The translations under genes were made by a program, and so were the position numbers. Of a DNA stretch of 64,000 bases, positions 1 to 64,000 are shown one piece after another. Position 1 is the first letter of the stretch. Each line of letters opens with the position of its first letter. The stretch is from Symbiotaphrina buchneri (Eukaryota > Ascomycota > Symbiotaphrinales > Symbiotaphrinaceae): assembly GCA_001599915.1 (NCBI GenBank), contig BCIG01000019.1:372001-436000 (forward strand), written 5' to 3'. Below the pieces are notes generated by a model. It saw nothing but the letters and a program-made list of their open reading frames with translations, ran no database searches and was not told the DNA's origin.

Positions 1-833
1 AGCAGAACATGCAACGAAATGCTCGGCGAATGGCGAATGAAAGGCGCAAATGAGGGTGTGGAGAAGCTAGGGTAGGGCGGCTGCAGGGATTAAATTGATG
101 ATGGTTTGTTTCCCTTCGAGAGGTCGGTAATACGGTAGGTAGGAGCGAGTAAGGTATTTCAGTAAATGGTACTGGCAGGATCACCACCACCCCGACGGTA
201 GACGCGACGAGGATGGAAAACTAAAGATCAGGTCAAGTGTCTCCTTCCAGGTAGCTGGGCGAGCCAGGCCCAGTCTGATGTCGGATGTCTGAATTGCTCA
301 GCGGTGATGCAAGTCTGGACGGTGGTCAACCTTGCGATTGCGCGCCCGGGGATGCAGAGGTATATGTCTTACTCACCTTCTGGCGCACGTCCCGCTTTCA
401 ACAGTCGTTCGATTCGGTCACGGTTAACACTCTCAGCGCCTTGCAAGATGCTCGCTCGATTTGTTATCAAATGAGCATGGAAGCCGGGGCTAGAGTGAGG
501 GATACGAGCTGTTAGAGGAGGATGCAGAACGCCGGCTCGAGGTTTTGGGCGATCTGGCTGATCGTCAAACCGACATCGCCGCCGGGCCTCTTCGTGGGTA
601 TACGAACCCAGCTGAAGCTGGAGAGGGAAAGGGTACAGAGTGGTGGGGCTGCAGTACTACTAGTACTCCGTCGTCAAACGGGCAGTACGATAGCATGGGG
701 TCACATCAGTTAACACTCAGTGAGGTAAGGTATCTAGAGTACATTGGAATCAATTATACTCTCAATATGTCTCTCTGCCTCGGATCTAACTCGTGGAAAG
801 CAAACGCGCCANGNNGNGNGGNNGNNGGGGGGN

Positions 834-865
<32 letters not shown>

Positions 866-3283
866 NNNNGAGTCGGGCATTTCTTTTTGACTCCGACACC
901 ACACGGTGACACCCAATCATCCAGCACATTCGCCAGTCGGTCAAAGGCTATCTTGCCTCTATGGAGTATCAAGCTCCACCTCTTGCGGGCTCGAGGCCCT
1001 TCTAAGCCGGGACGTGGGCGCAGCTACGACGCTCCTGGCTTGGGTCCAGCGTGCCGCGACGCGCGCTGTAAATCCAGGTAACCTAAGGTAGCCATATCTC
1101 GAGGTGGGTGTCTGGCAAATCCCACGTCTAATCGACTTTAGGAAATCCGTCAACACACAATATGGGCATCGTGCAAACACCGCCATCCTGTGAGCGGGAG
1201 GCATCTGTGCTCTCTCTCCGTAGGATAAGGGAGGACATTACCCGGTAGGTACTACTTGTACTGAATTGAGGAATAGTCCTATCGGTAACATGTATGAGGT
1301 GGTGAATCAGGTGGTTTCGGTTGGGCTGGGCAGGTGAGGTGTGAGGTAAATCATGCATGCAGCATGCCTCATGAGCCAAAACAACAGAGCTAAGGCACGC
1401 AGCCTTACCTGGGAATATCTTAGGTCGGCCTGTAGAAATGCCGCTTATCGTCATCTCCTGCACCCCACGGTAGCGAGTGCAGGATATGCACTTCGAGCTT
1501 CACAGGAAGAACCCCCAGCGCAGTGTCCGTGCTCTGCCAGAGTTGACATCGTGCGACATCCGCATTCCTGCGAAGGCACGTACGGTCCACTCCAGAGTCC
1601 AGCCGCACCCAGTGATATATGGTTCATGCAAGAGTACACGCTGCTGTGGGCCTGTGTCCGGCCTAGGTGGCTACGCTTTTTTCTTGGATCAGCATTCAAA
1701 ACCCTACCCGTGCTAGTATCTTAAGAGCCCACAGGTACTCCGTACCAGCATAACCTCTCCTTATCACTGCCGCCCAAGCCCATTATTACCGGTCATGCAT
1801 ATGGTACGGTCAAGTACACCTGCACGAAAAGCACATAGCTCTGGTGGGTCTAGGCCGGCCTCTGCTTCGGGTATGAGACGCATGGAAATCGAGTCATGTG
1901 AATGTTAATCATGCATACCTAAGGTAGGTAGGTACCTTGCCTTTGTAGGGTTGCGAAGCATTGACCTCCAGTCTGACTGGGCTGGGTTGACATCTGTGCA
2001 AGATGTTGGACGGTCATGGCGGGATGATTGGCAGGTCGATCATCTGCGCAAAGGAGAAACTAAATGCTCCAAGGCTCAAGTTGTAGAGCTAAGGGTGTGT
2101 TAATGCTGCTACAATGCCTTAAAGGTGTGGTTGAAGGGGGCTAAGGAAGCATATCATCATAATGGGCGCTGAAGCGGTGAAGCGGTGAAGGGTCAGTTAA
2201 GGTACAGTATTCGTAACCTTGGTGCGGGAGCTCCCTTGGTCCCGCACCATGCGGACAACATGGGCCGAATCGGTATGCGTAGGTCAGACTTATCTTATCA
2301 CGACCCACTATCTGCGATCCGCCAAATCCGCTCGGTTCTAGCTTCGCAGAAACGCCTGAACGATAGGCTTTCTGCTCGAGATGCATCAGATCGTAGGAGG
2401 ATGTATCCGACGAGCGACATCTGCCACGAATAGTAGTATCCCTTGCTTCTCGGGCAGCCCTATTTCCGGCCCTCTCTACAAAGTACATTGAATCTCTCCA
2501 TCCCGCTCACCGCCGTCTGTACTCCGGACGGACACCAAGGCATGAAGAAGCGAGCCTGTGCCAATCAGACCAGCGGTCAGGCTGTACGCTGTAGAGTGTG
2601 CACCTCATCTCCCGTGGAAATGTTTTAACTGGCATATTTCATCCATTTTTAGTCATACGTAGGAAATTTATCCAACAGTACTGTGTGAGAGACCGCAAAT
2701 GTCATTATGGAGCACTTGCGAGATCCTTTATACGAGGACAACATACTCCGTACAGCACTCAGGGCGCTATGGTCATAGTGTGATACCTGCAATGAGGCAG
2801 GCGCGTACCTACATACCTTATTTACCTAACTTACCATGCATCGATGAGCATATGGAGCCTCAGTTTCTGCCTCTGACCCTGACCTTGACCTGCCCCTGCA
2901 CTCTGCCTGCGCCCCGCAAACAAACAGAGCAAACCAGGCCGGATGGATGCCTGCGCCACAGCTGTGCCGTGGCGGCGAGGCGGATAGCTGCCGCGCTTGA
3001 TCCACTCATGGCTTGGCGAGGCAAGTGCCGGTTTTGTGTTCCCAACCAACCTGGAACCGAGCAACCATGAGCATGCGGTCATCGTCCAGGACCGACTTCT
3101 GCGTCATGCATGGTCGTCGAAAACAGAGAGAATCGCAAGCTGCAAAGACGACACAATCACTTCCAAACTTGCAAAGTCACAATCTGGAGAATTCCCCCTT
3201 TCTCTATATGGACTGTTCTGGCATCACCTGTTGTTCTGTGACTGGTTCTCGGTAGCCCTGTCGTTTGTCCTTGATCAGCCAGC
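1..3283. other. Gene-poor stretch, no supported gene
   Basis: Short open frames occur on both strands, but none has a recognisable domain, consistent splice sites or protein-like composition. The stretch contains GGTA/TACC-rich motif copies (about 1915-1940 and 2805-2835) and the poly-G/ambiguous patch at 811-870. The last few hundred bases are the likely promoter and leader of the lipase gene at 3284. I cannot exclude the promoter of a gene lying to the left of the window. Confidence 0.5.
811..870. repeat. Poly-G tract with ambiguous bases
   Basis: A run of about 30 consecutive G, with N at many neighbouring positions on both sides. This is most likely a homopolymer or gap-closing artefact of the assembly, although a real poly-G tract cannot be ruled out. 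The apparent glycine- or proline-rich frames across it have no support. Confidence 0.8.
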
Positions 3284-5869
3284 ATGGCCGACCCCAAAGC
3301 TGCAACTGACGGGCCTTCTCCCTTTTCCTCAGAGGCTTATGACATTACGAAACTACCTGATTATGATAATGACTTCATCAACGAAGATGACATTGCCGAG
3401 TTTGCCAAGGCACTGGCGGGCCCCGAACTTCCCTCCGATGATCCAGCGTCTGCCCCGTCCTCGGTCTTCATCACGGCACTCAACGATTGGCGCCCCATAC
3501 GACAACGGGTGCGGGGCAGACGGAAGGCCGGGAGGAAGAAGCTTGCTCCCACCAGGAGCAAGGACGAGACGAGAGAAGGCTTCGTCTACACCATTCTGAA
3601 GTGGCCACTCCTGCTCTCGGTCTTTGGCTGGATCCTGATATTGGGATCGTCCTACTTGTTGACTCGCCTATACATCTCGCTTTACGAGCAGTGGGTGACC
3701 TGGAGAGGCAAAAGAGAAGGCTTGCGCCGAAAGCTGCAATCGTCGAAGAACTACGAAGAGTGGATTAAGGCAGCTAAGGAGTTGGACGCTTTCTTAGGAA
3801 ACGGAGAGTGGAAACATACAGATGAATACGCATACTACGATTCAAAGACCGTCAAGAGAGTGTGCAAAGAGCTGAAGGAGTTGAGAGAGCGGGCTGAAAA
3901 AGATGAGCTTCGCCATTCGGTTGACGGAGCCGGACAGCGACCGATAGACGATCTGCGGGGGCTGATAGAGCTGTGTGTCAAGAACAATTTTGTGGGTGTG
4001 GAAAATCCGAGGCTCTACAGCCAAACATATTATGGGACAAAGGATCTCGTCCAAACGTTCGTTGACGAAGGTACGCCATCAAAAGGCGCAATCACCATCT
4101 TCGGTTGCTGACCAAACTGCTCCAGTTCAAGTTGCCCTCAACCTTTTACTGCACACGCACCAGTTGACTCTTGAAGACAAACGTGCGCTCTTCAAACATC
4201 TCCACGCAAATTTTGGGAGGACCGCCCTGTGCCTCTCTGGGGGAGCTACTTTTGCATATTACCATTTTGGCGTCCTCAAGGCTCTCTTGGACGCCGACTT
4301 GCTGCCTAATGTCATTACCGGCACTTCTGGGGGTGCCTTAGTGGCGGCACTTGCTGCCACACGAACCAACGATGAGTTGAAGGCGCTTTTAGTTCCGGCA
4401 CTGGCCCATCGCATCAATGCTTGTAGAGACGGATTCACGACGTGGGTTAGGCGGTGGTATCGCAGCGGTGCTCGGTTTGATACCCTAGACTGGGCACGAA
4501 AATGTGGTTGGTTCTGCCGCGGTTCTATGACTGTGAGTCCTCGCTTGCTGGCCATACAACAGCAGAGCTAATGATGACTGTTCAGTTCCGGGAGGCATAC
4601 GAACGTACGGGTCGGATCCTGAATGTGTCTTGTATCCCGTCAGATCCTCATTCGCCGACTATTTTGGCGAACTACCTTACCTCACCAGACTGTGTAATCT
4701 GGAGTGCTGTGCTTGCCTCTGCAGCGGTGCCAGGCATCCTCAACCCCGTTGTCCTCATGAGGAAGACTCGCGATGGGACTTTGGCTCCTTATTCTTTCGG
4801 TCACAAGTGGAAAGATGGGAGCCTGCGCACTGATATCCCATTAACGGCACTGAATCTCCACTTCAACGTCAATTTTAGCATCGTTTCCCAGGTCAATCCG
4901 CACATCAATCTATTCTTCTTCAGTTCTCGTGGTACCGTCGGCCGACCGGTTACCCATAGGCGCGGACGTGGATGGAGAGGCGGTTTCCTGGGCTCAGCGA
5001 CTGAACAATATCTCAAGCTTGACTTGAACAAGTGGCTCAAGGTACTACGGCATCTAGAACTACTACCGCGGCCGATGGGACAAGACTGGTCGCAAATCTG
5101 GCTGCAACGGTTCAGCGGAACCATCACCATCTGGCCGAAGTCGGCCATCAGTGACTATTGGTACATACTCTCGGATCCGACTCCGGAGCGGCTGGCAAGG
5201 ATGCTGCATGTGGGACAGCTGTCGACATTCCCTAAGCTAAAATTCATTGATAACCGCATGAAGGTGGAAAGGCTCGTTGAGGCCGGTCGGAAAGCGACCA
5301 GACCGACGCAACCTGGAGAAGGTGGTCTACAGAACATCCTTTCAGAGGAAGACCTTCAGACTCTTCTCATCGGAGCTAGAAAGAACCGGAGGTCAGATGC
5401 AGCAGCTCCGACAGCAGTGATACCTTCGGGTCTCTCTGACAAAGAACTTCCGCCATTACCGCGTCTTCAAACGACCGCTAGTGCAGTCTCTGAGAGGGGG
5501 AGTCCATCTTTGGGAAAGAAACTTGGAAGTTGGTGGCTTAATAGACGACCTCACCCAGGGTCTGGCGAAGTCAGCGGCCCCAAGCATGGCCTGTCCTCTT
5601 ATTCTGTACCAGAACTAGACGAAAAATACAGAAGGTCCAGTACAAGCCTGCTTGCTGAAGTCGAGCGGCAAAGCCGCGTATTTTTTGATGATACCGATGG
5701 CGATGATACGGAGGGGGAAGCCAGTACGGGCAGCGCTGTTGAAGATGAGGGCTGGGAGGTAGATGAGGACAAGGATAAGATAGGGATGGAGCAGGAAGGA
5801 GAGAGGGAGGATGACGCGGTCCAAGCATTCGAAGATGCAGACGGAACAGTAGGAAGCGTGGTTGGTTGA
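3284..5869 (+). CDS. Patatin-like triacylglycerol lipase (Tgl3/4/5, SDP1-like)
   Basis: Three exons (3284-4070, 4126-4532, 4586-5869) give 825 aa. A hydrophobic segment near residues 105-135 is followed by a DUF3336-like region and then the patatin domain. The oxyanion-hole motif LSGGATFAYYHFGV lies near 299-312. The nucleophile elbow GTSGG places Ser at 330, and the partner Asp of the dyad is in KDGSLRTD at about 475. Family members hydrolyse triacylglycerol at lipid droplets or membranes, and some also act as acyltransferases. The C-terminal 150 residues are low complexity and end in a long Asp/Glu-rich tail, probably unstructured. Both introns have good GT/AG borders and the joined frame is exact. 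The start was chosen because it is the first ATG of the conserved frame. The family is certain; which yeast Tgl it matches best is not decided. Confidence 0.92.
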
Positions 5870-6029
5870 AATGTGCACTTACGTTGTAAGTGCCGCGGCG
5901 TCCCGATGAAACTCACTGCCAATGTTAAAGAAACTTTGCATATACGCTGGAACAGTCACTCGCCATGCCTGTGGAGAGTCGCCGGTGAATGAGGCGCGAC
6001 GGTGGATGATATGGCCGCACTTATGCATT

Positions 6030-6962
6030 TCATGTGTATCTCAACCGAACAAGCCGATCTAAAGCTCTGCCCTCATCCAATGCCCACCCACCGGTACGAT
6101 CTAACTTCCACGTCAGGCGCTTGTTCTTGAAGCGCATCTTCAAAAATCCTTCCTGTGTCCAAACCCGCCGCATACCCATTACTAGCGCCCAGATGGCATA
6201 ATTCATGTGCCTGAAAGGGGCGCTCAGAATCCTTGTCCGCTCAATCTCACGCTGCTTCTCCACCTGTTGTCGTTCCGCTTCCGGGCTGAGTGGCTGCCCA
6301 TACGGGAATGGCTCGTAGACTCTCGCATCGAGGGAGACGTCAGAAGGGGAAACCAGTAAGACCCTGGGGGACAGGAACGGCAGCAATGGGCGAGTCTCAA
6401 TTCTTAACAAGATTGAGGGTTTGGTGGCTCGAGCGGAATCAACCGTAGGTTTGATTGCAGTAATTGAACGGATGACCCTGAAGGCTGTCAGGTCACTAAT
6501 CTAAGATATTCGGGCCACGGCTCACCTAGCAGGACCAAGGATTAGATATGTGCCGAAGCACACCATGCCAAAAGATATCACGCCGTACGCAATGGGGACC
6601 CATGGATGAATATCGGGGGGAGGATCGAGATACATTTTGGTAAAATTAAAGGCGGCCCAGCTCATGCAGAACAGACCGGTGGAATAGCAGCCGAGCATGA
6701 ATGCAGTGTGAGAGGGAGCTTGGTACAGAAGTGTCGGGGAAGACTTCTGGGCGAGGACATCGGCGAACGTATGGCGGGCGTCCTTGAGGCGTGCGTTGAT
6801 GGGTGATGCTGTGGGAGGAGATAGCTTCGGTACGCGGACAGATTTCTTGTTCGGCCCTCTAGATGCCAATTGACGCCATATACTGCTATGGAAGTGGCGC
6901 AGCAGCGACCGGCGAGGGACGGCTGCCGAGCGGAGCTCAAGCAGCATGCAGAATGAAGCCAT
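6030..6962 (-). CDS. Mitochondrial two-TM protein, TMEM223/TMEM186-like
   Basis: Two exons on the minus strand (6962-6526 and 6477-6030, a 48-base intron) give 294 aa. The N-terminus is basic and Ser/Arg-rich with a plausible mitochondrial targeting segment. Two hydrophobic segments follow, near residues 92-112 (AFMLGCYSTGLFCMSWAAF) and 124-142 (VPIAYGVISFGMVCFGTYLI), then a soluble tail. This two-helix hairpin plus C-terminal domain resembles TMEM223, a cytochrome c oxidase assembly factor, and TMEM186. The resemblance is topological and I see no diagnostic motif. The gene is divergent from ATP synthase delta, with about 400 bases between the starts. The intron acceptor was chosen as the one that keeps the frame (GPAR followed by RVIRSITAIK). 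Confidence 0.65.
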
Positions 6963-7362
6963 GCAGCGTTGAAGATTTCGAAGAATCCAGACACATCGCA
7001 GGCCCCTACGAGAGCCGCGAAGTCTCCATTGTGTTGGTTCCGGTCCTTTGCATCAACTTCATTGAATTTTTAGGCTGAGTTGGATTCAGGTACCGAGTAA
7101 TGTCCAGAGGTGACAACATATCAAAATCAAATTACGAAGTAAATCAAATCCAAATCCAAATCCACCCCTTTTCAATGTTGTTGAAGGTTTGCCCATTTCG
7201 GGTTAGTGGGAAGTCTATCACGTGATGACTGTTCTGGCACCCGGGCTGCCCGATCACTGACGCTTTCTCCGACTTCAAATCCAGCTCAATCCATCCTCCT
7301 TCTCCCTGCTCCCTTCTCCGCCGCCCCGTCCTCCCCCCCAACCCTTAGCCATCAATTCCAAA
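6963..7362. promoter_or_regulatory. Shared divergent promoter region
   Basis: About 400 bases separate two divergent starts: the TMEM223-like gene (-) and ATP synthase delta (+). No open frame here is credible. A TATA-less, pyrimidine-rich leader (about 7285-7345, CTCCTTCTCC-like) precedes the ATP synthase start. Near 7140-7165 there is a short repeat of AAATCC units. Both promoters must lie here. Confidence 0.6.
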
Positions 7363-8219
7363 ATGAACGGCCTTCGCGTTGCTCGCGCCGCCTTACGGGC
7401 CCGTCCCGCATCTTTTCGGATGCCCTTGCAGCGCAGAGGATATGCCGATGCAGTTTCAGACAAGATCAAATTGTCCTTGGCTCTCCCTCATCAGGTACGT
7501 TTCTTCGCGCGTCGTTCCTCAACCCTTCTATATTGCCTTCGTGTCTTCGATATATGCGTATGTGCACTCACTTACTATAATCACAGTCAATATACAAGTC
7601 GTCAGATGTGTATGCAGATTCCGCAATCCCAACGGCCAAGGCCTTGCTGCCAGTTTTTATGTTCGGGACCGACTAATATTGCTGCTCCACCAGCGTCCAG
7701 GTGAACATCCCGGCTGAATCAGGAGAGATGGGTGTTTTGGCGAACCACGTCCCATCGATTGAACAACTGAAGCCTGGTCTTGTCGAGGTTATCGAGGAGA
7801 GCGGATCAAGCAAACAATTCTTCTGTGTGTCTCGGTACTCATCCACCTCGAATACAGCTCGTGCTCATACTTGGCAGTGTCCGGAGGCTTTGCGATTGTA
7901 CAACCCGGCTCACAACTGACGATCAATGCCGTGGAAGGGTTTCCACTGGAAGAATTCAACCAGGAGGTGAATATTCTCCGCGTGTCCTTCTCGTATTGCA
8001 GCTCTGTGGCTTACATGTCTCCTCGTCCAGGCCGTCCGTTCTCAGATTGCGGAAGCCCAGAAAATCGTGGGCGGAGGTGGTAGTGAGCAGGATGTTGCAG
8101 AAGCCAAAATTGAGTTGGAGGTAGGTGGCCAATACCCCAGTAGTGGGATCACTTTTCTGGAGCTCGCTGCTAACCCCCTTGCCCAGGTACTGGAGAGTCT
8201 ACAGGCGGCATTGAAATAG
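7363..8219 (+). CDS. ATP16: ATP synthase F1 subunit delta, mitochondrial
   Basis: Six exons (7363-7494, 7587-7609, 7694-7824, 7878-7966, 8031-8120, 8187-8219) give 165 aa. An Arg/Ala-rich presequence (MNGLRVARAALRARPA) precedes the mature delta fold. The conserved stretches VNIPAESGEMGVLANHVPS and LSGGFAIVQPGSQLTINAVE are typical of the beta-sandwich. The C-terminal helices hold AVRSQIAEAQKIVGG and end LESLQAALK. The protein is part of the F1 central stalk, linking gamma and epsilon to the c-ring in the inner membrane. All five introns have GT/AG borders and the total is exactly 166 codons. Exon 2 is only 23 bases long, yet it is required to join LALPHQ to VVQVNIP. Confidence 0.97.
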
Positions 8220-8603
8220 ACTTTGAGATAGTTCTCATGAAATCAAGCCTTCTAGGCAATTCGTACAGGTAAACTAGCCGCACATATCGAATGTACTTTA
8301 GGCAGCACGTTATCCAGCTACCTGAGGAAGGCGTGAGATATGCGTTCAGTCAGTCGCACCTTCCCGTGCTGAAAGTGAATGCGAGTTCTCCCAAGACTGC
8401 TCCGTGAGGCACGTTCTCGCCATTTGGAACCATACATCCTTTGGGGAGAGCAGCTCTCAAAAGATCGATCGCTCCTTTTTGACTCTATCCTAATTTTCTC
8501 ACGAAATCCGTCCCTAATCAACTGCTTTTTCTATTTACCCGCGATCCTTACACTGTTGCCCGCATTAACATTAAGAAAGCGGTATCGCACTAGCGTATGA
8601 ACT
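8220..8603. other. Intergenic, no gene seen
   Basis: This is the 3' end of ATP synthase delta and the leader of the next + strand gene. I see no open frame with support and no RNA gene. Confidence 0.6.
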
Positions 8604-11009
8604 ATGACTGGGCAGCGCCATGCTCCTCAAAGGTCATCTTCCACAGCTTCCCCCATTGACTCGGCAGCTCATTCCAAGTACAACATCGAGGCTGGGCTTG
8701 TTGCTTCCCGCATTCGGGCGTTCAACTCCTCTGACACGACCCCAACCAACGGACGCGCGAGCCGCAGCAGCCTCAATAGCAGCGACATCGCACAACCGCA
8801 TCATCACGGGGGCTCTGACTCATGCTCTTCTGCCACAATTGCCAACGCCAAAAGCGGAAGGACGCAGATCTTGAGAGCCGACAAGCATGTGGGTGGACAG
8901 TCCGCCGCGCCCTTCAACTCTGTCATTCCCGAGAGTGTCACGCAGCCATCAGAGACCATCGCGGAAGAGCTTGGCCTGCTGATAGATGGTATTATTAGGA
9001 ATGGCGCCTGCAGGCCGGATAGCGCCCGCAGCCGCTGGTCCCGAGCGGGTCATCCTGATGCGCCGGCACCTCTATATTCCGCTGGTCACTGCGCCACGGC
9101 CTCCCTAAATGTCGCGGAAACGAAAGGACTGGGTGGATCTCCGAGTCAATCATGCATCGATGCAGAAGACGGAGGCGTGAGAAAGGTTGTAGAAGAATTT
9201 GAGCAAGGATCAGAAGACGTGTTGCACCGTTTATTGAAAGGCTTCCACAAAGCTGTACCGGCGAGCTTCTCACAAATGTGTCATCTCTGCGCTTGGATCA
9301 CTACTATGGACGGTCAATGTCCTAATTGCGGGCACCTGCTATGCAGCAAATGTCCTAAAAGATCTATTGCACAGGCCGAGGACAATGTACGTTTTGATCC
9401 CGCGGGTGCTGTCAACGAACCTCAAGCCTGCAGCAGCACATCTTCGGCACCATCCATAACCGACCACCCTTCTACTCCTAGTCTTCAAACCCGCCGCGAT
9501 AAAACCGAGGAGAACAGGCAGGGTCTACACATAGAAACAGCAAGTTTCCACGACGCTCCTATGAGTCCCGCACCATTAGCAGAAGACCTTAATCGCCAAG
9601 AGCATAGTGGTACACACACACGCCCTTCCCAGGATCCGCAACAAACAAAAGCCACTACACGTCAACATTCTCGAAATGCTCGAGAGAAATCGTCAGATAA
9701 CGCAGGATCATTGTCTTCTGTGTCATCCTGGGCTCACATCACGACTTCGGCTATGAACAAAGGGACGGCCCACGGGGATGAAGCTCAGACGAGAACGGCG
9801 TGCTCCTGCTGCGGAGCACCCTTTCCAGAGGGGTGCCCTCCGAAAGAGTCTTCCGCATCAGAAGGCTCTGAGGTGCTCTCAACAGTCCCCTTTTGGCGAG
9901 ACCTCTGTCCAAACTGTCTGGGTCAACGTGCATCCTCCGCTTTTCGAGCGAAAAGAGATCATAGTGACATTGTTAATGGACTTGCGCAGTCTCAAAATGA
10001 GCCTGCCATACGTCACAGTCATGAAGGGGAACAATTCTACGATGCACCCGAGAGGGCATCATCGGCTAGACGCAGTACTAGAGGAAGCCGGGAGAACCCT
10101 AGTCATGCTCATCGCCGTCGCGACGATGAACGTCTAGGGGAGCCATATCTAACCAACTACGGGTGGACAAGATGCAGTGACAGCTGGCCGTCGTTTTCGC
10201 AGGACACCCTCCCAAGCGACACTGGGCGAGTTCCGAGTAACATGGAGGTAGAAAGCTCATCTGGAAGACCTGAAGGAGAACTGAGGCACGTGCGAGGATT
10301 GGGCAATTGGTTAAGAGGTTGGTGGGGTCGACCTTCTACGGCTACTATGCAATGCAAGGATGCCACAGGTACGGATATGCAACTTCAGGCTAGACAGGGA
10401 AAACATGGACTTGGCCAATGCCAGCGAGGTTCCCATGGCTCTATCCTGCAAAGAGGTAGCAAAGTCATACAAAAGGGGGCAGCAGAGGATAAGTTGTACC
10501 ACTCAGACCCTGTCCTGGTTGTGCCTGTCGGTAATGAGGCTCAAGGCGAGATCAGTCGCGCGGCGGAAGGCCCCTCAAGTGCCCCTATGCAATCAACATG
10601 CCCGGCGAAGCATCGGGGAAAGGGGGGCCCCCTTGAAGCTGGGCGCACTACTGCCGGAGGGAAGCATGACCATAAGTCAGATTTTGTCCATTCTTTCAAT
10701 ATAAACACAGAAAATGCGAGTCTGGCATCGCATACGCCGGCCGACAGCCAACAGGAAGCGCATTTCAATGCGGCCAGTACCGGGAGTAGCAGAATGTCAT
10801 CTTCAACTATCTGCAAGTGTGCTGAAGGTATAATTGGCTGTTGCCACTGCTGCCCATGTGCAGTGGATCGCGCCTCGTCATCGCAGAGGCTTAAGCACGC
10901 CAGCATCGATGGCTTGACTGTTACCGTCGCGTTGCCCAGAGCGCACGAGTTTATGGTACGTATAAAGCTGCGCTCGAAGAGAAAGCACCACGGGGGAGCG
11001 AGCGAGTAA
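8604..11009 (+). CDS. Unknown 801-aa protein with three cysteine clusters
   Basis: A single uninterrupted frame of 801 codons, Ser-, His- and Arg-rich and probably mostly disordered. It has three compact Cys clusters that could bind zinc. The first, near residues 226-252, reads CHLCAW, then CPNCGHLLCSKCPK. The second, near 400-440, has CSCCGAPFPEGC followed by CPNCLG. The third, near 737-754, has CKCAEG then GCCHCCPC. The first cluster has a four-CxxC zinc-ribbon or short RING-like spacing. I do not recognise the family and assign no function. A stop-free frame of this length with clustered cysteines supports a real gene. The first in-frame ATG fitting the leader is used, but a slightly different start is possible. 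Confidence 0.82.
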   Translation: MTGQRHAPQRSSSTASPIDSAAHSKYNIEAGLVASRIRAFNSSDTTPTNGRASRSSLNSSDIAQPHHHGGSDSCSSATIANAKSGRTQILRADKHVGGQSAAPFNSVIPESVTQPSETIAEELGLLIDGIIRNGACRPDSARSRWSRAGHPDAPAPLYSAGHCATASLNVAETKGLGGSPSQSCIDAEDGGVRKVVEEFEQGSEDVLHRLLKGFHKAVPASFSQMCHLCAWITTMDGQCPNCGHLLCSKCPKRSIAQAEDNVRFDPAGAVNEPQACSSTSSAPSITDHPSTPSLQTRRDKTEENRQGLHIETASFHDAPMSPAPLAEDLNRQEHSGTHTRPSQDPQQTKATTRQHSRNAREKSSDNAGSLSSVSSWAHITTSAMNKGTAHGDEAQTRTACSCCGAPFPEGCPPKESSASEGSEVLSTVPFWRDLCPNCLGQRASSAFRAKRDHSDIVNGLAQSQNEPAIRHSHEGEQFYDAPERASSARRSTRGSRENPSHAHRRRDDERLGEPYLTNYGWTRCSDSWPSFSQDTLPSDTGRVPSNMEVESSSGRPEGELRHVRGLGNWLRGWWGRPSTATMQCKDATGTDMQLQARQGKHGLGQCQRGSHGSILQRGSKVIQKGAAEDKLYHSDPVLVVPVGNEAQGEISRAAEGPSSAPMQSTCPAKHRGKGGPLEAGRTTAGGKHDHKSDFVHSFNINTENASLASHTPADSQQEAHFNAASTGSSRMSSSTICKCAEGIIGCCHCCPCAVDRASSSQRLKHASIDGLTVTVALPRAHEFMVRIKLRSKRKHHGGASE

Positions 11010-11270
11010 TTCCAACAAGTAGCAATCGGGGAGCCATCGACGCCTATCAGGTTGGGGGATAGGGTATTCGGAGCGGTAGTAGCCAATTATCAATCTGCTC
11101 GTGTTGATATTCCCTGAGATCTGCTCCATGTGCCTCTGCGAAAGGGCTTGCTCTTCGGCTCAATCAGTGCCCTCTAGGCTCTGCTGTCGAAGCACCCACG
11201 GCGACTTGTTCTTCTGATAGGGTGCCCTGCTCAGCTTGTCATATGTCGTATCAATCGAAGGTCATACTCG

Positions 11271-11982
11271 TTACCACACATCCTCGGGAGACACGAGGTG
11301 TTTTTCTCCGTCTTTTCGAATATGTTTGAGATCCTTGTCACGGGACAGTGGCTTACGCATGTCGAATGCGTCTTCTCCATTCTTTGACTGGCCCGTCGGG
11401 TCATCGTTATAGTATCCCACTACTCGCCGAAACACGCTGTACCTGCAAGAACAACGTGGGTAAGCGGCCAGACCGGCATAGCCATGTTCACATAGAATTG
11501 CGTCATGAACGTACCCCAGTCCTTTGTACAATCCGAGGGCTACTTTGTTACTCTGCCGGACAAACAAGTCCACGAACCATGCACCATACTCCTCCCCCAC
11601 CCTCTCGAGACTTTTAGTCAACAAGCTAGCAAGCTTCAGTCGGCGTGCAGATGGAGCGACGGTGAGTGCAGTGATGTGTGCATGCCATGGAAGGTAATGC
11701 TCCGAGTGCTGGTACAACGGCGGGGACGATTCGAGTTTGCCCATGACTTTTTGTCAGATGTCCAGGTCAGCTCTTGCAGCGTGAACGTAGGCAGAAGAGG
11801 GCAAGAGACGTACTATAACCATCGATCTGTCCAGCGGGGCCTTCGACCACAGAGAAGAGAGAAGGCCACTTTGCGAGGTAGGACAGGTAGAAGCTGATGT
11901 CGTAGTTCTCCGTGAGGGCGTCCAGGTTCGTGAGGTTGAACTTGAACATGTCCAGGGGGTGGAATGGCCGGATTGCGGACAT
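11271..11982 (-). CDS. NAT3: N-terminal acetyltransferase B catalytic subunit (Naa20/Nat3)
   Basis: Three exons (11982-11814, 11746-11515, 11442-11271) give 190 aa. The protein opens MSAIRPFHPLDMFKFNLTNL, the hallmark Naa20 N-terminus, followed by NLDALTENYDISFY. The GNAT core follows: GYIMGK, then HAHITALTVAPSARRLKLA, which includes the acetyl-CoA loop region, then FVDLFVRQSN and ALGLYKGLGYSVFRRVVGYY. NatB acetylates nascent chains beginning Met-Asp, Met-Glu, Met-Asn or Met-Gln at the ribosome together with Naa25. Intron 2 sits inside GLGY; the borders used restore that motif and the sum is exactly 191 codons. Length is close to other fungal Naa20 proteins. Confidence 0.95.
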
Positions 11983-12704
11983 GGCGGGCGGGCCTTTTCC
12001 TCTTCAATCACGGTCGCCTTCGTGTAGACAGAGAGAAACAGAAAAGAGAAAAGAGAAGAGAGAAGATAGGGACCGGAGACGCGGAGCGGAGCAATTCGCT
12101 GCTATTGAAGTTTTAATTGTTATTGCTAGTGGTTGGTTGGTTGAGGGTTGGTTGTGTACGGTACAACAACATCAATCCATCTTCGTACGAACCTCCCTTT
12201 CTACCACCGCGCCCTCGATCTCCGCCTCCCTCTCCCTCTCACTCACCCTCTCGCACTGTTCCATATTCCTTTATACGACTTCATGACCGGCAACTTACTC
12301 TATTTCCTCTCCGACAAGTGGACGGATTTGTATTTTTCTACGGAGTTCACGCCCCTTCTTTCCTGGCTCTAGTTGCTATTCGCTCCCTACCTGGCCCATC
12401 GCTTCAGCATCGCGCTTTCCCCTGACAGTACTCATACAGCAAGCATCCTCCCGCCTACTGTTCAGCTGCTATTCTCCCGCACGCACGTCGGCGACATTAC
12501 GCCACATTTTGGAAACGCCCTCCTCAGGTGACGATCAATCCCAGGATCGAAATCCGGAGAAGTGGCTGAGGGATCTGGACCAGTTGAGGGTAGTCGCAGC
12601 TTGATGCGCGGAGCCTTCTCAAATCCTCCTGGCCTGTGAACCGACAGACTTGTTTGCCACACTGTGTGCCCGCCGAATCAAAGCAGCCTGGGAACACGTA
12701 GAAC
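11983..12704. promoter_or_regulatory. Divergent intergenic region between NAT3 and an unknown gene
   Basis: About 720 bases separate the divergent starts. The part near the NAT3 start is purine-rich (AGAGAAAAGAGAAG-like, about 12030-12070). A pyrimidine-rich tract lies at about 12200-12260. Both are typical of fungal leaders. No credible open frame. Confidence 0.55.
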
Positions 12705-13969
12705 ATGTCGTCCTCGCCCACGACCCCCTTACGCCGCCGTCAGCCATCTGACGTGGACATCTCCTTCGCGTACTCAAGTCCTCCACGTGGGGAAGCTTCC
12801 TCGCCGGTCACAGCTCGACGTACTTCTTCTCTGACTTCGCCTCCATCTCCCGGTTTTGAGCAGCGGTACATGCATGGCATGAATAACTCAACGAGCATGT
12901 CTAGCGATCTGGTGGGTTCGACGAGCGGCCCCATTGGAATGGGGAATTTGGCCGACGAGCTGGAGCTTGCTGACGATGCTTGGGATGAAGAAGCGGAGGA
13001 AGAGGAAACACAGTCTGTGCCGGAGCCACCGACGGTGCAGGCTGACAACATGGACGCCGGACGCAGACGGCTGGACTATACAAGAGATAGCGGTATCGAT
13101 GTTGGCTCGTCTCCAACTTCCCAAAAAGCAACGGAACATGGAGGAAGCCCGTCCCCTGAAACTACTAGGTCCAAGCATGTACGACGCGCTTCACGATATG
13201 ACGGCTCCGAGTATGGTGACGGCCCGGATTCAGACAGCGTCGAGGGCATTTCGCCAAGCTTGGAAGCTTGTATATCGTCTGTCCATAGCCTTGCATCGCC
13301 GTCAGAGGATGAATCCGATTGTGTACCCAATGTCCTCGGCAAATTGAAAGAGTTGGGCAGTCAGACTGGAATAGAGAACGCCACCAGCAGGTATGAAATC
13401 AAGGGCCCATAGGCTCCCATGCACCCTTACCGTGTCGATTAAACTAATTGATGGACAGACTCATCACCGCGCACGCGGCCTTGACGTCGCATTTGGCTCA
13501 CCAGACGCGCATTCTCCATACATTAGCATATCCTCTGTTATCTCCGCTCTCGTTTCCTCTCATGGATCAGCACCTTGATGACGAGCTTCTTGCCATTCTC
13601 GCTGACGTGAGCTCGCAAATACCTCGGCCGACGACGGCGGCCTTGACCTCTCTATCGCACCTGTCTTCCCTCACATCGGACTTGATTCAGACCCTGAACT
13701 ATCTTTCCGATTCACTCCATATGTCGCGCCAGACCACTACGACTGCCGCAAGGAGGTTGCGCGGCGCAAGAGAACTGGTGGCCGAAATGAGAAGGGAGAT
13801 GGAAACCAGGGAAGAGGGCATCAGGTGGATCGATAGAGAGGGTTGGCAGTTGAGATTAGCACAGCGCGAATGTGCCGGTGTCTGCAAGGATGTAGTCGGT
13901 GGTTTCGAGGAAGTCTGTCAAGGTTGGAGAGACAAACTGGTCAGGCAGCTCGAGGTTGGAGCATCGTGA
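12705..13969 (+). CDS. Unknown protein with Ser-rich N-terminus and helical C-terminus
   Basis: Two exons (12705-13390 and 13459-13969) give 398 aa. The first half is Ser/Pro-rich with many SP and TP sites (for example SSPTTPLRRR and SPPSPGFEQRYM), suggesting a disordered phosphorylated region, followed by an acidic stretch (DDAWDEEAEEEETQ). The second half is regular and likely helical or coiled coil, containing LAHQTRILHTLAYPLLS, LIQTLNYLSDSLHMSRQTT and VAEMRREMETREEGIRWID, and ends in a Trp-containing segment. The composition recalls spindle-pole, kinetochore or autophagy adaptors, but no motif decides this and I assign no function. The intron ends in ACAG and joins ATSR to LITAHAAL in frame. 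Confidence 0.78.
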
Positions 13970-14444
13970 TATGAACCGGTGCAAGCGATGCCTGCGCTTG
14001 CATTCCCCGTCTGTGGTTAATGTCTTCTTTGCCCTGTAGGGGTTGTACGGTCGATCTACAGTTACATATACCCTAGATTCCGCAGACGATGGAGAGGTTG
14101 GCTAGACGGAGTAAATCATTAATGGGACTCAATAGAACAGCTCAATCACCCCTGCCGTATGAGACAAGTAATAGTGACTGAAACCCTGACGCAAGGCTCA
14201 CACGGATGGAGAAAAGGCCGAATGAATTATGCTATACACAATGTGTGGCTATCTTTTTGCAACGCGGTTGCAGCTCACAGAGACAAGAGATCCATTTTTA
14301 ATAACAATGCCAGAAAGTGAGTGTTACTGCCAGCATGAAGCCAGCAACGAACAGAGTGGGGGAAGAAAGAAGCAAAGTTCAGCAAGACATATGCGGGCAT
14401 AGCCAAAGGACACACCACACATAACTAAGGGTTGTGATGCGTCG
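13970..14444. other. Convergent 3' region, no gene seen
   Basis: This lies between the ends of a + strand and a - strand gene and holds their 3' UTRs. No supported frame or RNA. Confidence 0.6.
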
Positions 14445-17400
14445 CTACTCCTGCACACGCCTGAACGCACCAGGCCGGTACTTGCCCGTGGCAGCAGCTG
14501 AACCATCCGACGGAGACTGCGAACCTTGCCTAGGTGGCAACGGTGCGTCGCCTCGCAAGTGACGGGGAACATACTTCTGAGGCGCGCCGTCTGCAGGCGA
14601 CACATCTCTCCCAGGCAGGTCGCCTCGCATGTGTCTCGGCACATACTTTCCAGGCGCTGCCTCACCGGCGGGTGATGTCTCTCTCGGTGGGATGACATCC
14701 TCTCTCATCTGGCGCGGGACATAACGAGCCGGAGCTCCATCTGCCGGAGACTCTCCTCTAGGGCCTTGAGCGCGGACTGTAGGAGGGGTGTATGCGCGAG
14801 GAACACCATCTTCTGGGGTACCGCCCGAGCGACCGCGGAGGGCTGGGGGGACATATCCCGTCCTCTTGGGAAGTTCAGCCTCCGTTGTCGGGACATCGGA
14901 CGGAGGTGCAGGAGGAGGTGCAGCTTGCCCGCCGTTTTCTTTGGCAGCAAGCCGTTCGCGCCATCCTGCCGTCTTTCCGCCAAGATTAAGCCGCGGAGGA
15001 GCTCCCGTAACCGGCTCTGCTGGGCGCTCAGCTGGGCGCTCTGGGGCTCGGCCAAGGCCTTGTCGGCGGGCACGAAGCTTCTCTTCCGCTTCTTGCTCCT
15101 TTTGTCGCTGCTTGGCGGCTTGCTCATCGAGTTTCCTAGTAGACAGGTTAGTTGACTGGCGCATACCCTTGGGCATATGGATAGTCAGAATATACCTGCG
15201 TTCCTCTTCTCTCTTTGCTTTCTCCTCCGCAAACTTGCGACGTTGCTCTTCTTCCTTGGCGGCCCTCTCTTCTGCCTCGCGGGCGATGCGCTCTTCCTCT
15301 TCCCTAGCTGCTCGCTCACGTTCTTCTTGCTCCCTCCGTTCACGAGCTCTCCGCTCTCTGACTTCCTTCCGACGTTGCTCCATCTTCCTCTCCAGTTCCT
15401 TTTCAGCATCCTTCCTCCTCCTCTCGAACTCCTCATGCCTACGCTCGTGGACCTCGTCACGGAAAGGCTCATAAGCACCCACAAGCCGAGAAAGGCGATG
15501 CTTCAAGGCAAGGTCTTCCTTATGTTTCTGCTCCGCCTCCTTCAGTGTCTCCTCCTTGGCCTTCTCATAAGCCGCAAGATCGCGCTGTCTCTGCTTTTCG
15601 TAGTCTTCCGGCAGTTTCTTGATCTCTTCTCGTCTAAGAGCCCGCTCGAGATGGTCGATACGCTTCCCGGTCACCCGCAGACGCTCGGCCATCTCATTCT
15701 TCTCCTTCTCCAGTTGCGCCAACTTCATTGCCCGAAGACGATTACTATCCAGTTCATCAAGATCCATCTCGCTGAGGTCGAGGCCCTTGACACCGCTCTT
15801 CAAGTCCTCTACCTGCTTCTTCAACTCCTCATGGCGGATACGATCTTGTTCAGCCTTGAGACGACGGCGCTCCCGTTCTTTCTGTTCTTCAGCAAGACGC
15901 TGGGCTTCAGCCTCCTGCAACTGTTGTGCGCGAATCCTCTTGCGAGTAGCCTCCTCCTTCTCTTTCTGCGCTAAAGCACTTGAAGCAGCCGCTTTCTTCT
16001 TCTCAATTACTTCGCGCCTCGCCAACGTCTCTTGGTGCTCCTTTTCCGCCCCAGCCTTAGCTCTCACCAGCGCCGCCGCCTTGGCTTCGGCTCGGGCTTG
16101 ATTGAAGGATGGATCAGCATACTGGCAGGTGATATACAGAGTCTTCGCAAGTCTGCTAAGCTGAGACCTTACGATCTCGGCCGGAGTACTCTGCAGACGT
16201 TGCACAGAGCTCTTCTCGGACTCGGCAGACCCCGCGGCAGAACCGGGGTGCAGAGCCTTGGCCGAGGAGAATACATCCGAATCAAATGTGAGCACACCTG
16301 CAGCATGATCCAAACGGATTGCGAGATCACCCTTCTTGCACCCGTTCATGATGAACTTCTCGATGCTAGCAGAAGTGACTTGGAACGGTTCCGGAAACTG
16401 TGCCAACTCGTAGACGAACTTCAACTCCACCGATTCGTAGACCTGAGACAGCTGCTGGAAAAGCCTGGTGAGGATGACCTGCTGCAGAGGTTGGACATAC
16501 TTCTCCATCTCCGGATCAGCGCCAATCTGTTGAAGGATCGGCGATATCTTCTTGCAGATAGAGAGGGGATGGAAATCGACTTCCAGTATGTTGTACAAAT
16601 CGCGTATCTCAGGCCGCACACGCTTCAAGAGCCCCTTACTAAGGGCGTCCTTGAAAAGAATGGCACGAGTCGGGGCTTGAGACATCCCAAGAAGGTTGGT
16701 AAGTCGCTGGTTCTTATTCTTCCTGGCTTCATCGACGTCCACCAGTGCGCCCCGCGACCGGGAAGTGCTGATGACGGGAATTGAGAGTGCAGAAAGGAGA
16801 ACAAAGGAAGCAACCTTGGTCAAGTCCGTTTCGGAGGCCGCAGGGTTTTCCTTCTTGGTGCTGTGACCAGCAGCCATTGCGTTGGCAGACTGGCGTAGAA
16901 GATTGTAGTATCGGCTCCAGGCAGCGGCATGGAAAAGATAATTCTCGCTGACCAAGAAGATCTTCGTAAGCTTCTCGTAATAGTTGGCCATCATGATATT
17001 CTTGGGCGGCCGCTTGCTCAAACTCAGAAGGGTATGGATGTCCTCGACGCTACGGAAAGCCTCCTGCCACAGTTCAAGCTCGACCGCAACGTTCAGCTGG
17101 TGGAAACGGGTATCCAAATGACGCTGCAAGGTATCAGGGTCGCTCAGGTTGATAGCATGCATCTGCTGGGAGTACTTGGCAGCATTTTGTAAATGATTGC
17201 GCAACAACTCGCAGAGGCGGCGAAATTCGGTCTTGCGGGCGTACTTGAGGCAGAACTGGAATGCCTGGAGGGCAGTCGTCTGATACATGATCTCCAGACG
17301 AGCATTATTCCTCAAAATATCGAGCACCGTGCGGTACGTCTCCCAGAGGAACTTGAGCCACGGCGTCACTATAGCCCTGTCGGTACGGTCGCGAGACTGC

Positions 17401-18027
17401 TCTCCGGACACGGTCGACAGGAGGATGGACTCGGGCGTTTCGGTGGCTTCGAGATCTTCGATGTTCCGGGTTGCAACGGCCGAGTCGAGGCTGGACTGGA
17501 CCTCGTCCGCCTTGGCTTGTGCTTCAGTGACCTTCTGCTCGGCAAGCTCGATGAATTTTTTGAGCACCAGCTATGGGAACGGAGCAATGCATCAGTGGCA
17601 AGCCAGGTGGAAGCGGATGGTGGGGTGTCCTACCTCGATCGTTCCCACATTGGTATTCTGTGCGATATTCTTGTATTGATAGAGACCGTCCTTGGCCGAC
17701 TTTCCCTTTCGGAGCTCGACACACAGTTCAACAAACAAGATCATCACCGGCTCCAGCGAGGCAATGGGACTGTTCCTCGAGCGCTTCGACGTGGCATGTT
17801 CGTGAAGCAGGGACAGCGCAGCCTGCGACTGGCCGACTGCGATGAGCTCTTGAGCCCGCTGTAGCAGATCAGTATGTGTTTCCCTTGTGGACACGTAGCA
17901 ACGGGCAAGACCCAAACGGTACCCCGTGGATTGTACGGATGAGGACGAGTGCGGAGAGGATGATAAAAGGGATGAACAATCTTACCTTGAGCACATTCTC
18001 CGGCTTTGTGTGCGGAGGAGGCGGCAT
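14445..18027 (-). CDS. TIF32: Eukaryotic translation initiation factor 3 subunit A
   Basis: Four exons (18027-17986, 17858-17634, 17570-15196, 15135-14445) give 1110 aa. The start [23 protein letters not shown] is the conserved eIF3a N-terminus. The TPR-like and PCI regions follow, with WRYYNLLRQ-type motifs (here [15 protein letters not shown]) and the PCI winged-helix region up to about residue 500. A very long charged coiled coil then runs to about residue 870, rich in [12 protein letters not shown]-type heptads; this is the spectrin-like region that binds eIF3b and eIF3g. The C-terminal tail carries short repeats of the form [10 protein letters not shown] and [12 protein letters not shown]. 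The protein scaffolds eIF3 on the 40S subunit. Exon 1 encodes only 14 residues. The last intron interrupts the coiled coil and its removal keeps RRKLDEQ in frame. Confidence 0.96.
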
Positions 18028-18599
18028 GATGGCGGGTAATGACGACCTCACTGAGACGGAGCTGGAATAGACGTAGCAACTCTAATCCAGGCCGAGTGAG
18101 ATGGTCCTAAACCGTAGGCCTCTGGTTGTGATCCGAGAGGGGAGAGATGGCTGAGGGTCGTCGCTGGACGGTGGATGGTGGCTTTTGGGGCCTGACGAAA
18201 GATTCCGACGAGCCCAGGAGGAGATTTGGGTGAGCCTCGCTTAGGTCACCAGTCACACGCGGGCACGGTCACTCTGGGGGGTGGGCTCGGTAGATGCGAA
18301 ATGTTTCATCCTTTGCCAAGTGCTGTCTGTCTGCCACAGCACTTTTTGGATGTCTCTTAACGTCTCTACTCCGTACAGGCAAAGGTCCCATTCCTGGATA
18401 TCTCTATTTACAATTGCAATAAACCCTTGAAAACATCGTGACACTCAAATATCAGGGTTGAATACTCTATAAAGTTATCCCATGATGTATGCCGTTATTA
18501 TCTCCATATACGGTGACATTGTCACTTCCGCACACAACAATCATAATACCCATAGTAGGGCAAGAACAGTGGTAGCCAAAGCAGTCGCGTGCAAAATAA

Positions 18600-19080
18600 G
18601 GTACGGAGTACCGAGTACCTTACCTCGCCTTATTATTTTACAAGTATCTTAACCTAAGGTACCTTACCTTAGAGTAAGATAGGAGTATCACATACCTTCG
18701 TAAGGTAGTGTACGGAGTACGGCACCCAACTGCAAGGTAGAAGGAGTACTGTACCTCATGTTAGACCCAAGGACGGCAGCACGAAGGTACTCGTAAAACG
18801 GCGACTCCTTTAGTCCGTTCGCTCTCCTCTCCTCGCCTCGCCTCGCCTCACCACCAGTCACACAGTTACTACATGTACCTGTAGGTACGAAGTACGAAGT
18901 ACTCCCCCGTATTCTTACCTTATTCATCAGTCACTCCCCGTCCGTCCCCTCTCCCCTGAGGCCTGCATGCAGTAGTAGCGATAAAGAGTACCAAGTAGCA
19001 GTTTGTAGGGTACGAGTAATAATTGGTACCTCACCTACCATATACCTTGCTACCTTAGGTAGGTACCTTACTAGCTCCGA
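18600..19080. repeat. Cluster of GGTA/TACC palindromic motifs
   Basis: Many overlapping copies of TACCTTA, GGTACC, CCTAAGGTA and GTACGGAGTA-like words occur here, on both strands because they are partly palindromic. The same words appear in most other gene-free stretches of the window. Their function is unknown. Confidence 0.75.
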
Positions 19081-19159
19081 AGCCCAAAGCTGCTCCATCC
19101 TCCTGCTCCCCGTCGTCGACCGCAACGCTCTGTACCGGACGGCCTCAGATCACTTCAAT

Positions 19160-19230
19160 CCTCTCAATCATCATCCTCGTCCTCGTCCTCCTCCTCGTCC
19201 TCCTCCTCCTCCTCCTCCTCCTCCTTCTTT
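19160..19230. repeat. TCC/TCG trinucleotide microsatellite
   Basis: Near-perfect tandem trinucleotides (TCATCATCC, then repeated TCG/TCC units and about ten TCC) lie in the presumed leader of the G-gamma gene. Confidence 0.85.
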
Positions 19231-19693
19231 GTCTTCCTTCATGTCATCTTGCCACGCACATACACACAAGTCTTGGGTCGTTGTGTCAACCCCCGGTCTT
19301 CCTTGCCTAACCAACGGTCAACCGTCGCTGTGACCACCGTTTTCCCTTCCGATTCTTTCTCCGGTCTCAGCACAATTGAAGTGGAACCAGCTTTCTCAAT
19401 CACATCTCGGGCACAATTGCTACAGATCCACCACGAACATCCGACAACGTCCGCATTGCTGCTCGAGAAACCCGCAGGGACAGATTGCGGCCCGTCCGGC
19501 CACGACAGAGCCCGGTGCAATCAATTAGCCCACAACAAAGAAATCTATCTCAGAGTCATTGTCTGCGTCCAACAACATACGGCGATTCCAGCAACCGCCT
19601 GACCCTACATCCTGCGACGTTCTTGGCCAACGGTCTTCATTCATACCGACCGCCTTTCCAGACCCCCTCAAGGCACCCTCGACCTTCCCGGCA

Positions 19694-20092
19694 ATGGCGG
19701 CGTACGAGATTCGCACTGGCGGCGACGCTGTCCAGATCCGGAATAAGAAGCAGAGCATGGCGGATCTCAAGCTCCGTCGGCTCACCGAGCTGAACCTGCG
19801 CTTGAGGGAGGACCTAGAGCGGCCCCGGTGTAAGGTGTCGGAGGCTGCGATGGGGTCAGTCACGCCAGGCTTCTGATCAGTCAAGCTACATCTACTGATC
19901 GGACCATCTAGGCTAATTAATTACACCAATTCGACAAAAGACTTCATGGTCCCCTCTATATGGGGCAACGTAAGATTATTCCCCTGCTATGAAGTCCCTC
20001 TGGCAAGGCTAATTGACCTTGTACTGCAGGTTGACAAGCGTGAAGACCCCTACGCACCTCAACAGCAAGGAGGCTGTTGTACGATCATGTGA
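19694..20092 (+). CDS. gpgA: Heterotrimeric G-protein gamma subunit
   Basis: Three exons (19694-19854, 19912-19969, 20030-20092) give 93 aa, the expected size. The N-terminal coiled coil contains KKQSMADLKLRRLTELNLRL. The conserved GGL-type C-terminus has INYTNSTKDFMVPSIWG and KREDPYAPQQQGGCC. It ends CTIM, a CaaX box with an adjacent Cys, for farnesylation at the second Cys and likely palmitoylation of the first. The subunit pairs with G-beta (SfaD/Ste4-type) at the plasma membrane and affects conidiation, mating and vegetative growth in moulds. The exon sum is exactly 94 codons. The upstream region is unusually long and motif-rich. Confidence 0.96.
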
Positions 20093-20849
20093 TGGTGTCT
20101 CGAGATCCATCATCAAACGGCGTTCCGGTTCGCTCCTCTTTTGCGCTTGAAAAGAGGACCAGCTCCAGATTCGGGGATCCTGGCATCCCGGTCGGCATCC
20201 CGGTCGAGCTGGTCGTCACTACCCGCTGATGTCAGGCCTACCTTTGAGCGAAGCTTTCGTTTCTGCATTTTAACCCCGGTTTGAGATTCCCATTCGCGTT
20301 CGCGCATCCGTGCCTCTGTTGTTCTTTCGTGCAGGGGGATACTCTGGAAGCATGCAGGTATCAGCCCGTTTGTCGATGCATGAGTCGTATATTGCGACCC
20401 AGTCCTTGGAAGGAATTAGTGCAGTGAGCAAATCAAGTAAAAGTTCCAAGAGAATTGTTGCAAGGCCAGTAGACGTTATGTAGCTTGCGCCTGATTTCCT
20501 GTAATAGACGGACATATGCCGTAAACAAGCCAGGACTCCCTTGAATCGCTCTGGCATGCTTTGCTCGTAGAAGGAATATCTATGGGGCATGACCTTGTAT
20601 GCCGCATGTTGGGTTCGGTTCAAAATCGGTGGTCCATGACAGGTCGGCCAAAGCGCGATTGGCGATTGGCGAGAGCAAGCTGATGATGTCGTTTGCCGAC
20701 AGGTCGTCAATGAGGAGGCAGGAACGCACGCATGCACTGACGAATGGCGATTCCCCTTCGGCACCCCTTCTAGGATAGGGATAGGCATACGGATACGGAG
20801 TGCAAATACAAATAATCAAGAGATCCGTGGGCGGGCCAATCCTGTCAAC
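20093..20849. other. Intergenic, no gene seen
   Basis: About 760 bases between two same-strand genes. A minus-strand frame at 20270-20788 has no recognisable feature and is not called. The region should hold the G-gamma 3' UTR and the promoter of the Rdx gene. Confidence 0.55.
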
Positions 20850-21717
20850 ATGACCTCCGAGAGCAGTCAGAGCCGGTCGCAGACCATCACAGGTGTCGGG
20901 GGCGTCAACTTGCCCCGAGTCACGATCCGATATTGTACACAATGCAAATGGATGCTCAGAGCTGCATATGTAAGCTAAGAACCTGCCGCAAGTCTACTGC
21001 TTTGCGCTCGTTTTTGTTTTTTGGATTTGCCGGACAGTTTATTCCTTCGAGTCGTCCGTCGTCTCTGTTACGCTTCGAAGAGTCCCCTTACCACATCGAG
21101 CCCTATCATCAGCCCCCTCTGCTCCAGCTATCTCTTGGCCCTTTTGTGCTTCAAGAGAAATGTTCGTTGTCCATTTGCTGAAGCTTTCGGTCTTTCCGCG
21201 GGTCAGTTTGCGCAAGAACTCCTGTCCACTTTTTCGACATCCTTGGGCGAAGTTGCCCTGATCCCTTCCACTGGAGGCACGTTCATCGTCGAGATCCTGC
21301 ACGCCCCAACGGCCAGCACTGGCACGGTATCCGGCCCCGGATCAGAGCTCAAGCAAGCCTTGTTATGGGACCGAAAGGTCGAAGGAGGATTTCCCGGTAA
21401 GCCCGATTCCCGGCAAGCTAGCCTCGTGTGTTCGCCTGGAGGGCACAGATGCGTCTTCTGGATGGGTCCCTATCAGCTGACCAGGATCGGTCTCAGAAGT
21501 CAAGGAACTCAAGAAACGAGTTCGAGATGTGATCGATCCTACCAGAGACCTGGGGCACGTTGATGGAAAGAAAAGGCCCAAGAGTGCAGATACGGTGGCG
21601 GCGCCCAGGACAAGCAGCCCAGGACAGCTTACGAAGGGTGAGGGTAAGGGGCGGAACATGGATACGGCCGGGTTGACGAGGGACACAGATGGCGCCAGTT
21701 GTGAGGATTGCATATGA
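20850..21717 (+). CDS. Rdx family (SelW/SelT/SelH-like) thioredoxin-fold protein
   Basis: Three exons (20850-20969, 21207-21396, 21497-21717) give 176 aa. Residues 22-34 read PRVTIRYCTQCKW, the CxxC redox motif directly after the first beta strand that defines the Rdx family; it has Cys where animal SelW has selenocysteine. The middle has FAQELLSTFSTSLGEVALIPSTGGTF, matching the strand-helix pattern and the conserved SGGxF core. It is followed by LLWDRKVEGGFPEVKELKKRVRD. The 60-residue C-terminal extension is charged and Gly/Ser-rich. Family members are thought to act in thiol redox control; no substrate can be named. Intron 1 (237 bases) is long for this window. Total is exactly 177 codons. 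Confidence 0.93.
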
Positions 21718-22141
21718 CATTCAATACGTCTGCAGACATTCGTCGGGTTGCGTACAGACAACCAACATTTCGCAGGCATGTCCTTCATGTTACTCTCACT
21801 GCCATGAACGAGTCTCATGGTGGTTCCTGAATCAAACCAAAGGCCGCCGGTATGACATCCCCGTTTTGCTGGTTTGAATGCAGACGTTGAAGCCCCGCGG
21901 CGCATGCAAACCTGCGGGTCCTCATTAGGAAGCATAATAGAGGAAAGACACAAATGCCATCGGATTGTAGTGAAGAACGAGTCCAGGCGCCAAACCCTTC
22001 GCTTGCCCAAGCCTGTCAATGGTACATCATCCCTGTGACGCCGACAAATCAGTGAAATGCATTATCCTCCCGTCCCTAAGCAGCTGGTGCAATCAAGCAA
22101 CAGAGCCAGCATCTTTTTTCAATAGTCGCCGGCCAGCATGG
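21718..22141. other. Convergent 3' region, no gene seen
   Basis: Between the Rdx stop (+) and the phosphodiesterase stop (-). A minus-strand frame across 21363-22019 overlaps the last Rdx exon antisense and looks like a shadow. Nothing else is supported. Confidence 0.6.
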
Positions 22142-25100
22142 TCAGCCCGCCGCTCGGCTCTTCCTTCTCCAAAAGTCTAAGCGGAATCTACTTGACTTCC
22201 GTCGGACCGTCTTACCGTCCTCCACCGGGGCCCCAGGATTTGGCAAGGTTGGCAACATTCCGTTCGGCTGACTGACTTCAACCGGAGAACGGTCATTGAC
22301 CGTTTGCCCTTCCCCGACCTTCTCTAAGCTCCGCGCACTCAAGACAGAAGTAGCTTCCGTGCCTGGCGAGTGAGGCTTGCCACCGTTACTCTGACGAGCG
22401 TGGCTGAAAGAAGAAGGCACAGAGCATTGCCCAGAAGAAAGCGTATTCGTCTTACGGTTCGAGGTCGCATTGTCGCCTGCAAGGCTGGAGAACGTACTCG
22501 CTTCCGACTCCCTTGCCGTGGGCAGGCGTCCGTGATACTGGCTATGGTTGGTCACAGTGTGATTAAGATCTAGAGCTGGTTCTCTTGCAAACCCGTTTGA
22601 TGAGCGTACAGGCGAGCATTCCATTGGTGGTAACACACCTGATGGTTCCCCTGGGGCATCTTGCGGTCTTGCCTCCTGTGCCCTCGAGGGACTTTCAGGG
22701 GCATTTTGTAAGTGGGCTCCCACAAGCGTGTCCCTTGTGACTTGAGTGTTGATGCCTAGAGCCTGCAGACTTTGCGCGAGTGAGCCGGGAGAAGCAATAG
22801 CTTCCCCAAGAGAAAAGTTGGCTGGACTGCCCGTTCGGGGCGAAAGCTTGGCTTCAGAAGCGGAGCGCAGAGCTTCCTCGCCCGCAAGCTCACTTTGTTT
22901 TTGCTTTTCGAGCTCGATATTGTTCTTCCATACCGCTTCGTTATTCCATATCTCCTCCACGCTGAATTGCATTGCTGGCATGATCTGCGTCACATTCTGG
23001 AAGAGTGGCAGAGCAAACAAGTTCATGAAGCCAATCTGCGACTCCCCAAGCTTGATCACGGAGTCACGGATCGGTGGCGCGTACAACGCCGTAGGTATAC
23101 CTAATTCCTTTTCCATGGCGGCTTGACGGGCGAACTCATCTGTGAGAATTATGGCCCATTCTGCTGCCACATCGAATTTCCGGGCCTGGAGTCTCTAATC
23201 AGTAACATGATCGAGACGTCATGGGTCGGGTCTTCCACATACGACGTTACTAATGTCTGCACATTTTATCAGCAAACCACAAGCCAATGTCTTCTGTTCC
23301 TCCAGGAATTTATCATTCCAGCCATCAAGGGTCCCGTTGTTAGCAGCTAGCTTCTCCTCCAGACGACCTAACCTTGTCATGTAGTCGAAATGTAGCTGCA
23401 TATCAGTAGCGAGGATCGATTTGATGAGCAGCTTCCTCATTGGGACAGACTCAAACGCAGCCGGCCAGTGTCGTCGTAGAATTTGAGAGTATGCAGCACA
23501 GTGAAACGATTCCAACACGGACTGATCATTGTACAATTGAGCCAGAGGGGCATTCAGTGTAACCAGAAAGCCATTGTTGACTCCAGGGTGCCCGACGTCA
23601 TGACCAATTGCAGTTATCAAGAGCGTCAATGCTTCGAAAGGCCGGATCAGAGACGCTATGTCGGACACAGGTCGATTTTCGGGGGGTGGCCCCTCGTATC
23701 CGTAAGGTGGGATCGCACCAAGCTGCAAAAGAAAGAAGAAGACTGCCTGCAACACATCGATCACATGGCGGAAATTATGGTAAGGTACAAAAGAGTTATA
23801 AGCTGTCCGGCAAGCCAATAAGAAGGAGGTAAGTTTTTCTGTGGTATTGTCAGCCCAAACATCGAGGCACCCGTGCGATCTGATCCTCACCTGTAGACAT
23901 CCGCCATGATTTGACTTCTGGCATGGTCAAAGCATGTTCAAGCATCAGTAATCCACCGTACAATAGTTCATCGTCCGAAAATGCGTGAGCGGAGAATTCC
24001 CAGGCCCCGATTTTGCTGGCGACTAGATCGCGCCTCTCTCCTTCTATGATGACGTCTCTGTGGAGGAAATTAGTCCAGTCACTGGCCATTAGACAGCCAA
24101 CACCCACCTGCTCTCGAAGTCCTCCCCGATAGTCTGAGGATTGCAGATACCATCCAAGAGGCCGGATACCCTGACAATGTCAGAAAGCCCCGCGCTGCCG
24201 ATCGATCATCTTTGCCACCGTCGAGAGAAAGGAACATACATTGCTTCCCTCAAATAAGCATATGGCTTTTCCTCGTCAGCCCCGATCCACGAGCGCTTGC
24301 GACCGCGCTTCGTTGCTAAGAAGGAATTTTGCTCTTTCGAAATCTCTTTCCGTGCGCGATATCCATGAGCGAGCAGTCTTGCTATGTGTTCCTTCGTTAG
24401 AGATGTGGGAATAACATCAACCGCTCCAGCGTCAATACACCGCAGAATAGGAGCCATTACTGCAGTATTGGACTCGGAGGTATACTGGTTCGAGTTGGTC
24501 GCAGCTGATCCAGGAATTTCTGCAGCATGAGGACTGATTTCTGTAATGGCTATGGGAACTAGCAATTTCGAAAGGTGCTGATAGTGAATCTCCGATGTGA
24601 TCAGATGTAGGAGACCTAGTCCCGAAATCTCACTTGAGTCTACTTGGACATGGGCCAATTGGCGGACGGAGGTAGGCGACGGTGTCCGCGACGGTCCAGG
24701 TGCGGACGTTCTACGCAACAAAGCAGTCTCTTCGGGAGTGCGGGAGGCATCGATCAAGACAATGGTGGGGATCAGCTCAGCCTCAGAAACCTCAGTAAGC
24801 TCGCGAAGCTTTTGAAGACATGAAGAGTCAGTAGTACAAATATGAACTAGGCAACGTCAGCTGGATTGGAAGACCATTGGAGGAGATGTTAGGGGTAGAA
24901 ATGAGGCAGGACTCTAAAGGTCGCTGATGCCGAACTGGGCGACAGCCCGTCCTAAGGAAGAGATGGCACTCACCATTATGGAAGGAAGCCAGCAAAAGTT
25001 GAAGACTCTGTGACTGCAGGCCTGAGTTAGACGCATGTCCCTCGGCAGACCGGACGGAATCGATATCAGCCATGTTCAATGTAGTCCCCTCAAGAAGTTG

Positions 25101-25154
25101 ATCCTTAGAGGCATGGTGGTCAACGTAGACCACGTTACATATCACGGCGTCCAT
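22142..25154 (-). CDS. pdeB: Class I 3',5'-cyclic nucleotide phosphodiesterase (Pde2/PdeB-like)
   Basis: Six exons (25154-24974, 24846-24240, 24170-24108, 24057-23891, 23838-23243, 23185-22142) give 885 aa. The catalytic domain covers about residues 260-620. It has YHNFRHVIDVLQ (His at 360 and 364), GHDVGHPGVNN (His-Asp at 419-420), HCAAYSQIL and KCADISNV, which together supply the metal-binding His and Asp residues of PDEase_I. The enzyme hydrolyses cAMP with high affinity and limits protein kinase A signalling. Residues 1-220 look like a receiver-type alpha/beta fold: VVYVD, then PTIVLIDAS, LVPIAITEI and PILRCIDAGAVDVIPTSLTKEHI. The last 250 residues are Ser-rich with a basic end. The stated splice sites restore the frame exactly (886 codons). 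Confidence 0.95.
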
Positions 25155-26961
25155 GGCTGCCCCTTCTGTGCTTCTGCGCTTTGAACGACCTTATGGAGCA
25201 AGTTCCCTATACACTTTAATCTTCCTGTAACTCTCTGGACGGAACCTTCTGCTCCGCAAGCATAGCAGAGGCCGAGGCTGCAGGCTGGGACGGCAATCGT
25301 GGAGCCTTGCCAAGGGGGAAGAGAACGACGGCCTCGAGAGAATTGACCGACAAATCCTAGCTCCGACTTCTTGGGACCTATTGTGCAGCGTATTCGGTTC
25401 TGTTATTCGGCTCGCCAATGTCTGTAGCCTTCTGCGTTGCTTGCGAACCGCTCGCGTGGATCTCGACCGTGCCGTCGATGGCTCGAGGCGCAATGGGGTT
25501 TGATCAATCAGGACGCGACGGCGAGGGCCAGTCAAGAGCGTCGCTCTATGCTGAATCCTTCGCGCGGTTTGGTACTGGGATGCCGCGACCGAGTAGAGTG
25601 GAACTCAGCGACACGTCGCGCGCATGCGGTGGTGCGGACCGAGTCGATGATGGAGCGCCAGAAAGCCACGCAGATCTGACAAGACAGGGTCCCACAGCAA
25701 ACGGGACTAGGGGCATGCGCATAACCCGCTTCACTGCTAGCAATGCCTTGGTCAGCGCTATCAAGAAGCAAGCCGCGTGGAGTTGGTGAGCGGTTTATTG
25801 GCGGACGGAGGCAGTAGTATGCAGCATCAGACTCACAAGCGCCGACGTCGTAAGGATGCGCACCGTGCCTAGATCAGGGCAACGGGAATCGACATTCGGG
25901 AAGCATGCAGCAATGAAGATGTGGAGATGCTGGTGCCCGTTCTCGTGCTTAGGACGGTGCAGATGCAGATGTAGATGCTGATGGGATTGAGACAGCATCA
26001 ATCGCTAGTGTCTCTTTTGCTCAGCGGGTGATGCTGTACGAATGATACAGATAGTACAGTAGTCGTACCGGGATTGTGTTTGGACGTTCCAGGCTAGAAA
26101 AAAGGAAGAAGCACGGCCTCTGGGTAGAGGTGAGGTACCTCCGTTCTGGGTACTCGACTTATCTCAGTCGGTGCGATCAGGTACCTTCCATCAGGTATCT
26201 CTGCTTGTCTTTACCTCATCTTGCCATACCTTAAGATACCCACGGTAGCTTCCCTTACGGACGGTGCGGTACCTCTATCAAGTGACGCTTAAGGGAGAGA
26301 TTAAAGGGCCTTAACTGAGCGACATTCCTCACCTTACCTTCTGCTGGATATCACGATCAACGTAAGATACAGACATGAGATCGTGCAGCTGCAATGCAGT
26401 ATAGGGGATGTTGCCTTTACCTTCTTTACATTTCAAGATTACTTTCTAAGGTAAGGTATCTACCCTGGCCATGCTCCTTGAGCCGCGATGAAGCATGTAC
26501 CGGTATGTGTTCCTCGGTCCTCGACGAGGTACAGGTACGCTCGACTGGTGCTCAGGCATCAGACCCGCATCCGGTAGGCTTCTGGAACGACCCTAGAAGC
26601 GGAAAGCGTACCCTCTATGCACCCTAGGTACCTACCTTACCTTAAATCTACCAGGTACGGTATGTAGGTGCTCTACGAACATCAACGAGTAAATACGAGT
26701 ATCTCTGTAGAGTATCTGTAAATCCAATTCCATCTAATATCAGTACAATCCGATTAGGTCATGTTACCGCCGACATACAGACCCCAATCCTTCGCACGGT
26801 CGCTTCTGCAAGCTGCAAGAATGACGATGGTCCTGAGAGGCGGGGGACAAAATCCACCAAGGACATCGGTCAGTCCACGCGTCCGAAAACTACAGCATCC
26901 GACCAACACCAACTCTACGTAAGCCGGTTCTGCACCGGAAGGAAGCGCCCCACTGGAACCC
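25155..26961. other. Gene-free stretch with GGTA/TACC motif clusters
   Basis: About 1.8 kb. The part up to about 26000 is GC-rich, with overlapping open frames on both strands that look like mutual shadows and have no domain. From about 26120 to 26700 it is dense with TACCTTA, GGTACCT and related words. A CAGATG-like short repeat occurs near 25965-25985. It contains the phosphodiesterase promoter and the Yta7 3' end. Confidence 0.5.
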
Positions 26962-29900
26962 CTAGTGTGGTGGAAGGCTGGCTGGCAGTACCGGCTGCAT
27001 CTCCTGAATGTCCAGCATCACCTCGTTGAATACACCTTGCACTTCCCGAGCCACCTTTGTTCTATTCCACTCACTCCTGGTATGCCAGATAGCGTCCATC
27101 ATTGCTGAGTTGATCTGCTCAAGCTGTTCGACCGAACATCCACTTGTTCGGTCGGCCAATTCTTCGTGCAGCTGACGTATGAAACTCTCTTCGATGATGG
27201 GTTCATGCTCGGTGCCATTCAACAAAGATTGGATGCTGGCGGACTGCTGCTGCCGGTTGGGGGTAGTAAAGGCCGGGACAGGGGGCTGAGAACCCATTTG
27301 GGATCTGGGTTGATATTGGCTACTCTGTTGATGGCTGCCTTGCGAGTGCGCCATTTCTGATGGGTGTTAGCGACCAAATTCAGCCTCCAAATACAGCAGC
27401 CTTACCTTGAGTGTCAGGCAGTTGGGAATCCCCCTTTACCCTGCCTTCGTCGTTGAAACCGGGGCCGTCGTAGATGGGGTACAAGCCATTGAAACTTTGC
27501 GTATTGTAATATGGGCCAGATGATCGATTTGACTGATCAGATGTCTTCTTCCCTGAGGACGTCGTGGAAGCATCATTTGCGTAATCTTCAACTTGAGATC
27601 CAGCAGCCATTGCGGTGATGACCGACTTTTGGGAACGTTGTGTGCCTGCCCTGCTAGGATTGGCCCAGCTTGACACTCCGGAGTGACCTTCAAGCTGTCC
27701 TGGAGGCATCCCCTCAGCGGATGTGGGCGGCGCTCGATGAAGATGGTGCTGCTGCTGCTGCAATCCAGGGATTGATCCGCCATGTTCTGTTTCCACCTCT
27801 GTGGACGCTATCTCTTCGCTATCGGGCATGTGCGTGTCCCCATCGCTCCGGGAAGGCCCTGATGTTCCATTGCTTTGAGGTTGCATACTGCTTGCCTCTC
27901 CCCCATTAGAAGAGCCGCCAGTATACCCGTTTGACAAGGGGCTGTGGAATGATACTCGCGATGGCGTAATGGGCTGAAGACCAGTTAACGACCGGTGCCC
28001 CGGAACTTTCTCCCCCAGTTCCACCGGTCCGGACGACTGCTGGTCGGTCACGCTTGAGGATCCCACAGTGGCTGCGTTCGAGTTGATCTGTAAGCCGTGC
28101 TGACTTGTGTCCTGTGCAGCAAATTCCTGGAGCTTTTTCTCCTTATCTCGAATTCGCTGCATCTCGCGAAGATAAACGTTCTCGCAATCGGCCAGGTAAG
28201 GATCCGCCTCAAGCATTGCCATGTCTACTTCCACGTTTGCCACGAGCTCATTGGCCTTAAGCGTACGATCTCGGTCGCCGAGCGTCTTGGCATCCTTCGC
28301 CAACCGTTTGATATCAGCCAAGAAGTCTTTAGGACGCTTGTAGTACCCATTCGACAGTCGTTCTTCGATAACCTGAATGTTGAGATTGTAGAAGAATTTG
28401 TTTGAAGCAACTTCTAGCAGACCCACGACTCCGTCAGAGTTTGTATGTTTCTCATAGGGTCGGAACAGCTGCTGTTGCCGTTGCTGCAGCGGCAAATCGC
28501 TGCTCACAATGTCCGGGTCTTCCTCTTCTTGCAAGTATCTGATCTGGTTGTCATCAACCACGCCCGTGCGGAACTTTTTATACCTCAACTTGATTTGGTC
28601 CATGATAGGTTGGATCTTAATCTTTAACAGGTTTAGAGTCTGGCGGTCCTTCTTTTTCTGGGCCTTGAGTTCTTCGACACTGGGCTGCTTGACTATCTCG
28701 ACAGCCTGTGCAACAGGGAGAGCATCCAATTTGCGTCTCCTTCGGTTCTCAGGATCCGGGAGCTCCTTGGGGGTTGTGCGGATGTATTGGATCACGTTCT
28801 CAAAGAACTCATATCGCCAGGCCCGTTCCGACCTTGGCAGTTCGTATTGGTTTTTTCTAGAGAAGCCAAACAGATCCCGAATCATGGAATGATCGACCTC
28901 CTCCGGGTCGCTCTCCAACATGCCAAGAACAAGTACTGGATCAGTAGGGGGCAGCGATCGCAAGAGACTTAGAAATGTCGAAATGACGGTAGGACCCATG
29001 GCCTTGTACCAGGCGTCAACATGTGGAATATAGATGACACTAGGTTTGTGCCGCCGGACTTCGGAAAATAATTGAACAACAGCTGCTTCGGGTGTCTAGA
29101 ATTTTCGTCAATTAAGGAGCCATACAACGGTTACAGCGACGTACTCTTGTAGAATCGCTAAGTAGGGTTGGCAAGTCGAACGATTGAACATGCAAGGTTT
29201 CGAAGTGATTTAGCAACGCCCCAGCAATGTAATGCTGGCCCATACCAGGCATTCCCCGGATCAGTAGTCGTGGGCGGAAGATTCGTGATCTGTCAAATTC
29301 TGTAACAATTTTATGAGAAACCTGGGTGGTTTGATCCCGGCAGACACGCACCTTGTTGCATTCTCTCCCGGCGGAAACCTATGTCCTCTTGAGAATCCTC
29401 GAATTGAGCCTCTTCGAGAGCGGTAAGCTTTTTCCGCTGCGGTATCATTTCACTAAGCACTAGCTGAATCTGTGCCAAAGGTTGTCGTAGCAGAGGTTGA
29501 ATGTGTGTCGGAAGCGGGGAAGCCCCGGAGGACACCGACCTTTCCGACGACGGAACTAGTTTCTTTACAGATATCATGAAATCCTTGGCCGTGACACTGA
29601 TGTTGTCGGGGTCGATGACGAGCTTCTCATTGGAAGAATAGATTTGAGGGTACTTGCGTTGAACCGCATTAAGTGCCGCTTCAGTACAAAGAGCGCGAAG
29701 ATCAGCCCCGCCATAGCCCTTAGTCAGCTCTGCGAGCTCATCTTTGAAAGAGCTATCAAGAGGTGGTGTCCAGCCTTTTGTATGTATATCGATAATACTG
29801 CGTCGCGCTTCTTTACCTGGTAGCGGGAAGTAGAATTCCCTGTCGAACCGGCCTGGTCGACGTAAAGCCGGATCGATCGCATCAGGCCGGTTGGTGGCAC

Positions 29901-32264
29901 CGATCACAATGACTTGACCTCTTCCATCCATGCCGTCCATGAGCGCAAGCAGGGTGGAGACAATCGATGCATGGATCTGCTCCTGTTTGCTTGACCGTAC
30001 CGGCGCGAGTCCTGCCCGGTAAAAGTGACTCAGTAACAGCGCACACCATACAATGACTGGAGCACTTACCATCGATCTCGTCGAAGAAAATTATGCTTGG
30101 CTGTGTCCTTCTTGCCTCTTCGAACAGCAATCTGAGCTGTCTCTCAGCTTCACCAACCCATTTGCTTAAGGCGTCGGCACCTTTACGCATGTAGAATGTC
30201 ACCTTTCGACCTTGGGAGCTGACGCTGGATGCCAATGCCCGAGCCAGCAGCGTCTTTCCTGTCCCCGGCGGGCCATGAAATAAGACGCCCCTAGGTGGAG
30301 TGACATGAAACTTGGCGACGATCTCCGGGTAGAGCAATGGCAACGACACCATTTCTTTGAGCTGGTTGATTTGGTCCTGGAGTCCTCCTACACTGTCGAA
30401 ATTGACATTCTGGTCCACTCCTAGTGGATCTGAGTCAGCCAGAGTCTGTTTGTCCTTGATTTTGCCTAGGTTGGCAGGCGTTCCTGAAGGCCCTTGTAGT
30501 GGGTCGGAACCGTGAAGCTGACCGGCCGGGAAAAGACCAGTGGGAGCGCCTGATGTGGGAGTCATTCCAACGTTTCCACCGATCCCTCGCGGCCGCAATG
30601 TTGCTTCTTCATCGCTACTGTCAGAGTCAACACCACCAGTGGCCGCAATGGCCCCAGGGCCGCCGAGAACTGGCACGGGTCCTCCAGCACCGCCAAACGG
30701 ACCGTAGGTAGAGAAGAAATTGCGCGGCCAGCTACCCCCGCCACCACGACCTCTGCGTGAGGGAGTGGAAGCAGCAGGCGGTTCAGGCTCATCGGTAGGT
30801 AACGCAAGGTCGGGCCGAAATATACGATAGTCCACAGTTTTGCGACCCCTGAGTTTGGGCTTATCATCGTAGAGAATCTCCTGCCTGGGTTTGCGCCTTG
30901 GCCTGTCCTCCCGTAAGTCCTGTAACTCCTCGGCCACCTCTTCCGCGCTATCATGTTCTTCGGAGTGTTGTCCCTGCCGGCTTCTAGCTGTGGTGGACTT
31001 TCCCTTTCTCCTTAGGCGACGGCCTCTGCGCTCGCTACTACTCTCCTCCGAATCTTCTGTCCTTTGAGTCCCCTTCTGAGGCGAATTCCCGGAACCTTCG
31101 GAATCTGAGATGTCATCTTCCCCTGGTTCATCAGGATTAGGTTCAAAGTCGCTACTCTCGTCCTGGACACGTCTCCGTTGCCGTTTCGAGTTTCTCGTAG
31201 CGCGGGAATGGCCCCCAGACCGCAAGCCCTAACAAAAGACCGTCAGAACTTGATAGCTTGAGTGACGACCAGAGCGGCTTCACGGTGATACTGACCCTAG
31301 TTATGCGCCCTCCCTTCGAGATCGCACCTTCATCTTCATCATCCTCTACGTGGTCTTTACCAGACTCAGTATGCACCCCAGCTATCTCGTCCATTTCCAC
31401 ATCTCCGTTACCTTGAGAACCCTTGGGGGATGCTTCTTCATGAACCTCTTTTGCAGCCGTCACGTCGGTTGCAACCTCCCGAGATTCCGAGTTCGTATAC
31501 GGATCGTCACCAGACGCCCTCAGGACGTCTTCTGCCATTACGCCAGCAGAGCTCTCTCTCCCGCCCTCTTCGCCCTCTTCTGCAATGGTCCGATTCATTG
31601 GTGCTTTCAGGCCTTTCGCAGCGCGTGATGATCTCCTCACCACAGGTTGCGGACTTTGTGTTCCAGGTCGTACGACTTGAGCATGTCTTCCGGACTCTGT
31701 GAGCGCAACAATAGTTTCCTGCTCATCATGGGCAATTCGACTGCTCCTCCTGGTTCCCATCTGCAACATTTCCGGGCTGTGATCCGTCCCACTGAGCCTG
31801 CTGCTACTGCGAGCCCGTGTGGAACGCGCGACCGGTGCTGCCGGCGGCCGCACATTTAGCTTCAACAAAAGTGAGTGCTTCTTTTCGGACTTGGTTGACT
31901 CCCCTCCTTCCTCTTCGTCCAGTTGCGCCAGGAAAGATTCGCTATCATCATCGCTCTCATCGTATTTGACAGCTTTCATCGCGCTCTGCCTCTTCGGGCG
32001 CCCCGTGCGCGGATCTACCTCCACTTCCTCCTCCTCCTCTGGATCATCGTCAAAAGACTCCTCGCTCATCACTTCTTCGTCGTCATCGCTTATGTCTTCG
32101 GAGTCATCACCTCCATAGTGCCTACGCTGCCTTTTCCTTGCCGGTTTTTTCGGATGACGCTTACCAGACCGACTCCGACCAGCCTTGTTCTTATAGTCGG
32201 AGTCATCGGAATCAGACTTGGTGGGATCGAAGTCGTCGATGTTTCGTTTGTTGCGGGTCGGCAT
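26962..32264 (-). CDS. YTA7: Bromodomain AAA ATPase Yta7/ATAD2 (Abo1-type)
   Basis: Six exons (32264-31296, 31228-30070, 30011-29352, 29299-29145, 29095-27406, 27356-26962) give 1675 aa. A long acidic, low-complexity N-terminus (DDDEEVMSEESFDDDPEEEE) contains SRSGKRHPKKPARKRQR-type basic patches. AAA1 has Walker A FHGPPGTGKTLLARAL near 640, Walker B IIFFDEIDGLAPV near 705, and GATNRPDAIDPALRRPGRFD. AAA2 is degenerate, with GMPGMGQHYIAGAL in place of a Walker A. A divergent bromodomain follows at about 1140-1270 (IKLRYKKFR to ANVEVDMAMLEADPYL), then a Ser/Gln-rich region and a helical C-terminus. Family members form a hexamer on chromatin that loads or removes histone H3-H4 and affects heterochromatin boundaries. 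Total is exactly 1676 codons. Confidence 0.96.
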
Positions 32265-33984
32265 GATGTGTCCGTGCGGCCCAGCTATCGCTACCTACCA
32301 ATAGCTCATTGTCAGTTCAATACCGCCAACGACAGATCCAGCACATGCTCGACGGATAGGAGGAAGAGAGAACCAACAAACGCCCACCTTCCAGATCGGT
32401 AGTTCTGACGCGCTGATCTTCCTCCTCCTATGACATTATGCAGCACAAGAGATCATGACACCAACAGAGTCAGCTTCTCCCTGAAGTGTCCGCGGCGAAC
32501 GGCTCGCGGAGCTTTAGCGGGCCTTGAGTCGAGATGCAGGTTTGGAGCGTCGTGCTTGGGCTTGGCAGAGGGGACCGGCTTCGACCAAGTACCTCAGTCC
32601 TGCACTGTCGGTCTCCGCCTGGTCTCTGCGTCTGGTCCTCTCTGTAATCTGCTCGATGGATCTGGTAATTTGCACGGATGGCGAGAGCGTCCAAGTCCAA
32701 CTAGGAAGCAAGGTCAGGTACCGTAGGCTCACTCTGCTCGCAAGGGACTGTGGATGGATGGGGAGCACTCAGCAAGCCGAGCAGCGGACCTCAAGGTACA
32801 GGCGTACAGTACCAATACGCTACCGATACGCTAGGGCGCGTCGCTAGCGCCTCGGCTATTCTTCAAAATACCTTAGGTAAGGTACGGTACGTAAGGTAAT
32901 GCATTGCCAGAATGCATGGCTGAGAATGGAAGACACCACCCACAACAAACTCCTACGGATACCTTACCTGTAACCATGCCTGATGTTGTCCGAAGACAAG
33001 AGGAGAGAGAGACGCATCGGCGTTATTCTGCGTCTGGCGAAATGTTTAGATGTGACACACTTCTTCTACAGTAGTCTTAACCCAGGCAACAGGTTGTATC
33101 TGCACTCGCATGATCCATTGATGCTTCTACACATCAAAAAGCGTGTTTTCACTATTTTGGAGTGACGATGGGCCCACGGGCGCACTTGGACCTCGTCTGG
33201 TCGCATGGAGGCGGAGGCGGGTCACAGATGGCCATGCGCATGCCCATGCGAATGCGAATGCGATCATCGTGGCCGTGGGGAAACTTATCTGATTTAAAGG
33301 GCCCTTGGTTCGCTGGGCGCCCTGTAAGTTACGCATACTAAAGTGAGTAAGGTAAGGTAAATCTCCATAATATCAGGGGTGTGTGCCCACAGCACATACC
33401 GGTAGTAGTGTGCGCGTGTGGCTTGTCCACAGCAGTCTCCCTTGGCACGAATACCTACCGTATACGTGGCTACAGAGGGTGTGTAGAGCAGAGGTCTGCA
33501 GCGGTACTACTATCAGTTTATCAGCCATATTTTTGGTCCGGCGCTCCCCTCTCGAGACGTCACGTCTCTCATAGATTCGCTCTTCGTTTCGGTCGGTCTG
33601 GAACTTAGAATGAACTAGGGGAGGGTTCGGAAGAGCCCCCTAACACGCACACATCAAGCCGAATTGTTAGATAACCTAATAGAAGCTTTGTGATTGCAGT
33701 GCTTAAGCTTTTATAGACCGAAACCACTGTGATCCATTTCCGGCCCCCGGTCTCATTATATTGCGAATTATGCCATGCCAAGGAAGAGACAAAGCTGAGT
33801 ACGAGCATCAAGCAGATAATATAAGACGAATGCATCAAGCGCCCTCTCTTTGCCATGGAACTATGTCGCCTTCTGACTACATACGTCCTTCGACAGTGGC
33901 AGGCTCCAAGCGCTGCCAGTCGGAATAATCGACATCCTATCATAGTGCTGCTCGAATTAGCCAGGAACCTTGTCAGGCCACCTG
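32265..33984. other. Gene-free stretch
   Basis: About 1.7 kb between two minus-strand genes. GGTA/TACC motifs lie near 32865-32905 and 33340-33362. A short array of CATGCG/AATGCG units lies at 33233-33265. A minus-strand frame of 127 codons at 33605-33988 follows the WSC gene but could only be joined by an intron of about 26 bases, so it is not included. I see no supported gene. Confidence 0.5.
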
Positions 33985-36089
33985 TCACGAATAGAAAAGG
34001 GACGAACCTGTGACTGTGACGGTGACGGTTGCTGGAGTGCAGGAACCTCCGCCAGTTGTGGTTGCCAGCCCGGTAGTGGATACCCCACTTGAACCTCCGC
34101 TGGTGGTTGACGCACCGCCAGAGCCACCGCTGGTAGTCGACGCTCCACTTGAGCCCGCGCTGGTTGTTGCTGCCCCGCTTGAGGTCCCGCTCGAGGCCCC
34201 AGTGGTAGTTGAGGCCCCGGCGGAGCCGCCACTGGTAGTCGATGCACCACCAGAACCTCCGCTGCTCGTTGATGCACCACCAGAGCCGCCGCTGGTAGTC
34301 GACGCCCCACTTGAGCCCGCACTGGTTGTTGCTGCCCCGCTTGAGGTCCCGCTTGAGGCCCCGGTGGTAGTTGAGGCCCCGCTGGAGCCGCCACTGGTAG
34401 TCGATGCACCGCCAGAAGCCCCGCTCGTGGTGGAGGCGCCACTTGAGCCCCCGCTGGTAGTCGATGCTCCGCCTGAGCCTCCACTGCTCGAACTGCCACC
34501 CCCCGAGGAACTCGCGCCCGTTGTGACTGTGGCAAACGTGGTCGGGCCTGTAGAGCTAGGGTTCGAGGGATATATAGTGGTAGGACCACCACAGTTCGTG
34601 CTTCCAGCTTTTGCGAATCAGCTAGCCCGATCATTAAAATATGGTCGAATTGAAACTCACCTGAGACAGTGCAGGTTGAGACAGAGTAAACTGTCGCAGT
34701 CTCGTATATATCCTGGGTGTAAGTCGCCGTCATGGTTGCTGTCGCGGTCGCTGTGAAGGTGAAGTCGTCAACTTCGGTGCTGGTAACGGTGGGGCCCGGG
34801 CTTGTGGTGGTCGTTGTTGTAGTCGTTATCTCGTAAATATCGCTCGTCGATACCGTAGTATACCTCTGGGTGATAGTAGATGCCGGCTGAGTGACAGTCG
34901 AAGCAGGTTGGGTGTATGCCGTGCCGGGCTGGGTGACAGTAGATGCAGCCTGTGTATAAGTAGTGCCCGCCTGGGTATAGGTGACAGCAGCTTGTCCTCC
35001 AGACCCGCCAGTAGCTGATCCAGAGCCCCCGGTGCTCGCTGATCCGCTCGACGCCGAACCACTCGATCCTGAGCCACTTGATCCTGAGCCACTTGATCCT
35101 GAGCCACTCGAGCCCGAGCCACTTGATCCTGAGCCACTCGAGCCCGAGCCACTTGATCCTGAGCCACTCGAGCCGGAGCCACTAGTCCCAGCAGCTATCT
35201 CACCCCCATACGGGACGGGGTAACAACCTTGAAGGTCAGGGTTGCTGTAAATGGTGATATAATTGAAGTCTTGGCCACCGCAGCTGGTCCCAACACTGCA
35301 ACAATGTTAGAGCTATTATGCCAGTGGATGGACGGTTCTAACTTACTCGCCAGTCCCACAGTTATTCGAACAAAGAGCAGCATTAGTGATATTGCCAATC
35401 TGGATCTCTGTCCCGCACTGGCAATTATTCGAGATACCAGGCAACTGAGACATCCCAGCATACGGATAGCCTAATGTGGCACATTGGTTGAAGCAGGCCT
35501 GCGTAGACTGTGCTGTTGTGAGATACGTGAGGGCGTCGGGATTCGTATTCTGAAAACAGCCGAAATACTGATAGTCGGTACCCTCATTTGCCAACGTGAC
35601 ATTGGGGAAAGTTGGATCCCCCCAGACGTCAGCAGCGTCATTGAAACCGCACCACTCCTGGGAATTTCCTTGGCAAGGATACGGGTTGACGTGGCATTCG
35701 TTCAGCGTGGCATTGTTGGATGGGTTCGAGCCTGGTGTCTGAACGGTGGGTGCAATCGTACCACAATAGCATTCGTATGCATTGTACAATGCTGCATAAC
35801 GAAAGCCGTGCCCACGGCATCCCTGTGTGCAGGCCTCGATGGTCAGAGCGTTTGTATTGAACCCAGGCCAGTAGTGCAGGTCATTCGGGTACTGAGACCC
35901 GATGAGTTGCCATGAAAACCCGGCATGTGCACCGTTAGCAGAGTCGCCATAGCAGCCAAGGTAGACAAAGTTCTGAGCCGGTGTGCAATAGGCGGACTCG
36001 TTCCCACCAAGATGTCCCTGAGCGTTGACCAGAGAAAGAAGGGTGAATGCAATAGTATATAAGGCCTGAGACCGTAGTACTATCGCCAT
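33985..36089 (-). CDS. Secreted two-WSC-domain Ser/Thr-rich cell-wall protein
   Basis: Three exons (36089-35347, 35295-34661, 34607-33985) give 666 aa. A signal peptide is evident (MAIVLRSQALYTIAFTLLSLV, cleavage near NAQG). Two WSC domains follow: residues about 38-145 beginning YLGCYGDS with CTQGCRGHGFRYAALYNAYECYCG, and about 160-265 beginning YFGCFQNT with CFNQCATLGYPYAG and NCQCG. The rest is Ser/Thr/Gly-rich. One array is of GSGSSG units, then TYTQ/TVTQ repeats, then an array of GASTTSGGSSG-like units; all would be heavily O-mannosylated. WSC domains bind wall glucans, as in the Wsc stress sensors. The model ends ATVTVTVTGSSLFYS with no transmembrane helix or GPI signal. The start at 36089 is used because it opens the signal peptide. 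Confidence 0.88.
34080..34510. repeat. Coding minisatellite in the WSC gene (GASTTSGG units)
   Basis: Imperfect 27- to 33-base units encode Gly-Ala-Ser-Thr-Thr-Ser-Gly-Gly-type repeats on the minus strand. Two longer near-identical blocks of more than 100 bases (about 34130-34250 and 34290-34410) indicate a segmental duplication inside the exon. Confidence 0.8.
35040..35180. repeat. 18-base coding tandem repeat in the WSC gene
   Basis: About seven copies of an 18-base unit encode GSGSSG on the minus strand. The third bases vary among copies while the peptide stays constant. Confidence 0.85.
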
Positions 36090-36802
36090 GATAGGCAGAT
36101 AGGCAAAGGATAGTTGTATATAACGCAATAGCAAACAGTGGCTGAATCGAATGTTGCTTATGGTGGCGACTGGAAGGAGGGTTCTCAAGCAGATTCTGAG
36201 TCTCGCTATCCTTGCTCGACTTTTCCTTCGGGTCCCGTTACGAGCTATTTATCTTGGGTAGCTGTAGGTTGTGAGGGATTGTTTCTTTCTTGCCCAGGGA
36301 GATCAGAGGCGCGAGAATGCTCCACCCAGGAACGGAGCACCTGTCACGAGAGGAGCGAGCATTTCCTGTCAGGAATGGACAGAGACGAACGAGAAGGTAC
36401 AACGAGATCCAGAACATGATATCCTTGATGGCATCCACAGGGGTGGAGCCTAGGGCCCATCGTTCAAGGACGCAGGCATGCAAGCCGAGAAACTCTCATA
36501 CCGGCGTAATGTGAGACTCCTGAAGCCCTAGAAGGCACGCGGACGTGGAAGATGCCCAAAGCAGTTCCGTGTTGATAGCGAGGCCTCAGTCAAGGAGACA
36601 ACAACTCGTTTGGTGGTTACACAAGAGGTTGAGAATTCAACCAGCAAGGGGTCGTGAAAACAGACACGAGCGCGAAACGGTCACTGTTCCGACAGGCTTG
36701 CAGGACATTATGGCCCTCAAGCAACCGTATGTGGTCCACTCCTTTCGGCAGTTGCTGGAATCAATTCGTTGCTTGTGTGTCAAAGGGTTCGCAAAATGTG
36801 CG
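36090..36802. other. Intergenic, no gene seen
   Basis: About 710 bases upstream of the WSC gene and downstream of the dehydrogenase, on the same strand. No supported frame. It holds the WSC-gene promoter. Confidence 0.6.
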
Positions 36803-37942
36803 TCAAAGCTTTGATCGTGTCAAAACGGTGCTGTCAACCCTTTGACCTTCGTCGTCCTGTTCGGCCACTCGAAGGTCTGGGAAGGCAGAAGGCATGATCC
36901 TCCGAGGTAGAGCTCCTTGTACCAGGGAATATTTAGAGAAATCGGTCACTCCGACATGATGGCGGAGAAAGTCCTCGTCGAGCACCAACTGCCCATTCAC
37001 TCTCAGCGCTTCGCTCTTGACAATGGCCAATATGGCATCGGATAATATTGTCTGTTTACATCAGTTACACTCCAATCATATCCAGTCATGAGGCGCTCCC
37101 TGACCGGCTTTCTCAGGTTCCTCAACTGTGAAGGGTCAGTGGCAATGAACTGTCCGGTTGCTGCAGACTCGATGGACTGTGATGATTATTACAATCAAGA
37201 AATCCATATGCCCCACAAGAGAACTTACGGTAGCCGGCCAAATACTGGTGATAGACATCTGCGATTTTCCTTCCCGCTCGAAGTCCATTGCCATTCCGTT
37301 GGTGAGGACACTCATTGCTACTTTACCCATTGCGTACGCGGTCTTCCCCCTGGAAAACCGGGAGTATATCGGAGGACTGACTACAACGATACGTCCACGC
37401 CAGCCATTCTTCTTGAAATGCGGTAACACTGCCTGAACCGCGCCATAGAGCCCTTCCGAATTGACACTTTGCAGTAGCCGAAATCTTTTCATCGGGGTTT
37501 TCTCCACCGACGCCCACCAGATTGCCCCAGAGTTGTAGATGAGAACATATATTCTAGCAAACTTCTGCGGACAATTAGGCAGCCGTAAACCGAATATGCC
37601 GAGGACCTACCTTGATTGTTTCGTCCATGAGTGACTGCATGCTCTCATAGCTTCTGACATCGACCGGAATGGCAGTCCCAACTCCTCCAGCTTCTTTGAT
37701 TTCCCTTGCGATGGTACTAATTGTGGACTGCTGGGAGTTTGGGTCTGGAGGGAACGGGTCGACCAGAGTTGCATCAGATGTGGTCTTAGCCGCAACCACG
37801 ACTATTCAGCCCGTAAGTATTAAGACACGAAACTCGACATAACATGAGTACCAGCATATCCCTCCCTTGCAAAATCAATGGCGATCTGTCTTGCTATTCC
37901 TCTTGAGGCTCCAATAACAAGTACAACATGTTGCGTAGACAT
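36803..37942 (-). CDS. Short-chain dehydrogenase/reductase, HSDL2-like
   Basis: Five exons (37942-37852, 37801-37611, 37564-37229, 37167-37105, 37051-36803) give 309 aa. The Rossmann motif is VIGASRGIARQIA near residues 9-21. A segment VVVAAKTT is typical of NADP-type binding in this subgroup. The expected Asn of the tetrad lies in SVNSEGLYG. The active-site region has VVVSPPIYSRF, then TAYAMGK (YxxxK). The segment LRKPTILSDAILAIVKSEA and NGQLVLDED at the C-terminal side match hydroxysteroid dehydrogenase-like protein 2. Substrate is unknown. Intron 4 was placed so that RKP joins TILSD; other donors leave introns too short. The gene lies at the edge of the AT-rich island but has normal codon use. 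Confidence 0.88.
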
Positions 37943-39112
37943 TCTGATAACCGTTAACTTCGAGTACCGCAGTTGTGGTAGAAAACACTTCCAGTCATCT
38001 CTCTCTTTTGATTACCGTTCATATAAATATAATTTCAGGGATAAGTAGCCATCTGTTAAAGCCGAGGTCCAGATTGATTACAGAGGTAAACAATGTGGAT
38101 TATTCTTTTGTTCAGTTACATATGTTGATGTTTAATATCTTGGCACTGATTACCAGTAAAAGTGTTAGGACGTGAGCTATGGATCGCATGAAGAAAGAAC
38201 TAATTCATAGAATAGACGCTGGTGAAACACATGCGTCAATGATAACAACTACAAGTAGAGGTCAGAGCGAGCATGTCTAAATAGTTAAATAGGAGCCATC
38301 AAGGTGTTTAGAACATAACCTATTGTACTAGTCTTACAAAAAATTTATATTGAGGGATATAGAATTATATTAAAGGAGGTAAAAAACAAATTAAAAATAA
38401 AACTAATTCCATATATCTAATTAAATAAACATTATATATATATATTCAATAAACCGTTTTATTAATCTATATAAGGGTATTTATTGAGGTATTTTATTTA
38501 TTAATCTATTATTTTCCTTAATAAGTTAATATTATTAGAAAAATAATATGAAAATTATATACTTCAATAGTAATTATTTTTAATTTAAATTTATTATTAA
38601 ATATACATGATTTTTATAAGAAATTTAATAAATTTCTTTATTAAAATATTTACAAGATGATTAAATATTCCTACAGGCTTGTTGTTGGTATAGTATATAT
38701 CACTAGTTATAAATATACTATATTAATATTAAATATAGTCTAGTATCAACTTTTGATACCAGTAATACTCAGTTATGATACTATATTCTACTAATGTTGA
38801 ATATAGTATATATCAAATCACCAGATTAAAAAGATAAGATAAGAATTTTTTTTCTTTTAACTTGCCATTTTTGGAAAGGATATAAAACTAATATTTGATG
38901 AATTCTATGATTATATTTGTAATAACAAATTATATCTAATTAGGGTTAATATATAAAGTAACTTGTATTAATTTGTATTAATATATATTAATTTATATTA
39001 ACTTGTATTAATATGTTTTACTAATAATTAATGTTTATAAATACAAGGTAAGTTAGGTCCAAATAGGTAGGTTGGTTAGAATACAATTGTTTTTTTATAT
39101 AAACTTGTATTC
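37943..39112. other. AT-rich DNA left of the retrotransposon fossil
   Basis: Base composition drops sharply after about 38000 to mostly A and T, with long ATATTA/TAATAT words and no coding potential. ATATAGTATATATCA-like words recur near 38690-38830. The composition fits repeat-induced point mutation (C to T changes in repeats) in a Pezizomycotina genome. What the DNA was originally cannot be read. Confidence 0.7.
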
Positions 39113-39477
39113 TGTGAAAAGGTATAATAGCAGAAGGAATACAGCTTGGAGCAGTGTGAATGTAGAAGCAGGTGTGAATGCTGATTGAATTGCTTACTAT
39201 CTACCTGGGGGTTTTACGCCTCTTTTATAGATGTAAATGGGAGATAATTTTTACAGCTGGAACGTTCTAGCATGCTTGGTAATCCTGTTGATTACCAATG
39301 CATATTGAATGTTCTAGAAACTTCCAGGAATTTCTATAGGCTTCTAGAAACTTCTATGGGCTTCCATGGGTTTCCATGGACTTCTGGCTTTTTGCCATGC
39401 TTCACATTCACGCCCTACTGTGGTTTCTAGAGCTTTCCAGGATAGTAGCGCTTGTTATCGCTTACTATTTTAACACA
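39113..39477 (-). repeat. LTR of the copia fossil (left copy)
   Basis: The repeat is bounded by TGTG and CACA (short inverted ends TGTGTTAAAA/TTTTCACA on the element strand). Just inside it lies a purine run on the element strand (AAGGGGG), as expected for a polypurine tract. Confidence 0.88.
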
Positions 39478-42400
39478 CCCCCTTAAGTGGTAATAAGTGC
39501 TTTTTAGGCTTTTATTCATTTTAGATGTTTCAACCTTATATTCGATATATTTCCAATTTAGGTATCGATTTTTGTTTTTGCACTTATTTTGTTTTTAGGA
39601 TTTTATTTTAATCCTAGTCCTTGAACATATATTTTGAATTGTTCGCTGTTTACTGTTTTTGTCAGTGAATCTGCAAGGTTATCCTTGCTTTTAACCCAGT
39701 TTAGGTTTATTTTCTTTGTTTGTACATTTTCACGTACAAAGTGATAGGAAATATCAATGTGTTTTGCCCTAAAGTGGTATCTCTCATCCTTCGAATAGTA
39801 AATTGCAGATTCACTGTCTGTGTTTATAAAGGTGAGCTGATTTGCGCTAAACCCAATTCGGCTAAAAGCCTTTTATACCATATATCTTCTTTAGTTGCTT
39901 CTTTTAAAGCCATATATTCAGCTTCGCAACTAGAGACTGCAGCGGATTTTTGCAATTTGCTCCACCAAGATATAGGTGATTTTTCCCCCATTAGGAAAAG
40001 TAAATCCTGAGGTAGACCGGCAAGAGTCATATTCACCCCCCAATCAGAGTCACTATAACCAATCAATTTGGGATAGGAATCCGATTGATAGACTAAGCCT
40101 AATTCGGTAGTTCCATTCAAATATTGCCAAATGTGGTTTAGTGCTCGCCAGTGTGATTCATTTGGGTTTGAGTTATAGCGTGCACAGGTATTCACATTGA
40201 ATGCGATATCTGGTCTGGTTTTAGTAGCTAGGTAAATTAGAGAACCGACTTCTTGCTGATATTTTGATTTTTGTTCTTCATCAGCACGGTAATCTTTATC
40301 TGCTACTTCCAGCCGAATTCCTACTATTCCGGGTGTTTTTACCGGGACTAAACAGGTTTTACTGTATTTTGCTAGTAGGGTTTTAGGTAACCTTTTTGGG
40401 TTAGCCTGATTTGTTTTTGTTTTCGATCCCGTATGACCTCTATACCTAAATAGTATTTTACCGGGCCTAAATCGGTAATTTCCAGTTGTTTGGAAATTTC
40501 TGTTTTTAGTTTTTCAATTTCCGATTTAGATTNACTGAAAATTANGAGGTCATCTATATNGCANGTGATTATCAGCTTTGTTTCAGGATTTCTGAAAACG
40601 GCAGGGTCTGAATATAAAGTTTTAAAACCCAATTTGTTTAGTAATTCTTTTAAGTGAATATACNATTGCCGTGCTNATTGTTTTAGGCCATACAGCGCTT
40701 TATTTNATTTGCANNCCATTTTCGGATTTTGATNTTGTTCAAATCCTGTTGGCTGCTGGACCCAAATTTCTTGGTCAATTGCCGCATTGGGAAAAGCGGA
40801 TTTTATATCCCATNGTTCTATTTCCCAATCTAGGTGTGCAGCTAGCGCAAATAGTAACCGCCAAGATTCCGGCCTAGCTGTTGTGCTAAAGGTATCCGTG
40901 TAATCTCGGCCTGGTATTTGTGCGCAGCCCTTCACTACCCAACGGGCTTTATATTTAATTATTTCCCCGTTTTGGTCTAGTTTGGTTTTAAATACCCATC
41001 GACCTTTGAGCGGTTTTCCTGGGGATTCACTTAAGCTCCAGGTATTTTGATTTTGCAAGTCGGAAAATTCTTTTTCCATGGCTTTTATCCAATTTTCCCG
41101 ATTAGGACTAGCTAGAGCTTCCTCATAGCTTTGAGGGTCGCCGATATTTGAATCAGCCATATAAACTAGGTTTGCTAGCTCGTCTTCTGATTCATCGGTG
41201 TAATTGGAATTTTGAATCCTAGGAGCACTTTGCATCCTAGGAGCATTTTCCAGTCTAGGCCTTTTTCTAGACTGTACCGGTTCAATTTCTTGTAATTCGT
41301 CGACTGATTCACTGTCGACTAGGTCACGTGCTTGGTCACGTGTTGCAGCGGGTAATTGATTTTCCGGTAGGGTTTGCATTTGTTGTGGGTTTGAAATTTG
41401 AATTTCGATTTTATTTCCCAATTGCAATTTTTGTTCGTTTTTCTGAGGTAAAAATTGACCTTCAAGAATTCGGATATCATGCGCCCAAAATATACGGTGC
41501 GAATCCGGATCGAACAGTTTATATTGGTTTGATCCAAAGCCGATCAAAATTGCCAATTTTCCCCTATCTTCAAGCTTCTTGGGGTTTTGTGCTCGAAAAT
41601 AGGTAATTGATCTAAATATCCTTATGTGGGAGTATTCGGGTTTTTGGCCAAATCGCATCTCATATGGAGTTATCCCTTTTAAGGAAGTATAAGGAGTGCG
41701 GTTATAGAGGTAAATTGCAGCATTTAGTGCTTCCCCCCATAAGTATTTAGGTAAATTTGCACGATTGAGCATCGCTCTAACCTTATTGAGTAAGGTTCGA
41801 TTTAGGCGTTCAATTAACCTATTTTGTTCAGGTGAGTAAGGAGCGGAAAATTCCTGGATTACCCCCATTTTAATTAGGTGGGTTTGCATCTTTTTAGATA
41901 TAAATTCTCCACCATTATCCGATTTCAGGATTTTTAATCGGTGTTTTTTACTACTAGCGTTACTAGTAGCGTTTTCCGCTCTAGTTTCAAAACGTACTAG
42001 CGTGTTAAAAGCTTGACTTTTGTTTGTCAATAATTCGGCTTCTAACCACCTAGTTTTATTATCTAGGGAGGTTATAAAATACCGTTTGCCGGTAAATGTT
42101 TTCGGATCAATTGGGCTGCATATATCCGTGCTTATCTTATCTAGGTAAGCTTCGGTTTTCACAGTTTGAATTCGATTTATTTTTCCAATCAAATTTGATT
42201 TAATGCAATGTTTGCATTCAAATTCACTGGAAATTGAATTTATTATTCCCATAGTTCTAATTGCTTGGGAATTTACATGGCCCATTCAATCATGCCATAA
42301 TTGCTATTGCTTTGCAGCATTCACTGCATTTAATGCAGTGACCGCATTTGTTTTTGCTGCAATAGGAATAGCTGTTTTTTTCGGCGGAATTTACTGTGTT

Positions 42401-43840
42401 TTTACAGCTTACTACCGGGAGGTAGTACAGTGAATTGACAAACTTTCCAGTTGTCAGCTCTACCAATTTTTTGGTTACTATGGTAACAGCACCCTGTCCC
42501 AAAATTGCCCTAAACCCTTTTTGGTCTAGAATTCCCATGGAAATAAAATTTATTCCAAATTTGGGAACATACAAGCAATTATCAAGAATTGCTGTTTTAC
42601 CAGAGTCAGTGAATTTGATATTCACTGTACCGGAGCCCTTAGCGAAAATTGTTCCAGCATTGCCCCAATTGATTTTTGTCCGGTTTGGGACTAGCTCCTG
42701 GAAATAATCTTTATTACAGATTATATGTTGGGTACAACCCGAATCCAGTATAAAGCTATTGGGCTATTTTGCTAGGAGAACGGTAGCATGCAGTGCAAAT
42801 ATTTCATCATTGGCATCTGCTGTATCTAGCGGGTCATAATCTTCGCGTTCGGTATTCACCAGAAAATTGGTGGTGGAATTACCAGAACGGGAATCGCTTT
42901 TGCTTGGGTTTTGGTTTTGCCTCTTCAGGTCTAGCTCCTGTCGCCAATGACTAGGGGCTTTTTCCGGGTGCTTATAAAAGCAGTTTTTGATCACATGACC
43001 CGTTTTCTTACAGTGATCACAGAATTTCCGTGGCTTTTTCAAAACTTTACCCGATTGGGTATTTCTGAGAACGTCGGTATTGCCGTTTCGATTGCTGTTT
43101 CAATTGCCATTTCAGTTGATGTTTCGAGTGAATAACGCACTAGCTTGTTCGCCATCGCGATTCTCAATTCATTGTGCTTCATCCAATAAATTCGAAAATA
43201 ATTGGTCAATTGTAAGAAGCAATCCATCCTGATTGGCTCGGAATTTTTGGGTGATTGTTGTAATAAACGATTCATATTGCTTGTTTAAATTGCTTAAAAC
43301 ATAAGCAATAATTACCTGTTGTGGTAATTTGATGTTGCATGCTTGCAGCTTGTTTAGCAAGCGGCGAATTTCGTTGCAGAAAGATTCCATATTGTTACCA
43401 CATGTGGTTAGTATGGTTTGGAAAAACTTTTTGCAGTGCAGGAATTCTGCATTGAACCCCTTTGGGGCGTAGAGCGATTTCAACAAATCCCATGCCTCTT
43501 TAGGACTAGTGCATTCGCTAATTTGCAGCATTGGACCATCCTCCAAGGTAAGGGTAATTGTTGCAAGAGCTTGGTTCAGCTTTTCTGTATCCAGACTAGT
43601 GGGTTCAGAAATAGCAGAGCCTAGTCCGGCTTTGACCAGAAGTGAATGAAAACGGATAGACCAGGTTTCGTAATTTTCCTGGCCTTTTAACTTCTCAATT
43701 TGGAGAATTCAATTGGTGGGAAGCGACATGGTGAATGGCGGTTGCAGTGACTGTGCGATGTGTGCACAAGCAAAAATAATGTGCAGGAGGATAGGAGGAA
43801 AAAGATTTGATTGGTTGAAATTTCAGCTGTTAATGACAGC

Positions 43841-43854
43841 CGGGCTTCATAACC
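43841..43854 (-). other. Primer-binding site, half-tRNA type
   Basis: Directly inside the right LTR the element strand reads GGTTATGAAGCCCG. This is close to the complement of the anticodon arm of initiator tRNA-Met (GGGCTCATAACC), the internal half-tRNA primer known for copia-group elements. Confidence 0.65.
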
Positions 43855-44204
43855 TGTGAAAAAGGTATAATAGCGGAAGGAATACAGCTTGGAGCGGTGT
43901 GAATGTAAAAGCAGGTGTGAATGCTGATTGAATTGCTTACTATCTACCTGGGGGTTTTATGCCTCTTTTATAGATGTGAATAGGAGATAATTTTTACAGC
44001 TGGAATGTTCTAGCATGCTTGGTAATCCTGTTGATTACCAATGCTTTGTAATGCTTACAACTGCTTGGTCATCTGCTGATTACAAAGCATATTAAATGTT
44101 CTAGAAACTTCCAGGAATTTCTATAGGCTTCTAGAAACTTCTGTGGGCTTCCATGGGTTTCCATGGACTTCTGGCTTTTGCCATGCTCCACATTCATGTA
44201 TAAC
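43855..44204 (-). repeat. LTR of the copia fossil (right copy)
   Basis: It starts with the same TGTGAAAA end as the left copy and stays alignable for most of its length. The outer boundary is approximate, and the two copies are of unequal length. Confidence 0.8.
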
Positions 44205-46196
44205 TAAACTGTAATATTAACAACTTACTAACCAATTATTAAGTATTTATAACCAACTTTAAACAAGACCTAAGTTTATCTTGGTAAATAACTAACCCTT
44301 TAAAATAATAAAAACACTGTTATATAAATTTATTGTTAAATAATATCTTCTTTGAAAATTTAAAATCTGATCAAGAATAGTTAAGGTATTATTATTTTCT
44401 AGCTGTAACCCTAACTATAGGTTCTAATAAATAAGCTTGGTTCTGTGACTTCTGTTTAGCTTATTGTATAGATTGAATTTTTAACCTTTTTTATTGTTTG
44501 CATCTATGCATGTCTTTACTTAAGGAACAATATTAGTGTGGATAAAGACTATCTGACACTTCCCAACTTGTTGAGAATATTCAATATTGTGACCTGTCTA
44601 CGATGGGCAACACCCAGACATGATTTACCTAGCAAACAATGCATCCTCATCATAATGATACAGGACATCACACATCGGTGGAGAGCATACACTGAGTATC
44701 CTCTAACAGTGAAGCCAAAATACACTTCTGACATCTACTCGTGGCCACAATTTGCAGCATCATCGAAATGATCTAATGAAGAGATGCAACGAGGCCGCAG
44801 CCCCAAACAACGAAAGAGCAAAGCATAGTGACAGCAAGAAATCTGTTGGTGCATGGGTCGATGTGCTAGCTCTCAACGCTCCAAAATGGCTGATAATGTC
44901 TCTGTAATATCAGTGCACTCCCACTAAAACAGCTACGCCCCTGGCAATACCGCATCAATATCTGGTCGGGCAGAGGGCACAACTGTCAAACCTAGTGTTG
45001 ATTTGAGCACAACATCCACGGAAGAAAGGCGCTGGACGATGTGTAGCTCAGTGACTTAGGGTGCTCAGTCTTCTGAAGTAAGCAGCATAACTCTGTAACT
45101 GCCTGGCAGATCTTGCTGCCTGACAATTTGTCAAGGGGCAAAGCAAGAGAAAACCACGGTTGTAGGGAAGCATATACAAAAGAGGGCGTCCGGCTCACAC
45201 TCTAACTTTGATCTAAAGTTACGGAGAGAACGGTGTCGGCTTGCCGGCATAGTTCCTGTGAAGCTCGAGAAGTAGCATGACATGACTACAAACAGTGGTT
45301 GGCAGAAATCTGACATACCTTGACGTGTGTCGTTGCTATGAGGCGAAAGGATAGCAGCGATTGTATGTAATCAATGCTCTCTTACTCCTTGTTGGAAAAA
45401 AGCGCTCTGAGACGATGCTGGCCTCTTGACCACCGTTACCCGAGTTTGTTGAGATAGTGCGGATGAGCCGCGTTATCAGGTAGGATAAATATGACCGGCC
45501 TACGCCAGCGGCCTACGATGTCAAGGTGTAACCAGTGGTCGGCCATGTAGATGTCTAATGATATGTCGGTTCAGGTTTGTCACCCCCAATACGTGATACT
45601 GTTCAAGCACGAGCAGATGGCTGTCAAGAAAGAGTGGCGACAGAGCGTGATTGTAATTGATTGAGCAAGGCCGAATCGTCAGAAGTCCCGAAGTTGAAAG
45701 CGACGAGTTGACTATCGATAGTAATACATTTTGACGGACGTGGAGCTGGACGGTTCCAATACGATGGGATTTTCGAAGACGAGTATCTGAAGCCCCGCGC
45801 GCATCGTATTTATGTTGTGGTCTCAACCTTCAGAACGGACAGAGCAAAACCAGGAACCGCCGCAAGCCGAGTTGAACATCGCAGGCCAATTGATACGCAC
45901 GTTGTAACCGGCCCCATGCTAGCCCTTTCCAGACCGGAATTGAAAAATGAGACGAACATCACAAAGAAAGCAAAGCAGACATACTTTTCAAAGAGACACA
46001 TCTTCGCAGGAAAGAACCCCTCGGAGCACAGCCAGGAGCATAAGGTCGTCAAAAGACAGCAAGGGCGAATAGCATGCGTGGAATGAGACATCGTGAAATG
46101 AGTCGAACGGAGAAGACTTGGGCACTTGACTCAGCCAATCGAGGAAGCATGGCCGATGATCGAAAGACATAGAGACAGCCAATGAGCCACTGCAGA
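44205..46196. other. AT-rich flank, then gene-free DNA
   Basis: The AT-rich composition continues to about 44530 and then returns quickly to normal. From 44530 to 46196 I see only short frames without domains on either strand, including a minus-strand frame at 45810-46091 and its antisense shadow. No supported gene. Confidence 0.5.
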
Positions 46197-47329
46197 TCAC
46201 CTACGCGAATATCGGTCCTCACCACGGTCCTCAAAGCCACGAGAAGGGTACGGCTCGCGGGGTTCGGGCGCTGCAGAATCTGCTTCTCCATAGCCGGATT
46301 TGCCAGACCCTCCATAGTAGCCTCCACGACGATCATCTCCCCGGCCGCTATAACGGTCTTCACGCCCAGCAGAAGCATAACGGTCAACTCCACGGTCATC
46401 GCGAGGTTCCCTAGGCTCACGGGGCTCACGAGGCTCGCGAGGTTCACGAGGTTCCCTGTAATCGCGAGGTTCGCGGCGTCCATACCCGCGGTCATCATAT
46501 CTGGAAGACGAACCGCGATAGCTGTACGGATCATCACGGCCGCGGTAGCCGCCGCCACGGGAGCCACGGTCGTCGTATCTATCATAGCGGTCATAGCGGT
46601 CGTATCGTCCCGGACGTCCACCTCCACGACGCGGGGGCGGGCCGTCTACAGCTGTCAGTTCGCTTCTGATAAAACTAAGCAAGGCTTGCCTTACCTCTCT
46701 TTGGTGGTCCGAAGTATTTGCCTGGCGTAGGTGTTCTGGGACGCGCCCTCCTGGCTTTCTCGATACTGAGAGTCCTGCCTTCGAAGACTTCGCCTTGCAG
46801 CCCTTCCTTAGCTGCATCAGCTTGTTCGGCAGTAACCATCTTGACAAAGCCGAAGCCGCGAGATTCCCTTGTGTGAGGGTCAAGCATTATAGCGCACTTC
46901 TCGACCTCTCCGTATTTTTCGAAGAGACGAGCAACATCTTGCTCGGTGAGGCGAGGATGGATGCCGGTGACGAAAAGATTCGAACCGGGGTTGACAGCAC
47001 CGTCATCTCTCTGATCTCCGGACGGCCCTTCAGGTATGGGTCCTCTGGGAATATGTATTAGCTACGGTCGAAGTAACTGCACCTCAGAGCCAGGGAATGC
47101 TTGCCGTTGTTCATCGCGGCCAGAGGGTGAGGCACTCCTCATACGCGCATCACGGTCATCGTCAGCCCGACGAGGCGGAAGGGGTGAGGCACTACGGTCG
47201 CGGTCGTAGCGTGGTTCATCTGCGCAGACACGCTGTCAGCGTCACGTCTGCGAATTGACTCTTTACACATCTTCAGGATGTCCAACCTCCATAGTCACGG
47301 GCCTCGGTTTCGTAATCCATGTCTGCCAT
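46197..47329 (-). CDS. Transformer-2-like SR/RRM RNA-binding protein
   Basis: Four exons (47329-47287, 47219-47105, 47044-46695, 46645-46197) give 318 aa. One RRM occupies about residues 68-148: RNP2 is NLFVTGI and RNP1 is SRGFGFVKM. It is followed by the linker ARRARPRTPTPGKYFGPPKR, matching the Tra2 group. The C-terminus is Arg/Gly/Tyr/Glu-rich with RYDRYD repeats and a run of EPR triplets. The protein is expected in the nucleus, in splicing control. Two introns have unusual donors: intron 1 uses GTTGGA, and intron 2 appears to be a GC-AG intron (CG, then GCAAGC), the only choice I found that gives a sensible length and frame (DEQ to RGPIPEG). The total is exactly 319 codons. Confidence 0.9.
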
Positions 47330-48130
47330 TGTGGGTGGACAAATGGCGAAGTGAAGCTCGAGAGGTGAGGCTCGGCGGGTTGGAGCGGGCGAGAAAGACG
47401 AGCTGTATGTCCGCTTGCTGCAAGCGAATCCTCGTTGACAACCCCGGCTACTGCACAAGACAGAGAAGATACAGGTAGAGATGGATTGTAAATGAAGATG
47501 AGGTAGGCTCAGCGCTTGATGAGATAGAGATGGCGGGGACGCACGATTGTGATTGCCTTGGTGTGTTGGGGATGATGGAACTTCACAGGCAAGGTGTCGT
47601 CGCAAGAAGAAAGCACAAAGCAGGCAGAGGCAAGGGAAGCTTTCTCGCTTTAAGTCCGGAAGTGTTCACAGCATTCCAGTCAGGTACCTTACACATATAA
47701 TACCGCGGTAAGATACACTTTTGCAGGTGGAAAGGTACTTGGCCCTACCTTAGGTAGGTACGGTGTACTTCGTACATAACGTATGCGCAAAACACGACCG
47801 TACGTGAATCTCGAAGGCAAGATGGCAACAATGATAGGTTGGCACTTTAGAGTTATACCAACAAGCAAACATTTTTTTTGAAGGCCTTTCTTATTATGGA
47901 TCAATAGATGTATCTACGCTCGGGCGGCCTACCGAGTACCATATCAAGCACTTAGCACACTCGCAAGGTATCGCATCGAAGAATTGGCTTGATGCGCCTG
48001 GACGCCGCCGAGTAAAATGCGCCCATTGAATGAAACCTTTGCTCTTGAGTCTCGAGTCGAGCTGCGTGCGCCTGCAAAGAAACAATGCTCGAATAATGAT
48101 CAAATATCGAACTCAGAACGTTGACGTTAC
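47330..48130. other. Intergenic, no gene seen
   Basis: About 800 bases. GGTA/TACC motif copies occur at about 47680-47775. It contains the SR-protein promoter and the Nto1 3' end. A minus-strand frame at 47273-47605 overlaps the start of the SR gene in another frame and is not supported. Confidence 0.55.
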
Positions 48131-51100
48131 TCATCTGTATCCGCGCGATTTTCGCCGAAGTTTGCTCCTCTTGCTCCTAACATCAGCGGCTGTGGCGTGG
48201 ATTGATCCCGCGCTGACGTTGATGTGGCTGTCATTGCCCTTGTCCATCTCCTCATCAACTAGACCCTGGAGTTCCTCCTCATCGATCTCACTGAGTTCTT
48301 CGCTCATACCACGTACTACATCCCGTCCTGTCCAGCGCTCCTCATGGATGGTTGTGCCCACAGGGTCAAATGGCTCCATATACCAAGGTATGCCGCCTTG
48401 AGAGAAGGGTGCAAGCAGGTCGCCCTCCGAGCTCATCGGCGGAGTTGGTGGTGTACCATGTAGGATATCCGATTGAAGAGAGCGATTAGCGCCGTCGTTC
48501 AAAACAACCATATCCTCATTTGCAGTTAGTGAAGGGATTGATGTCTTCACGGTGCCATCTTCATGCGAGGTCATTTCCCTGTCGCCGTCAAAATCGGCAT
48601 CTCCGCCAACCTCGGACCCAGAATGCTGCAATTGATCAACTGCTTCACCACCGGATATAGCGTGCTCATCATCCTCTGCCACACCCATCGAAGGATCTCT
48701 TCCGATTCCTGGCCGACTGACCGTGTCATCCGTAGCATTCGAAAGACCCTCAACGGCAGATTCAGCCAGAGAAGCCCGCCTGGAACGCAGGCCAATATTC
48801 AACAAGGAGTCCAGGTCTCTCAACTCCTTCTCGTACGGTTTGCCGCCCAGGTCGGCTTCCTTTTTGCCAGCGTCCTCTAACATGCCTTGGATAGCTCTGA
48901 TTATCCGCTTTGCTAACTTCCGCTTTTCTTTTTGGGCCTGATCAAGAGGAACCATTTCCGGATCCCTGGGCTGGTTGTCACGGCTTTCCGTTGGTTCTGG
49001 AAGACCCACGGCAGAGCTGAAGACAGTCCCGACATCTGCGGAAAACGCGGCCACCGACGTATAAAATCTCTCTTCCAGCTTTGAGCGCAACTGCGTGAGC
49101 CCTTCGCGAAAAGCTCCTTTGCCGTCGAGGCTGTAATGCATTAGCAAGTAATGGATGAACGACGTCAACCGGCTCACCTTTCAGCTTTCAGCAAAATAGG
49201 CCAGAGAAGTTGATTGATAGGGAAATAGACGGTGTCCACCAGTCTTCGTAGCAGTTCGACGTCTTTCAGCTTCTCCCGTTCGCGTTTCTTGAGTTCGTCA
49301 GTCAATAATCGTAGCTTGTCCACATCCTGCAGCAACTGTTCCGCAAACCCAATTCGTCGCTCCAGCCTCGCTCGGCCAACAGCCCCCATGGCAGCAAAAT
49401 CTCTTCTAGTTATTTCCATGGAAGAGAATGTCTCCATCTGTAATTGAAGCCTCTTGAGGAGAGCTGCACCCCGCCTGGCTTCCCTTTTAAGCGTCCAGTA
49501 CTTGCATGCTTCAGCAGCGTATTCTTTGCGTTTCCTTATGGTAAAACGCTGCAAAGAGCTTTCTACGGAATTATATAGGGCTTGTGGAATAACTGGAGCG
49601 CCAGAGGGTAGTTTCCAGACTGGTTGTTGTGGCTGATTGCGTTTTCTTTTGTTGGCGCTCTGTGTGGGGTTGCTGCGCAAAGCGACCTCATCTAGACCGT
49701 CGTACGCTGCACTTTGCTGAGGGGGAGCAAGGGCCAGCGCCGACCTTTGACTGTCTGCCCAGATTCTTCCTCTCATGGTATGATGATAAAACTCTTGTGC
49801 CTCGAGGATAGCTCTGTCGGTGCCATTTTCCCTTCGCCACTCGGCGGGAACATGTTTGTCACAGTAGGCCTTGAGAACGCTGGCGTCGAGATTGGCCGGA
49901 CCCCCGTGCGTAGACTTCATCTTTAGAAATAACCGTGCCCTGCGCGCACAGGTTACGTGAAATGCGACGAAACAATTCTTGTTCCCACATTGTATGCAAG
50001 CACCCATCTTTTGCCTGCAAATGTAACATGCCTGGAATTGTCAATGAAAGGAAAGGACCCAGCGTTGGTGCAAGAGAACATACAAGCTTCCATCTCTGCT
50101 TCGGAACCTTTTCCACGTCAAGCACCGGTTCCATGAACGTCATATTGCCCAAGCTGACCTCAGGAATCCAGATGGCGCAAAGAAGGTGAGCCCATCTGGA
50201 GGTATTGGTCTGTTTGAACGCACCATCCATGTTCGGGCAGAAGATGCAAGTCTTACACGAGTAAGCACTCCGCAATAGATCGCCTCAGGGTTAAAGCCAA
50301 CTCACCGGAGTGCCGCGACCAAGCAACTGGCATTTACGACATAGCCACTGGCCTTCCGGAATGAAGGGAACCCCATAGCACTCTTGATGCACCGCAAGAT
50401 CACATCCATCGCAGAAAACAATGGCATTGGTGTTTTCACAGTCGCCATCGTCGCAAATGGCACACTTGCTATCCTGTTCCTCTCCAGCGCCGGGAGGTTC
50501 GCCACTTACAGCGGCTGCAGAACTTGATCTGGGTCTATGTGTTTGTGGCGGTTTTGGATTAGGTTTCGGTATGCCTGACAAGAATTAACACCATTGCTGA
50601 AGCAAGAAGCAAAGGACACTATACGTTTCTCCAATGCGTGCCATTCCTTCTCGATTTTCGTCATCGTGACCTCGAAAATTTCCCGCTTTATTGGCTCCAC
50701 CTCTTCTGTTCTTCGATGGGCGTTATATGCATCCAGCCATTTATCGTCTTGTTCATCCATGTCGTACTCCACTCTGCCCACACCTACCCCACCCAAGGCG
50801 GTGTTTGTATCCTTGTCGTTGGCGAAACCTGGACCAAGGTCAAGATCCTCTTCTATTGTACCTTCCGTCATACGAATCAACCTATTTTCCGGTCGAATGA
50901 ATATATCGCTTTCCTGATACCCTACACTGGCCATGGCGCGATCAACGTAAGCTACTTGACCGGTACCTTTCTGCTCGTACAAGGAAAACGGATCCGCCGG
51001 CCGAAATGAAGGTTTTGGCAATGTAAGGCGCTCTCGCGGATTTGGTCCAGGTGGTGGTATGAACTTGGGCTCTTGCGGCGTTATCAAGCCGTTGAGCAGA

Positions 51101-51738
51101 CTGCTCTGTCTTCGAGGGGGCCTGCCTGGCCGGCGCTTTGGGGGAGGCGTGTCAACGATCGCCAAAGAATCGGTCGGATCATTATCTTCGGGGATGGCAG
51201 CAGTTGGGCGCTCGTTCCCATCCGCACCAGACGAGCCTTCAGCATTACCTGAAACATTGTCCAGGGGTCCATTGGTGGTCGCCAGGTCCGTTTCAATCCC
51301 ATCAACTTCTTCGGCACTGAAAACGGTGAACTCTGCTGCGACGTCTAGGTCAGGATGGAACTCTTCCCAGCCGCGTTCCTCCCTCGGCTTGAAGCCGTCC
51401 CCTTGAACCACTGCAGCAGCCGCAGCAGCCGCAGAGCTATACCGAGGTCTCGTTGAAATTGTCTCTCGTCGAGGTCGTGAGTATATCGACGGGCTACCGC
51501 CGTTCAAGGCCTCGCCGCGATCGGCCCTCGCTCCCGAGCGGGAGCGGACAGAGCCTTCCTCGTCATCCACATCTACATATCTGCCGCCGCCGCCTGGACC
51601 CCCGGGGATATAACGCCTTTTCTTGGGCGATAGTGCGTCCCCGATGCCGTTGGCGCGTGTAGTCGGTAAGGAACGGCGAGGGGGACGGCCCCTGCCTCGC
51701 GGATCCGACGATCTTTTTGGGCTTTCCAGAGGCGCCAT
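48131..51738 (-). CDS. NTO1: PHD-finger protein Nto1 (BRPF/JADE family)
   Basis: Five exons (51738-50625, 50574-50306, 50251-50084, 50031-49178, 49130-48131) give 1134 aa. The N-terminus is basic and Pro/Arg-rich ([10 protein letters not shown]), then an EPL1-like segment with [20 protein letters not shown] near 255-275. PHD1 ([21 protein letters not shown] to GQWLCRKC, about 405-450) is followed by the zinc knuckle [13 protein letters not shown] and the extended PHD2 ([13 protein letters not shown] to [14 protein letters not shown] and [11 protein letters not shown]). This PHD-knuckle-ePHD module is the family signature. A helical region and an acidic C-terminus follow. Nto1 is a subunit of the NuA3 H3K14 acetyltransferase. 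I see no bromodomain or PWWP. Total is exactly 1135 codons. Confidence 0.95.
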
Positions 51739-52301
51739 TATAGTGGAAACCTCCTCTGGGAATTGACGGGCACGCGGGGACTGGCTTACAGCAAGAGGCG
51801 CTGCCCCGTCAAGGATGAAGAGCAGTCCGCCAAGCTAAGTTCATGGCTGGACTTCCTGCATGAGATCGAATTTGCAGAGAGCGCTTGCTGGTTCAGTCTC
51901 TGAGCGACGGCTGTAGTCGAATAATGTACGTAGTATGATGTTACCGGAGGTGTTGTCGGCGCGTCTTTTGATGACAGTCGAAGTAAACGACCGCAGTTGC
52001 TAGGAAAGGAGTATGGCAGTACCTTAGGTAAAGTCAGGCACTTACCGCGTCCGAGCTAGGTATGTACCTACCTTAAGGTACCTTAGCGGAACAATGGTAA
52101 GGTAGTGGGTAAGGTAGCTTCCGCAGCAGTACCTTAGTCACCTACAGGCCTATCGCTATCATCATGTGCGAACCTTAACAAGGCATGCACTCGGTCCGAA
52201 CCTCCTCCACGATACCAGCTTCACCTGCGTTTTGCCCCTTTTCTTGTACAGTACGGCGCATATATCATTGGCGGCAGGGATGCGCAGCATCGCCTGCGAG
52301 C
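51739..52301. promoter_or_regulatory. Divergent promoter region of NTO1 and the cystinosin gene
   Basis: About 560 bases between divergent starts, with a cluster of TACCTTAGG, GGTACCTTA and GGTAAGGTAG words at about 52018-52140. No supported frame. Confidence 0.6.
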
Positions 52302-53399
52302 ATGGTTGATGCCATCGAGATCATCTCAGGGTAAGCTCTATTAGCTTTTCTATTCTATGCATTGATGCTGCGCATACTCTCAAGTTGTGGGGAAGATCAT
52401 TCTTTCTAATGAACCTGTTGCTCGCGTTCCAGGTCATTGGGCTGGGTCTAGTAGGTGCTTGCCTATCCTTTGACGTCGTTTCTCTCGTCTGATCCTCCAA
52501 AACCAAAGCGTCCTCTGCTGGTCTCTCTCATTCTATCCGCAACCCATCCTGAACTTCCGGCGAAAGTCCACTGCCGGTCTAGCCATTGACTTTCCCACGG
52601 CCAATGTCGTGGGCTTCGTGTCATATACCATTAGCACCAGTGCCTTCCTTTACTCGCCATTGATCCGTGCCCAATATGCCTACCGCAATCCAGCCTCACC
52701 CACACCGACTGTCCGGTTTAATGACCTGGCATTTGCTGCCCATGCCGCGCTCCTCTGCATCCTGACGTATAGCCAGTTCTGGGCACGCTTATGGGCTTTC
52801 CGCGTGCCGAGACGCCAGAAGGTTAGCAAGCCTGTATTGGGAATCATTATGGGCTGTATCCTCGGCGTTCTTTCCCTTGTGGTCATTGTCGAAGTCCGAG
52901 GGAGAGACGGTGGTAGGAACCCGGAAGCATGGGCCTGGATTGATGTGGTTCGATCTCTCGTTGGAAGGCAATGGCAAGCAGACCTGACGACGGTGTAGGT
53001 ATATGCCTTCAGTTATGTGAAGCTTGTCGTCACCGTCACCAAGTACATACCTCAGGCTTGGCTGAATTACAAGCGCAAGTCCACAATCGGTCAGTGAGCG
53101 GCTAGCAGTCCTCTAATATCTACCTTTCCCCTAACGCTCTGGCCATAGGCTGGAGTATCCATCAGATACAGTTAGATTTCTGGGGCGGTGTCCTCTCACT
53201 CCTCCAGCTGTTCCTGGACGCCTCAGTGCAGAATGACTGGTCTGGAGTCACGGGTAACCCGGTCAAATTTGGCTTGGGAAATGTCAGCATCATCTTTGAT
53301 ATCCTCTTCATGTTGCAGCATTATTGGTTGTATCCTGGGTCAAAAGAGGAGCTAGCAGACGCAAGAGAAGAGAGTCCCCTGCTCAACGCACCCGAGTAG
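52302..53399 (+). CDS. ERS1: Cystinosin homologue, vacuolar cystine/H+ transporter (PQ-loop)
   Basis: Five exons (52302-52330, 52433-52450, 52509-52947, 52999-53089, 53149-53399) give 275 aa. Two PQ-loop motifs are clear: [20 protein letters not shown] near residues 23-42 and [20 protein letters not shown] near 175-194. About seven hydrophobic segments are visible, as in cystinosin. A C-terminal ESPLLN resembles an acidic di-leucine sorting signal to the vacuole. The protein should export cystine from the vacuole lumen with protons. Exon 2 is only 18 bases. Intron 3 (51 bases) contains an in-frame stop if unspliced; its removal joins WIDVV to YAFSYVKL. Sum is exactly 276 codons. Confidence 0.93.
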
Positions 53400-53683
53400 A
53401 CGCCGGGGGACCAACCAGGCTAAGAAGACGTCGGTATGGTCGCAATGTAATCATGTCCATGAGCGCAGTTTATCTCAAGCGGGGTGAGACAAGCCCAATG
53501 ACGTATCGCAGAAGATTAGCTAGCAATTGTTCTATGTCTATGTGCCTGACACGATCTGCTAGCACGACGATGACCGTGCCATGGCTGGAAAATCATCTAT
53601 GGATGGAGTGAGGAATACCCCTGAATGCAGAAACAGAGCCACATCGCCATGCTGAAGAAAAGACGAAATGATATTTCAGTGTC

Positions 53684-56001
53684 CTACGTCGCCGAGCTTC
53701 GCGCTCCCATAGTACTTATGGGCAGCCATGACTTCCCCGGTGGTGGGAGCTTTGGCCTGCCGAAGTTCTCGTCTATGTCCAAAATCAGTTTGAGCGCGTT
53801 TCGACTGCGCAGATATGGCAGAGGAGCTTTCGCTTCAGTGAGTCCTAGGCCCGGTTCACCCCGGCCAATGGAGCCAGGAGTTTCGGCGGCTCCGGAGCCC
53901 ATGGGAAGCAGAGTCTGAAGCACTTCATAGGCTGCCAAAGTGAACCCAAACTGCGGCGAGGACCGCATTATACGGGCAGGCCCTCCTTTGAAGAATGCTC
54001 TGAACCCTTCCTCTTGCCAAACCGTTGTCGCACAATGCCGGAGGTTGAGATACTTGGTTTCGCCCTTGCGGGCCTCCACCTGCAGTCTCGTCTTGATGAC
54101 ATCGCAGGGCGTGGTCAGATAGGCTGCGGGCATACCAGCGATGGCACCAGCTGTCAGAAGCTGCAGTACCCCGAGCTTCTTGGTTTGACTCTCTCCGAAG
54201 AAGTCACGTTTGAGATGATTATAAGCAGGGAAGTAGATAGCGGAAAAGGGGACTAGATGGAAGAATCAGAGACAGATCTCGAAAGCAGGTTGGAGGGGGC
54301 GGAGGCAATTGTGGCTCACCATCCCGCAGCAAACAAGCTGTGGCCCCCTTGTAAAGTCCCACAAGCCCGAGATTCTTCACGATCCACATCGCTGAACGCT
54401 TTGGCACGCCCTCGACATTTTTGGCTACCTCCCCTTGAACTTGCAGTCTGATCTTTACGATCTCTAGGGGATTGGTGAAGACCTGCGATCATCAGACCAG
54501 CATATTGATGAGGAGGATCAGATACGTACAACTTGGCAAGCACCTGCGGAACCCCCAGCTAAAATTTCGTATGGCCACCAGATCTTGTTTGTCTTGTGAT
54601 CCGTAAATCGCTCCCGGACCAAGTCGTTGACTGTGAGCTTGATGGCCTTCTCCGGGGCCACGCCAATCAGCTGAGGTAGTACACCAGAGTACAAGCCCAA
54701 GAAGCCCTCATTCCGAATGACTTTGCGGAAACAATCGATGGAGTTGTTATATAACCTTTCTCCTACCCGCTGGTTACGCTGATTCTGCATACGTGTCTTG
54801 ACGAGATCGATGGGATAGACCATGAAAGCTCCAAAGGCACCAGCAACACTTCCCAAGGCAAAATGGTGGACCGATTCAAGCACCTTGTGCAGGATGTCCT
54901 TGGTGGTCGTCGATGCCCTGCCCATAGCTTCAGCCGCCGCTGAAGAAGGCACGCCTGTACCGAGGTCGTAGACGTTACGCCACGACGAGTCCAGCACCTT
55001 GGAAAAGTCTCCCAAAGCCAGGCGTCCAGACGGTTGGTCGAAGCCAGCGAAATGAAACAAGATGTCCGCTTCCATGGGCGTGAAGAGGGAGAACCGGGTG
55101 ACCCGAGCAGCTTCATTCAAAAAGTCTGTTCGCGTGATTTTTCCATCACCACTCTTGGAGGTCGCATTGCGAATGACGAGCTCCACCAGGTCCATCTCTC
55201 GAATGACGTTCTGGAACGCTCGAACGTTTGCGTAAGAAATCTTGCTACCAGTGGAGATATTGCAGAGGGTATGCAAATTCTCCAATAAGTGGTCGGAAAG
55301 CTTGTGACGGGCAGTTTCCAGAATGATGCGCTGGAAGTCCTCGGGTTCTATGTACCCGTCACCATCTTTGTCAAAATAGTGGAAGGCTTGCCGTATCCTC
55401 TCCCCTTGTAATCCGCGCAACATCTGGGAAAATTGAGGATATGTCATGTCATGTCGCCTCTTTTTCCCTCCAACGTATAGAGCGATCCATTCCGAGTTCC
55501 AATCAAATGGTATGCTGTCGGCGCCCTTGTTCTGGTTGTAAAATCGCTGGAAGTCGTCGTACTTGACGGATCCTTTCCCCTCGACGTCGAAGAGGCGGAA
55601 GGCAATCTCATACTCGGCATCTGGTTTGGCGAGGATGTTCTCGAATAGGCCCCAATCCTGAAGATTGATCTTACCCACCTTCCGTCTGTCGGCAACCTGG
55701 AACAGGATGGCGTACTGTTCGCGGCGAATCTTGTGCTGAGAGTTCGGGCAGCGTCAGCCAACCGTCTCCCGGGCCGACGGGGACGAGAAAGGGGAACAAA
55801 AGGGGGGATGCAATTGCCTACATAGTCTTCGTTCTTGGGAGCAATTGCATCCACGAAATCTTCTTCTGTCATGTACGGCTCACCGTCTTCTGCATCCTTG
55901 CGCGCATGTCTGTTGAAGTTGGCTCGTGCCTGGGCCGACAATTGTGGTTCCACCGTGGTCCCTATCAAGGACTCCTTGACAGCTTCTGCGACGGCGGCCA
56001 T
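53684..56001 (-). CDS. AGC1: Mitochondrial aspartate/glutamate carrier with EF-hands (Aralar/Agc1-like)
   Basis: Four exons (56001-55822, 55735-54530, 54482-54320, 54252-53684) give 705 aa. The N-terminal half holds EF-hand-type repeats, the clearest being [14 protein letters not shown] near 190, with others at [14 protein letters not shown] and [13 protein letters not shown]. The C-terminal half has three mitochondrial carrier repeats, with signatures [20 protein letters not shown] and [10 protein letters not shown]. This layout matches calcium-regulated AGC carriers of the malate-aspartate shuttle in the inner membrane, with EF-hands facing the intermembrane space. The yeast Agc1 N-terminus lacks EF-hands of this kind, so this is closer to animal Aralar/citrin. 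A carboxy-terminal tail follows the last repeat. Total is exactly 706 codons. Confidence 0.96.
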
Positions 56002-57729
56002 TGCTGTTGATGAGAGTGGTCTCTAAGCTTCCAATCTCGTGCCTGGTTGCAGGTCACATGGAAAGATAGCATCCGCAACGGTTGACGTCTCTGTTGGGAG
56101 GTCCGACCTGTGGAGAGACACGCAGTCTGTCTCGCGGCCGATTGTGGAGTGCGCTTGTTGCTTGCCTAAGGTAAGGTAGGGCCGAAATCGACGGGAGAAA
56201 TTGGCGCTTTTTTTTCTGGATCGCTAAAATCGGAGGCGGCCCCTGCGCTTCCAGCTCGTCCTGGCACCGAAGGGACCCGAGCGTTCACGACAAGCAGACG
56301 GACAACACGAGGGAGTACGACTACGGTATTCGTTCACAATATGGAATGATAATGATGGCGATGATGACTCCCCGAAGTAATAATACTAATAATGGTTAAA
56401 ACAAGACAACAAATGTAGCAACAGCACGATCTCGTCTTCGTCTCTCCCTCACCAAATACTGGAATATTATTGAAAGTAAGGTACTCGAGTACTTTCCACA
56501 ATCTGTTGCTGAAGGAAAGGGACCGGGAGCGCGCGATATCAGGGGTCTCTCGGGGTATAGTTACGCCTAAATTACCCGGCCGGCGGCCGGCGACTTGCCC
56601 GATAAATCCAATTAACAGGTCCGAGTAAGGTAGGTAAGATGAACAAGCCAAGGGACGAATAAGAGTACCTCATACACAGCAGATTACGGTAGGAGCTCAA
56701 AGTACCTCACACCTGCACAGAAGTCTCGCATCGGCCTTGTCCGACAGGAATCCAGCACCTAAGGTAGCGTACTCGAGTATGTAAGGTATGTTACGGAGTA
56801 AGGTACCTACGGTACCTTAGGCAGCACTTGGAAGGTAAGGTACTCGGCGTGTCGGACCTATGGTTATAAACTCCTTCACCTCAAAAGACTTGATTGAGCT
56901 TCCAGACGAGCAGGTCGGCTTGAGAATTGAGCTTCGAGCTTCTATCCATCTCGCCTTGTCACCTTTCTTTCCTCCTCCCGAGGCAAAGAAAAGTTTCTAG
57001 AAAGGAGTAATGAATGACTTTCTCTGTGGGCTAGTTTGCACCCATCCCGTCATGCAAGAAAGGCGCCTAGAACAGCAATCTTCGGTTGGCTTGGACGGGA
57101 TCGCCGCTCCGTCTTTTCGCAAACTCCACAAAATGCGGCCGCTGACAACGTGCTGTGCTTCTCTGCTCCCGTGCGTAAGGTACCTTCAAGGTGGTTAGGG
57201 TAAAAGGGTAAGGGAGGTATGCAACAAGGACACACGGATTTTGATCGATCATTGGCACACCAGGGGGTCCATGGCGTGCATGCATGCAAGCCACAACACC
57301 TCGGCGGCTACAGCTCGCACTCCTTCCTCCGCGATTCCCTCACACGTCCCTCCAGCGCTTATGATAAATACCCACGGCCCCCGCCCTCCACCCCCTTGGG
57401 CGCTTTCTGTTTCTTGTTGTTCTTTTTCTGGGTCGTCGTAGGTTTTGATAACCTCCAGATCCATTGCGTCTTCAAACTTCTCGCGTTTTATCCCTTTGCA
57501 CCTTTTTCGCGATTGGCTGGTCCAATCTGTTGCGCGTCATATCTCTTTGTTGCTTTACTCGCCGGCAGCAACCATATTAAATTCGCTCTGAACCCCCCTT
57601 CGCACATTTTCCTTCCTCGTCGGCCGAGTAACGTACTCCGCTGCACCCCGTACTGCTCCTTACAGAGCAATATCCACTGGTCGACCAACGTCAAGGTCTG
57701 GAATCACTTTCCACCGGTCCATCATCAAC
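56002..57729. other. Gene-free stretch with GGTA/TACC motifs
   Basis: About 1.7 kb between divergent starts. Motif copies are dense at 56165-56180, 56455-56490 and 56625-56850. From about 57200 the + strand is pyrimidine-rich and leader-like for the small gene at 57730. Overlapping frames at 57219-57872 have no domain and conflict with that gene. Confidence 0.5.
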
Positions 57730-58041
57730 ATGATGCCCGCAAAGGTTGCGCGTGCTGCCAGGCCCAAGCTCAGCCTCAGCATCCAAGCCGCGACCCAACC
57801 GACGCAGCGAGTTGCAACTCCCGTCAGCCCGTCACCCCTCACACCTACGTCTCGCAACACACGAGCCAATAAGCGGGGTATCAGCACCATCCAGCATCCG
57901 ACTTATGCCTACGCTCAGAATGCCGGTACCAAGAGCATCTTGAGGCGACGAGATTCAGGCGACTCATCACGGTCGTCTCCGGAGCGCAGGATCCAGTTTA
58001 ACGACCAGCCAGAGGTCCATTGCATCACCCCGCTCTCGTAG
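57730..58041 (+). CDS. Small disordered protein with possible PP1-docking motifs
   Basis: A single exon of 103 codons, rich in Ser, Thr, Pro and Arg. It has proline-directed sites (TPVSPSP, LTPTS, SSPERR) and a central PTYAYAQ. Near the C-terminus, KSILRRR at 68-74 is followed by ERRIQF at 85-90. SIL[KR] and [RK][VI]xF are the two classic docking motifs for protein phosphatase 1, and their order here (SILK before RVxF) is that of inhibitor-2-type regulators. I do not recognise the family. Function is inferred only from these short motifs, which can occur by chance. Two ATG codons in tandem begin the frame. A stable basic, Ser/Pro-rich composition supports a real gene. Confidence 0.62.
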   Translation: MMPAKVARAARPKLSLSIQAATQPTQRVATPVSPSPLTPTSRNTRANKRGISTIQHPTYAYAQNAGTKSILRRRDSGDSSRSSPERRIQFNDQPEVHCITPLS

Positions 58042-59366
58042 GAGGACGCTGAAGCTCCCGCCTACCAGGTTGTGAAGGAAGCCCGGAGGTGGACAAGCAG
58101 GTTGGACGACTGAGTATTTTCTGACGGCCTGCGATGACGACCGGCGGTGATGCGTTACGAAGTGATGAATTTGGAACGATGAATACTGTCAGACTCGCAT
58201 TCTCTGGCCTACTCTCTCTGACAAGGTCTGCGATTTACATGGGTTGAATGATCGAGACTGCCAGAGCGTGTAGGACTCCAGCTACCTTTCATAAGCTCAT
58301 GACTCAATGAAGAACATGCGTTACCTAAGCTTTCGGAAGTCCCAGAAGTGGGACGCCGCTGTCGGTCCTTCTGACAATACATCCTTTCCCGCAATCAGCT
58401 ACGTACGGCGTACTTGGCCAGAGTGTTCCTCAGTACTGTCCTCGGCGAGCAGCGTAGTGAAGCTCTTCATTTTGCCATCCGTTCTTGCACGTGCACAACA
58501 TCGCTTGATCATCTATCATACAATGGCAGATAAGAAGATAATTATCTTCGATTTGGTTGGAGAGAGACATATGTGAGTATGGGGGGTGCTGTAACATCCC
58601 CATTCCCCGCAGTGCACCAAGGCCCAGAAGCAGTGTTCGCACGAGGTAAGAGCACGAATATGCAATGAGGGCGGTTTCAGGGTTCGAAATCAGTAAATGC
58701 ACATTACCGCGAGACCTGTAGGCGCCGGATCCCAAAATAAACAGCAAATAGCCGACACGGCCAGTGTCGAGAGGCCTTTGCCAGTTTGCGATAATAATAG
58801 AGCGAACAGATCGATCGTACCTGAGAATTTGGCGCCTGAAAACGGGCGCTTCTGCACCAGGAAGAGCTTTGAGTTTCAGCAGCCCAGAAAGCTGCATCGT
58901 GCCCCATCTGGTCATGTTGCTGCAGAAGGCGGCGTCTGTATCGTTTCAGAACACATAGGTAGGGCCTGGGACCCTATGGAATAGAGCTTGCCATTCTCTG
59001 ACAGACAACCAGTATGTTTCACGGCCGCAGATCAGGTCAAAGATGTGCCCGCAGCGTCAAATTGCCAGAGTCTCGTCCTCTATGTCGTGGTTGGACTTAT
59101 GAGGCCTATATAGAGCCCACTCCCTCAACATGTGAAGGACCAGTCTATGAACGCGCAACCCCGCTCCGGTCAGTGGTACACGCTCTTTTTCTTTTCCTGC
59201 GCCTTCTTCTGTCAACTGCACTCATCGGTTTTTGGCATTGTTTCGATTTCTTCCTTCGACATAAACGTACAGTTGTTCGTGGACCTCTTGGACTCTCTCT
59301 TCACACCACGTTTACTTGGTCATAATACGGACGGTCCCTCCTTTTATTCGCACCCTTTCTTCGACA
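58042..59366. other. Gene-free stretch
   Basis: About 1.3 kb between two + strand genes. A minus-strand frame of 161 codons at 58430-58915 has no domain, its composition does not look protein-like, and frames on the other strand cover the same bases. It is not called. Confidence 0.45.
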
Positions 59367-60039
59367 ATGCCAAGAGCAACTGAGGACTACGCCCCATATG
59401 GTGCATCGACTGTCCCCTTGGGAACGGCAGACCGTCAAACAAGCGGGCGACATTCTTCGTGCGCGTGGAGCGCAAAGGATGATGAGTTACTAACTAGATT
59501 GAGAGCTTCGAACCTTGCGTGGCTCACAATCCAGGAAAGGTTTCCTAGCAAGAGTGCTAATGCATGTCGGAAGAGACACGAAAGACTGATGGAAAAGCGG
59601 AACGGCGGAGACTGGGACACTCCAAGACTTGAAAACATAGCCAAAGAATATCTGGCTGTAAGAAAGGATATGTGGAGCGTGCTCGCTCACAAGGTCGGTG
59701 AGAAATGGCAGGATGTTGAGTCTCAGGTAAGACATCAGTCTTGTCCGCCACTGGCGGTTTTTTTTTTCCTTTGAAAGAATCGATTTTTGACTTGGCGATC
59801 AGTGCATGAAGGAAGGACTCAGAAATCTTCAAGCGGCAGCCCGAAGCGCAACAAGGAAGGAAAAGCGGGCAAGCATGGAAGACAGTGGCATAGCGTCTAT
59901 GACAGACGACTCCCAAGTTAGAGAGGACAAGGAGAACGAGACGTATTTTGCGAGGTCAACAACGCCCGCGCAGGAGAGATCCAGGATCAATCCCTTGAGC
60001 CCTAGCATCGCGTGGATGCTCAGCTCAGAAGACCACTAA
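59367..60039 (+). CDS. Myb/SANT-like DNA-binding protein
   Basis: Two exons (59367-59726 and 59803-60039) give 198 aa. Residues about 35-75 read CAWSAKDDELLTRLRASNLAW followed by TIQERFPSKSANACRKRHERLM. This has the helix-helix-turn-helix spacing and Trp/Arg pattern of a Myb/SANT-like repeat. A second, weaker repeat-like region has LAVRKDMWSVLAHKVGEKWQDVESQCMKEGLRNL near 95-128. The C-terminus is Ser/Thr-rich and disordered, with an SPS near the end. It is probably a nuclear DNA-binding protein; targets are unknown. A pyrimidine tract (poly-T) precedes the acceptor. The exon sum is exactly 199 codons. Confidence 0.83.
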
Positions 60040-60255
60040 AGGTTTCAATCCTGTCTGTCGTCGTGTTGTTAGCATATAACATTGCGAAGGATGAATCACG
60101 ATTGAGAGGGACCCGGAAGATCGAATGACTCGGTGAGAGGGATCGACAGGAGGGCCTTGACATTTCCTTTGAATTTATGGCGGTCAACAATGTTCAGCGC
60201 CGTGTTTCCGCATAAGATGCGGTAGAATGTATAATAGAGGCGTCAGTGGCACGAC

Positions 60256-61734
60256 CTATGACAAGAAAGGGGTACCGGAGCGGTGTCTCCAAGATGGAAC
60301 GCCAAGGATGCCTCCATCGTCTGCGTAAGGGTCGATGGACCATTTTCGCAGAGCTAGGCAACCCAGATCGCTTTGCCAACCAGCCTCATACATCTCAAGT
60401 GCCGTCCAGGCTATCATGGCTGCATTGTCTGTGCAGAAGTGTGAGGGCGGGGCAATGATTTGTAAATCATCGTGTCCCTTCGCATGCAGGTACGCAGTCA
60501 TACTATGCTCGTTAGTTACAGGGTTTTTAGAAGTATCCTGTCGCAGGACATACATTGTCTTCAAATACTGGTTAGCTGCGACACCTCCACTCAGTACAAG
60601 AGTCTTGACTGGGACATAGTTCCCGTCTTCCCTTGCTAGATCGAGACCCATTGCCACCCGAGAAGCAAGATGCTCGAAAGCCACACGCATGGCAAGCCTG
60701 GCAAGCTCTCTTCTTTCTTCCACGGTCATCAGACCTCGTCGGCTGTCCATGACCCTGTGTACTGCGCTTCTAAGCCCGCAAAAAGAGTATTCCATCGAAT
60801 TGTTCTTCGACCCCGACCTCGTCTGGGCCAATGGCTGGGGAAGACTCCAACCCCATACGGATTGCTTTCTTGCCAGTTCTTCTTCCCTTGTTGCCGGAGG
60901 CGTATATTCGTGGTCCTTGGCGTCGTCTTGAAATGCAAATCGTTCCAACAACCGACCGAACATGACGTCTCCGGATGCTTCTAACACCTCTTGTGGGACA
61001 ACGCTTCGACCGATTTTGTCTAAAGCATCGCCTATCGCGGTATCAGAAGTGGAGGCCAGAATTCGGTGGTCGACTAAGCTTCGAGAATGCACTAGCATTG
61101 TGTGACCTCCTGATACCAAGAGGGAGAAGAACGGAAAAGCTGGTTCCGTTTGGTCGCCGACAGGGCGTTCGAGCGCTGACACCAACCTTGGCGTTAGGGC
61201 ATGCGCTTGCATATGATTGATCGCCACGAGAGGGACTTGCCAGGCTACGGCGAGCCCTTTGGCCATGTCTAGCCCGGTAGCCAGGCTGGACCTCATCCCG
61301 GGACCACGAGTAACAGAGACAAAATCCGGCCTCTGCTTTTTGAGTGGCCCAGCGGGGCCGATAATAGGCAGCGCAGCGCCGGCAACACCAGACCCTGGTG
61401 AAGCAGCATCTGGCAGATGCTGTAGAGCCTGAGCGACTATCTTTGCAAGTCGAGTCTGATGAGAGTCCAGAGTGACAGTCGGGTGCACTCCTCCGAAGCG
61501 GGTGTTATCTGCCGTTACTCGCTCATGGTAATGGAGCGTCGCAATGCGCCCCGGGGAAGGTTTTCCCTTCTCCTCAGCCCGGGCGATATGGTGCTTCTCA
61601 AGGATGGCAACCGAGGTGTCGTCGCAGGAGCTCTCGATGGCAAGGGTGAGAAGAGTACGCCGCTGCAGCAACGCCCAAGTCCGGCCAAAGAACCGGATGC
61701 CAGCCGTTGGTACAGACGGCACATATGGCAGCAT
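60256..61734 (-). CDS. QRI7: Mitochondrial tRNA t6A threonylcarbamoyltransferase Qri7
   Basis: A single exon of 492 codons. A short basic leader (about residues 1-28) is consistent with mitochondrial import. The TsaD/Kae1 fold begins LLTLAIESSCDDTSVAIL. The metal-binding His pair is in VAINHMQAHAL. FSLLVSGGHTML and the nucleotide site GGVAANQYL follow. The family adds threonylcarbamoyl to A37 of ANN-decoding tRNAs; the mitochondrial version works without the KEOPS partners. Three insertions relative to bacterial TsaD are visible: one after TPPATREEELARK, one near SRRGLMTVEERR and one near the N-terminus (EKGKPSP), common in fungal Qri7. Confidence 0.96.
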   Translation of the reverse strand: MLPYVPSVPTAGIRFFGRTWALLQRRTLLTLAIESSCDDTSVAILEKHHIARAEEKGKPSPGRIATLHYHERVTADNTRFGGVHPTVTLDSHQTRLAKIVAQALQHLPDAASPGSGVAGAALPIIGPAGPLKKQRPDFVSVTRGPGMRSSLATGLDMAKGLAVAWQVPLVAINHMQAHALTPRLVSALERPVGDQTEPAFPFFSLLVSGGHTMLVHSRSLVDHRILASTSDTAIGDALDKIGRSVVPQEVLEASGDVMFGRLLERFAFQDDAKDHEYTPPATREEELARKQSVWGWSLPQPLAQTRSGSKNNSMEYSFCGLRSAVHRVMDSRRGLMTVEERRELARLAMRVAFEHLASRVAMGLDLAREDGNYVPVKTLVLSGGVAANQYLKTMYVLRQDTSKNPVTNEHSMTAYLHAKGHDDLQIIAPPSHFCTDNAAMIAWTALEMYEAGWQSDLGCLALRKWSIDPYADDGGILGVPSWRHRSGTPFLS

Positions 61735-62298
61735 TCGGCGAAGGTCGTCAGCTCGTCTGTACGCCTTCCACGAGCTTGCAGCGAGGATTTCTTCTGCCTC
61801 TTAATTATATTTCTTTCTGGTTTGCTAGCGAGCTGGACTCACCGAAGTCCCCGCCAAGAGAATTGATTATACTTTTCCAATTGACTGCAGCTCCAGTTCC
61901 TCCCTTCTTCGGTAAGTCCCGCTCTCCTGCGCTTTCTATACTTGTCTCGCTGTACACCTACTCAACGCACCCTTGGACCGACGAGAGCAAGAACCAGCAA
62001 CGCCACGTTTCAGGCTACAGCACTCGGCTAAGGAACGGGAGGCAGATGGGCAGCTACCTAGGTAGGCCTGGTGATATACTCTTCAAGCCGGCAACAGCAA
62101 GAAGCCCTCAGCGCTGAAGTATCATTTGTACTCCTATCGCTATGTAATTCAGTTCCCGGCGTTGTTACTGCGAACAACGCCATGCAATGCTAAACATACT
62201 TCATGACCCACTACCCCCTGCGCTCGAACGGGCCTGCAAAGTGGCAATTTGCTTTTGTAGTTGTACAAAGAAGTTCTGTCCATTGGCCATCGCGTTTG
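61735..62298. other. Intergenic, no gene seen
   Basis: About 560 bases of Qri7 promoter and the 3' end of the next minus-strand gene. A + strand frame across 61707-62117 overlaps the Qri7 start antisense and has no domain. A GGTAGGCC-like motif copy lies near 62055-62070. Confidence 0.55.
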
Positions 62299-62974
62299 CT
62301 AAACACAATTTAGTACGGCCTGGTAAAACGCGAGGTCCCTATTTTGCACCCACCCTTCAAACCCCACGGTCCTCCAGACCTCGAGTCTTCCTTGGGAGCT
62401 TTGTACAACACTGCGCGATTCCCTAATGTACCGAGCAGACTTCTGGTCAGCCGAGATGTCGTATGCAGAGCATAGATAAAGGTCCAGCTGGACGTTGTCC
62501 CAATATGGTCTCGTACCTGCGTTCATCGCGTTCAAATATCCTGTTATCGGCGGTTAGTGTCAGTGCCAGAGTTGCAAGTGACTTAAGTCCAAAGGACACA
62601 ATGTCCGACGTACTCTTGCGGAGATAATCAGTGACCTCACTGGCATTGTATCCTCCAACCGGGACATGCTGCTCTTCGGAGAAGCCCAAGGAGGAGGCAC
62701 TGCGACTGCCCCGGTCACCGCTGACCCATGCATTCCCCGAGATTGCCGAAAGTCCATGGCTGCCGTTGTCTTCACGCCGACCTTGTGCTTCTCCCTGGTT
62801 CTGGGACTGGTTGTGCGGTCGTCTTTGTTCGGTGCCCGCACCGCCATCACGGGAAAGGGACTGCTTCTGTTGGCGATTCTGCCCAGAAGCCGGCTGTGTG
62901 CGTGATGGTCGCCATCTACTGGAACGGGGCATCGTGTCAGCGCCGGTGGTTGCTTCCGGGAAGCTCCAGTCCAT
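62299..62974 (-). CDS. Unknown two-exon protein
   Basis: Two exons (62974-62614 and 62540-62299) give 200 aa, or 186 aa if the ATG at 62932 (MPRSSRWRPSRTQ) is used. The N-terminal 100 residues are Gln/Arg/Gly/Ser-rich and disordered. The rest is more regular: VGGYNASEVTDYLRKRYLNAMNAG, then a Trp-containing stretch with WDNVQLDLYLCSAYDISADQ, and an aromatic C-terminus. The GYNASEV segment looks like a short conserved helix. I do not recognise the family. The intron ends GATAACAG and keeps the frame. A second intron near the C-terminus cannot be ruled out, so the last 50 residues are tentative. Confidence 0.55.
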
Positions 62975-63207
62975 CGACCGTGAGGTGAGGCATTACTTCT
63001 CTTCTGCGGCAGCGCTCATGCCTGGATTGACTAGTCGGCACCACGACTCCGCGCAATGTCCAGTGACTGCAATTGCCCTTCGGCGTCGTGCTGCATTCAC
63101 TGCAGTCAGAGTGGCAATGACATGGAGTTATTAACTGCACGTCAAGCGCACAGCAGCGGAACTGGGAGTGGGAGACAAGAAGCAACGACAACAAAAGCGA
63201 TCAGTGA

Positions 63208-63245
63208 CTCTAGCTTCGTAGCTTCGTAGCTTCGTAGCTTCGTAA
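63208..63245. repeat. 10-base tandem repeat
   Basis: About four perfect copies of TAGCTTCGTA-phase units, ending in a GGTA-type motif. Confidence 0.85.
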
Positions 63246-63551
63246 GGTGAAACTAGGGAGGTTAAGTATAAGGCACATAAGTAGCTTAAGCCAGCGCCGC
63301 AGTTTAAGGTTAAGGCGTGTTTAGGCAGGTACCAGCTACGAGTACCTACCTTACGAATAAGGTAAGCATGGGCACGCCGGGAGCCGTCGCTACCTTTACC
63401 CTTACCTTACTCACTCTAGAGGATCGCGGGGTCCGCCCGCAGAGCCTCCTTTTTCCCCTCAAAGCATCCCAAGCGCAGTCGACGGTTCCTCGGCCCAGCA
63501 GATCCCCAGACCCAGCAGCCTGACTGCAACGGGCTTCTACACCCACGCGCC

Positions 63552-63640
63552 CTCAGCGGCAGCGGCAGCGGCAGCGGCAGTGGCAGCAAAGCCAGACTCT
63601 GTTCCTGTTCCTGTTCCTGTTCCTGTTCTTCTCCCTGTTA
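63552..63640. repeat. Two hexanucleotide microsatellites
   Basis: About five units of GGCAGC are followed, after a short spacer, by about five units of GTTCCT, close upstream of the partial gene at 63715. Confidence 0.85.
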
Positions 63641-63714
63641 CCTGTGGCCCACCCAATTGCACTTCAGCCCGCTGGCGTTCTCGCCGAATTTGGACATCCG
63701 CAACGTTGCGGCTC

Positions 63715-64000
63715 ATGACTTCTTATTCCGACACGTACGATTCCGACGACGCCCTCCACCGCTCCCCTGGCCTCCAACCAACCAAGGTCAGGCTCGTCCC
63801 TGAACCCTCGCCGCCTCCGATGATTCCACGGCAGGTTGCCGCCCATTCAACGACCAACGTCAGTACGCCTTTCTTCACAGACGGTGGGAGAAAGTCTAAT
63901 CGGAAGAAGACCCGAGCATCCCAAGGGGACGCAGTCCTGGTCAGCTTCCTCGGGCCCAAATACCCAGACGTTGCAAGAAAGGCTGGGGAACGCGCTCTGA
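63715..64000 (+). CDS. Partial unknown gene, cut by the window end
   Basis: An open frame starts at ATG 63715 (MTSYSDTYDSDDALHRSPGL) and continues without a stop to the last base, at least 95 codons. The visible part is Pro/Ser/Thr-rich with a basic stretch (GGRKSNRKKTRASQGD) followed by a more regular segment (AVLVSFLGPKYPDVARKAGE). I cannot name it. Support comes from the open frame, the leader-like upstream region and the non-repetitive composition. An intron inside this stretch is possible. Confidence 0.5.
   Translation, partial: MTSYSDTYDSDDALHRSPGLQPTKVRLVPEPSPPPMIPRQVAAHSTTNVSTPFFTDGGRKSNRKKTRASQGDAVLVSFLGPKYPDVARKAGERAL

Follow-up and report, generated by a model that had tools for sequence, protein, structure and literature searches.

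The locus and its small open reading frame

The window (the whole 64-kb stretch of DNA that was analysed) carries genes recognised with Pfam, including an eIF3a PCI-domain gene (14445-17570, -), EPL1 (enhancer of polycomb-like; 50506-51834, -), an EF-hand mitochondrial carrier (54518-55753, -), a Myb-like DNA-binding protein (59265-59774, +) and a TsaD-family tRNA-modification enzyme (60256-61800, -). The frame at 40372-42285 (-), inside which single N bases are scattered, was identified by eye as a Copia-like retrotransposon polyprotein.

The feature under study, a candidate gene for a small PP1-interacting protein, is an open frame of 103 codons followed by TAG at 57730-58041 (+), where the preliminary description had placed it and where its translation confirmed it. 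The in-frame stretch is open from 57592, the earliest in-frame ATG is at 57730 and has an A at -3, and the encoded protein begins Met-Met. Fungal leaders are often C+T-rich, and the 57400-57729 (+) stretch ahead of the ORF, which is pyrimidine-rich (65% C+T vs. 51% in the whole window), looks like a fungal promoter or 5' leader. The protein is basic (net charge +11), contains six SP/TP sites (residues 30, 33, 35, 38, 83 and 100) and, with a hydropathy of 0.415 against a disorder line of 0.452 from the Uversky formula, falls on the disordered side, so that its first characterisation as a disordered, basic, SP/TP-rich chain was borne out. Its N-terminal 67 residues (57730-57930, +; coding posterior 0.999) are basic, P/S-rich and hold four of the six SP/TP sites; we propose that they may form a partner-binding or regulatory part. 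An Rfam scan gave 0 matches, which is uninformative.

For coding potential we used a phase-specific Markov model whose training set, 71 long ORFs and 114 non-coding stretches, came from 264 kb of this genome, and scores were compared with stop-free non-coding controls for 69-nt and 108-nt stretches (n = 1,500 each); the control for the whole 309-nt ORF yielded a single stop-free stretch and thus no usable comparison. Against the five other frames and non-coding sequence, the model gave the own frame of 57730-58038 a posterior of 1.0 (rounded). This score is driven by the N-terminal two thirds of the ORF, and sliding windows just upstream are mostly non-coding in the same frame. The C-terminal third, which bears the motifs described below, is weak (cross-validated LLR 1.28, reached by 32% of the 1,500 stop-free non-coding stretches), and the model assigned it to a reverse-strand frame with a posterior of 0.98. 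Nor does the ORF stand out by codon usage alone (0.032, against 0.063 for the mean of coding sequence, and matched by 46% of random open stretches), codon bias being weak in this genome and codon usage a poor discriminator. The weak motif-bearing third and the unremarkable codon usage both favour a reading in which the motifs are coincidental, the ORF being either not a gene or the source of a basic, Ser-rich disordered protein with an unrelated role; the whole-ORF posterior argues against it, and we regard it as a minor but genuine possibility. By these sequence measures the ORF is probably, not certainly, a gene.

Docking motifs, chance and the stretch beyond the TAG

A motif scan with the definitions [GS]IL[KR] and [RK]x(0,1)[VI]{P}[FW] found one match apiece in the 103-aa translation: the SILK-type motif SILR at residues 69-72 (57934-57945, +; KSILR from 57931) and the RVxF-type motif RRIQF at residues 86-90 (57985-57999, +), both exactly where they had first been reported. 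The candidate protein therefore combines SILK and RVxF docking motifs within a disordered chain. The translation adds a third element, the PhiPhi-type dipeptide V96-H97 (58015-58020, +), which lies at +6/+7 from the RVxF phenylalanine with the five residues NDQPE between RRIQF and Val96, so that the cassette reads KSILR ... RRIQFNDQPEVH. The same spacing occurs in the Spc7 of this genome and in GADD34, where excerpts of PMC10743859 give KVRF 555-558 as RVxF and Val564-His565 as PhiPhi, with His565 stacking on Tyr78 of PP1. V96-H97 thus appears to occupy the place of the third PP1 handle, PhiPhi, which strengthens the earlier finding of two motifs.

Chance was gauged by shuffling the protein's own residues 1,000,000 times. 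SILK arose in 7,098 shuffles and RVxF in 24,482, and SILK followed by RVxF within 80 residues in 69; requiring a loose PhiPhi as well left 5, and a tighter version never arose. That a pair with PhiPhi is so rare, that the three docking elements stand in a known order and at a known spacing, and that the genome's own Spc7 has the same cassette all speak against coincidence. In favour of coincidence, the candidate was picked after a survey of the whole 64-kb window, and the loose pair is also found in one of the 663 other ORFs of at least 100 aa. The latter count comes from 664 six-frame, stop-to-stop ORFs of that length in 264 kb of the genome, of which 12 contained SILK, 102 contained RVxF and 2 contained the loose pair, namely the candidate and an unremarkable 142-aa ORF (L068); extrapolated to 23.4 Mb this amounts to about a hundred six-frame ORFs, so the loose pair alone proves little. 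The half-cassette [RK][RK][VI]xF-x5-[VLI]H is more restricted: among 4,245 frames of at least 40 aa in 294 kb, in which some loci overlap and Spc7 had been fetched on purpose, it occurred in 2, the candidate ORF and Spc7, and thus in the candidate alone once the fetched PP1-related loci are set aside. The full cassette has a rough expectation of 2e-9, given a chain of such composition, but the cassette was defined post hoc, after the data had been seen, and all these chance figures are therefore guides, not tests.

Relatives were sought in several collections. The 103-aa protein had no match in Pfam (0 families at E up to 10), NCBIfam or the PDB sequences, which adds to the case for coincidence, and a search of its own genome returned the gene itself as the sole match. 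As a query against prokaryote and viral contigs it gave 585 and 40 pattern stretches, respectively, with 0 confirmed, a result that says nothing about fungi; a degenerate pattern running from RVxF to ITP gave 32 and 10 stretches in the same collections and no relative. Translations of 32 of these 42 stretches had SILK in none within the 80 residues before or the 20 after, as far as the printed stretch extends; the remaining 10 fell outside the peptide pattern that was applied. Against the docking reading, the prokaryote and viral collections yielded no orthologue, which leaves selection on the motifs a supposition. In literature searches of open-licence PMC, the listed titles and abstract openings contained no stand-alone small fungal SILK-RVxF protein.

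Beyond the TAG, the frame continues for 23 sense codons to a TGA (58039-58113, +). These codons are coding-like by the Markov score (cross-validated LLR 6.26, reached by 2.1% of the 1,500 stop-free non-coding stretches), their codon usage agrees (0.155, a value that 5.9% of random open stretches attain), and the signal collapses beyond the TGA at 58111-58113, where the next 69 nt score -10.9. This pattern favours a reading in which the gene is a decaying or strain-specific truncated docking gene with its ancestral end at that TGA, 23 residues having been removed by a nonsense TAG or an assembly error. Against it, a reverse-strand frame fits the tail about equally (posterior 0.57 vs. 0.41), SILK, RVxF and VH all precede the TAG and would remain functional, and there is no relative for comparison; we consider it rather improbable. 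For the tail itself, a nonsense mutation, an assembly error, read-through and chance all remain. Other ascomycetes have, in our impression, small proteins of such a layout with a longer tail, which we do not count as evidence. According to excerpts of PMC4207609, the efficient fungal read-through context is UGA CU, with TAA and TAG less leaky; the stop here stands in the differing context TAG GAG, so read-through is unlikely.

Two further leads were rejected. An intron removing the TAG could start from GTAGGA at 58038-58043, which is similar to the likely GTAGGC donor of the genome's own Spc7, but inspection by eye revealed no acceptor with which the tail would stay in frame: CAG at 58066-58068 would lead straight to a stop, and the sequence past the TGA scores as non-coding. 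A match of the protein plus tail to ANGEL2_N (E 0.028, 14.6 bits vs. a cut-off of 26.4) was put down to chance.

Known PP1 partners and the host phosphatases

By profile the candidate lies outside the KNL1/Spc7, Inhibitor-2, Ypi1 and PPP1R15 families. Its closest likeness in motif anatomy, the SILK / RVxF / PhiPhi-His cassette, is that of the N-terminal docking region of KNL1/Spc105/Spc7, with which it shares KSIL[KR], RR[VI]xF, five residues and [VL]H, the Spc7 of this genome included; it may thus work like these proteins without being a member of their family. KNL1 is established as binding PP1 through SILK and RVSF (excerpts of PMC6715587). The own Spc7, on contig C22 and found with PF08317, reads KSILK and then, after a likely 51-nt intron, RRVSFAPEATLH; its RVxF is RRVSF, followed by L-H at a spacing equal to that of the candidate's VH. 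The likely short intron that splits SILK from RVSF there has a GTAGGC donor and a CTGAC branch site, and its region lies on the minus strand of L072 between plus-strand coordinates 3284 and 3725. Unlike KNL1/Spc7, the candidate is a stand-alone chain of 103 aa without the Spc7 domain (PF08317 not matched), and only 14 residues separate its SILK from its RVxF, compared with about 130 codons in the own Spc7 (441 nt less the likely 51-nt intron). At the x of RVxF it has Gln instead of the Ser of RRVSF, so there would be no serine switch at that position. A paralogous origin from Spc7 was rejected, as BLASTP gave no similarity (E = 20) to the RVSF exon over its first 100 residues.

The Val-His at +6/+7 after RVxF is shared with GADD34 (PMC10743859, excerpts), a member of PPP1R15 (GADD34/CReP). 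In contrast to that family, the candidate has no PP1c_bdg (PF10488) match, and SILK, which the candidate has, is not mentioned for GADD34 in the portions available from that paper; the same portions report PPP1R15 as absent from Aspergillus and S. pombe. The PP1c_bdg profile was also empty in the own genome, a result of little weight because it matched in no control genome either. Ypi1/Inhibitor-3 (PF07491) is likewise small and RVxF-bearing, but the candidate has no PPI_Ypi1 match, and no SILK was seen in the frames of the own Ypi1 locus (L003). That copy sits at a separate locus on C16 (profile search, 47.5 bits) and carries RIHW. Rif1 of fungi has an N-terminal SILK before RVxF (PMC3410773, excerpts), as the candidate does, but is a large HEAT-repeat protein of which the candidate bears no trace.

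The preliminary description had likened the motif layout to that of Inhibitor-2-type proteins and suggested a small PP1 inhibitor or targeting subunit. Docking on PP1 is supported by the motif anatomy, the shared Spc7 cassette and the SILK pocket of the host PP1 described below; the Inhibitor-2 likeness is not supported. Like Inhibitor-2 (Glc8, PF04979), the candidate is small and disordered with SILK before RVxF, and Inhibitor-2 engages PP1 by means of SILK, RVxF and a helix that crosses the active site, leaving the PhiPhi pocket unused (PMC4999541, excerpts). The candidate, however, has no IPP-2 profile match, carries a VH of the PhiPhi type for the very pocket that Inhibitor-2 leaves free, and ends just 13 residues after RRIQF, which leaves no active-site helix. 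The genome's own Inhibitor-2 is moreover found by profile search at a separate locus on C32 (78 bits, GILK). That the protein is a true Inhibitor-2-type inhibitor blocking the active site is accordingly very improbable.

Two STPPase_N genes (L047 and L048) were found in the genome. L047 is PP1, its three exon frames aligning to solved PP1 chains; in the numbering of the aligned PDB chain it keeps Glu54/Glu56 in LLELEAPIK, Asp166/Glu167 in IIDEKIF and Tyr78 in FEYGGF, and the alignment extends over 101 residues of its C-terminal part, the RVxF groove among them. L048, a 552-aa frame named PPZ by eye from its layout, reads LLELSPPVK and IVAGKIF at the pocket. It has Ser, Ala and Gly at Glu56, Asp166 and Glu167, so that all three acidic residues are lost, two of them by the same replacements as in Candida PPZ1, for which Ala, Ala and Gly are reported in excerpts of PMC4999541. 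The acidic SILK pocket is thus intact in the host PP1 and lost in the host PPZ.

A predicted docking mode

The gene probably encodes a PP1-docking protein with a KNL1-like cassette. As to what it does, we lean towards a small, disordered PP1-interacting protein whose residues 69-97, a SILK/RVxF/PhiPhi cassette of the KNL1/Spc7 type, would target PP1 or compete for it. That it is expressed, binds PP1, targets rather than inhibits it and is controlled by phosphorylation is what we infer from its layout. The cassette would follow the surface of PP1 clear of the active site, SILR occupying the acidic pocket, RIQF the hydrophobic groove and VH a place against Tyr78, and PP1 would stay active when docked; from the motif anatomy one would predict docking that leaves the active site open, not inhibition. 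The basic, SP/TP-rich N-terminus could then bring PP1 to a partner, or, alternatively, the free cassette could compete with other docking subunits such as Spc7. Phosphorylation of Ser69 and Ser76 may let kinases weaken docking; Ser76 lies within RRDS, which we take to be a basophilic-kinase-like site.

PP1 is steered by its docking subunits, and the set known for filamentous fungi rests, in our judgement, largely on yeast. We put forward, tentatively and as a less probable extension, that the candidate is one member of a so far undescribed family in fungi, made up of stand-alone PP1-docking proteins of the KNL1 type whose cassette directs PP1 to a new substrate or competes for it with Spc7 and further docking subunits, possibly with a longer form made by read-through of the TAG. 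If the docking reading is true, so small and nearly bare a docking cassette would offer a simple system in which to study how free docking peptides govern the partition of PP1 among its subunits.

From its SILK motif, the candidate is also expected to bind PP1 in preference to the fungus-specific PPZ. According to excerpts of PMC4999541, the basic residue of the motif may be dispensable for the binding of SILK proteins to PPZ1, so this preference is a prediction and not a certainty. The PP1 gene itself (L047, G000:C19:366363-366506) shares its contig with the window, which starts at C19:372001, and is about 63 kb away from the candidate; this linkage is probably a coincidence.
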